A stretch of DNA of 44,891 nt from assembly GCA_027046965.1 (NCBI GenBank), contig JALTWR010000017.1, forward strand, positions 1 through 44,891. Direction: 5' to 3'. Origin of the DNA: Candidatus Altimarinota bacterium (GTDB lineage Bacteria > Patescibacteriota > Gracilibacteria > Absconditabacterales > Absconditicoccaceae). The notes under the pieces are model-generated. The model did no database searches. It worked only from the letters and a program-made list of their open reading frames with translations, and had not been told where the DNA came from. Position numbers and translations under genes: made by a program. Shown here one piece after another: positions 1 through 44,891 of this stretch; the stretch's first letter is position 1, and every line of letters begins with the position of its first letter.

Positions 1-173
1 TTTATAAACTCTTCTTCAATATTTTCTTTTCAAATAATTCAATTTAACAAATTCAAAGCATCTTCTATTTGCTGAACATTATTTTTAATCTTTTTAAAAT
101 CACAAAAGTAAGACCAGGTAAAGATAGAAGGTTGGAGAGTAGAAACGAGAGTTTGGAAAGAAAAATATAACAT
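1..173 (-). CDS. DpnII/MboI-type GATC restriction endonuclease, N-terminal 57 residues (cut by window edge)
   Basis: Only the first 57 codons are in the window; the gene runs off the left edge. The translation (start MLYFSFQTLVSTLQPSIFTW) resembles the start of R.DpnII as I remember it: a VSTLQPSIFTW segment, an aromatic/DF segment, then LNLLNGIIGKENIEEEF, which lines up with LNIMNSLIGSKNIQEDF. Both glycines in NGIIGK are written TGA, so the gene is adapted to code 25, unlike the two genes upstream of it. Family knowledge: such enzymes cut unmethylated GATC and pair with a Dam-type methylase, which is present at 4619-5572 on the same strand. The ATG lies 8 bases after the res stop with no clear Shine-Dalgarno. 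Whether the rest of the gene is intact cannot be seen. Confidence 0.8.
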
Positions 174-181
174 ATTATTAA

Positions 182-2494
182 CTAAAAATTTAAATATTCC
201 CAATCTTCCGGTTTTTCTCTGAATGAAAAATATTCTTTTTTACTATTAATTCTAAAATGTTGCCCTTCTTTAATTATCAAACCACCAAAAAGATTCTTCC
301 CTTTTTTATTCTCTTCTTCTATATATTTTTGTAATGCTTCTGCTTTAAGTTTATTATTTTCTTCTCTATCACCACTTGCTTTTGTATCAAAAATTCCTAA
401 TCTACCATCTTTAAACATAACTAAAAAATCAGGTTGAAAAGTAGAAAAATCATTATATTTAATTCCGAAATTACTTCTCATGTGTTCATTTCCATTCTGC
501 CACCACCAAAGAATTTTATCTTCTTTTTGCTCTAAAAACTCTACAAATTCTTTCTCAATAGTACTATCAAAATTCAAATAAACCTTTTTATTGGTTGGAG
601 AAACATAAAGAGAAAACTTATAATCAAATGGCTTATAGATATATGGATTGTAATTTCTTGTTTCTTCTATTTCCCATTGTTCGTTCCATTCCTCCAATTC
701 TTCCATCTTCTTTTTGTTTTCTTCTTCTTTAATTGGTTTGTATTCTCTTATAGCTTTATCAAATAATTTAGAAAATATATCTGCATTATTTAAAACAATA
801 TTTTGAATATAGACTATTCCATTACTTGCTAAATTTATATTAAGATATTTTTTAAACCATCTATATAATGCTTGTTTAACTGTTGGGATTGATCTTTTAG
901 GAGCAAAACCATTAAGATTTATTTTTATAAGATTCTCAAAAATATAATAAAGATCTTCTTGTGATAGATTAGCTTTAATTGTTTGTTCTGAAATTATTTT
1001 GTTTTCGGTTAATTGATCAAAAGATTTAGTATCTAATTCTTTATTCAAAATAATCTCATCTTGGTTTTCTAATCCTTCTATATTTATTTTCTTCTTTAGT
1101 TTTTCTCTATTTTCGTTATAAGTGTTGAATTCGAATTTATTTTTCTCTATATCAAAAAATTCGCAGAAAACATCTTCTAAAACACTATAAAATGAAGACG
1201 TGATGTCCCCAAAATCGACTCTTTGTCTATAATAAGACCTTAATTTTAAAGGCTTATATATATCTTTTCTCTTAACAAATATTGATTTTATTATATTTGG
1301 GTTATAAGTTTCTTTTTTAACTTCTATACTTTTTACATTTGTATAAACATAACCTTTATTTAATATTTCATTTTTATAATGCTTTGCCTCTGGCATTCTT
1401 AAAATTCTACCAACCGTTTGAATTTCAAAGACAATACTTTTAATTTCTCTAAATCTAACCAAGATTTGAGCTCTTGGACAATCCCAACCAGTGTCTATTG
1501 CCTGTTTAAATATTAAAAATTCAACTTCACTTTCATTAGGGGTTACAAACTCTTTTTCATTATTAACTTTCTCTTCACTTAACCACACCGCTAATTTGTG
1601 ATTATCATAAGTTATACCTTTTGATGCCAAAAAGTTTTCAACAAACGCTTTTTTGTCTTCCCCCGCTTCGCCAGTAGGAATTTGAATTAAAACCAATGGA
1701 TTTACCTTGGAACCCTCTTGTTCATATAACTGCTTTAGTTGTTGTCTTTTTTGAAGAGCCGCTTCTAAAATCAATTCTTGAGAAGTTATTTCGTCATCGC
1801 TTATTTGATCAATATTTTCATTAATTACAATTTCCTTTTTTATCATGCCTTCCTCAATAACATCATTAGGTTGAACTACTACCTTTTCATTATATTCTCC
1901 CTCTCTTAAAACAGGGGTTGCACTCATTTCTATTGTTAAATCTGGTTGAATGACTTCATCTCTTAATTCTTTAGCTCTTTCACTTGTAGCATTTGAATGG
2001 CTTTCATCAATAACCATAATTATTGTTTTTCCTTCTTCTCTCGTATTTCTGATAACCTCTCTAAAATTCCACTTTTCACTATCTTTCATTAAAATATTTT
2101 TCCATTCTCCTGTTTGTTTATCTTTTGTTCTTAACTTCTCCCAATTAACAACAACTACTTCATTTTTATCTATTGAATCTTTAGAACCAAAATATTCTTG
2201 CTCTAATAAATGAACTTCTGGGAAACCTTGAAATTCTTTCTTTAAAGAATCATAAGATTGAATATGTAAATTACCTTTTCCTATACTAATCCACAAAAAG
2301 ACTAAATCTTTATCTTCTAATTCATCAACAATCTGTTCAATATATTTAGACATCATAAAAGTTTTTCCACTTCCCGTTGGGGACTGAAAAACAATAGTCT
2401 TCTTGTCTAGATTTTTCTCAAAAAGTAATTTTGTTTTTATGATTAACTCTCCAATAGCTTTTTCTTGATATCTTTTTAGTTCTTTTATTGCCAT
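182..2494 (-). CDS. res: Type III restriction enzyme, helicase/nuclease subunit (Res)
   Basis: A 770-residue protein with superfamily 2 helicase motifs in order: Walker A SPTGSGKT (38-45), motif II DESH (163-166), SATP (191-194), and motif VI QTVGRILRMP around residue 365. Near the C-terminus QPDFLVMF followed by GIFDTKA fits the PD-(D/E)xK nuclease signature. Known role: with Mod it translocates on DNA and cuts near two inversely oriented unmethylated sites, using ATP. It is somewhat shorter than the EcoP15I-type subunit (about 970). The gene starts 10 bases after mod ends, so the two form one operon. It contains no TGA and ends in TAG, so it reads the same in code 11 and code 25. Tryptophan is TGG and glycine GGN, which suggests an origin outside the code-25 lineage. 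Confidence 0.93.
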   Translation of the reverse strand: MAIKELKRYQEKAIGELIIKTKLLFEKNLDKKTIVFQSPTGSGKTFMMSKYIEQIVDELEDKDLVFLWISIGKGNLHIQSYDSLKKEFQGFPEVHLLEQEYFGSKDSIDKNEVVVVNWEKLRTKDKQTGEWKNILMKDSEKWNFREVIRNTREEGKTIIMVIDESHSNATSERAKELRDEVIQPDLTIEMSATPVLREGEYNEKVVVQPNDVIEEGMIKKEIVINENIDQISDDEITSQELILEAALQKRQQLKQLYEQEGSKVNPLVLIQIPTGEAGEDKKAFVENFLASKGITYDNHKLAVWLSEEKVNNEKEFVTPNESEVEFLIFKQAIDTGWDCPRAQILVRFREIKSIVFEIQTVGRILRMPEAKHYKNEILNKGYVYTNVKSIEVKKETYNPNIIKSIFVKRKDIYKPLKLRSYYRQRVDFGDITSSFYSVLEDVFCEFFDIEKNKFEFNTYNENREKLKKKINIEGLENQDEIILNKELDTKSFDQLTENKIISEQTIKANLSQEDLYYIFENLIKINLNGFAPKRSIPTVKQALYRWFKKYLNINLASNGIVYIQNIVLNNADIFSKLFDKAIREYKPIKEEENKKKMEELEEWNEQWEIEETRNYNPYIYKPFDYKFSLYVSPTNKKVYLNFDSTIEKEFVEFLEQKEDKILWWWQNGNEHMRSNFGIKYNDFSTFQPDFLVMFKDGRLGIFDTKASGDREENNKLKAEALQKYIEEENKKGKNLFGGLIIKEGQHFRINSKKEYFSFREKPEDWEYLNF
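185..195. repeat. Left copy of an 11-bp direct repeat bounding the mod-res cassette
   Basis: AAAATTTAAAT lies over the last codons of res. The same 11 bases in the same orientation occur at 4595-4605, just upstream of mod. The two copies sit at the two edges of the inserted cassette. The sequence is pure A/T in an AT-rich genome, so chance is not excluded; the placement is what makes it notable. Confidence 0.45.
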
Positions 2495-2504
2495 TTTACT
2501 ATTT

Positions 2505-4583
2505 TTAAATATTAAACTTTTCTATTAAAAACTTAACATGTCTATAAAAACTTTTTACCTGCTCTAAAGTGTATTCATCGTATTCACCGTGTGAAGCATG
2601 GTTTCCTATTGCTAAATAAGTTTGATTTTCTTGCCATTCTACTTGTGATAAAACATTTTGAGCTTTTAAAATATCGTTTAAATTTGATATTTTTATCTCC
2701 TTTCCTTTATCATTCAAAATACTTATTTGATTTAATTGAGCAATTTTTTGTAAAAGTTTTTCTAAAACGACTCTCAATATTTTTGCTCCTGTATCCTTAT
2801 CTTCATTCTCAAAAATTTGTTTTTTGGCTTTTTCTAAATCAATAAAAATTGTTTCTGTTCTGACTGGTATATTCATTTTAACTAATTGGCTATATATGTC
2901 CAATATCTTCTGCGGGATCGGCTCTATTGTAAAATCTTCTAATTCTGAAAATAGGGATTTATCTACTTTGTTATCAATAGAAAACATGTAAATAATTTTT
3001 TTGCTTTTCAACTTTTTAAGCTCTTTTAGAAATTCATTAAAACTATCATCAATAAAATTGTAATAAATACATAAAAATCTATCCTTTTTGTTGGAAGAAA
3101 ATATTTTATAATCTTCGCCTTCTTTTTCTAGGTTATATATATTTTCTTTTACACAAAGCATTTCTGTTGATTTTTGAGTAAGATCAACTTTTACTTGATC
3201 TCTATTTTTAGACTTTTTAATTAAAGAAGTTTTGAAATATTGGAGATTTCCACCTAAACCTTCTATCCATTCCCCATTACCGTTTTTTCTGTAGCCTTTT
3301 ATCACATTTTGTAATCTTGGATAACAAACTTCTGTTGCAATGTTACCTTCATTATTTGTAACTAAAATAAATTTTCTATTTCCTCCATCTTCTTTATTTA
3401 ATTCTAAAACTGCATGACCTGTTGTTCCCGAACCCGCAAAAAAATCTAGAATAATTGAATCTTTTTTTGTAGAGATAAATATTATGTACTTTAATAGTTC
3501 TAAAGGTTTAGGAGTTTCAAAAATACTTTCAGTAATATTTACATTTAATATCTGTTTTAACAATGCAGAAGCAGATTTATTACTTCCAATATTATTATAC
3601 AGAGTGTGGTTTCTGATGGTTGCCACTTTATTTGCGTATTTCTTAAGATTAATAATTTTATCTTTCCCCTTAAAAACGAATTTTCCTACAATATACCATT
3701 CCTTGTTATTATACAATACTTTTTTAGCATATTTTTTATAAATATCTATAAATGACATATTGGCAGAAATGTCTCCCATCATTTTTTTAACAGACGTAAT
3801 ATCTTTTGCCCATTTTCTTTTAAATCTTTTACTTCCATCAATTGAAGGAATTTCATACTTAAAACCACCATTTCTAACAGTAAAATCTTGAGTAGACCAA
3901 GCGCCATCAGGATCATTATCTAAATTAATAAAATTCTTAGTGTTGTTTGGTAATTCATTAAAACTTAATAGCTCTTTTCTTTTGGAATATATCAAGATAT
4001 AATCATGTCTAATATCAAAGTATTTTGCCATTGCCCTTGTAGCACCTGTTTGCCTAATAAAATTAGCAACAAAATTCTCTTCTCCAAAAATCTTATCCAT
4101 TAATAATTTTAATTGATACAGTTCATGATCATCAATAGATATAAAAATCACTCCATCATCTTTTAATAGCTCTTTTGCTAACCTTAATCTTTTTTCCATG
4201 AAATTAAGCCACTTGCTATGTCTATAACCATCATTTTTATCAACATATCTATCATTATATTTCCATTCATTTGCTTTACCAGTATTATAAGGCGGATCAA
4301 TATAAATAACATCAATCTTTCCTTTATGAGTATAATTAAGAACAGTTAAAGCATGATAATTATCTCCCTCAATTAAGATATTATCATCACTATCATCTGT
4401 TTTTATCTCTTTACTTTTGACTCTTTTTAAGACAGGCAAATGATTTTTACAGTCTAAAACAACCTTCTCAGGTTCCCTTTCACTATCCCAAACAAGTCCG
4501 TATTTTTTATTTTTTAATTCTATTTCTTGTTTTTCTATTATTCTTAAGAGTTCTTCTTTTGATAAGTGATAATATTTATTCAT
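2505..4583 (-). CDS. mod: Type III DNA-methyltransferase (Mod), adenine-N6, beta class
   Basis: A 692-residue methylase and specificity subunit. The catalytic motif IDPPYNTGK is at residues 95-103 and the SAM-binding motif FFAGSGTTGH at 381-390. That order (DPPY before FxGxG) defines the beta class typical of type III Mod. The stretch between them, about 200-350, should hold the target recognition domain; the site is not predictable from sequence alone. An N-terminal coiled segment (1-30) and the long C-terminal region (400-692) fit Mod dimerisation parts. It has no TGA and ends in TAA. It follows the Dam gene by 35 bases and precedes res by 10. The nearby code-25 genes use TGA freely, so this gene stands out from its surroundings. 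Confidence 0.95.
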   Translation of the reverse strand: MNKYYHLSKEELLRIIEKQEIELKNKKYGLVWDSEREPEKVVLDCKNHLPVLKRVKSKEIKTDDSDDNILIEGDNYHALTVLNYTHKGKIDVIYIDPPYNTGKANEWKYNDRYVDKNDGYRHSKWLNFMEKRLRLAKELLKDDGVIFISIDDHELYQLKLLMDKIFGEENFVANFIRQTGATRAMAKYFDIRHDYILIYSKRKELLSFNELPNNTKNFINLDNDPDGAWSTQDFTVRNGGFKYEIPSIDGSKRFKRKWAKDITSVKKMMGDISANMSFIDIYKKYAKKVLYNNKEWYIVGKFVFKGKDKIINLKKYANKVATIRNHTLYNNIGSNKSASALLKQILNVNITESIFETPKPLELLKYIIFISTKKDSIILDFFAGSGTTGHAVLELNKEDGGNRKFILVTNNEGNIATEVCYPRLQNVIKGYRKNGNGEWIEGLGGNLQYFKTSLIKKSKNRDQVKVDLTQKSTEMLCVKENIYNLEKEGEDYKIFSSNKKDRFLCIYYNFIDDSFNEFLKELKKLKSKKIIYMFSIDNKVDKSLFSELEDFTIEPIPQKILDIYSQLVKMNIPVRTETIFIDLEKAKKQIFENEDKDTGAKILRVVLEKLLQKIAQLNQISILNDKGKEIKISNLNDILKAQNVLSQVEWQENQTYLAIGNHASHGEYDEYTLEQVKSFYRHVKFLIEKFNI

Positions 4584-4594
4584 ACTGATTTATT

Positions 4595-4605
4595 AAAATT
4601 TAAAT
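4595..4605. repeat. Right copy of the 11-bp direct repeat bounding the mod-res cassette
   Basis: The second copy of AAAATTTAAAT lies in the 35-base gap between the Dam stop and the mod start. Joining the two copies by deleting the intervening 4.4 kb would leave a normal short dam-to-endonuclease spacer. That is the arrangement expected before the type III genes arrived. Confidence 0.45.
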
Positions 4606-4618
4606 TTCTTCAGTTCTA

Positions 4619-5572
<954 letters not shown>

Positions 5573-5624
5573 GTTTTTTGAAGTTTCAAAATAATCAATT
5601 TAGTTGCTCTCAACTTTCTTATTT

Positions 5625-5652
5625 ATATTATCAAAGCCCTATTGAAATTCAA
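5625..5652 (-). promoter_or_regulatory. Candidate promoter of the restriction-modification operon
   Basis: Read on the minus strand: TTGAAT, a 16-base spacer, then TAATAT, with the Dam ATG about 50 bases downstream. It lies just after the terminator at 5665-5682, so it would start transcription of dam, mod, res and the endonuclease independently of the FtsL-like gene. Confidence 0.5.
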
Positions 5653-5664
5653 TTCAATCAAAAA

Positions 5665-5682
5665 ACCCCGCCGAAGCGGGGT
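5665..5682 (-). terminator. Strong Rho-independent terminator
   Basis: A perfect 7-bp GC-rich stem, ACCCCGC / GCGGGGT, closes a four-base tetraloop-like turn (TTCG on the minus strand) and is followed on the minus strand by a run of six T. It ends the FtsL-like transcription unit 27 bases after its stop. This is the strongest terminator in the window. Confidence 0.93.
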
Positions 5683-5708
5683 AAAGATATTTTAATTTAG
5701 TTTTTGTT

Positions 5709-6080
5709 TTACTCATTCAATGAGATTTCCTGTTCTACAGGCAAATACACAATATTATGTTTGATCTCAATATTTTGAATTTCTACAAAATTTCTAAACT
5801 CTATAGAATCTCTCTTTTCCTTTTCTTTTTTAATAATTTTTAAATTTAAAATATTATAATCAAATTTTATATCTTCCAACTGATTCATCTCTTCCCTCAA
5901 AAAATATCCTTTGGTAGAAGAACTATTGACCAAAAAACCATAAAGTCCAATCGAAAGAATAGCTAAAATCGAAGCTATCCCAAACTTAAAAAGCTCTACA
6001 AGCTGAACTGATAGCTTAAATTTTTTCCTTAATTCTATATATTTACTTGCCACAGATCTACTAAAAGCTATTTTATTCAT
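5709..6080 (-). CDS. Small bitopic membrane protein, FtsL/DivIC-like by position and topology
   Basis: A 123-residue protein: a basic cytoplasmic N-terminus (1-30, many K/R), one membrane helix at about 32-52 (KFGIASILAILSIGLYGFLV), then a charged stretch rich in heptad-like hydrophobics (60-105) that could form a coiled coil. It lies directly downstream of rsmH on the same strand, the usual place of ftsL in bacterial division clusters. FtsL sequences are poorly conserved, so the name rests on position and topology. It has its own candidate promoter (6108-6135) and a strong terminator. No in-frame TGA is present, which is unremarkable for so short a gene. Confidence 0.6.
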   Translation of the reverse strand: MNKIAFSRSVASKYIELRKKFKLSVQLVELFKFGIASILAILSIGLYGFLVNSSSTKGYFLREEMNQLEDIKFDYNILNLKIIKKEKEKRDSIEFRNFVEIQNIEIKHNIVYLPVEQEISLNE

Positions 6081-6107
6081 TAGTTCCCAAGGTGGTTAAA
6101 CGCTTTC

Positions 6108-6135
6108 AATATAATCAAAAACGACTCTATGTCAA
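6108..6135 (-). promoter_or_regulatory. Candidate promoter of the FtsL-like gene
   Basis: Minus strand: consensus TTGACA, a 16-base spacer, then TATATT. The predicted transcript start is about 20 bases before the ATG at 6080, so the leader is very short. The gap to rsmH (153 bp) has no other recognisable feature. Confidence 0.6.
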
Positions 6136-6233
6136 AAGTTTGTTAAAAATTATACTGGACATATTTTAAAATAAAAATTATAAGATATAGCAAACACAAA
6201 TATATTCTAAAAAAGAAATTGACAGTTTGCAAA

Positions 6234-7106
6234 TTATATTCTTTGCACAATTCTCATCTTTGCACTTCTTGCAGCTTTATTATCTTTTATTTCTTCCCAA
6301 GTAGGTTTAATGACCTTTTTAGTACTAATTTTAATTTTACCCTGTGTAGCTAAATCCTTAAATACATTTTTTACTATTCTATCTTCTCAGCTATGATAAC
6401 TAATGATAGCCAATCTACCTCAAGCCCTCAAAAACTCACTAAATTTTTGCAGAAAAATTTCCAACTCTCTAAGCTCATCATTAACCATAATCCTTAAAGC
6501 TTGAAAAATAATTACCGCTTTTTTTTCACCTAAACCTAAATCATTCAAAAATTGCTTAAATTCTAGCGTTGTTTTCAGAGGATTTTTTCTCCATTGATCT
6601 AAAATTTCTTTGGCCAACCACTTAGAAAATTTAGGCCCAAAATCTCCATACTTCATAAATCCCCTAGATAAATAATCAAAGTCTCGACTTTTAATCGCCT
6701 GCCATAGAGGTCTTCAACTACTTCTATCAAATCTCATATCCAATTCTCCTTCTCATTTAATACTAAATCATCTATCAAAATCTTTAAAATGCTCCATATT
6801 AACGCCTAAATCCAAAAGCATAAAATCAACTTTTTGATTTCATAAAATCTTGTCTAATTGAGCATAACTTCAATTAATAAACTCAATCTTATCTGCAAAA
6901 TTTGATAATCTTGCTTTAGCTTTTTCCAAAATCTCACTATCCCTATCAACTCCATACCACTTTTTTATATCTCATCTTTTTTTCAAAATAGCTTTAGTAT
7001 GCCCTCAGTGTCACAAGGTTCCATCAAATCCGATTTCAAGTTTAGAAGGTAACCGTTCTAAAACTTCCTTTAACAAAACCGGTTGATGGTAATCACCAAA
7101 ATTCAT
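6234..7106 (-). CDS. rsmH: 16S rRNA (cytosine-1402-N4)-methyltransferase RsmH
   Basis: A 290-residue protein opening [19 protein letters not shown], the typical RsmH (MraW) start, followed by GFDGTLWHGGHTKAIL (SAM site), DFMLLDLGVNMEHF, RGFSIKGEGELDMRFD and AGGRLAIISYHSGEDRIVKN, all family signatures. The C-terminus KPTWEEIKDNKAARSAKMRI also matches (the usual P-x-x-E-E-x-x-x-N-x-R-x-R-S-A-x-L-R). Several of the conserved glycines are TGA. RsmH methylates C1402 in the P site of the small subunit with SAM. The start is the ATG that overlaps the secA stop by one base (TAATG), so translation is probably coupled to secA. Confidence 0.97.
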
Positions 7107-10100
7107 TATATATACTTTCAATGACATTTTTTAAATTTTTTGCCACTACCACATGGGCAGGGATCATTTGGTCCTACATTTTTGAAGTCCAAATGAGAAG
7201 TACCATCATCCAATGTAGATTCCACAAAATTTTCTATCACCTCGATGCCATCATCCTGATCTTGTTTTTCTTCCTGAGGCGTTTTTTTAGATGAAGGCGT
7301 AGGCATAGACGCAGCCTGCTGAGCGCCTTGTTGTAAAATATTTATCACTCCAGGTCTTCAACTTGTTCATTCCGTTGTATCAGATAATTCTGAGTGCTGT
7401 TGAGCTAAAAATGAAAAGTCTGTTTTAAAAGTGCGGGATAAAAATTCCTTCCTAATAGCAGACAAGAGCTTTTGGAACTTGTTAAAGGCTTCTTTTTTGT
7501 AAATAACTAATGGATCCTGTTGAGCATACCCATAAAGAGAAACCTTATCCCTTAAATATTGCATATCATCAATATGATCAATCCAATATCTATCAATTAC
7601 ATTTAAATATATCCTTTTTAAAAGTCCAGACAGTCACTCTCTAGGAAGATCTTTAAATTTTTCCTCTAGATTTTTACTTATCTCATCCACTAAAACTTGT
7701 TTGAGCTTTTTGGAATCCTTAATATTTTGGAATTTTTGTAGATCTATATCTATCCCAAATACTTCCTTGATTTGATTAATTAGCTCGTCAGCTTTAAATT
7801 GTTTTAAATCACCATATAAATCCACAATTTCTTGTACCTCTTTATCTATCAAACTTTTAATTTGCGCAAATATCCACTCAACATCTTCTTCCTCTCCAAA
7901 TAAAATTTTATCCCTAAGATCATAAATTCTCTCTCTTTGCTTGGATATCACACTGTCATAATCATATAAGTGACGTCTAATACTATAATGCCATGCTTCC
8001 ATCTGCTTTTGTGCTCTTTCTATATGAGAAGCCAAATACCCTCCATCACTCAGATCCATATCCTTGCCACCAAACTTTGACAATATTCCTTGAATCATAC
8101 CTCATCAAACTTTCCTCATCAATTCATCATCCAAGGCCACAAAGAATTGAGAAACACCGGGATCTCATTGCCTACCTGCACGACCACGAAGCTGGTTGTC
8201 TATACGTCTAGATTCATGCTTTTCGGTACCGAGTATAAACAAGCCATAATGAATATCTATTTTTTCAAGCTGTGGCTCCTCTTCTTTAGCAGGTCTTATT
8301 AAAATTTCAGCAAAAGGGTCCTCTTTTTCCTTTTTTTTCAAATTAAACTTAACTTTTATACTTGTATCTCCAGCAGTAACTCGCTCTCACTTCTCTGCCT
8401 TGATAATATCATCCTCTTTAAAGCCAAACTGCTCTCTCAACGCATCTATAGTAAGCTCAAACTCCTTTTGAGAATATACAACCCCTGAAACACCTTTTCA
8501 TTGCTTAATTTGAGAAGATATCCACTTAGCATAATTTTGAGCCAAGTACTGATTTAATCATGATTCCAATTTAATATCTGTACCACGTCAAGCCATATTA
8601 GTAGCAACAACTACCGATCATTTTTTACCAGCATTAGCCACTATTTGTGCTTCTTGCTCGTGATATTTAGCATTTAATACATAATGAGGTATATTTGCCT
8701 TTCTTAGCAATGAAGATACATATTCAGAAGTATTTATTGAAGATGTACCAATTAGTATCGGCTGTCCTATTTGATGATAAAATTTAATGTTTTTTAAAAC
8801 TTGTTGCCACTTCTGATTTTGGTCAAAAAATACTTTATCGGGCTTATCAACTCTAATTACAGGTTTGTTAGTTGGAATAGAAATTACCTCTAAACCATAT
8901 ATTTTTTCAAACTCTTCACCTTCTGTAGTAGCTGTACCAGTCATTCATGCAAGCTTTTTGTATTGCTTGAAAAAATGCTGATAAGTTATAGTCGCCAAAG
9001 TTTTGGATTCTCTTTGTATTTCAACTCATTCTTTAGCCTCAATTGCCTGATGCAATCACTCAGAATAACGTCTTCCAGGCATCGTACGTCATGTGTGCTC
9101 ATCTACAATCAGAACTTCTCCATCTCTAACAATATAATCTTTATCTTTGAGATACACTGCCTGAGCTTTAAGAGCATTTTCAATATGATGAATCTCTTGA
9201 TATCCTAAATCTCTATATAGATTGTCAACTTTTAATATTTCTTCAAGCTTCTTAATTCCTCTAGAAGTTAGTAAAACAGTCTTTTGTTTTTCATCAATAT
9301 AATAGTCGCATTCCTCTTCAGGCTCGTTTTTATCGTCAGAAAGAAGTTCAGCTAACAAACCTTTTGCCTTTTTCTTTTTACCTTTACAAGGTTGTAGAGC
9401 TTTAACAATTTGAGCGTAATAAACATATTTTTCCGTAGGTTCATCTGAAGGATGAGAAATTATAAGGGGGGTTCTTGCTTCATCTATCAAAATCGAATCA
9501 ACTTCGTCTACAATCGCATAATTCAAAGGACGCCAAATCAAAACCCTTTCTTTCACACTTTTTGCCAAATTGTCTCTAAGATAATCAAATCCGAGTTCTG
9601 AGTTTTCAACATAAGTTATATCCTTTTCATACTCTGCACGCCTTTGTTCCAAAGGAGTAAATTTAGTAACAGATCATACACTTAAACCTAACCAATTGTA
9701 CAAATAACCCATCCATTGAGCATCACGAGCTGCCAGATATTCATTAACTGTTACAATATGCACTCCTTTACCTTCCAAGGCATTAAGATATGCAGGTAAC
9801 GTAGCAACTAATGTTTTACCTTCACCAGTTTTCATCTCCGCAATCTTCCCCTGATGCAATACTATACCACCTATTAATTGGACATCATAAGGGACCATAT
9901 CCCACTTCATTTTTTGGCCTTTAACCTCTATTTCAGTCCCTACTAATCTTTTAGCTGCTTGTTTAACTGCTGCAAAGGCTTCAGGAAGTATATCATCAAG
10001 ACTTTCTCATTTTTGTAATCTTTGCTTAAATTCTTCCGTCTTTGCCTTTATTTGCTCATCTGAAAGGCTATCCCAGCTTTTATCTATCTCATTAATTTTT

Positions 10101-10180
10101 TTAACCAAAGGTAAAATCTTGTTTATCTGACGCTGATTATAATCTCCAGCGATTTTGTTTAATATCCAGCTAACTACCAT
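7106..10180 (-). CDS. secA: Preprotein translocase ATPase SecA
   Basis: A 1024-residue ATPase that drives secreted proteins through SecYEG. Visible: the N-terminal Q-rich start, ATP site MKTGEGKT (about 100), [19 protein letters not shown], the [18 protein letters not shown] motif, [22 protein letters not shown], and the helical scaffold region. At the C-terminus the zinc-binding tail [14 protein letters not shown] contacts SecB or lipids. The final Gly after CH is TGA, so a standard-code reading would stop five codons early and split the gene into many pieces. It is longer than the usual 840-900; one insertion is a lysine-rich stretch ([12 protein letters not shown] region). Promoter candidate at 10219-10246. 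It is coupled to rsmH. Confidence 0.98.
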
Positions 10181-10218
10181 TAAAGTTTTTTGAACAATCT
10201 AAAACATTGCAAGGATTG

Positions 10219-10246
10219 ATTGTAATCATTTGCATACAAAAAGCAA
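10219..10246 (-). promoter_or_regulatory. Candidate secA promoter
   Basis: Minus strand: TTGCTT, a 16-base spacer, then TACAAT, about 40 bases before the secA ATG. It lies in the 133-bp gap between secA and the glycosidase gene. Confidence 0.5.
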
Positions 10247-10313
10247 TGAAGAAAAATCTGATTTTATATGCTTCAAAATAACAATATTAAGTTATCACAA
10301 AATATAGCTACAC

Positions 10314-11711
10314 TTAAAATCTGCTATTTACATAAAAATTCTTCCTCCGCTCTAGTTCCTCAATTACATATTCAATTGCCCTTTTAAATTTTACGCTCTT
10401 ATTTTTTAAAAATTTTAATTTCTCTATAACTTTGCCCAAAACTTTAACCTTTTGTTGACTGTCAGAATATCTTTTATCAAGTTTTGCAACAAACCTAGAG
10501 ACTAATTTATCCAATTTCACCTTCAAGTCTTTTGAAATATAAGGAGCTGAAGAATATTTTATTTTTCAATACTCATCAAGTTGAGACCTTAAATATAGGC
10601 CAACTGGCTTGATAGTTAAATCAGAATTATATAATCAAAAAAAATCATCATTTTCATCTTTTAACCTATAGACAATGGCCACAGGAATTTTCATTATATC
10701 TTGATTTCTTGACCATTTTCTTAGTATATTTATTGCTATTTTCATATGCTCTTTTTGCATTTCTTCACTTCCTGCACCACCTCGTTCATCATCGCTAGAA
10801 GTTCAAAATTCAGTAAGTCGAATCTCTACATCCTTGTCTCATTTGGAATCCAAAAAATTTCTTACATTCCTAATTCATTCTTCGAAACACCAAGGTGGGG
10901 TCAAGGGATCATCTTCATTACATTGATCAGGAAATTGAGCTCTACCATAATTAGAGTTGGTCTCAGAATTACTATTATCTGGTCAAGCATATGGATGAAT
11001 TGATAAATGGTCAAACGGAACACTTCATCACCAATATTTATAAAGCTCATTTAGATAATCCACATCTGCAGAAGCTAGTGATCCTCAAAGGATAATCATA
11101 TCCTCATGCTTTGATTTTAAAATCTTATAAGTAACAGCCAGCATATTTGCATACTCTTGTGCTGCATCAAGAGGTATTAGCACCTCAGTTCATACACGAG
11201 GGATACTAGAATCTGGTCTCCAAAATTCTAATACGTTAGGCTCATTCCAAATCTCCCAGGCCAATATAGTATTTGAATTTATATCATATGCGTCCCCCGA
11301 ATTCAAAAGATTTTCATAAAGATAACTTATAGCATTTGCAAAGTCTTTGTAATACTTAGGCCTTGGAGGATAAGCTGGTGCATTTTCTCAAGTTTTTCAA
11401 CTAGCCCATTCAGGGGATTGAGAAATCATAATTATCACCTTCTGCCCTAATTTCTGTGCATATGCCACTCTTTGTTTTATCTCATCAATATACTTTTTAG
11501 CATACATCCCTTTTTCTGGTTCCAAAGCATACCAATCTACCGGTACCCTTATAACCTTTATTCAAAGTTCAGAAGCCTTTTTTAAATATAACTTATAATC
11601 CTCAACCTTTGTCGTTTCAGCAATATGAACTCAAATATATGTACCTCTGACTCATAGAGGTACTAAAAAGATCAAAAACAGAATGTACAAAGATACTATT
11701 AGACGCACCAT
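10314..11711 (-). CDS. Secreted clan GH-A-type glycoside hydrolase
   Basis: A 465-residue protein with a hydrophobic N-terminal signal or anchor (MVRLIVSLYILFLIFLVPL) and then a TIM-barrel glycosidase. Barrel features: GIKVIRVPVDWYALEPEKG, QKVIIMISQSPEWAS, LAWEIWNEPNV (acid/base Glu of the NEP motif), FDHLSIHPYAGP, and IRLTEFGTSS (candidate nucleophile Glu). This fits GH5/GH39-like enzymes; substrate unknown. The last 100 residues are strongly basic and helical (LKVKLDKLVSRFVAKLDKR region), unusual for a glycosidase, perhaps for binding an anionic surface or DNA. An alternative start at 11846 would add 45 residues and lie 4 bases after the M48 gene; I prefer 11711 because it places the signal peptide first. 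Glycines are often TGA. Confidence 0.8.
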
Positions 11712-11850
11712 GAGTCCAAAATAATGAATAATGTAATCTAAAATTAATTTATTGAATAAAAAAAGCAAGGGATAGGTATTTAAACTATATATATGTTTAA
11801 AAGCAACCTTGTAAGACACTACCTTCCAAAACCAGCCAGGTGACATACTG

Positions 11851-12645
11851 CTAACCTATAAAGTCTCTCATGTTCTCTCCAAATTTCAATATATTTTCTA
11901 CTCTTTTTGTTAATCTAGGATGAAAACTGTAGATTTCTTCCAAAAAGCCCAAAAATCAACTCGCCTTTTTTTCTTGCTTTAAAAATTTATTTAGGTCTAT
12001 ATCATTGGCCATATAGTGGGTTCAGGCATAAACAACTATCAAACTTTTCGCAGCTTTTTGTACATTTCAAGTTAAAAACGTCCCTATATTATCTGCAGTA
12101 TACTCCATACTTCTTGATAGTGCTGATCATAAAAAAGGTATTATCTTTGAAGGCAAAATAAAAGTAGACTTCCAAAAGCTAGTATGTCCCGCTAAATGAT
12201 GTCACAGCTCATGAGCAATTACCATTTTTAACCCGTCTATATCATCCCTCTCCAAAAACAAGTTCACGACCTCTCCATTCAATATAATGTACTTTTTTGA
12301 TAATATCCTAGTAGCAATAGCATTTAATATACCTCCCCCAGACATTATAAATATATTAGGGATCATTATATTATCTAGTTTTGACTTAAAATTCTCAATT
12401 ATGACCTTGATCTCTGATGACAAATTTTTTAAATCCTCACTTTCTTCCGAATAAATCAACAGTCCATTTCAATAAAGGCTTTTTTCAAATCTTTTAGTAT
12501 TAATCAGTCAAATAAGTGCAATTATAAGTATTATAAAATTCAAAAACAAAACTACCGGCAACCAAAAAATAATAGAAATTGCAAAACTTAACGCAAAATA
12601 TATTTTTTCCTTTTTATCAATAAAAGCATTAATACTCTTTTTCAT
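11851..12645 (-). CDS. M48-family membrane zinc metalloprotease (HtpX-like)
   Basis: A 264-residue protein. A hydrophobic stretch at about 17-46 forms one or two membrane helices. The zinc site HELGHHLAGH (about 145) has its first Gly written TGA. The third ligand motif SRSMEYTADN follows about 38 residues later, as in HtpX/Ste24. M48 enzymes degrade membrane proteins or process peptides at the membrane. It is the middle gene of an apparent operon (unknown protein 12665-13462, this gene, glycosidase). The small size and the single membrane block before the active site differ from classical HtpX, which has four helices, so I do not assign the htpX symbol. Confidence 0.88.
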
Positions 12646-12664
12646 GATATATAGTTTTAAAATT

Positions 12665-13462
12665 TTAAAATTTAATAGTTTTAATATACTTATATCCAGA
12701 GGGTATGCCAAAATCCTTTCTTAATTCATCGCCCAACCTATTACTTTCGTTAACATCAATCTTTAACCATAAAGCGAACAATTTTAATACCTCTTCATCA
12801 TCTATACTCCATTGGACAATCTCATTTTTACCTTTTTTGGTAATATACTGTCTAATCAAAATTATTTCTTTACCTAGCATTTTTCTAATCTTTGATAAAA
12901 ATTTCTTCTTAAAATCTTCATATACAGGCCAGAAAATCTTTAAGTTTACCAGCTTATCATTAACAATATCAAAATCTCACCGAAGCACTGCTCCTCAAAA
13001 TACAAAGCTTAACAAAGATCTCAAAGTCATATTATCAAACATAGAAATATCAAACTTTGAATTCTCAAAGAATAAAAAATGTCTTTCTTTTGAAATTTTT
13101 ATATCTTCTAGTCAAACCTCTCCTAATATTCATTGCAACTGAGTTAATTCCCTCCATCACCAGGCATAAGAGAGTTTAGCAGTTTCTTTTTCATTTAAAT
13201 CTTCATAAAAAGCTAATCATTGTAACAAATAATCTCTATCTAGCTCAAATTCAATAGGCTCTCTAGACAATCCAAAAAACAATCACATTCATTTGACTAG
13301 CTCCTTTAATTGACCTTCTCTAACCCTTCACTTAGCCCATATAGGCAACAATAAGTTTCTATCCCCCAAATATATATTTTCAAAAAACATTTCTTTGTCC
13401 CTAGGCTCCATTGCTGCAATATACAAAAGCTTGGTAATTGGATCTAATTTTAATTTTCACAT
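12665..13462 (-). CDS. Conserved-looking hypothetical protein, 265 residues
   Basis: I do not recognise a family. The protein starts MGKLKLDPITKLLYIAAMEP and is rich in Leu, Glu, Lys and aromatic residues, without a signal peptide or obvious membrane helix. A repeated style of short acidic and basic helices suggests a soluble alpha/beta or helical fold. About ten in-frame TGA codons, including the second codon, show that it is a real code-25 gene and not an accidental frame. Its stop lies 19 bases before the M48 start, so the two are probably cotranscribed. The start chosen is the first ATG after the divergent trmI region. A candidate promoter is at 13491-13518. Confidence 0.7.
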
Positions 13463-13490
13463 CTATTAAATTTCAATCTTAAATCACTAA

Positions 13491-13518
13491 TATGTATTAG
13501 ACTAATTATTTAAATCAA
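13491..13518 (-). promoter_or_regulatory. Candidate promoter for the 265-residue protein/M48/glycosidase operon
   Basis: Minus strand: TTGATT, a 16-base spacer, then TACATA. It lies in the 69-bp divergent gap shared with trmI. No comparable pair was seen for trmI on the plus strand. Confidence 0.35.
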
Positions 13519-13531
13519 TTATTCAATTTAA

Positions 13532-14293
13532 ATGCGGTTAATTACACAATTAACTCCTGAAAGGACCAAAAGATATTTAATATTTGAAGGTAAAAATTTT
13601 GAGACTCACAAATGAAAGGTTTCATATCAACAAATACAGCAGCTATGAGAAGGGACCACCTTTGAACTGGGGAAAGACAGATTTTTGATATCTCGTCCAA
13701 ATTTAGAAGATTACATCCTACTTGGATTAAAAAGGAAAACACAAATAATATACCCATCAGATATTGCCCAATTAATAATTACAAGTTGAATCAAAGGCTG
13801 AGAAAATGTGTTTGAGTCTGGAATAGGTTCATGAGCCTTGAGTCTATGAATATTGCATGCATTAAAAAATTGAAAACTTGTAAGTATAGAAGCTAGAGAA
13901 GACTTTGCAAACCTAGCTAGAGACAACATCATTCAACGATCTAATTTCGCAAATTTAAAGTTTAACCACCAAATCATAATCTGAAATTTTAAAGAAGTAA
14001 AGCTAGTATCAAACCAATTTGATATATGATTTTTGGATATGAAAGAGGCTGCTTTTAATCTAGATAAAGCTTATGAGTTGCTTAAGCCAGGATGAACTCT
14101 AATAATATGGGTGCCCACTGCTAATCAAGTAGCAGAAATTTTGCAGGCAGCCGATGGCAATTTTTTTGCAGATAAACTTATTACGCTAAATACAACAAAT
14201 CGGATTAGAATATCAGCAAGATTACGCCCAGAAGATTTCCAGGTCGGAAGCAGATGATGGATAATCAAGCTAATAAAAATTAAACATAGCTAG
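13532..14293 (+). CDS. trmI: tRNA (adenine-58-N1)-methyltransferase, TrmI/Gcd14 type
   Basis: A 253-residue protein. The family signature YPSDIAQLIITSGIKGGENV is followed by the SAM-binding motif FESGIGSGALSLGILHAL, typical of TrmI (compare YPKD...GxxV-E-x-G-x-GSGALT). Later motifs: VSIEAREDFANLARDNI, and the DIGFLDMKEA and LLKPGGTLIIWVP strands of a class I methylase. TrmI makes m1A58 in the T-loop using SAM. About a dozen glycines are TGA. An N-terminal beta domain (1-75) precedes the Rossmann fold, as expected. Its TAG stop is in frame with, and 57 bases before, the dnaE ATG, so the two are likely cotranscribed. Confidence 0.9.
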
Positions 14294-14350
14294 AAAAACA
14301 TCGCAATTTATATATGATTAAAATGATTATACCTAACTTGGAAGAAAAAA

Positions 14351-17197
14351 ATGGACATATTTGAATTCGAATTACGTCGATTGGCATATAATGGACTAAG
14401 TCAAAAATTTAATCTAGGGCTTAAGGAAGAAGAAATAATAAACCTTGTTAAAAAAAGGCCCATAAAAATACAAGGTAAACTACAAGATCTGAGCCCTGAT
14501 CAACTTAAAAAGAAAACTTTAGAAACCTATTCGGATCAAAAAAAATCTTTTATAAAAAAATCAGAGGGGCAAAAAATAGGTAAATTTTCTCTGGCAGACT
14601 ATATCAATCGCTTAGAATATGAACTCTTTGTAATTCATAAAATGGGCTATGATACCTATTTTTTGATCGTACAAGATTATATAAACCGAGCCAAAAAAAA
14701 TAAAATCGCAGTAGGAACCGGTAGGTGATCAGCTGCGGGAAGCTTGCTATCTTATCTAATATGAATTACTGATGTTGATCCCATGCCCTATGATCTACTT
14801 TTTGAAAGATTCCTTAACCCTGCCCGCGTATCCATGCCTGATATAGATACTGATTTTGAAGATGAGCTCAGAGATAGGGTCATAGATTACGTTAGAGAAA
14901 AATATGGAGAACAAAAAGTCGCAAGGATTGGTACATATATGAAACTTGCTCCAAGAGCGGCCTTTAAAGATGTTGCCAGAATAAAAGGTATAAAATTTGA
15001 TATGGCAAACAAAATTTCAGCTATGATCGAAGGGAAAACTTTACAACAATCTGTAGAAGAATCTCCTTCATTGCAAGAATTAATAGAAGCAGACCCAAAA
15101 ATAAAAGAAATTATAGATTTGGCTTCTCAACTCGAATGAAATATTAGGCAAGTTTGAGTCCATGCCTGCTGAGTAATTATTTCCCCAAAACCTGCTATAA
15201 ACTATACTCCTCTTCAATATCCACCTAAGGGCAATAAAAAAGAATATGTAACACAATATGATGGCCATGTATTAGAAGATATTTGACTTTTAAAAATGGA
15301 TTTTTTAGGGTTAAGAAATTTAAGCATTATCAAAAATACGCTAAAAATCATTAGAGCTAAGTACAAAGAAGAAAACAAGCAGCTTCCCAAGCTAATACAG
15401 GAGTTTTTTGACACCATGAACTTTCATCCACCTTTGGAAGACAAAAAAACTTTTGAGATATTCCAAAAATGAGATACCTCAGGTGTATTCCAGTTTGAAT
15501 CAGACTGAATGAAAAATTGGCTAAAACAACTTAAACCAACAAATATTGATGATATTATAGCAATGGTAGCACTATACCGCCCAGGACCTATGGCATTTAT
15601 ACCTAGCTACATTGATAGAAAACATTGAAAAGAAAAAATTTCTTATATGTCTGAGGAGCTCAAAGAAATTTTATCCAAAAAATACTCCCCAGAGGAAGTT
15701 ATTCAGGAAGAAAAAAAACTAACCGAAGACCTTTCCCCATTTATGGATATCACTTACTGAATTCCAGTATACCAAGAACAACTTATGAGACTTGTTCAAG
15801 CTATGGCAGGGTTTTCTTTGGCTGAAGCAGACTTGCTAAGACGTTGAGTTGGTAAAAAGATCAAAGAATTGATCGAAAAAATTAAGAAAGATTTTGTTAA
15901 AAAAGCTCAAGAATACCGTAACTACAAGCCAGAAACAGCAGATTATATTTATGAAAAAATGATAATGCCTGCTGCAAGATATAGTTTTAACAAGTCTCAT
16001 GCTGCTTGCTATGCACTTATAGCCTACCAGACCGCATATCTAAAAGCTCATTATCCTCTTGAATTCCATGCAGCCCTTTTAAGGTCAGTTGAGGAAGATA
16101 CCGATAAATTAGCAAAATTCATAAATGAGCTTCAAATCAAATGATTCAACATTACTCCACCTTCTGTCAACAAATCCTTTGCTCATATGGCAGCAGTATG
16201 AGACCAGATTGTATTATGACTAAATGCAATAAAAGGTTTAGGAATCGAAGTTGCTAACGCTATTGAAGAAGAGAGAGTCAAAAATTGACCCTACAAATCC
16301 TTGGAAGACTTCCTAAAAAGAAATAAAAAAATAATTAATAAAAAATTATTAGAAGCTCTCACATATTCATGAGCTTTGGATGAATTTGTAGATAGAAATC
16401 TTATATTAAAAAACTTAGAGGATATACTCAATTGGATAAAAGTAATAAATGCAAATGAATGAAGCATAGGACTTTTTGGAGCCATCGATGATCATCCATT
16501 AGTCCTTAAACCCCAAAATAAAATTACTAAAGAAGAAAAACTTTTACAAGAATTTAATTCCTTCAAAACCTTTGTCTCATCTCACCCTTTTGATGGATTG
16601 TACAAGTTTTTGAAATGAAAATTTCTACCAATCTCTACACTTTATGATGAAAAAACAAAAGGTAAAGTAGAAATCATAGGACTAGTAAAAGAAATCACAC
16701 CATTTAGGAGGAAAGGCTTCTTTTTGACGCTTGAAGACGTGAGTTGAGAAATAGATATTTATCTTCCAGATAGGTTAAATATTAACAAATTTGATGTTAT
16801 TGTGGTAAAATGAACTAAAAATACTAGACTAAGACCATCACAAATAATAAAAATAGACCTAGAAGAGATGATAAACTATGCAAAAAAAGCAGGCAAATAT
16901 GATGAAAAACTTAAGGTTTCTAAAGTTAGGAAAGAAAGAGCCAATTGAACTAGTTCATCAAAATCTCAATCTCAACCTATCACCAACATTTCTGCTCCCA
17001 CAAATTTAGAGTTCAAATTACCTAGTGATATTGAAATATTAAAACAAATTAAATATATTACTCAAACTCTACAAGGAGATATTGAGATAAAAATTGAGGG
17101 AATTCCTTTTAAAGTGTCTCCTCAGGGACTAAAAGCAATCCAAGATTTACTAGCTAATAAAAAGACAAATGGAACAAATAATCAATCTATTGTCTAA
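14351..17197 (+). CDS. dnaE: DNA polymerase III alpha subunit lacking the PHP domain
   Basis: A 948-residue C-family replicative polymerase. It begins directly at the segment that follows the PHP domain in other DnaE proteins ([15 protein letters not shown]). Then come the palm motifs IAVGTGRGSAAGS (Gly126 is TGA), [15 protein letters not shown], and catalytic PDIDTDF (163-169), followed by [41 protein letters not shown] and [21 protein letters not shown]. The motif GSIGLFG fits a sliding-clamp binding site. An OB domain follows ([13 protein letters not shown]), then a C-terminal tail. About 21 TGA codons encode Gly. The usual length is about 1150; the missing roughly 270 residues match PHP. 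Upstream there is only a 57-base gap after trmI, so PHP is not hidden there. A GGAAG ribosome site precedes the ATG. Confidence 0.96.
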
Positions 17198-17897
17198 TCC
17201 AGCGGCTCCTACTATTTTATATATTGTTACCCTAATTATATTTGTACTTTCTTTTGGGGTCTCATTTTTATTACAAAGAAAATTCACTTATTTTTCAAAA
17301 ATCCCTAATCCACTAGGATGGTCAGGTCAATATACTGCTAAGACAATCGCTCAAACCAATAGCATTAATATTCAAGTTCAAAAATGAAGCGGCATACTGA
17401 CTGACTATTATAACCCTTTGAACAAAACAATTGTACTCTCTCCTCAAGTATATGATGGCCAATCCATAGCTGCAGTGTCAGTAGCTGCCCATGAGACTGG
17501 ACACGCTCTTCAAGACGCTACGTGATACTTTTTACTCAAATTTAGATCTCTAGTAGTCCCCTTTATTAATATTGGTACTAATGCCTGAATGTGGCTTATC
17601 TTATTGGGTTTTTTACTCCAAAAAACTTCTTTGTTATTCTTAGGAATAATTCTTTATGGATTAATAGTAATTTTTTATCTAATTACCTTACCGGTAGAAA
17701 TTGATGCAAGTGCAAGAGCAGTCAAGGAGTTGGAAAAGTTGGGATTTTTTGACCAATTTTGAGACGAAAATACAAAAAAACAAGTTATTAATTTTTTATT
17801 CTGGGCAGGAATGACCTACTTTTTGGCATTCATGGCTTCTTTGGTAGAGCTTTTAAGACTAGTATCTATATTTTTACAAATGCAAAGAAGAGATTAA
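17169..17897 (+). CDS. Membrane zinc metallopeptidase, YugP family
   Basis: A 242-residue integral membrane protein: an N-terminal helix (about 15-37), the zinc motif AAHETGHALQDA (about 105), two central helices (FINIGTNAGMWLILLGFLL and LFLGIILYGLIVIFYL), then PVEIDASARAVKEL (a third-ligand-like motif) and a last helix near the C-terminus. This layout matches the YugP/neutral zinc metallopeptidase type 2 family. The physiological substrate is unknown. The gene starts 29 bases before dnaE ends, in another frame, so it is translationally linked to dnaE. In-frame TGA codons encode Gly at several positions, including the residue after DAT in the motif region. Confidence 0.88.
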
Positions 17898-17957
17898 TTA
17901 ACAACTAGGAGTTAAAGGAATCAGTATCTGTACGTGGCGTCCTTCCAAATTACGAAT

Positions 17958-18683
17958 TTAGCTAACTATTAAATTAACTACTCTATCTACAATTTTCATA
18001 TCTTTACTTCAATTACTGCACAAAGCTAATTTAGATAAATCCTTCTCATTATTTTTAAGTTTCCTGATTAGCTCAGCAATTTCCCTATTTAAATCTTCAT
18101 CTGATATAGATGCAACTCTATCCCAGTCAACCCTTATCACATCGCGTCACATAACTTTTTGATCAAAAACTCAAAAAATTCCATCAGATTGTTCATATAA
18201 ATCTTCTGGTTGTGGAGGTTCGTTGTTCCCTCCAGGCTCATAAACAACTAAAGGAGGACTATCATTTCTATCCTTCTCTAGTAAAATGCTATTTTTTAGA
18301 CGATGAGAAAATTCAATTATCTGTTTTTTGGAAAATTGAGACAAGAACTCATTTATTTCTTTTTTATTACCTACATATTTGACTAAAAAATTTCTCAAAT
18401 AGCCAAAGGCCTCTTTATACTGCTCCTCGAAATCTCTTTCTTCCTTACTTTCATCTCGCATCCATTTGTCTATTTTACTAAAAGTTTCAAAAAGTCCTCT
18501 CTTAATTTTAGTAACAATCTTATTTATTCATTCTAAAGGTAACTCTAATACTACAGAGTCTGAATCAATACTTATCGAAATAGTTTGAATTTTCTCTCCA
18601 TTTTTTTCTACGGTAATTCTAACAGCCTTATCACCGATTTCCACAGTTTTATTTAGTATCTCACCTCATCCTCCCCTTTCCAT
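17958..18683 (-). CDS. Hypothetical protein, 241 residues
   Basis: No family recognised. It begins with a glycine-rich MERGGGGEILNK, then a beta-rich segment (VEIGDKAVRITVEKNGEKI, SISIDSDSVVLELP), then a strongly charged helical region (MRDESKEERDFEEQYKEA), a proline-rich linker (EPGGNNEPPQPEDLYEQ) and a charged C-terminus. It has no signal peptide or membrane helix. TGA codons at GGGG, LEGI, IFGV and SNGS support code-25 coding. It starts 4 bases after the stop of the gene at 18688-19074, so the two form an operon. The dnaE-side neighbour is convergent. Confidence 0.65.
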
Positions 18684-18687
18684 CGCT

Positions 18688-19074
18688 CTAAAAAAATTTA
18701 ATACCTAAAATCTCCTTTTGAATACCTTCATCTCAAAAAATTAAAATTTCTTTTTTTCTAAACCTCCATAAAAAGTTAGCAAATTTGGATTTAGGAGATA
18801 ATGCTTCAATAGAATCCTGCAATATTTGCACAATCTTTTTACTTAAAAAATTTTTATCTACACCATGCGGTACCGGTGGTAACTCTAATGCTAAAATAAG
18901 ATTCTTAGTAGAATACCCCCATCAATACCTCAAAACAGCCAACTTAAAAACATAAATAGGCGACAAATCCAAAGACATCTTACTGATTTCATTGCTATCT
19001 ATCTTGATTTCAGTAATCCATCACTGAGCTTTTAAGAGCTTGTGTTTAGTAGCTACAAGGGTTTCTAATCCCAT
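18688..19074 (-). CDS. Hypothetical protein, 128 residues
   Basis: No family recognised. The protein (start MGLETLVATKHKLLKAQG) is basic and has alternating strands and helices: WITEIKIDSNEISKMSLDLS, a hydrophobic VFKLAVLRYGWGY, ILALELPPVPHGVD and a C-terminal WRFRKKEILIFGDEG. Three glycines are TGA. It is the first gene of a two-gene operon with the 241-residue protein and is divergent from the trmL-like gene. The tight spacing suggests that the two products act together. Nothing points to a specific activity. Confidence 0.6.
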
Positions 19075-19080
19075 AGATAA

Positions 19081-19108
19081 TTGTTTTCAAAAAATAAATC
19101 CCTATATT
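19081..19108 (+). promoter_or_regulatory. Candidate promoter of the TrmL-like/PAP2 pair
   Basis: Plus strand: TTGTTT, a 16-base spacer, then TATATT. The predicted start is about 40 bases before the ATG at 19154. Confidence 0.5.
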
Positions 19109-19153
19109 AATATTATCATCTTTGTAATTATCTTGCAAATTTGCAACTTGACA

Positions 19154-19612
19154 ATGAGAAAAAGAGCTATAATTTTAGAAAATATTAGATCAGCTTACAA
19201 TGTCGGCAATCTAATACGTACAGCTGACGGACTATGATTTGATGTAATCGTATCAGGATATACCCCATCTCCCACTAGAGAGCCTAGAGTTTTGAAAACA
19301 TCTCTTGGAGCAGAAAAAAATGTTAATATCAAAGAATTTTGGAATACTAAAAGTGCTTTATTATACGCCAAAGAAAAATATAAATATCTAATAGGAGCAG
19401 AGCGTACATCTTCGAGTATCCCATTGACTCAATTTAAATTCCCTCTATCCTGAGCGATCATATTGGGCAATGAAATTCATTGATTGTTACCTGAAACCCT
19501 TGAATTCGTTGATTATATAGTCCATATACCTATGATAGGACTGAAAACCTCATTTAATGTAGGACAGGCAGGAGCTATATTTATGCGAGAAAGTACAAAA
19601 AATGAACTTTAA
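19154..19612 (+). CDS. SpoU/TrmH-superfamily RNA 2'-O-methyltransferase (TrmL-like)
   Basis: A 152-residue trefoil-knot methylase with the three SPOUT motifs: NVGNLIRTADGLGFD (motif 1), ILGNEIHGLLPE (motif 2) and IPMIGLKTSFNVGQAGAIFM (motif 3). The Gly in ADGLGFD is TGA. Short stand-alone members of this size include TrmL, which methylates the wobble base of tRNA-Leu; TrmH/RlmB-type enzymes are longer. The exact RNA target cannot be read from sequence, so I give no symbol. The stop overlaps the next gene by 11 bases. A candidate promoter is at 19081-19108. Confidence 0.88.
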
Positions 19613-20072
19613 ATCGTTTCAGGGTTTTTGGAAAATTATTACTTTTTTTGGCAGTGTAGGTATTGTTTTTTTAATATTTTTATTGGCAGCTTTAGCAAAA
19701 AACCATTACTCCATATTGCTCTTTAGTTTAGCTGTATTAATATTAGAAGACGCTATAGGAAGTATTATCAAACTGTTATTTTTCAAACCTAGACCTATAC
19801 CTCAAAAATTCACAAATATCATCCAAAAAATAGATGCTGGAAGCTTTCCTTCAATTCATTCAGCTAGAAGTTTTAGTTTATTTTTAATCAGTTGCATATT
19901 TATAGGATTGCCTTATTGCCTTATGTTTGCCGCCTTTTGGATATTAATAGCTCTTTCAAGAATATATCTTAATAAGCATTTTTGGATCGACATATTAGGA
20001 GGAATGCTTTTGAGCAGCAGTATAGTTTTCCTAATTTATCTAATTAGCAGCTATTTTACCTTTTTAATATAA
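19602..20072 (+). CDS. PAP2-family membrane phosphatase
   Basis: A 156-residue membrane protein with four or five helices. The three phosphatase motifs are present in order: KLLFFKPRP (KxxxxxxRP, about 58-66), SFPSIHSA (PSGH-like, with Ile for Gly) and SRIYLNKHFWIDILGG (SRxxxxxHxxxD). Such enzymes remove phosphate from lipid carriers, including undecaprenyl pyrophosphate or phosphatidic acid. The ATG is embedded in the last codons of the TrmL-like gene. Its stop runs 22 bases past the stop of the FKBP gene on the other strand. It contains no TGA, but its neighbours and overlap support it. Confidence 0.9.
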   Translation: MNFKSFQGFWKIITFFGSVGIVFLIFLLAALAKNHYSILLFSLAVLILEDAIGSIIKLLFFKPRPIPQKFTNIIQKIDAGSFPSIHSARSFSLFLISCIFIGLPYCLMFAAFWILIALSRIYLNKHFWIDILGGMLLSSSIVFLIYLISSYFTFLI

Positions 20073-20641
20073 ATTTCAAAAACAAGAGTTTTACCAGCCA
20101 TAGGATGATTAAGATCTATAACTACTCATTGATCGTTTACTTCCAAAACTTTCACCTGAAATGGCTGTCCTTGAGCATTAGTCACTACAATAACATCTCC
20201 TACTTTTGGTAGAGCTCCTGTTCAAAACTGTGAAATAGGTAATAGTGCCTTAGCTTCAGGATTATAATCTCAATAAGCTTTTTGAGGAGGTATTTCTACT
20301 TTAAACTGATCCCCTTCCTGATGACCAATCAAAGCCTCCTCTAACCCAGGTATAATCTGATGTTGGCCAATTACCACCTCTAGCGGCTCGTACTGTCTAC
20401 CTGTAATATAAATTCAGTTCTGTTTAGCTATATCTGCCAAAGAAGTATCAAATACTTCCCCAGAAGGGAAACTACCAATATAATCAAAACTCACTGTTGA
20501 GCCAGTCTGTATAACATTGTGTTGTTGATTCATAAATGCTGTCTTTTTAGTAGATAAAGAAGTATTGGATTGATTAATGCATCAAGCTAAAAACAAGCTA
20601 CTTCAAATCAAAATAGCAAATAGACTTAGTTTAGCTTTCAT
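20051..20641 (-). CDS. FKBP-type peptidyl-prolyl isomerase, SlyD-like lipoprotein
   Basis: A 196-residue protein. A lipoprotein signal with lipobox LFLAGC (Cys21) precedes the mature chain; the lipobox Gly is TGA. The FKBP domain shows GSTVSFDYIGSFPSGEVFDTS, QIIPGLEEALIGHQEGDQFK, IPPQKAYGDY and the SlyD-type ending DLNHPMAGKTLVFEIYI. It would fold exported proteins on the outer face of the membrane, since prolines are isomerised by this fold. The C-terminal codons overlap the convergent PAP2 gene by 22 bases. It is divergent from ftsH, with back-to-back candidate promoters in the 134-bp gap. Confidence 0.93.
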
Positions 20642-20671
20642 TGTTATATTGGCTAAATAATAAACGGCTTG

Positions 20672-20699
20672 ATATTAATAGTTTAAAACAAAATTACAA
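20672..20699 (-). promoter_or_regulatory. Candidate promoter of the FKBP lipoprotein gene
   Basis: Minus strand: TTGTAA, a 16-base spacer, then TAATAT, about 30 bases before the ATG at 20641. Confidence 0.4.
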
Positions 20700-20708
20700 T
20701 AGCCTATA

Positions 20709-20736
20709 TTGCAAAAGCACAATAATTTGTTATATT
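20709..20736 (+). promoter_or_regulatory. Candidate ftsH promoter
   Basis: Plus strand: TTGCAA, a 16-base spacer, then TATATT, about 40 bases before the ftsH ATG. It is arranged back-to-back with the FKBP promoter. Confidence 0.5.
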
Positions 20737-20775
20737 AGCTAGGTAAGCAGTTTTAATTAACCAATAACAAGAATA

Positions 20776-22742
<1,967 letters not shown>

Positions 22743-22743
<1 letters not shown>

Positions 22744-24257
22744 TGTCATATAGGTTGATAATCAAAGATGCCTTTTGGCAAATTCTAGGCAGGATTTTTA
22801 GTGCTTTGGCTGGTTTTGTAGTTATCAAATTAATAACTCCCTATCTGGGGCCTCTAAGATACGGAGATTATACGACAATCTTAAAGTATTTTGCCTTATG
22901 GTCAGCACTGGCAGATTTTGGTATATATGTAATAGCCTTAAAAAAATTAGGAGAACTTAAAAATAATTGAGACCTACTCAAAGAACATCTCCAAAAATAT
23001 GTAGGAGCTAGATTAGCACTTATAATAGTAGTTTATACCATAGCTTTGGTAGTTGCTTATTTTATCCCCTCCTATAGTTCAAATCCATTCTTAGTTATAG
23101 GTTTACCGATAGGTATGATTTTTAGCAGCCTATTTATGTTTGCAGGTATATCTCAGCTTCCTCTCCAGTTAAACTGGAAAATGGAGCATCTGAGTATTTC
23201 ACTAATATGGGCTAGAATTATTCAAATAATATCCATAGGCTTCATAGTATATTATTTATTCCCGCATCCCGATTTCAACACCCCAAACCCATATGCAATC
23301 TATGCATTTTTATGAATTTTAATAGCAACGTTATTGAGTGCCTTGAGCCAATTCTTGTATGTATGGTATCAGTCCAATAAATTGATAAACTTCCGCCCTA
23401 ATATTGATCTAACCTTTATAAAAAATTTGATAATACAAAATTGGCAATATGGCTTGGCATTTTTTTTAAGTAGTTTTCATATGCTTTCTGTGACAATTTT
23501 ATTATCTATATTTTTTCCAACTGTTACAGGTTTTAACTATGTAGGAATATGGGCCTTAGCACTAGCTTTAGTTGAAATCGTTTTAATCATCCCGACTGCC
23601 TTAGGTAATTCCTTGCTACATAAAATCGGATCTTACACAAAAGAACACAAAAGGAAAATCTTAGGTAATTTTCTCATTATAAGCGTATGGATTGGCTTAG
23701 CCATATTTCTAAATTACTGGCTATTTGCACCTTTATGGATCAAAGTAATATCTGGACACAAATATTTATCTGTTTTTTTAAATTGAATAGGTTCAGATAC
23801 AATACTGCCTTTTTTGGGGATTGTTCTTATTTTGAGTTATATCAAACAAGTGTTTAATTACATATTTATAAGTTTTGAAAAACAAAATATTCTTCTACAC
23901 GTAAATTTAAGTGGAATAATATTAGGCCTAAGTATATGAACAGTTTTGATCCTAAAATATAATCTCTTCGGAGGTATTATAACTCAGATTCTACTAGAAT
24001 TATTATTCGTTGGTTGATGAATCTTCTGGGCAGGAAAACAAAAAATACTACCTCTGGTGCCCAACCAATATATCAAAGAAATCTTACTGCTAGCTGCACT
24101 TATAATGATTTGGGGAATACTTTTTACAATCCAAGGATGGCCTTATAAATTTATAGATATTTCCTTTGCTAGCATTGGGATCCTAATTGGCACAAATCTA
24201 GCTTATATTTTATTTTCCTTTCCCTTTGCCAAAAAATGGGCAAAATGATTAAATTAA
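22743..24257 (+). CDS. Polysaccharide flippase, MOP superfamily (Wzx/MATE-like)
   Basis: A 504-residue polytopic membrane protein with about 12-14 helices. The start, MSYRLIIKDAFWQILGRIFS with AGFVVIKLITPYLGPLRYGDY, is the classic opening of Wzx-type flippases, with a conserved hydrophobic helix and then the G-x-x-x-YG-x-Y loop. These export lipid-linked oligosaccharides or repeat units to the outer face. No glycosyltransferase genes are adjacent; coupling to ftsH by a TAATG overlap suggests shared expression only. TGA codons occur in helix ends. The exact substrate cannot be told. Confidence 0.85.
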
Positions 24258-24280
24258 ATATATGGTTACAAAACACAAAA

Positions 24281-25099
24281 TTAACTCTTATCCAATAATT
24301 CCTTCAATTTATCTTTAATAATTTTTATAACATCTTCAAAATTTCCATCCTCTTGAGACAAAATAACCTCAAATGCCTTAGCACAATCCTGTCTCATCTC
24401 ATTTGCTGCAAAACAAATACCTAGAACTTCTCCATTAAATCCTTCAGCCATTTTTCTATCTCCAAGATTATCACCTATCACAACTAAAGCTTTAGCGTCC
24501 TTCAAAATCTTATCTATTTCAGGTAATTTTTGTCTTAGATTATTCAAGCTCTTATCCCCTCCATAGATTATAGGCTCATCAGCTCCAACGAAATAACCTC
24601 TTTTATCAAACCTCAAAACGTTGGAAACAATTTTTAAATTTGGATAATCTTCAAGTCTTATACCATATCTTTCCAAGACCATTCTAATAGCAGCTGTACC
24701 AACTCATGAAGACGAAAAAATCACCACAGGAATACCGTTTTGTTTGGCAAAATCTAAAAATTCTTTTGTTCATCTTCTCAAAACCACCCTAGAATCATGA
24801 GCCACTTTTTTTAACATATCATAAGTAAGCCCTGCTTCTTTTAAGAGTAAATAATGTTTTCTTCGCCATTCCTCCATTTTAGCAGCCTTCTCTCATTCAG
24901 AAATATTAGGATCTTTTTCAATTGGTCTGTAATAGTTGTAAAGCTTATGAGCTTCCGTGGCATATTCTGAGCCCAAAATGTCAAAGTTTTCTCTTAAAAC
25001 AGCTATTAAAGCCGGGACTTCTACATTTTTACCATTAAGGTTAACATATCTATTAGTCAAAGTCCCATCAAAATCAACTACTATAACAATATGTTTCAT
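24281..25099 (-). CDS. HAD-superfamily phosphatase, cytosolic 5'-nucleotidase III-like
   Basis: A 272-residue HAD hydrolase. Motif I VVDFDGTLT (about 7-15) contains the nucleophile Asp and the acid/base Asp. Motif II is VVIFSSSGVGTAAIRMVLE, and motif IV is VVIGDNLGDRKMAEG. The cap between about 40 and 110 is helical (EKAAKMEEWRRKHYLLL), as in pyrimidine 5'-nucleotidase (cN-III/UMPH-1), where HADs of this layout dephosphorylate UMP/CMP. The substrate is inference. It is the last gene of a ppk2-map-HAD operon (gaps of about 24 bases). TGA codons replace several glycines, including the one in SSSG. Confidence 0.82.
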
Positions 25100-25123
25100 C
25101 TCTATGTTAATGTAGTATATTCA

Positions 25124-25900
25124 CTAAACTAATCCTGCCAGTATTTCTATCCCATTATCAGTTACTAAAATAGTATATTCCCAATGAGCTCACAAATCTC
25201 AGTTTTGGGTATAAAGGTTCCAACTATTAATATGAGGCTTTTCAATTACCTTATCAGAGCGTTGTGCGACTATTGGTTCCAAAGCTAATACCATCCCAGG
25301 CTTAAAAATATATTGATTCATACTCTTGTGGGGGAAATTAAAAATATGAGGAGGCTCATGAATACTATCTCCTACACTATGTCAAGTTAAATTTTTAATA
25401 ATTGAAAATCAATTTGAGGTTACATAATCAAACACTTTTTTTGAAAAAACCATAAATTTTTTTCACGGCTTAATCAAAGACACAGCTTGATCTAAAGCCT
25501 CTTTGGTAACTTTTGAAAGTCTTGAAGCGTCAGAATTTGCTTTATCACCTCATATCACAATAGTTACTGCAGAATCACTAATAGCTCATTGATAATCTAT
25601 CCCCATATCTATTTTCAAAAGGTCACCCTCCCTTAGAATATAATCTGATGGGATACTATGAACCACTGCATCATTTACCGATAAACACAAATTAGCTGGA
25701 TATCACTGAAATCATTTAAAAGCCCCCTTAATATTCTTTTTATCCAACCAATCTTGAGTAAAGCTTTCCAACTCCAAAAGATTAACTCCAGGTTTTGCTC
25801 TAGAAACCAATGCCTGCAAAAGCTCTGTTAAATATTTTCATGAATCTCTAATTTTTTGTATTTTATCTGGAGACTTTATCAAGGAAGATTGATCATTCAT
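25124..25900 (-). CDS. map: Methionine aminopeptidase, type I
   Basis: A 258-residue metalloprotease that removes the initiator methionine. Metal-ligand motifs in order: [20 protein letters not shown] (two Asp), [19 protein letters not shown] (His), MVLALEPIV (Glu) and [14 protein letters not shown] (Glu). [24 protein letters not shown] carries the catalytic His. The core size matches type I without an N-terminal extension. Many of these glycines are TGA. It is the middle gene of the ppk2-map-HAD group. Confidence 0.97.
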
Positions 25901-25924
25901 AGCAACTGTCTTAAAATTTTAAAA

Positions 25925-26683
25925 TTAACATTCTTTTGTATCTAGCTTGGGCCATTTTAACTTTAATCATTTTAAAATCTCATAGGTTTTTTGAGCTATT
26001 AGATAGTTTTTGTACCGCTTTTTGTCAGCAGGAATTATATTCCAAGGAGCCCATCTAGTGTTTGTTTTCGTCAAAACTTTATTGTAAACTCTCATATACT
26101 TGTCCCGCTTCTCAGTAACCTCAAAATCACTACAGCTATATTTCCACATCTTGTAAGGGATTTTTAGCCTTTCTTTTAATTTTTCAATTTGTCTTTGATG
26201 AGATATATGAAGATAAAATTTTAAAACAATAATATTTTCATCTACTAACATTTTCTCAAAACCATTTATATGAGCGTATCTTTTGTTTATTTTAGAGTCA
26301 GATAAATATCATTCAACAGAAGGTACTAAGATATCCTCATAGTGGGATCTATTAAAAATTCATATAATTCATTTAGGAGGAACCTTTTTATGGATTCTCC
26401 GTAAATAATCATGCTCTAGCTCATCTCCTACAGGTTTTTTAAAACTATGGACTCTTACTCACATTGGATTCATAGGTCCAAAAACATGTCTAATTGCACT
26501 GTCTTTACCAGATGCATCCATCCCTTGCAACACCACCAATAGAGCTCTATTATGATTTGCAAAAAAAAGCCTTTGTAGCTCCACTAACTTACTTACAATC
26601 TCTTCTGTTTTGTATTTTATTTCCTCCTTATCTATTCCATTAGGAGGTAAAGTAGAAATTTTTTTCAAATCTATCTCTTTCAT
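25925..26683 (-). CDS. ppk2: Polyphosphate kinase 2 family nucleotide phosphotransferase
   Basis: A 252-residue P-loop kinase. Walker A-like VVLQGMDASGKDSAI, the PPK2 motif GIIGIFNRSHYEDIL, and the arginine/lysine-rich lid KLKERLKIPYKMWKYSCSDFE are all visible, and the C-terminus has the usual TRWAPWNIIPADKKRYKNY. Family role: transfers phosphate from polyphosphate to AMP, ADP, GDP or other nucleotides. Which class it belongs to is uncertain. Polyphosphate as an ATP source would suit an organism with reduced metabolism; this is inference. It is the first gene of the operon. A weak TTTCAA, 16-base spacer, TATACA pair lies at 26724-26751. Confidence 0.93.
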
Positions 26684-26723
26684 TTTGATTTTTATTTTTG
26701 ATTAAAATCTGTATTTTTAACTA

Positions 26724-26751
26724 TGTATAAAAGTTTAAATATATTTTGAAA
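26724..26751 (-). promoter_or_regulatory. Possible ppk2 operon promoter
   Basis: Minus strand: TTTCAA, a 16-base spacer, then TATACA. The -35 is poor. It lies in the 76-bp divergent gap shared with the alkyltransferase-like fusion gene. Confidence 0.3.
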
Positions 26752-26759
26752 TAAAGCAA

Positions 26760-27575
26760 ATGAAAAAACATTTAGTATTAGAGCTCCTGCAGATTATACC
26801 TGATGGGAAAGTAATATCTTATAAAACATTATCTTTAATTTTTAACCTTCACCCTAGAGAAATAGCAAATATTTTAAAAAACAACAATCAACAAGATATA
26901 TATCCTTGCTATAAGGTGGTAAATAGTGATTGAAGTGTATGAGGTTACAACTTATGAGTAAAAGAAAAAATCAAAAGACTCGCTGATGAAGGAATATACC
27001 TTCGAGATGGGAAAGTTCCTAGAGAAAATTTTTGGAGACCAGAGTTATTTAATTTTTTTGTGTGATTTCCCCTCGATTTTAAAAACCAAGAAAAATTTGA
27101 AAGTGCTACTAGGAAGCTAGACGCTCATATACCTCCAGAAGCTGCTACTATTCAGCTAAAATCCCCTCATGTAACTCTTAGATTTTTTGGTAAAATGAGC
27201 ATACAAAGATTCCACACAATCATAGACAAAACAATTAAAAACTTCAAACTCAATCAACACCTTACAGATACCTTTGAAGAAATATGAGATTTTGAAGGTC
27301 GCGTATGGTTTTGGCAACCTCCAAAAACAAATTTTGATCAGCGAGAAAAAATTTATCAGCTATACCACAAAGCAATTGATTATCGTCCTGAACAAAGACC
27401 TTATTATCCTCACCTTACTGCGCTTAGAGCTAAAGAAGAATTCCAGCAATACAAAGATACTGCATTGGAGATTATGAAAAATTATTCTTTTGAGATCAAC
27501 ACTCAAAGACTCACCTTTTATGCTGCACTGGATAATATTTACCAAGTTCCTCTTATAGAAGTGGAACTATCTTAA
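26760..27575 (+). CDS. Fusion of an alkyltransferase-like DNA-binding domain with a 2H phosphoesterase (LigT-like)
   Basis: A 271-residue protein of two parts. Residues 1-88 match the DNA-binding/active-site domain of O6-alkylguanine-DNA alkyltransferase: IIPDGKVISYKTLSLIF, then PCYKVVNSDGSVGGY, then KRLADEGIYLRDGKV. The reactive Cys (Cys50) is present, but the usual His of PCHR is Tyr. Residues 95-271 resemble a 2'-5' RNA ligase/cyclic phosphodiesterase: FVGFPLDFKNQEKFESA, HVT (137-139) and HLT (218-220), the two HxT motifs that define 2H enzymes. A DNA-damage sensor joined to an RNA/nucleotide phosphoesterase is unusual. TGA encodes several glycines, including three in the PCYKVV-to-GV segment. 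It ends 9 bases inside the convergent truB gene. Confidence 0.85.
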
Positions 27576-28211
27576 TCTAATATTACCTACTTGAATTCTT
27601 CTCAGATAAGTCAGTGTCCCTCCTAAACCAAAATGTCTTCCTATTACAAAAGCCAACGAACGAATATAGGTTCATCATCAAACTTCAACTTTTATTTTTA
27701 ACAAAGGGAATGTATATTCTATTAGCTTAATATCGTAAATTAGCATTTTTTTTGTAAGATTTATCTGTTTTCAGCTTCTAGCCAGTTCATAAAGCCTTTT
27801 GCCCTTCACTCTTTTTGCGCTAAAAGGAGGCAACGGTAATTCTACCTCTCATTTTAATGAACTTAAAAGATTCTTTATTTGGATTTGGCTTGGAGCTTTT
27901 ATAATTTTCCCATCCTTTTTGAGACCTAGCGGAGTATCCACTACCTCCCATTCCTCGAATTGTTCCCAGTAATCCAAATCCCAGGTATCAGTTTGTTTAG
28001 AAAAATCTATATTAGCGATGTATATTTTGGATCATTTTTGATATTTAGCAAGCTTTTTAGTCTCCTTTCATATTCATATCAATAGTAATCAGCTAGCCAT
28101 CGGGTCCAAAGTTCCACCGTGTCAAATCTTTTGCTTGGGGTATAACCTTTGAAATTTTCTAACAACATCAAAACTAGTTAATCCTTGGGGCTTATCAACA
28201 ATCCACAGCAT
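27567..28211 (-). CDS. truB: tRNA pseudouridine-55 synthase TruB
   Basis: A 214-residue protein. Motifs: MLWIVDKPQGLTSFDVV, the catalytic KIGHGGTLDPMASGLLLIG (Asp nucleophile), and VEVGGGTYIRSLAFVIG (motif III). The three consecutive glycines before TYIR are three successive TGA codons. It isomerises U55 in the T-loop of tRNA. It is short (typical 300) because the C-terminal PUA-like domain is absent. The end overlaps the convergent fusion gene by 9 bases. The truB promoter is probably at 28258-28285. Confidence 0.95.
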
Positions 28212-28239
28212 TTGACAAAAAAAGTTGTTTAGTTAAAAT
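28212..28239 (+). promoter_or_regulatory. Candidate promoter of the transglutaminase-like gene
   Basis: Plus strand: TTGACA, a 16-base spacer, then TAAAAT, followed by the ATG at 28288. It begins directly against the divergent truB start codon. Confidence 0.5.
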
Positions 28240-28257
28240 CTAGAAAGAACAAAAATC

Positions 28258-28285
28258 TATGTATGCTTTATCATATTCAAAACAA
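28258..28285 (-). promoter_or_regulatory. Candidate truB promoter
   Basis: Minus strand: TTGTTT, a 16-base spacer, then TACATA, about 47 bases upstream of the truB ATG. It overlaps the leader of the divergent transglutaminase-like gene. Confidence 0.45.
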
Positions 28286-28287
28286 AA

Positions 28288-29841
28288 ATGAATACAATTA
28301 AAAAGATTTTCAGCATAGGAATTATCTTTTCAATTTTTTGAACATTAGGTCTTTGACTTGTGACTGCTTGAGAGAGTCTAGACAATTACGTCAAAAATAA
28401 TATTGACTATATTAGTACCTCATCTCTGCCCCTAAGACTTCGAAAGCCTTATCCCTCCAAAAATAAAAAAATCTATCTAGTATTTGGCACCACCATGGCA
28501 TTATCTCCACAAAATTATAACGATGCTAGCCTAATCAAATATATTTCTCAAAGCCCTTCCAATTTTTTAGGAGTATTTCAAGGAGATAACTTAGTATATA
28601 TAATTGATCTCTCTAAATCTAAATATAGCAAAACTTGCTTGCCAGTCAACGACAAAAAAAGCAAACTTATATCATCACTTTATAACATAAAAAAGTATCC
28701 TAAAGCAATCACTGTTCTTTTGGGAGATCCAACTAGTATTCAAATACCAGAATGCTATCAAAATGAGAACTTTTACATAGTACCCAAAACAACACTTGCA
28801 GCTACAGATGCCTACCAGACCTACAAATATTCCCAACAGATATCAGACAATATACTCAATTACCCCTTAAACAATCAGGATTCTTTGCTAAAAAACTTAT
28901 ACAACTTAGTATTGGAATTTACAAGCTATGATTATGAAACCCTCAAAAAATATGGCAATGGAACGTCCCCTACAGATATGACTCCTTGGTTAGGAAGCTC
29001 TGTATTTTTGAAAAATAAGGTTGTATGTGATGGTTATGTCAAAGCCTTTTATAGTCTTATTAGATATTTTGGCTTAGGCAACCCTATAAGAGAAGTTGGG
29101 AAACTTCAAACCCCTGATGCCCAAAATTTGGGTCAGAGAGAGCTTTTGCATTCACGAATCAAACTAAATGGAAGATATTTTGACCCAACTTTTGATGATA
29201 TGCAAGACAAAAACAACTCATTATATTTTAATCTTCCTAGGAGCTGTTTTGTGATCAATCATTACAAACAATGACGAGAAAAATTGGATACTACTTCACA
29301 AAGACTTGCATATATCACCAATCATTATTGAGAATTATTAAATGAATGTCCTCAAATAGTTATAAAAACCACAGCAAACGATGGAACCTTAACTCAAATT
29401 ATTCAACACCATTTAAACCAAGGATATTCTCCTAGTTTAATCTCTCCTATATTGTGTAAGGAGTTTAACATATGTTTACAGACCTCTGATCCCCAAAAAT
29501 TTGTGGAAACCCTCAAAAAGTATACTCTAACAATATCTTCTTGAAAGAAACAACACAAAATAAGTTTTAAAAGCTTATCTTTGCCATCTTCAACCAATGT
29601 TTCTCGTCCTCTAGGTCCTTCCCAAGCTCAGCAAAATACCTCTCAATATCAACTATCTCTCAAACAAAAGTTACAAATAAATATGATACTATCCGACTAT
29701 TTCAAAAAATTGCCAGCTAGCGAAAAAGATATTACCAAAAAAAGATTGAAAAACATCCTAGGATCATACAACCTCAAAAATCTTTCACCTCAAAAAAGAG
29801 CTATTATAGATTATATTTTAGAAATTTTACCATCATTATAG
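28288..29841 (+). CDS. Secreted transglutaminase-like cysteine protein
   Basis: A 517-residue protein with an N-terminal membrane/signal segment (about 8-28). A transglutaminase-core triad is visible: VCDGYVKAFYSLIRYFGL (Cys247), LLHSRIKLNGRYFDPTFDD (His288 and Asp299). In the family this region makes or breaks amide bonds, or acts as a protease. The first 230 residues contain a separate alpha/beta segment (IYLVFGTTMALSPQNY, VTVLLGDP) that I do not recognise. The C-terminal part is Ser/Gln-rich and then helical. It would act on the cell surface. TGA codons (for example in FGTLGLG) confirm code-25 coding. Its stop overlaps the obg stop by 6 bases. Confidence 0.75.
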
Positions 29842-31386
29842 TTCATACTTAATATAGATAGGCTCTCATCATCTAAAAGATGGAATAATTTTCAATATAT
29901 CTCATAATTTCACCTCGTTTTTTTCAAGCCAAGCTAAGATTCACTTTTGACGAAGTTGCTCCCAAAATCGCAAAACAGCTTCATCATTATCCCACGGTAA
30001 AACGAATGCTAACCAACTAAGATAAGGATGATAAACTTCCCACACTCTTTCACCATGATCTTGTTCGATGTAGCCTTCTTCAATAAGAACTTGTTTTTCT
30101 TCGGGTATTTCTGTGATATATTCCTGTTTTTTATAATGGGTTTCAGATATTTGCTCAAAAATAAAATCATTAAAATCTCTTTGTGAATCTAAAGCATCCA
30201 GCTCTTCTAAAACCTTATCCAAAAAAGATCCTATCCCCTCACCGCAAGCGGCACATACCCAAAAAACATTTGAATTTAATATCTTATTGTCAACAGATTG
30301 TGCGAAACTACTTTTAAAATAATCCTTTACAAACTGTATTGCTTTATTTTTTAGATTATCCCTTTGAGAAACTGGCACCATATCAGACTTATTCAATAAA
30401 AATATCAGGCCCTTATTAAAAACCTCTATTTCCTTGATCTGATCCTGCTCGCCCGAAACCTTCACTATTAACTTTAATATCAAAATATTTTTTTTAGCAT
30501 AAGGGCCTATCCTCCAATCAATATGCTTAATTTTTTCTCAACTTAAAATTTCGCCCAGATATCACTCAACGAATGCTTTAATCTCATCCAAAATTTTTAC
30601 TCAAGCTGTGATAGATTCCTCCCCACCTGATGCATCAATCACAAAAGCCCAGATTCTAGATTTTAAAATATGTCTTAAAAAAAACAGACCCAAGCCCTTA
30701 CCTTCACTAGCTCATTGAATAAGTCAAGGGATATCCACCATAATAAAATCTTTCCCTTTGTGTTTAACTATTCAAAGATGTGGAGTCAAAGTTGTAAAAG
30801 GATACTCTGCAACCTTTACTTTTGTTCAAGCTACAAAATTTATAAGAGAAGATTTACCAACAGAAGGCAATCCAATCAATGCAACATCACCAAAAAGCTG
30901 TAGTTCCAGTTTTATAGTACGGTGATCACCCATTTCTCCTTTAATAGCAAAAGAAGGAAATTGCCTAGTGGAAGACTTAAACCTAGCATTTCCCCATCAT
31001 CATCTACCACCTTTTGCAACAAGCAATCTTTGTCAATCCTCAATAAGAGTTCATATGATTTCTCAGCTTCAAGCATCCTTAACCACAGTTCCTATAGGGA
31101 CTTTTAAAACTAGGTCTTCTCACTTTTTACCAGATTGATTATCTCATTTTCCCATTTCCCCTCAAGCTGCCTTAAAAATCTTTTTGTAGTGAAATGGTAA
31201 TAATGTATTTTCATCTTTACTAGCCTGCAAAATCACATTTCATCCATCTCCTCCATCTCCTCAGGCAGGCCCACCATAGGGAATATATTTTTCTCTTCTT
31301 CAAGCGACAATCCCATCACCTCCCTTACCTCATCTTACTTCTATTTTTACCTCATCTATAAACTTAGGTTTCATTTTTTGAGACAT
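29836..31386 (-). CDS. obg: Obg-family GTPase (ObgE/CgtA)
   Basis: A 516-residue GTPase in three parts. The glycine-rich Obg domain (1-160) includes VRGGKGGDGIVAGRREKYIP and YGGPAGGDGGDGGNVIL. Then comes the G domain: GLPSVGKSSLINFVAG (G1), YPFTTLTPHLG (G2), DIPGLIQGASEGKGLG (G3) and LLNKSDM (G4). The C-terminal OCT domain ends KLGDILKIIPSFRGGEPIYI. Role: ribosome assembly and stress control. The G domain carries an insertion between G3 and G4, which makes the protein longer than the usual 430. Many Obg-domain glycines are TGA. It lies 1 base after smpB, so the two form an operon; the end abuts the convergent transglutaminase-like gene. Confidence 0.97.
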
Positions 31387-31387
31387 A

Positions 31388-31849
31388 TTAAAATTTAAGA
31401 TTTTTGATTTCCCTTTGTGCTTCCCTCTTTATATCTCTTTCTTTGATAATTTGCTTTTTTTCAACTTTCCTCCTTAGCTTAGCCAGTCCTAATTCTAGCT
31501 TTATCTTACCTCTAGAAGTTACGTATATTTTCAAAGGGATTAAGACCAATCATGTTTTATGGGTTCTCTCAGCAAGTTTTTGAATTTCTTTTTTATGAAG
31601 CAAAAGCTTCCTTTTTCATTTTGGATCATAATTACCTACAACTCTAGGAGACGTCTTTGAGTACAAAGGGACATTCATATTTAGCAAAAAGAGTTCTCAA
31701 TCCTGAGGACGTACAAATGCATCTCTCAAGTCAACTTGACCTTGCTTAATGGATTTTACCTCATATCATTTTAAAACTATACCAGCTTCCAGTCTATCCT
31801 TTATATCGTAATCTAAAAAAGCACGCTTGTTTTGAGCTAATATTTTCAT
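31388..31849 (-). CDS. smpB: SsrA-binding protein SmpB
   Basis: A 153-residue tmRNA-binding protein. Family signatures: NKRAFLDYDIKDRLEAGIVL, GYEVKSIKQGQVDLRDAFV, ELFLLNMNVPLYS, RVVGNYDPKGKRKLLLHKKEI and the basic C-terminal tail (KKQIIKERDIKREAQREIK). It delivers tmRNA to stalled ribosomes for trans-translation. The tmRNA gene itself was not seen in the window. It ends 1 base before the obg start and shares a 66-bp gap with the RluA gene upstream. Confidence 0.97.
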
Positions 31850-31861
31850 AAACTTGTTAGG

Positions 31862-31889
31862 TAGATTTAAAGGCGAGTTTTATTATAAT
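31862..31889 (+). promoter_or_regulatory. Possible promoter of the RluA-family gene
   Basis: Plus strand: TAGATT, a 16-base spacer, then TATAAT, 26 bases before the ATG at 31916, which has a clear AGGAAG ribosome site. The -35 is weak; the -10 is perfect. Confidence 0.4.
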
Positions 31890-31915
31890 TAATTATCCAA
31901 AATAAGGAAGAGAAA

Positions 31916-32908
31916 ATGAAAATAACCATAGGACTCCAAGAGGCTAATCAACGTTTGGACAAATTTTTGAGAAAATACTTCAAAAAATATCCTGAAATCA
32001 AATTGGGAGATATTTTTGCTTGGCTCAGGAAGTGAGCAATCAAAGTTAATGGGAAAAAGCAAAAACCAGAATATAGACTCAAAGTTGATGATGAGGTACA
32101 AATAAACCAAGATATCAATGACCTTTTAAAAAATCCTGCTCAGGTTTTAATTACCAAAGATCAAAAAACGCACAATCTGAATCTTGAGGATCTAAAAAAA
32201 CAGATCCTTTTTGAAGATACCAATTGGATTTTTTGGAATAAACCAGCCTGAATAGTGGTACATCCTGGTAATAAACACTTAAACGATTTGACCTTAAATG
32301 ACTATCTTCATGCTTACCTTAAACTAACTAACCAACGACCAAAATCCAATACCTTCATACCATCTTTTGGGTTCCGTCTTGATAAAGATACTAGCTGAAT
32401 AATTGTGGCAGGTAAAAACTATGAAGCGCTCAAATATCTAAACAAAATTATAAGAGAAAGACAAACAATCAAAGAATACCTTGCAATAGTCAGCTGAATG
32501 ATAACCAAACCCATGGTAATACAAGATCCTCTATTTCGTTGATTCAACAAAAAGATAGGCAGAGCACAAATGTTCGTAAACTTCCAAAAGTGAGTAGAAT
32601 CAAAAACTCAAATAGAGCCCATTAAAACAGTTAATCACCCTATCCTTGGTCCTGTATCATTAACAAAAGCTATTTTGCACACTTGAAGAATGCACCAAAT
32701 AAGGGTACATTTAGCTTCCAAGTGATATCCAATTTTAGGAGATATACTCTATGGAGACAAGAAGATAAATCACCTTTTGGCAAAAAAATTTAAAATCACT
32801 CGCCAACTCTTACATTCCTATTTTTATGGATTTTGGGATAAGTTCAGCAAAAAAAAACTTACAATAAAAGCTCCTCTACCACAAGATTTTGAAAAAATAA
32901 TCACCTAA
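31916..32908 (+). CDS. RluA-family pseudouridine synthase with S4 domain
   Basis: A 330-residue RNA-modifying enzyme. An N-terminal S4-type domain (LQEANQRLDKFLRKYFKKYP, IFAWLRKGAIKVNGKK) binds RNA. The catalytic domain has NKPAGIVVHPGN, GFRLDKDTSGIIVAGKNYEAL (catalytic Asp in RLDxxTSG), LHTGRMHQIRVHLASKGYPI and LGDILYGD. This is the RluC/RluD layout for 23S rRNA; the target site cannot be told from sequence. Several glycines are TGA, including two of the conserved ones (DTSG, LHTG). The ribosome site AGGAAG is one of the clearest in the window. Confidence 0.95.
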
Positions 32909-32927
32909 ATTCCTCTATATAAAAAAT

Positions 32928-34427
32928 TTACTTCATATACTTTAATGCTCAATCAATCACTCTTAGTTTCGATGAAACCTGCTCGGGATATATGTTTATG
33001 TTTTTCCACAATTCCAACAACTCCTTAAGCTTAATCAATAGCGATTTATAAGCTTTACCATAACCGACACCTACAACTTTGTTATTTTCTCAAAAAATCG
33101 ACTCAAATAATATACGTAAAAACTCATCTAATCCTTTAAAAAAGGTATCAATCCAGCGTTCAAAATCACCTACATTGATTTCAATATTATATTTTTGTAG
33201 AATCTCAAAAAACTCTATGGTTAGAGTTATTTCTTTTTCACTTAGCGTCCATGGAGTTTTATATTTAATTTTTAATATCTGAGTTAAAGCAATATGCACC
33301 AAATCTAACACACCACTATCCTTAAATTTCAGTTGATACTTACTGTGTAAAACAGCTGAAACATTTATATAATCAATCAGTAGACTCAAAAATCAACTTA
33401 TAGATTCATAAAAATGAAGTTCCAGCTCAGTTCATACATTAAATTCCCTTATTAAAAATCTTAAGTAGGCCATCTTTAAAAGCTCTATCTGTTCCAAAAG
33501 CTGCTCCCTTTCTCTAGCATCAAACACTTCATCAAAATAATCCTCCACTATTTTTCCTAATTCTTCCAAAAAATTAAAGATTCCCAAAATGTTAAAACTG
33601 TATATAGTGAACCCAAACTCTTCAAAATATTTACTCTCTTGCATAGGTATATTAAATTTGCCCTTTTTAACCCTTTCAGCCCAGTTTTTTATTAGATATG
33701 AAAGTTCTCATTTATATGCCGTTTTTTCTTCATCTTGTAAGCTACATTTTAACTCTCTTAATCTGAAAAATGGTAATGATTTCCATCTATAGTCTCTATC
33801 CAAAATTCCAAATGCCCCAAAGATTTCCAAAATATCCCTATCTGTTAACTTTCATTCCCAAAACCTCTCTCGCCTATCCTTTAAAGAATATAATTTTGCC
33901 CTGACCTCATCTTTATCAAATCTAATCAAACTTATTACCGCTTCCAAAAATTTTAAAAGAGGATCATTATCAAAAAATATATCAACATCTGATTTAGACC
34001 AGTATTTAGTTCAAAAACCAAAAACTAAAAAAACCTTACTTTTATATTCTCTATAAATATCTCCAGCTTTATCAACTAGCTTTTCAATATCCTTATATTT
34101 GGAATCAAAAATTTCCTTATCAATACGTCCAACACCACTGATAAAAATATCTACAAAAACAAACCATACTTGCTCCTTGTAATCATCATCCAAGGGAATT
34201 ACCTGAGGATTTCTACTGAAAATCAAATTATACCACATATCAGCCAATATCCTTTTTCTCTCTTCCAAAGCTGCCTCTCACATAGAAGAAGCTTTCTCCA
34301 AAAGTTCAACTATAGGCCCCTTATAACTATTTTTTAAAACATTATAAATTGGGCCACTGGAAATTTTCAAATGTGAGTCACTTCAACCAACATCTAGGGG
34401 GCCTTGTCTCTCTGGTGATTCAGCCAT
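32928..34427 (-). CDS. Hypothetical helical protein, 499 residues, with a nucleotidyltransferase-like motif
   Basis: No family recognised. The protein is mainly helical and charged, without a signal peptide or membrane helix. Around residue 138-154 the segment LVFGFGTKYWSKSDVDIFF resembles the catalytic core of pol-beta-type nucleotidyltransferases (GS/GT, then S-D-x-D). The loop between GT and SDVD is shorter than usual and no further acidic motif is clear, so this is a weak suggestion. In-frame TGA codons (GSDSHL, FGFGTK, EFNVGTE) support coding. The gene is in a monocistronic position with its own promoter candidate at 34477-34505. Its start MAESPERQGPLDVGGSDSH is preceded by no obvious ribosome site. 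Confidence 0.65.
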
Positions 34428-34476
34428 CTTTAAACTTTACAATACTGCAAAAATATCTCCGATATAAGAGTTTATT

Positions 34477-34505
34477 TATATAAACAAATATAATACAAAA
34501 GTCAA
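34477..34505 (-). promoter_or_regulatory. Candidate promoter of the 499-residue protein gene
   Basis: Minus strand: TTGACT, a 17-base spacer, then TATATA (TTATAT with 16 is also possible), in the 84-bp gap between the membrane-protein stop and the start at 34427. Confidence 0.4.
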
Positions 34506-34511
34506 TAGAAA

Positions 34512-34991
34512 TTATAGCTTAAAAATTCTGGCTAGTTTTTCTACAAAAGACTGTTCAAATCCTCCAAGTCTAGGTAAAAATTGTGAAAGAGTATTCAAAA
34601 AACCACTTAAAGCTTGTTGATCAGGCTCATTTATGGTTAAGATCCTATATCCTCAATTAGCAAAAACCAGGACAATGTTTTTAGGTTGATACGTCTTACT
34701 ATCTACTTCAAGTACATATCAAGATATTTGCTCTCGGGGAATAAATTCCTCACCTATCAAAATTCCATTCTCTTCAATCTTCATCTCAGTTTCCTTTACT
34801 CCAAAAAGAGAAAAAAACACATATCAGGAAACAATCATCCCAATTACCATAACCTCCAAAAACCCTCTAAATCCTGTAAACCACAATGAGCTTAAAATAA
34901 GTAAAGCCACTATAATAAAAAATACTATCCACCAAGTTTTGGATCTATCATGCTTTTCGCCAGAAAATACTTTTAAAGTAACAGATTCCAT
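34512..34991 (-). CDS. Small membrane protein, 159 residues, unknown function
   Basis: Two closely spaced membrane helices (about 21-42 WWIVFFIIVALLILSSLWF and about 47-65 VMVIGMIVSGYVFFSLFG) are followed by a cytoplasmic-looking domain of strands (MKIEENGILIGEEFIP, QISGYVLEVDS, NIVLVFANGGYRILTI) and a C-terminal helix. This resembles PH-like membrane proteins in outline, but I cannot assign a family. It is the last gene of gyrB-folD-gatA, 7 bases after gatA. Confidence 0.7.
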
Positions 34992-34998
34992 ATTTTAT

Positions 34999-36432
34999 TT
35001 AAGAGCTATTTAAACCCAATTCCTCCAATCTTTTAGCGAATCCAAACATTTTACCCTCTTCCCACACATTGGCTATTATTTGCAATCAAATAGGTAGCAT
35101 TTTATCTTCTTTAGAAGCCTTGCCTACAGGTAAAGACATACCAGGAACCCCAACCAAGTTAACTGGAACAGTATAAACGTCTGCCAAATACATCTTGATC
35201 GGATCATCTACTCTCTCTCATATCTTCCATGCCACCACAGGAGAGGTAGGAGAAAGCACAAAATCATAATCTCTTAATAGCAGATCAAATTTCTTTTTTA
35301 GCCTATTTCTAAGTTTTAGAGCACGTCTATAATATGCATCATAATATCCCTCAGAAAGCACGTAAGTTCCTATCAAGATACGTCTTTTAGTTTCAGCTCA
35401 AAACCCCTCTGCTCTAATATCTTCATAATAATCATATATACTGTCCCATTCAAATGTATTTTTTTGAAGTCAATATTTAATACCATCTAATCTAGCCAAA
35501 TTAGTACTTACTTCTGCTGGCATTAAGATATAATAAATAGCCAAAGCAAGATCAAGCTCTTGAAAATCAACGAAATCAATCTCAACTCCTTGCTGTTTCA
35601 AAATCTCCAAAATTTCCATAAATCTCTCTCTTACTCCTTCCTCCAATCATTCTCACAAAAATTGATTTGGGATAGCTACCCTAGTGCCTTTCAATCTGAA
35701 GTTTTCTATAATTTCATCCCACTTATCAATATCCTTCATATCTAAACTAGTTGCATCCTTAGAATCCCATCAAGAAATATACTTTAATAACAGTGCAGCA
35801 TCAGAAACAGTTTTTCAAAAAGTACCTACTTGGTCGAGAGAAGACGCCATAGCCTGCACTCCAAATCTAGACACTCTACCATAAGTAGGTTTTACTCCAA
35901 CAATACCTGTTAAAGCAGCTGGCTGACGGATACTTCCTCAAGTATCTGAACCTATTGCCGCCAAAGCTAAGTCTGCTGCAACCGCTACAGCTGATCAAGA
36001 AGAAGACCCTCCTGGTACTCTATCTATATCATGAGGATTACGTGCAGGTCCAAAATAAGAATGCTCTCATGATCACCCCATGGCAAACTCGTCCATATTT
36101 GTTTTACCTATAGATAGTCATCCTCACTTTTCTAAGTATTGAATATGGGTAGCAGTATAAGGGGATATAAAATCTTCCAAATATTTGGAAGCACATGTTG
36201 CACGGTAGCCTTTTATTAATATATTATCTTTTACAGCTATAGGCGCTGCCTTTAGCGGTTTTGACTTAAATTCATCTATGTTTTGCTCAACATATTGATC
36301 CAAAAAATGAATATAGGCATTGTAAGTAGAATTTTTTGATTTAGCCTTCTCTAAATACTCATAAACCACTTTCAAGGGATCAAGATCTCATTTTTCTACT
36401 CTTTGGATATACTCGGTCAAAGTTAAATTCAT
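34999..36432 (-). CDS. gatA: Aspartyl/glutamyl-tRNA amidotransferase subunit A
   Basis: A 477-residue amidase. The catalytic Ser-cisSer-Lys signature is visible: [14 protein letters not shown] (Lys), DTGGSIRQPA and VPGGSSSGSAVAVAA (two Ser). Further landmarks: [49 protein letters not shown] and [15 protein letters not shown]. It hydrolyses glutamine and feeds ammonia to GatB to make Gln-tRNA(Gln) (or Asn-tRNA). GatB and GatC are not in the window. It lies 11 bases after folD. Many conserved glycines are TGA. Confidence 0.97.
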
Positions 36433-36443
36433 TATTTAATATC

Positions 36444-37319
36444 CTACAAAGGTAAATTTCCCCAAACCGGTTTTATATTTTCATGAATGATTTTAATATT
36501 TTCAAAAAGACTTGCAACAGTAACCGGTCATACTCCTCCAGGAACCGGGGTATAAGCTTTGACTTTATCTTTTATTTTTTCAATATTAACATCTCAGGTT
36601 GCCTTGCCATCTTTAATGCCCCATCCAACATCTATTATAACCTGAGATTTGTCTCCCCTTATGAATCTTTCATCTATCAAGTGAATCTTGCCTGTAGCAC
36701 TTACGATAATATCTGCCTTTTGAGCAAAATCTATAAGCTGCCTTTGTGGAATATATTCATTTACGCTCAACAACTCCGCTTGCCTTGTTACAAAATAAGT
36801 TGCCAAAGGAGCTCCAACTAGTCAGCTTTGTCCAATGACCAAGATATTTTTACCTCTTAGATCATCTAACTTATAAAATTTCAAGATTTTAATTACAGCA
36901 GCAGGGGTAGCAGGTAAAAACTCAAAAATACCTGTTTGAGATAATCCAAATAATACTCCTCCCAATCAGTCAATATCTTTTAGAGGACTAACGCTAGCTA
37001 AAATTTGAGATTTGAAAGATTGCAAATGCTTGTTTAACGGTAATTGAACTATTATTCCAATTATTTGAGAATCTTGATTCGCCTCTTGTATTAAACTATG
37101 AACCTGTTCAAAAGATAAAATATCAGGTTTGTAAACTATATCAACTCAAAGCCCTATATCTTGGGCAAACTTTTTTTTAAGATTAACATAAACTCTAGAT
37201 GGTTTATCATCAGAAAAAAGAAAAATCTTTACCTTTTTGCCCACCAATCAATTGTCTGCAAAAAAGCTACTTAAGCTTTCCTTGATATTTTGAGCTATAG
37301 GTTTGCCCAACAGGATCAT
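36444..37319 (-). CDS. folD: Methylenetetrahydrofolate dehydrogenase/cyclohydrolase
   Basis: A 291-residue bifunctional folate enzyme. Signatures: YVNLKKKFAQDIGL (catalytic Lys region), IIGIIVQLPLNKHL, KDIDGLGG, LPATPAAVIKIL (the family has PCTP here), VIGQSGLVGAPLA (NADP site) and YTPVPGGVGPVTVASL. It interconverts methylene-, methenyl- and formyl-tetrahydrofolate for purine and formyl-Met-tRNA synthesis. It lies between gyrB (15-base gap) and gatA (11-base gap) in one operon. The Cys to Ala change in PCTP is minor. Glycines of IDGLGG and VGPVTV regions include TGA. Confidence 0.96.
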
Positions 37320-37334
37320 AAAGATATATTAATA

Positions 37335-39251
37335 TTAAATATCCAATTCCTTTACTTTTTTGGCATGGGTAAGTATAAAATTTTTCCTCAAGCTAACCTC
37401 CTCACCCATCAACACTCTAAAAAGCTTATCAGCTTGAGCAGCATCGGCTATTGTTACTTTTTGAAGTCTCCTCTTAGTTGGGTCCATAGTAGTTTCCCAT
37501 AATTGGTCAGCGTTCATCTCTCCAAGACCTTTATACCTTTGAACTTCAACCTTTGTGGGGTCAAAGCCAAGGTTCTTGATTTCCTCGTCTAGATCTTCCA
37601 CAGGTGGATATATATACGCTGATTTCTTCCCTTGAGTAATCTTATAAAGAGGAGAAATAGCTATATAAAGATGTTCGTTTTCGATCAACGGCCTCATATA
37701 GCGAAAGAAAAAAGTCAAAAGCAAAGTCCTAATATGAGCTCCATCTACATCAGCATCTGTCATCAGGATAATTTTATCATAGCGAAGCTTACTTTCATCA
37801 TAAGCATCTCTAATACCAGCTCCAATAGCTATTATCAGAGACTTAATTTCATTATTAGCCATAATTTTTTCCAAAGAAGCCTGCTCTGTATTTAAGATTT
37901 TACCACGCAAAGGTAAAATAGCCTGGAAGCTACTATCACGGGCCTGTTTTGCAGTACCTCAAGCACTATCACCCTCAACTATAAACATCTCAGTCCCTTC
38001 CCTTTTTTTGATACTACAATCTGTAAGCTTTCAAGGCAACACTCCAAAGGAGATAGCCGACTTTCTCATCACTGTCTCTCTTGCCAATTTAGCCGCTAAT
38101 CTCGCTTTGGCACTTAACTTAATTTTTTCAATTATAATTTTCGCTATATCCTCATTTTGTTCCAACTCACCCTTCATATACTCAAATACCATCTCATCTA
38201 CTTCCTTTTTAACATATGCATTACCCAACCTTCCTTTGGTTTGTCATTCAAACTGAGGATCTGGGATTTTCACAGTAACTATTGCATAAAGTCATTCTAA
38301 TATATCTGAGAGTTGGAAGCTCCCTAACTTTTTATCAATTAAATTTCTAGATTTTGCAAACTCATTAAAAGCTCTAAGTAATGCTGACTTAAAGCCGTTT
38401 ACATGAGTTCAACCATCTGGAGTAGGTATATTATTAACAAAAGAAAAGATATTCTCAGCGGTGGCTTCTGTATATTTAAAAGCTATTTCAATCAAAATAT
38501 TGTTCCCTTCCCCAGAAATATAAAAATCTTTGGAAACAGGCCTAAGTCAATCAGTAAGCCTATTCAGCCAAAAGGCTATTCATCACTGAGAAAAGAATCT
38601 TTCTCTCTTGTCAACTCTTTCATCTACCAAAGTAAATACTATACCAGGAGTAAGGTAAGCAGCCTGTCTAAGTCTTGTTGATATCACGGAATAACTAAAT
38701 TTAATTGTCTCGAAAATTGTAGAATCTGGTTTAAATTTCACAAATGTTCACCTTTTTGAAGTCTCACCAACCACCTTAACATCGTAAATAGGCACACCTC
38801 TTTCATATTCTTGCTGATATATTTTACCATCCCTATAAACTTGTACAATAAGATGATCCGAAAGAGCATTAACCACCGAAGCTCCAACTCAGTGCAAACC
38901 TCAAGAGATTTTGTATACTCACTTTTCAAATTTACCACCAGCATGCAAAATAGTAAACACTGCTTCTAAAGCTGACTTACCAGTTTCAGGATGAATATCA
39001 ACAGGGATTCATCTCCCATCATCCTCGACAGAAACATATCAATCCTGGTGAATCCCAACAGTTATACTTTTTGCATGTCCTGCCAAGGCTTCATCTACTG
39101 CATTATCTACTATTTCATAAACCATATGATGTAATCCTCTAGTGTCTGTAGAACCTATATACATTCAAGGTCTATGTCTTACGGGCTCTAATCACTTCAG
39201 CACTTTAATTTGTGAAGAGTCATAATTTGTTATCCTTTTTTCCATAATCAT
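37335..39251 (-). CDS. gyrB: DNA gyrase subunit B
   Basis: A 638-residue type II topoisomerase ATPase subunit. GHKL motifs: [38 protein letters not shown] and [39 protein letters not shown] and [17 protein letters not shown]. The GyrB-type ending is [20 protein letters not shown]. It introduces negative supercoils together with GyrA (not in window). A second ATG at 39245 could be the true start ([11 protein letters not shown]); both lack a ribosome site. It heads the gyrB-folD-gatA operon. The promoter and the upstream terminator overlap (see 39267-39316). Confidence 0.97.
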
Positions 39252-39266
39252 TTTTTCAAAAATAAA

Positions 39267-39301
39267 AAATCCCTAATATACCAGCTCAATAATAGGGATT
39301 T
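39267..39301 (-). terminator. Terminator of the ftsE operon, overlapping the gyrB promoter
   Basis: A 9-bp inverted repeat (AAATCCCTA and TAGGGATTT) with a 17-base loop is followed on the minus strand by a T-rich tract. It lies 24 bases after the stop of the 118-residue gene and 15 bases before gyrB. Transcripts from the gyrB promoter would start inside the loop and lack the first arm, so only read-through RNA could form the hairpin. Confidence 0.6.
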
Positions 39302-39316
39302 GCCGTTGCTTTTCAA
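39289..39316 (-). promoter_or_regulatory. Candidate gyrB promoter
   Basis: Minus strand: TTGAAA, a 16-base spacer, then TATTAT. The -10 overlaps the first arm of the terminator hairpin. The predicted start is about 30 bases before the gyrB ATG. Confidence 0.5.
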
Positions 39317-39324
39317 CTACAACC

Positions 39325-39681
39325 TTATTTTCACATTAATCTTTGAAATAACAATTCTGTATCAATTTTGGCTATTTGAGCAAGATTTTTAATGTCCTTT
39401 TCTTCTTGCGACCAAAATTTCTCCCATATTGCTTTTATCTGAGATGATGAATTTAAACCTATAAATTTAGCCTCAACTAATCTAGCAAATATTTTTGCCA
39501 ATCAGTCTTGTAACGAATCATTTATCAATTCCAAATAAGAATAAGATGGAAAGTAGCTAAAAGAGGTTTTGCAATTTTCATAAACGGGTCTATTAGCTTC
39601 TATTAAATCCAAATACTCATTAAGCCATCACAAAATATCTTGATACTCTCTTTTGAGATTTTGCAAAGTTGATGATGCCAT
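39325..39681 (-). CDS. Hypothetical protein, 118 residues
   Basis: No family recognised. It is a helical, acidic-basic protein starting MASSTLQNLKREYQDILGWL, with aromatic residues (SFSYFPSYSYLEL) and a C-terminus KDIKNLAQIAKIDTELLFQ, and no membrane segment. Three TGA codons encode glycines. Its start overlaps the previous gene by 62 bases in another frame; the ATG is preceded immediately by TAA AAA in the same frame, so an indel in the T/A runs just upstream could have moved the true end of the preceding gene. It is the third gene after ftsE. Confidence 0.55.
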
Positions 39682-39919
39682 TTTTTAACAAAAAAAATAT
39701 AAAAAGCTGCATCAGTTTAGACTCATATTCCTTTTTTATCTCCAAAAGACCTTTAACAAGTTGATCCTTGTTTTTTTCTAGCAATTGTAATTTGGGGTAA
39801 TTGAGTTGCTTTAAATATTGTTGAATATGTTCTTGCAAAAAAGGAGGTAAATCTAAGTTAGCTTTTATCCGCAAATCTAGATTTTTTCTCAATGTCTGAG
39901 CCATATAATATTCTTTCAT
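39620..39919 (-). CDS. Hypothetical protein, 99 residues, C-terminus uncertain
   Basis: No family recognised. The first 70 residues (start MKEYYMAQTLRKNLDLRIKA) are helical and charged, with LPPFLQEHIQQYLKQLN. The last 30, where it overlaps the 118-residue gene by 62 bases in another frame, look less natural (FIFFLLKNGIINF). A run of eight T and a run of six A sit at the overlap. A single-base change there would end this gene at a TAA directly before the next ATG, giving clean spacing. Its ATG is 3 bases after the ftsE stop. Confidence 0.5.
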   Translation of the reverse strand: MKEYYMAQTLRKNLDLRIKANLDLPPFLQEHIQQYLKQLNYPKLQLLEKNKDQLVKGLLEIKKEYESKLMQLFIFFLLKNGIINFAKSQKRVSRYFVMA

Positions 39920-39922
39920 TTT

Positions 39923-40618
39923 TTATCAAACAGGAGCTAAAACTGCCTTTTTTATTTCTATTACCTTTGGAGATATAACCTTAGAGGCATAATCTATCAG
40001 ATTTTTATCATGGGTTATAAAAAGGATTGTGTTACCCTCTCTGTGCAAATCCAAAAGTAACTCTACGATATTAATAGCTGCTTTGTAATCCAAATTACCA
40101 GTAGGCTCATCTGCTATCAAAAACTGGGGCGATAAAGTTAAAGCCCTTGCAATTGCAACTCTCTGCTTCTCTCATCCAGAAATATAAGGGACTAGTACAT
40201 CTTTTTTTGATAACAAACCTACCTTTCTCAAAATATTAGTAGTTATTTCCTTGGCTTTATCCGATTTGTATCCCACAGCTTCTAATGGCAAAATTACATT
40301 TTCCCACACACTTTTCCAAGGAACCAATTTATAGTCTTGAAAAATAACTCAGATTTTCCTCCTATACCTTTGAACTTCTGAAGGAGTATATCTGCTAATG
40401 TCCTCTCTTTGAAAAAATATGGTCTTACGAGGAGGCATAAGTTGACGAATTAAAAATTTTATTAAAGTTGTTTTACCACTTCAGGATTCCCCCGTTACAA
40501 ACATAAAATCTTCCTTGTTAAGCTTAAGACTAAACTTATCAAAAATTAAAGATGGTGAATTAGGATAGCCCCAGGTTAAGTTTGAAACTTCTATTAAACT
40601 ATGTTGATTAGTAGCCAT
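39923..40618 (-). CDS. ftsE: ABC transporter ATP-binding protein, FtsE-type
   Basis: A 231-residue ABC ATPase. Walker A FVTGESGSGKTTLIKFL, Q-loop VIFQDYKLVPWKSVWENV (the wording typical of FtsE), signature ISGGEKQRVAIARAL, Walker B FLIADEPTGNLD and the switch ITHD are all present. FtsE works with the membrane partner FtsX to regulate cell-wall hydrolases at division. No ftsX follows; instead two small unknown genes come next on the same strand. The Gly after ES in Walker A is TGA, and the protein ends with a TGA-encoded Gly before TAA. LolD/MacB-type assignments remain possible. Confidence 0.82.
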
Positions 40619-40646
40619 TGACCTCATTTAATAGTAAATATCTTAC

Positions 40647-40674
40647 TTGTTATCTTGTCTAACTTAATTATAAT
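40647..40674 (+). promoter_or_regulatory. Candidate dnaG promoter
   Basis: Plus strand: TTGTTA, a 16-base spacer, then perfect TATAAT, about 85 bases before the dnaG ATG. It shares its -10 with a minus-strand candidate for ftsE at 40670-40698. Confidence 0.5.
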
Positions 40675-40698
40675 AGATCAGTAATATTTTGAAAACAA
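40670..40698 (-). promoter_or_regulatory. Possible ftsE operon promoter
   Basis: Minus strand: TTGTTT, a 17-base spacer, then TATTAT, about 50 bases before the ftsE ATG. The -10 overlaps the dnaG -10 on the opposite strand, so the two promoters would compete. Confidence 0.35.
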
Positions 40699-40758
40699 TT
40701 AGCTCAATTTAAATTTTTTTGGAGCTTGACAGTAACTTAAAAATATTAAAAGATTACC

Positions 40759-42474
40759 ATGAGCAAAGATATAAACTCGTTGATACAAGATGTGCTTTGA
40801 AGTATCGATATAGTAGATATTGTTTGAAGATATATACCTTTGAAAAAAGCAGGAAGTAACTACAAAGCATTATGTCCTTTTCACCGTGAAAAAACTCCAT
40901 CTTTTATTGTTTCCCCTCACAAACAACTTTTTAAATGCTTTGGGTGTGGTATTGGAGGTAATGCTATAAAATTTGTGATGGAGTATGAAAAGCTAAGTTT
41001 TTGGGAAGCCTTAAAAATGTTGGCTCAAGAAGCCAAAATAGATATTTCTCAATATGATCTTAAAAAAGGATATGAAGGCCAAAATATCAATGAAAGAGAA
41101 AAAATATATCGTATAAATTCGACTATATCAGATTTTTTTCAACAACAACTCAAGCAATCAGATATAGCAAAAAACTACCTTCGCCAAAGACAAATCTCAT
41201 TACCCATATATAACAAGTTTCAATTATGATATGCTCCAGAAGGCAACAAAACTATAAATTATCTCTTGCAACAAGGATGGGATGAAGAATCTATCCTAAA
41301 AGCAGGTTTAGCAAAGAAAACATCGAATTGACTAGTTAGCTTTTTCAAAAACAGGCTCATTTTCCCTCTATTGGATCCAATTGGCAATATCATAGGGTTT
41401 GCTGGTAGAGCTTTAAACCCTTCAGAAATGCCAAAATATATTAATATAGGAGAAAATCTAGTCTATGACAAAAGTAAATACCTTTATGGGTTAAATTGGG
41501 CCAAAGGTGATTATCAAAAAGTCTGAGGACTTATAGTGGTTGAATGATATATGGATGTGATTGGACTTTTTAGGATTTTTGGCAAAAGTGCAGGAGTTGC
41601 AACATCCGGAACTGCCCTTACCAACTATCATGCAAAAATACTAAAAAGATATGGAGACAAATTATTTTTATCTTTTGATAACGATCAAGCATGATACGAC
41701 GCGACTATTAGAGGCTTGAAAAACGCTCGAGAAGTAGGCCTGTATCCCAAAATTATAAAACTTAGATGATTCAAGGATTTTGATGAAATAGCCAACAACC
41801 TTGAAGCTCATATGGAAAAAATTGAAACTAACAAATACTTTGAAATAATCGAAGGCTTTGAGCGACTAATAAATTATTTACTCTCAACCTATTCTTTGTG
41901 AGATCCTCTAGGAATAAAAAAAATCAAAGACATTACTTTAGATGCTATATCACATATTGATATCCAACAAGACTATCCCATTTTTAAGCTATACTTGGAT
42001 GAGCTTGCAAAAATATTAAAGGTGGATTCCAATACCCTTTTGCAACAAATCAAGATTCACAAAGCACAAAAAGACAAACTCAAAAAAACCCAAAACAATA
42101 CAACAAAGGCAAAATCTGACAATGATACACTACTAGCAGCTATATTTTTTAACAGCTTTGGAGCTCAATTAGGACTAGACTCTCAATTTCTGAATCTAAG
42201 TGCCCAACTATTGAAACATCTGCAACAATATATTTCTCCTTTGTTAGCCCATACCTTAGAAGGTTCTCTAAGTCAACAAGAAAAAGAAGTCCTAGGCACA
42301 AAACAACTAGAAATAGAACAAAAAATATGAACTCAAAAAATAGATCACCTCTATGCACTAATTAAGATGGCATTGAACAATCATATCAAACAAGCAATAA
42401 AATTCTTACCTCCTAATCAAAAATCCCAAGCAAGCGATTTATATCGTAAAATCAACGCTATCAAATGAGTATAA
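40759..42474 (+). CDS. dnaG: DNA primase DnaG
   Basis: A 571-residue primase. The N-terminal zinc finger ALCPFHREKTPSFIVSPHKQLFKCFGCGIGGNAIKF has the CHC2 ligands. The catalytic TOPRIM core contains GLIVVEGYMDVIGLF (Glu) and LFLSFDNDQAGYDATIRGL (Asp-x-Asp), with the basic segment LIFPLLDPIGNIIGFAGRAL before it. The C-terminal helicase-binding part is divergent and Lys/Gln-rich. It makes RNA primers for replication. About ten glycines are TGA, including one in VVEGYMD. The ATG start was chosen over internal codons because it begins MSKDINSLIQDVLGSIDIVD, the family N-terminus. Its last 10 bases overlap cca. Confidence 0.97.
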
Positions 42475-44192
42475 AATTTGAAAATATTAATATTTTACAA
42501 GACTACTATAATAAATTAAAAGATTACATAAAGCAAGATTTTTTAATGGTTGGTGGAGTTATCAGAGACTTACTTTTGGATATATCTCCAAAAATCACTG
42601 ATATAGATGTTACACTGGCTTGAAATCCAGATTTTATATTCTCAAAAATTAAAACAACAAACATAAGTGTATTTAAAACAGATAAGTTTGGAACAATAAC
42701 CCTAGTTTTTAAGCAACAAAATTTAAAAGTAGAGATCACTCCTCTGCGTGAAGAATGACAATACCTAGACTTTCGCCATCCTAGTCAGATTAAACGAACA
42801 GATGATATCATATCTGATAGCCAAAGAAGAGATTTTACCATAAATTCTATTTATTATACCCCCATTAAAATAGACAAAATAAGCCCCAAGCTTAAACAAG
42901 AAAGTTTAAGTCTAGATTCACTTTTAAATCATCTAAAAAAACAAACCCCAATCATCTTTGATAAGGCAAAAGTTATCGTAATATCTTGAAATAAAAATAT
43001 ATCCAAGATCTGGAAAAATTGATTTTTAGATAGCCTTAATCTTCAAAAATTATTAGAAAAAGAAGGGCTTACTATCTGACATACAAGTTTAAATGATAAC
43101 AACATTAAACGAAATTTAATCCTTGATCCCCAAGGCTGACTTATTGATTTAGTAAATAAAAAGTTAAAAGCTGTATGAGATCCTGATAAAAGATTTCAAG
43201 AAGACGCTCTTAGAATAATAAGATGAGCAAGATTTATCAATATCTTAAATCAAAAACTAAAAACAAAGGCCAATCAAGATGCCATTAGTAGTGCCTCTCC
43301 CCCCCTTGACTTTGACCGAGATAAAAAAACTCGAAGATCAGCACAAAAGCATTTTTATCTAGTAGAAAAAGTTGCAAAAGAAAGGATAAATCAAGAGATG
43401 AAGAAGGTTTTTGAAGCAGCTAATCCATTTGGATTTGTAGTGATGCTTGATAAACTCAATTTGCTTAAATTCCTTTTCCCAGCCCTCTGGCAAACTAAAA
43501 ACGTAGATCAACCTGTAGTATATCATCCGTTTGATGTATATGAGCATTCTATATTGACTCTGTATCATTTACAACAAATCAACAAAAAAACACTAGTAAA
43601 ACTAGCTATGCTTTATCATGATGTAGGCAAGCCTGACCAATATTGGTATGCCTCCATCGCTCGTTCAGATGAAGAAAAAAAAGCTATGCATGGCACACCT
43701 GTCCACCACCCACTCCGCGGAGCAGAGTTAGCTAAAAAAGATTTTGATGCCTTAGGATTTTGAAAAAAAGAAATCGAAGAAATAGTTTTTTATATTAAAA
43801 TGCATATGGAGCCTGGAAACCTGATTAAAGGAAAGCCTCAAACAGTACAAAAGAAGTTACAAGATTGGCTGGATGAGTTTTGACTACAAAAGGTACTAAA
43901 CTTGTTAGATATAACAATTGCAGATAGACTAGGGCAATACAATCCAATCCAAGATAGTGAAGTACAAGTTCTAAAAAATCTAAAAAAGCTGGCAAAACAA
44001 ATTTATAAACAAAGAGGAAGGTTTACTCTCAAAGATCTAGCTGTTAGTTGAAATGATATTATCCAAGAGCTTTGAATTCAACAATGACCTGAAGTCGGTA
44101 ACTTGCTAAAAAAAGCTTACGAATGGGTCAAAGAAAATCCTAAAGAAAGAAATAGAAAAGAAAAAATATTGGAGATGTTAAAGAAGTACTAA
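42465..44192 (+). CDS. cca: CCA-adding tRNA nucleotidyltransferase with HD domain
   Basis: A 575-residue nucleotidyltransferase. The catalytic motif MVGGVIRDLLLDI is followed by ITDIDVTLAG (DxD). Then come [43 protein letters not shown], and after a divergent region an HD-type phosphohydrolase domain (LAMLYHDVGKPDQY, HHPLRGAELAKKDF). It rebuilds or repairs the 3' CCA of tRNAs. There is an insertion of roughly 90 residues (about 128-220) between catalytic motifs. Many conserved glycines are TGA. It overlaps dnaG by 10 bases, so translation is coupled. Confidence 0.96.
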
Positions 44193-44199
44193 CAAGCCC

Positions 44200-44221
44200 C
44201 CATAGAAGTTGATTTCTATGG
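44200..44221. other. Inverted repeat between convergent genes
   Basis: CCATAGAA / TTCTATGG form an 8-bp stem with a 6-base loop in the 23-bp gap between the cca stop and the stop of the cysteine-rich gene, reaching into the latter's last codons. No T-run follows on either strand, so it is not a standard terminator, but it may help block converging transcripts. Confidence 0.4.
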
Positions 44222-44891
44222 ACACCTATAACAAGTATCACATATAGTTCTACTACAAGTGTCACATACAGTTCTACTGCAAGTGTCACATACCCGGAAA
44301 ATATCACAATAGCCCTCATCATCACAAGCTTCTACCCAGTCACAATTACAGTCATATGTTTCTGTTCTACAATTACAATCGTATGTTTCTGTTCTACAAT
44401 TACAATCATATGCTTCCTTTTCTTGACATCAATCACAAGGATAAGAAGTTGTACTGCTTACAGAACAATTTCAACTCTGGCATGTTTTATAATAATATGT
44501 TGTACCCCCACAATAGCCTCCACATGCAACTCATTCATTTTGTGCTCTCCAAACAGTTTGAGTATCATATTCAACACAACTTCAATTCTCGCAATGAAAG
44601 AGATGTTTTACTCCGTAGTCTCTACATGTAGTATCAGTACCTTCATCCCGAGCTATATAAGCTTCACCAGCACACGCGTTAGGATTACATACTCTTACAG
44701 TAGTTGAAGCACTTGCTGTAGGTCTATCTGTATCATTATCACCTATATCATTTCTTACTTCCCTCAGATTGTTCCTAGCATAAACTGTAATAGTCCAACT
44801 AGCATCGGGAGAAGAAGTACTATAAGTTCTCGTTACCTGAAAGCTAGTCCTTTCAGGGGGATCTAAACTAGCCGTCCCATTACCATAATTA
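44216..44891 (-). CDS. C-terminal part of a cysteine-rich repeat protein, probably surface or secreted (cut by window edge)
   Basis: The last 224 residues are visible. First comes a beta-sandwich-like segment (RTYSTSSPDASWTITVYAR) rich in Thr/Ser/Asn. Then follow about 136 residues with 24 cysteines (near 18%), without recognisable family. Two repeat blocks occur: DCNCRTETY (9 residues, about 2.5 copies) and CDTCSRTV (8 residues, about 2.5 copies). The protein ends YRCP. The many cysteines predict disulfide bonding or metal binding. Glycines in ENGSC, NEGVA, QSGNC and CDGCQ are TGA, which confirms the frame. The N-terminus is missing, so a signal peptide cannot be checked. Confidence 0.75.
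44231..44291 (-). repeat. 24-base coding tandem repeat (CDTCSRTV/I)
   Basis: About 2.5 units that differ at a few, mostly silent, bases. They encode CDTCSRT-V/I near the protein's end. Confidence 0.75.
44342..44411 (-). repeat. 27-base coding tandem repeat (DCNCRTETY)
   Basis: About 2.5 nearly identical copies. The near identity suggests recent duplication within the gene. Confidence 0.75.

Follow-up and report, generated by a model that had tools for sequence, protein, structure and literature searches.

A candidate two-enzyme repair protein of Gracilibacteria that joins an AGT-type alkyltransferase domain to a ThpR/LigT-type 2H phosphoesterase domain

A single gene of an uncultured bacterium related to Gracilibacteria encodes a protein that consists of an N-terminal alkyltransferase (AGT) domain and a C-terminal 2H phosphoesterase domain of the ThpR/LigT type. 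The gene is located in a stretch of 44,891 nucleotides (the window), which is contig C17 of genome G000 (0.85 Mb, about 95% complete; 94.8%); among named organisms, Gracilibacteria are the closest to it. At least three genera of one family contain this fusion. It appears to be a new domain architecture, closest to the known fusions of AGT with endonuclease V (EndoV), and it appears to be undescribed. In agreement with the original prediction, which knew of no such system, no paper on both families and no description of a fusion of AGT with ThpR/LigT were found in the literature; subscription papers were thinly covered, and an earlier mention is possible. The features of the gene are as follows.

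26760–27575, plus strand: fusion gene (protein P0001), 271 residues under NCBI code 25, ATG start, TAA stop, intact frame
26760–27038, plus strand: AGT C-terminal-type domain with HTH, residues 1–93, identified by Pfam, PDB AGTs, AlphaFold and Foldseek
26898–26924, plus strand: active-site motif DIYPCYKVV; the coordinates cover residues 47–55 (IYPCYKVVN), with Cys50 at 26907–26909
27048–27572, plus strand: 2H phosphoesterase domain of the ThpR/LigT type, residues 97–271, identified by TIGR02258, hhalign and a profile match to 2H structures in the PDB
27168–27176, plus strand: first HxT motif, H137-V-T139 (PHVTLRFFG), from the alignment to E. coli LigT
27411–27419, plus strand: second HxT motif, H218-L-T220 (PHLTALR), from the alignment to E. 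coli LigT
26684–26759, no strand: intergenic region of 76 bp shared with a divergent PPK2 gene (ORF coordinates; PPK2 by Pfam)

That an AGT-type and a LigT-like domain share one frame had been proposed from the DNA letters, and Pfam, TIGR02258 and the code-25 translation agree with it. The motifs named at that time, i.e. PCYKV with Cys50, SDGSVGGY, and the HxT motifs at 137–139 and 218–220, are all in place.

The reading frame depends on the genetic code. Under the standard code, the plus strand of 26760–27575 is broken by five TGA codons, whereas code 25 yields one frame. The five in-frame TGA codons correspond to G58, G61, G66, G102, and G176, and neither TAA nor TAG occurs inside the gene. 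TGA encodes 280 of 810 glycines (about 35%) in the remaining listed genes, from which the type III restriction-modification genes were excluded, and five of eleven in the fusion gene. Because TGA is used for about 35% of the glycines elsewhere, and because the TGA-coded residues G61 and G66 occupy columns that are invariant in an alignment of the three fusions, code 25 (UGA = Gly) is the right reading of the window. The reassignment of UGA to glycine has been reported for BD1-5, and Gracilibacteria are known users of code 25 (PMC4032931). A type III restriction-modification pair at 182–4583 on the minus strand (Res, 770 residues; Mod, 692 residues) shows a different codon usage: TGA is found at none of its 64 glycines, whereas the other genes use it for 35% (about 2e-12 by chance), and the GC content is lower (0.26–0.27). 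This pair, whose translation is identical under code 25, looks like a recent acquisition from a standard-code organism.

The N-terminal half was assigned to the AGT family by Pfam DNA_binding_1 (PF01035), which matches residues 5–79 with an E-value of 1.1e-15 and 57.6 bits (cut-off 27); the TIGR00589 score of 40.6 bits is slightly below the cut-off of 46.4. In an alignment of residues 1–93 with AGTs from the PDB, Y21 corresponds to the base-flipping Tyr, R33 to the arginine finger, N42 to the Asn hinge, P49-C50 to the Pro-Cys of the nucleophile, and Y63 to Tyr158; E77 is also part of the AGT domain. C50, N42, R33, and Y21 are invariant across the three fusions, and the string D-I-Y-P-C-Y-K-V is invariant in about 12–13 aligned AGT domains from other genomes. 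In place of His146 of the human catalytic set C-H-E the window protein contains a Tyr, and in place of the Arg a Lys, so that the motif reads PCYKV rather than PCHRV. With His146 replaced by Tyr, the activation of the Cys must differ or be weak. An AlphaFold model calculated with related AGT domains has pLDDT values of 84–97 at residues 1–90, which is the sole confident part of the whole-protein model. When residues 1–90 were submitted to Foldseek, the alkyltransferase-like protein (ATL) of S. pombe (3gva) was the best match, and many AGTs were matched as well, for example 4zye. Structure prediction, which had been suggested as a check, thus yielded an AGT/ATL fold for residues 1–90 and a model of low confidence for the 2H half.

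The substitution of the conserved His had been seen correctly at the outset, but it is not peculiar to the window protein. Among the AGT-domain sequences from related genomes, PCYKV is the commonest motif, with 38 listed entries compared to 24 for PCHRV; a few entries of the listing are duplicate reads of one gene. In the AGT tree, the PCYKV group includes the fusions, the AGT-EndoV proteins L016 and L022, and proteins in which a TfoX_N domain precedes the AGT domain. Since PCYKV is the commonest motif and is shared with the AGT-EndoV fusions, the Tyr is a lineage trait. Judging by motif and tree, YPCYKV is the usual motif in a clade of short AGTs of Gracilibacteria that lack the N-terminal domain, a clade that includes the AGT-EndoV fusions. 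The latter comprise a bacterial protein from Fraserbacteria (L016) and an archaeal one from Thermoplasmata (L022), both with the same YPCYKV as the AGTs of Gracilibacteria. Fusions of a TfoX N-terminal domain with a YPCYKV AGT domain were seen in Gracilibacteria in L017, L018, and L021; Pfam was run on L017 only, and L021 was recognized by sequence alone.

In ATLs, the nucleophilic Cys is replaced, usually by Trp. The original prediction had offered both names for the DNA-binding domain; the assignment to AGT stands, and membership in the ATL class was rejected, as Cys50 is kept and invariant and true ATLs with a PWxRV motif are encoded by separate genes within the same family (L078–L083). According to a review, the N-terminal domain of AGT is dispensable for alkyl transfer, and O6-alkylguanine is repaired in Ferroplasma by a C-terminal AGT domain that is joined to EndoV (PMC10779285).

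The C-terminal half is less similar to its relatives. Pfam LigT_PEase matches the window protein with an E-value of 7.6e-5, at the curated cut-off, and TIGR02258 (ThpR) matches residues 99–253 with an E-value of 1.3e-8 and 34.9 bits, which is below the curated equivalog cut-off of 65.7 bits. A profile of the 2H parts of all three fusions gave an hhalign probability of 97.8 (E 7e-13) when compared with seven bona fide ThpR proteins above the cut-off, and it also matched 2H structures in the PDB, among them AKAP7 (E 1.9e-4). The spacing of the HxT motifs aligns with H43xT45 and H125xT127 of E. coli LigT/ThpR; F142 aligns with Phe48 and R223 with Arg130 of the same enzyme, two residues that crystal structures show to stack against the base and to hold the phosphate, respectively (PMC5283653). 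The AlphaFold model is of low confidence beyond residue 90, the input alignment being without usable 2H relatives. By these profile comparisons, the 2H domain of the window protein is a divergent member of the ThpR kind. In a tree of 2H domains, those of the three fusions are mutually nearest and the next rows are ThpR proteins of the class, with weak support; the trees of both domains contain too few columns to support a single origin of the fusion. A stand-alone 2H protein of the same family is encoded at 6819–7388 on the minus strand of L117 (G003); it matches 2_5_RNA_ligase2 better than LigT and is devoid of an AGT domain.

The full fusion was found in G000, G002, and G027, which represent three genera among the 49 genomes of the family, and Pfam confirmed both domains, including LigT_PEase, in all three proteins. 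The fusion of G002 (genome about 100% complete) has 276 residues and that of G027 (76% complete) has 316 residues with about 38 extra residues in the linker; their identities to the window protein are 36% and 44%. Functional positions are preferentially conserved: of a set of 14 residues fixed in advance on the basis of human AGT and E. coli LigT, 11 are invariant among the fusions, whereas across the whole protein this holds for 66 of 271 positions (p 2e-5). The substitutions at the remaining three are conservative, with Asp for E77, Tyr for F99, and Lys for R223. PF01035 and TIGR02258 were each matched once in G000 and once in G002, and every one of these matches is the fusion itself. No further fusion was detected among 288 genomes of the class, and in a set of 380 genomes of the phylum only that of the window was found. 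On their own, AGT domains and ThpR proteins are both common in the searched genomes. By the class and phylum searches, the fused architecture is not common. The fusion was absent from phage and plasmid collections, where tblastn gave matches to AGT only; viral contigs yielded no relative when scanned with the fusion alignment, and one ThpR-like locus without AGT (L152) when scanned with the 2H alignment. A phage or plasmid origin was rejected on the basis of these searches.

The neighbours of the fusion differ in all three genomes and are ordinary housekeeping genes. In the window, the gene stands single between the divergent PPK2 gene on one side and a convergent truB on the other, and the ORF coordinates within the window reveal no same-strand operon. 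In G002, the fusion is located about 10 nt downstream of a gene which we take from its sequence to be dapA; in G027, it is convergent with what is presumably a ribosomal-protein/rpoA cluster. As the context is not conserved across the three genomes, no function can be deduced from the neighbourhood. Two other genes of the window deserve mention. The DNA polymerase III alpha gene at 14351–17197 on the plus strand (948 residues) has Pfam matches to the polymerase and finger domains and none to the PHP domain; a different gene lies directly upstream, and the N-terminal PHP part is consequently absent or encoded elsewhere. At 28288–29841 on the plus strand, a protein of 517 residues is encoded that is probably secreted and for which Pfam gave nothing at 1e-5; a similarity to transglutaminase-like domains near VCDGYVKAFYSLIRYFGLG was noted by eye only.

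Outside the fusions, the two families meet in genus g36 (family f3; same class, standard code), where in two species the thpR and AGT genes are separate and overlap, thpR covering the start of the AGT gene.

L054 (G246), 1483–2332, minus strand: overlapping thpR/AGT pair, genus g36
L146 (G522), 1806–2592, plus strand: overlapping thpR/AGT pair, genus g36

Upstream of the pair we presume an acylphosphatase gene in one species and a PEBP-like gene in the other. The overlap is a second, independent pairing in an order opposite to that of the fusion, albeit one that is statistically near chance. A third ThpR gene of f3 (G631) has no AGT within its locus. Two further pairs (G104, G365), each on a single contig with 3–4 kb between the genes, look unconnected. 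In the phylum set, both families are present in 91 of 380 genomes compared to 76 expected, a difference that is uncorrected for relatedness and genome size. Leaving the fusion aside, 90 phylum genomes possess both genes, and in one of them the two are adjacent, with 0.1–0.2 expected; adjacency as a general signal was rejected, as genus g36 (G246, G522) alone shows it. A ThpR gene of the class (L124, from a genome of f6) follows lepA, which is a translation setting and not one of repair. The radiation-induced cinA-ligT-recA operon of Deinococcus includes LigT (PMC5552922), which is published support for a role of ThpR near DNA repair. The three fusion genomes yielded neither RtcB nor Tpt1 (G027 being only 76% complete), and hence a ligation or 2'-phosphate removal step, and with it a complete RNA-sealing pathway, is not evident.

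It is moderately probable that the fusion is a two-enzyme nucleic-acid repair protein, which combines alkyl transfer to Cys50 with the hydrolysis of 2',3'-cyclic phosphates. The AGT half would be a minimal alkyltransferase that retains the Cys and shares its lineage with the AGT parts of the AGT-EndoV proteins; it would bind nucleic acid by means of its HTH, flip out O6-alkylguanine, and move the alkyl group onto Cys50, once only. In the ThpR-type 2H half, H137 and H218 would open 2',3'-cyclic phosphate ends to give 2'-phosphates, the substrate being RNA ends or ribonucleotides in nicked DNA. From the sequences, we infer that both halves are active, that they deal with a common type of damage, and that the fusion serves their joint recruitment or expression. 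When phosphates of RNA are alkylated, the chain can break with 2',3'-cyclic phosphate ends as a result, and alkylation stress would be a chemically reasonable common theme of both halves. A narrower proposal is that the protein is a dedicated alkylation-damage enzyme, which reverses O6-alkylguanine and heals, on the same strand, the 2',3'-cyclic phosphate left by alkylation breakage of RNA or of a ribonucleotide in DNA. We regard this version as speculative and distinctly doubtful; if true, it would link base repair to RNA-end healing in one protein.

The AGT half might instead act as an adaptor that transfers no alkyl group and delivers the 2H enzyme to lesions or nucleic acid, as ATLs recruit excision repair. 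The Tyr next to the Cys, the missing AGT N-terminal domain, and the non-transferring S. pombe ATL (3gva) as top structural match are all compatible with this role, and the occurrence of this AGT lineage in fusions with TfoX_N and EndoV points to a portable binding module. However, none of the three fusions deviates at Pro49 or Cys50, YPCYKV is invariant across 12 related domains, the true ATLs of the same family have lost the Cys to PWxRV, and AGT fusions without the N-terminal domain can be active (PMC10779285). An adaptor without transferase activity is thus possible, although we would not expect it. Somewhat less probable, and in our opinion unlikely, is a fusion for reasons of economy, in which two unrelated housekeeping enzymes of a reduced genome share one chain without being coupled and the 2H half belongs to tRNA or RNA metabolism. 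The genome size of 0.85 Mb, the related class-specific ThpR gene after lepA (L124, f6), the difference of about 38 residues between the linkers, and the wide separate distribution of AGT and ThpR would fit such an arrangement. It is at variance with the independent overlapping gene pair of g36, though as a single event this is near chance, and with the co-occurrence of 91 versus 76 expected, in which relatedness and genome size are uncorrected.

The two remaining explanations carry little weight. The original prediction had suggested a link between damage detection and the processing of a cyclic nucleotide or an RNA end, and a role in signalling, defence or anti-defence would mean that the 2H half cleaves a signal nucleotide while the AGT half senses DNA damage. 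Some viral 2H enzymes do act on 2-5A, and the 2H part of the G027 fusion weakly matches Corona_NS2A. A connection to nucleotide signalling found no support, however: PADLOC gave no match, no defence genes adjoin the window fusion, its neighbours are housekeeping genes, no copy was found in the phage and plasmid collections, and ThpR proteins from within the class are its closest 2H relatives. We therefore consider such a role very improbable. An assembly or sequencing error that merged two genes could be suspected, because the genomes are metagenome-derived and the frame requires a non-standard code. Yet three independent genomes have the fusion, each time in one frame and with identities to the window protein of 36–44%; one of these genomes is a single contig, and the code is supported by all resident genes. 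A frameshift or assembly merger was rejected on these grounds, and its probability is practically negligible.

Each of the two domains is old and well known separately, and it is the joined form that appears to be new. The conservation of a fusion strongly hints that both activities are required jointly; still, the AGT-2H protein would constitute a new system only if the two activities prove to be coupled. Together with the overlapping thpR-AGT pair of g36, the fusion offers a handle on the cellular role of ThpR/LigT, and on the question why, as in cinA-ligT-recA of Deinococcus, this enzyme sits in DNA-damage operons. The fusion is further evidence for the YPCYKV alkyltransferase without N-terminal domain as a reusable module, which occurs alone and in the combinations AGT-EndoV, TfoX_N-AGT, and AGT-2H.

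Among known systems, AGTendoV of Ferroplasma acidarmanus and its relatives L016 and L022 most resemble the fusion: an N-terminal AGT without N-domain is followed by a second nucleic-acid enzyme, and L016 and L022 contain YPCYKV and belong to the same AGT clade. In contrast, their second domain is endonuclease V, a DNA/RNA nuclease acting at deaminated bases, and not a 2H phosphoesterase; Pfam Endonuclease_5 matches L016 and L022 and does not match P0001. E. coli ThpR/LigT (PDB 4qak, 5ldi) shares with the fusion both HxT motifs at matching spacing and the correspondence of Phe48 to F142 and of Arg130 to R223. The fusion differs from it by a divergent sequence below the TIGR02258 cut-off, by the N-terminal AGT domain, and, in G002, by a Lys in place of Arg130. 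The ATLs (S. pombe Atl1, E. coli YbaZ) likewise have a short AGT fold without the AGT N-terminal domain and provide the best Foldseek match; unlike the fusion, which keeps Cys50, they lack the nucleophilic Cys. Finally, the stand-alone YPCYKV AGTs and the TfoX_N-AGT proteins of Gracilibacteria agree with the fusion in AGT lineage, bacterial class, and motif, whereas the 2H domain is found in the fusion and not in them.

Follow-up and report, generated by a model that had tools for sequence, protein, structure and literature searches.

A predicted gyrB promoter probably nested in the intrinsic terminator of the preceding operon in a Candidatus Altimarinota genome

The junction upstream of gyrB described here resembles several known systems and departs from each of them. 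The gyrA and gyrB promoters of Escherichia coli are reportedly stimulated by relaxation, with control assigned to the -10/start region, and the same region is a candidate control site at the present locus. Like an intrinsic (Rho-independent) terminator, the gyrB junction carries a hairpin that lies behind a stop codon at a spacing typical of the genome and runs into a U tract; unlike such a terminator, it has a stem poor in G+C, whose first arm also serves as promoter spacer and -10 element. Similarly, TTGAAA-16-TATTAT, located 37 nt before the ATG, fits the promoter model of this genome as a sigma-70-type promoter, but its predicted start lies inside the loop of the upstream terminator. Two in vitro studies describe terminated RNA polymerase that reinitiates on downstream and original promoters (PMC6978380; PMC6978322). 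The gyrB promoter would likewise be within reach of a terminating polymerase, but it differs in being inside the terminator, and recycling there is hypothetical. A literature search for a named class of nested promoter-terminators found no direct precedent, although subscription journals were thinly covered and no absence is claimed, and a search naming Absconditabacteria gave no transcription study of the lineage among the matches listed.

The window, which is the whole stretch of 44,891 nt that was analysed, is an entire contig (C17) of a genome of 854,813 bases in 32 contigs that is 94.8% complete. Genes are uninterrupted only when TGA is read as glycine (table 25). A scan of public contigs gave no close relative, the nearest gyrB record having 60% identity. 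The features of the junction and its neighbourhood are listed in Table 1. The gap between the upstream stop codon and the gyrB ATG is 73 nt (39324-39252).

Table 1 Features at and around the gyrB junction, and nested cases in the sampled genomes (positions without a prefix are those of the window)
Feature	Position	Strand	Remarks
gyrB	37335..39251	-	638 aa, TGA read as Gly; ORF and profile matches
T tract TTTTTTATTTTT	39258..39269	-	T6AT5; putative U tract of the terminator, within the gyrB 5' leader
Terminator hairpin, whole	39301-39267	-	about -10.5 kcal/mol, predicted fold
Arm 2 TAGGGATTT	39267..39275	-	predicted fold
Predicted transcription start	39282	-	7 nt past the -10, in the hairpin loop; placed from the -10 position
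gyrB stretch after the -10 TGAGCTGGTA	39279..39288	-	gyrA counterpart AGAGTTGGTA, same register after the -10
-10 TATTAT	39289..39294	-	16-nt spacer; ends 37 nt before the ATG
Arm 1 AAATCCCTA	39293..39301	-	overlaps promoter spacer and -10
-35 TTGAAA	39311..39316	-	genome-trained promoter model
Upstream co-directional ORF	39325..39681	-	118 aa, code 25; stop TAA 39327-39325; orphan
ORF between the FtsE-like ATPase and the 118-aa ORF	39919-39620	-	no Pfam/NCBIfam match
FtsE-like ATPase	40627-39923	-	upstream of gyrB, same direction
Nested case, own gyrB		-	73-nt gap; predicted start in hairpin
Nested case, own genome	L115:3761-3823		-11.6 kcal/mol; arm 1 holds the predicted histidine-kinase gene start
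Nested case, G008	193734-193801		gap of 81 nt or less
Nested case, G004	45126-45206		gap of 81 nt or less
Nested case, G008	55162-55271		sole nested case among longer gaps

The earlier note had assigned the upstream genes to an ftsE operon. The ATPase is indeed FtsE-like, but its top NCBIfam match, TIGR02673, reached 209.5 bits and lies under the cut-off of 264.85, and the ATPase is followed by two ORFs (39919-39620 and 39681-39325) for which searches of Pfam and NCBIfam gave no match. The 118-aa ORF was present in only one of the 40 genomes searched, i.e. its own, suggesting that the junction is recent or lineage-specific. The ATPase gene has no adjoining FtsX gene; an FtsX-like gene is located on another contig (C8; L131:12433-13356) and has no FtsE-like neighbour among the ORFs listed. 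A Cys-rich ORF at 44216-44890 of the window contains the short tandem repeats YDCNCRTET and CDTCSRT and runs off the contig end.

The hairpin and T tract that the earlier note had placed 15 nt before gyrB were confirmed at 39301-39267 and 39269-39258, with the first gyrB ATG at 39251. In the predicted fold, the stem consists of nine perfect pairs and, past one mismatch, three more A-U pairs; three of the 12 pairs are G-C, and the arms are separated by a 17-nt spacer. A hairpin this stable with a T tail had a probability of 0.0002 in random 73-nt gaps of matched composition. When the hairpin alone was folded, four of 200 shuffles were as good (z -2.4), whereas the fold of the whole fragment was less striking (z -1.5; 13 of 200 shuffles equal or better). 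The dyad occurs once in the genome. After the stem on the + strand comes GCCGTTGC with no T tract, and so the hairpin does not have the form of a bidirectional terminator. A stock hairpin/promoter scanner did not list the hairpin because its loop exceeds the scanner limit of 8.

The promoter was evaluated in a sample of 423,906 bases of the genome (GC 0.33), in which ORFs were called with table 25. Since a generic consensus count showed no enrichment of promoter-like sites in the AT-rich region (55 found vs 60.5 expected), we used a genome-specific model trained on leader genes having at least 60 nt of upstream space. The trained model was TTGAAA/TTGACA, 16-17 nt, TATAAT, and a score of at least 10 was reached by 0.54 of 154 leader genes, on which it had been trained, as compared to 0.075 of 107 tight followers and 0.06 of random sequences. 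When gyrB was excluded from the training, its promoter scored 13.4 (P = 0.0028 in random 73-nt gaps; P = 0.001 when the -10 was also required to lie 30-44 nt before the ATG), and no other candidate within 700 nt upstream scored above 6.2. The TTGAAA-16-TATTAT sites proposed earlier were found to be exact, with one refinement concerning the -10 on the first arm: only two of its six bases form part of the continuous 9-bp stem, and the whole hexamer lies on the extended arm. The textbook promoter spacer is 17 nt, one longer than the 16 nt that was commonest in the models of this genome and of two relatives, G004 and G008 (82/119, 71/81, and 46/65, respectively). In leader genes of the genome, no Shine-Dalgarno sequence was found (GGAG in 0 of 94). 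The bin at about 20-23 nt upstream of the ATG contained 0.22 TTTAA motifs per leader gene, as compared to about 0.05 at greater distances, and positions -14 to -25 form a T-rich zone. The motif and the zone are possibly a non-SD initiation signal.

The spacing of both signals follows rules of the genome. Of 92 co-directional gaps of 30-400 nt, 12 held a hairpin with a T tail and a stability of at least -10 kcal/mol, vs 0.1 expected. Convergent and divergent gaps, which were counted once per strand, gave two such sites in 22 readings (0.0 expected) and one in 90 (0.2 expected), respectively. The gyrB hairpin has the weakest energy of these 12 terminators. Their stop-to-stem distances were 0, 21, 22, 22, 23, 24, 25, 26, 31, 35, 38, and 193 nt, so that 10 of 12 fall at 21-38 nt, and the gyrB junction, at 23 nt, is within this range. 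The -10 boxes of strong promoters end mostly 25-49 nt before the ATG, as does that of gyrB. Since a 73-nt gap is too short to hold both signals in series with their usual spacings, overlap is forced.

Based on these results, the junction is probably a compact tandem one, in which the intrinsic terminator of the upstream operon shares a stretch of 50 bp with a sigma-70-type promoter of gyrB. A polymerase arriving from upstream would copy both arms and the intervening loop, allowing the hairpin to form, and the RNA would be released in the T tract at about 39266-39258. Polymerase bound at TTGAAA-16-TATTAT would start near 39282, in the loop; the predicted RNA has the 5' end GGUAUAUU and a leader of 31 nt. 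In this gyrB RNA (GGUAUAUUAGGGAUUUUUU...), arm 2 would be without its partner and transcription would continue into gyrB. Predicted folds are consistent with this scheme, as the hairpin is lost when the 5' end lies at 39295 or further downstream (-1.8 vs -10.6 kcal/mol), and thus RNA starting near 39282 should escape termination. The earlier proposal that a transcript begun at the gyrB promoter would lack arm 1 is supported by the sequence statistics. We infer promoter firing, termination at the hairpin, and the exact start position from the sequence. As for the proposed insulation between the operons, it holds at the RNA level but not at the DNA level, where the upstream polymerase would still cross the gyrB -35, -10, and start before stopping about 20 bp further on. 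Such a crossing polymerase may occlude the gyrB promoter, or may feed it if terminated polymerase can reinitiate.

We examined recurrence in the sample of the own genome (G000) and in 200 kb each of the single-contig family genomes G008 and G004, with cut-offs of -8 or better for terminators, a promoter score of at least 8, and co-directional gaps of 25-400 nt. The 262 gaps contained 35 terminators, 23 of which had a promoter of this score before the next gene. In gaps of 81 nt or less with a promoter, the predicted start was inside the hairpin in 4/4 cases, whereas in gaps of more than 81 nt it was downstream of the hairpin in 18/19 and inside in 1/19. Thus, beyond the own gyrB, four terminators in the three sampled family genomes nest likewise. 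A looser cut-off added a weaker case of the own genome (L124:3134-3209; -7.9 kcal/mol, start in arm 2). The remaining 12 terminators had no promoter of score 8 or more; four of them were in gaps of 81 nt or less, i.e. 4/8 of the tight terminators, and some of these may be attenuators or mis-called. The proportion of 4/8 is only suggestive, because 0.16 of random 100-nt sequences contain a score 8 promoter by chance. Terminator-like hairpins with no detectable promoter for the next gene were also seen at L121:2934-2982 and G000:C8:64674-64734, in co-directional gaps of 49 and 61 nt, and are possible attenuators.

Relatives were compared at gyrB itself. Matches to gyrB were obtained in 37 of 40 genomes, own included, and 30 loci were taken, one being the own locus and the other 29 comprising 20 of the same family and 9 of the same class. 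No hairpin over the start of a promoter scoring at least 8 was seen at any of the 29 other loci (0/29). The closest were weak look-alikes: G009 (L016) has a hairpin of -8.4 kcal/mol bearing the -10 of a 6.9-score promoter 61 nt before the ATG, and in G006 (L008) a promoter of score 8.6 has a hairpin of -4.6 kcal/mol across its start and TGAGCT directly after its -10, the neighbour in the stretch examined being divergent. The G005 locus (L015) carries both signals, a strong promoter and a terminator, in series. Conservation of the stem, which the earlier note had suggested as a check, was therefore not found at this level; the test is weak, since the comparison was at family and class level and the upstream ORF is an orphan. 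The reading of the arrangement as compact insulation is partly supported: the packing recurs and is explained by the spacing in a 73-nt gap, but it was not conserved at the gyrB loci of these relatives.

An alternative that we regard as unlikely is that the N-GAGYT-GGTA start region, the start-spanning dyad, and the U-rich leader of gyrA and gyrB together control both genes, e.g. as a supercoiling-responsive discriminator and initial transcribed region, and that termination of the upstream operon is secondary. The promoter upstream of the own gyrA (L155:1338-1398) reads TTGAAA-16-TAAACT-A-GAGTTGGTA-G-TTTTTTATTTT and that of gyrB TTGAAA-16-TATTAT-T-GAGCTGGTA-TATTAGGGA-TTTTTTATTTT. The two have an identical -35, 16-nt spacer, and register, and share N-GAGYT-GGTA at the predicted start, a TTTTTTATTTT tract in the leader, and a dyad across the start. 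When promoters were compared downstream of the -10, the gyrA-gyrB pair ranked 6th in similarity among the 3655 pairs formed by 86 strong promoters of the genome. Six exact matches to TANNNTNGAGNTGGTA were found in the genome; the four non-gyrase ones are within open frames of 143-957 codons, and only those of gyrA and gyrB are outside open frames of at least 143 codons. In the stability of start-spanning hairpins among 97 own promoters, a histidine-kinase gene ranked 1st, gyrB 2nd (-10.5), and gyrA 3rd (-8.0). A common element would also agree with the reported role of the discriminator sequence in the supercoiling response (PMC9825172) and with the reported rise of E. coli gyrase on relaxation (PMC4770202).

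The genome-wide and comparative data speak against such an element. The loose N-GAGYT-GGTA pattern was not enriched in the genome (41 matches vs 42 in the reversed control), the gyrA hairpin taken alone was not significant against shuffles (z -0.95 and -1.3), and the similarity is mostly confined to one genome: no full gyrA/gyrB motif was seen by eye in relatives, and start-spanning hairpins at their gyrase genes were not enriched (Mann-Whitney P 0.39, own genome excluded). TGAGCT was found in 4/44 family gyrase upstream regions vs 2/357 (one being gyrB itself), which favours the element (Fisher 0.0016) with a motif chosen post hoc. A common element would moreover be compatible with the nested terminator. 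The gyrA hairpin was considered as a second nested terminator and rejected, since the neighbour of gyrA is divergent, so that no terminator of an upstream operon can explain the hairpin, and the fold is not significant. As this similar, weaker hairpin spans the gyrA start beside a divergent neighbour, part of the gyrB dyad may have another cause.

The T tract could likewise have more than one role. With a T tract defined as at least 8 T in 9 within 45 nt of the ATG, it was present at 12/23 gyrA (L186-L207, L213) and 8/21 gyrB (L002-L027) loci of the family, counting those of the own genome, as compared to 47/357 leader genes (Fisher 2.4e-5 and 0.005, respectively), a background from just three genomes; gyrase start codons were chosen automatically, G007 gyrB and G002 gyrA being odd cases. 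The T-tract gyrase leaders of the family mostly lack a comparable hairpin, and hairpins within T-tract leaders numbered 5/20 for gyrase vs 4/46 for others (P 0.12). Since gyrA, with its divergent neighbour, has a T tract too, the tract may also be a feature of gyrase leaders, and the terminator on the gyrB side was possibly built upon a shared gyrase leader. A fuller version, which we consider improbable, combines both ideas: the start region, dyad, and U-rich leader would be a topology-responsive element, on which the gyrB terminator was built from the U tract and two added arms, and terminating polymerases would be handed to the gyrB promoter just crossed.

The other readings rank lower than a nested terminator and promoter. 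A hairpin with a U tract immediately ahead of an important gene, together with the excess of T tracts in gyrase leaders, could suggest a leader attenuator, with gyrB RNA arising from an upstream start or read-through and regulated termination setting gyrB expression. This is quite improbable, as no promoter above 6.2 in the 700 nt upstream offers such a start, the seven Rfam matches over 38900-39700 (E 2.5-9.7) were all below gathering thresholds, which also speaks against a riboswitch, and comparable hairpins are mostly missing from the T-tract gyrase leaders of relatives. The chance is similarly slim that the inverted repeat is an accident of an AT-rich gap and that the upstream operon and gyrB are co-transcribed; the low GC of the genome and the low G+C of the stem favour this, and the P values of 0.0002 for the terminator and 0.0028 for the promoter, as well as a stop-to-stem spacing typical of the genome, argue against it. 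Very improbably, the repeat acts as DNA, either as a repressor operator or as a cruciform that is driven by supercoiling and masks the -10. Perfect 9-bp arms surround the -10 and start, and E. coli promoter regions are reported to be enriched in inverted repeats (PMC6060812), but the dyad is unique in the genome, its 17-nt spacer is long for extrusion, and the T tract is on one side only, as in a one-way terminator.

The nested terminator and promoter at gyrB thus look like ordinary space-saving and not a new kind of system. The similarity of the gyrA and gyrB start regions, if real, would offer a testable case of gyrase control in this lineage. In the nested reading, a reduced genome fits the end of one operon and the start of the next into about 60 bp, and fixed stop-to-stem and -10-to-ATG distances would provide a simple rule that predicts where nesting must occur.
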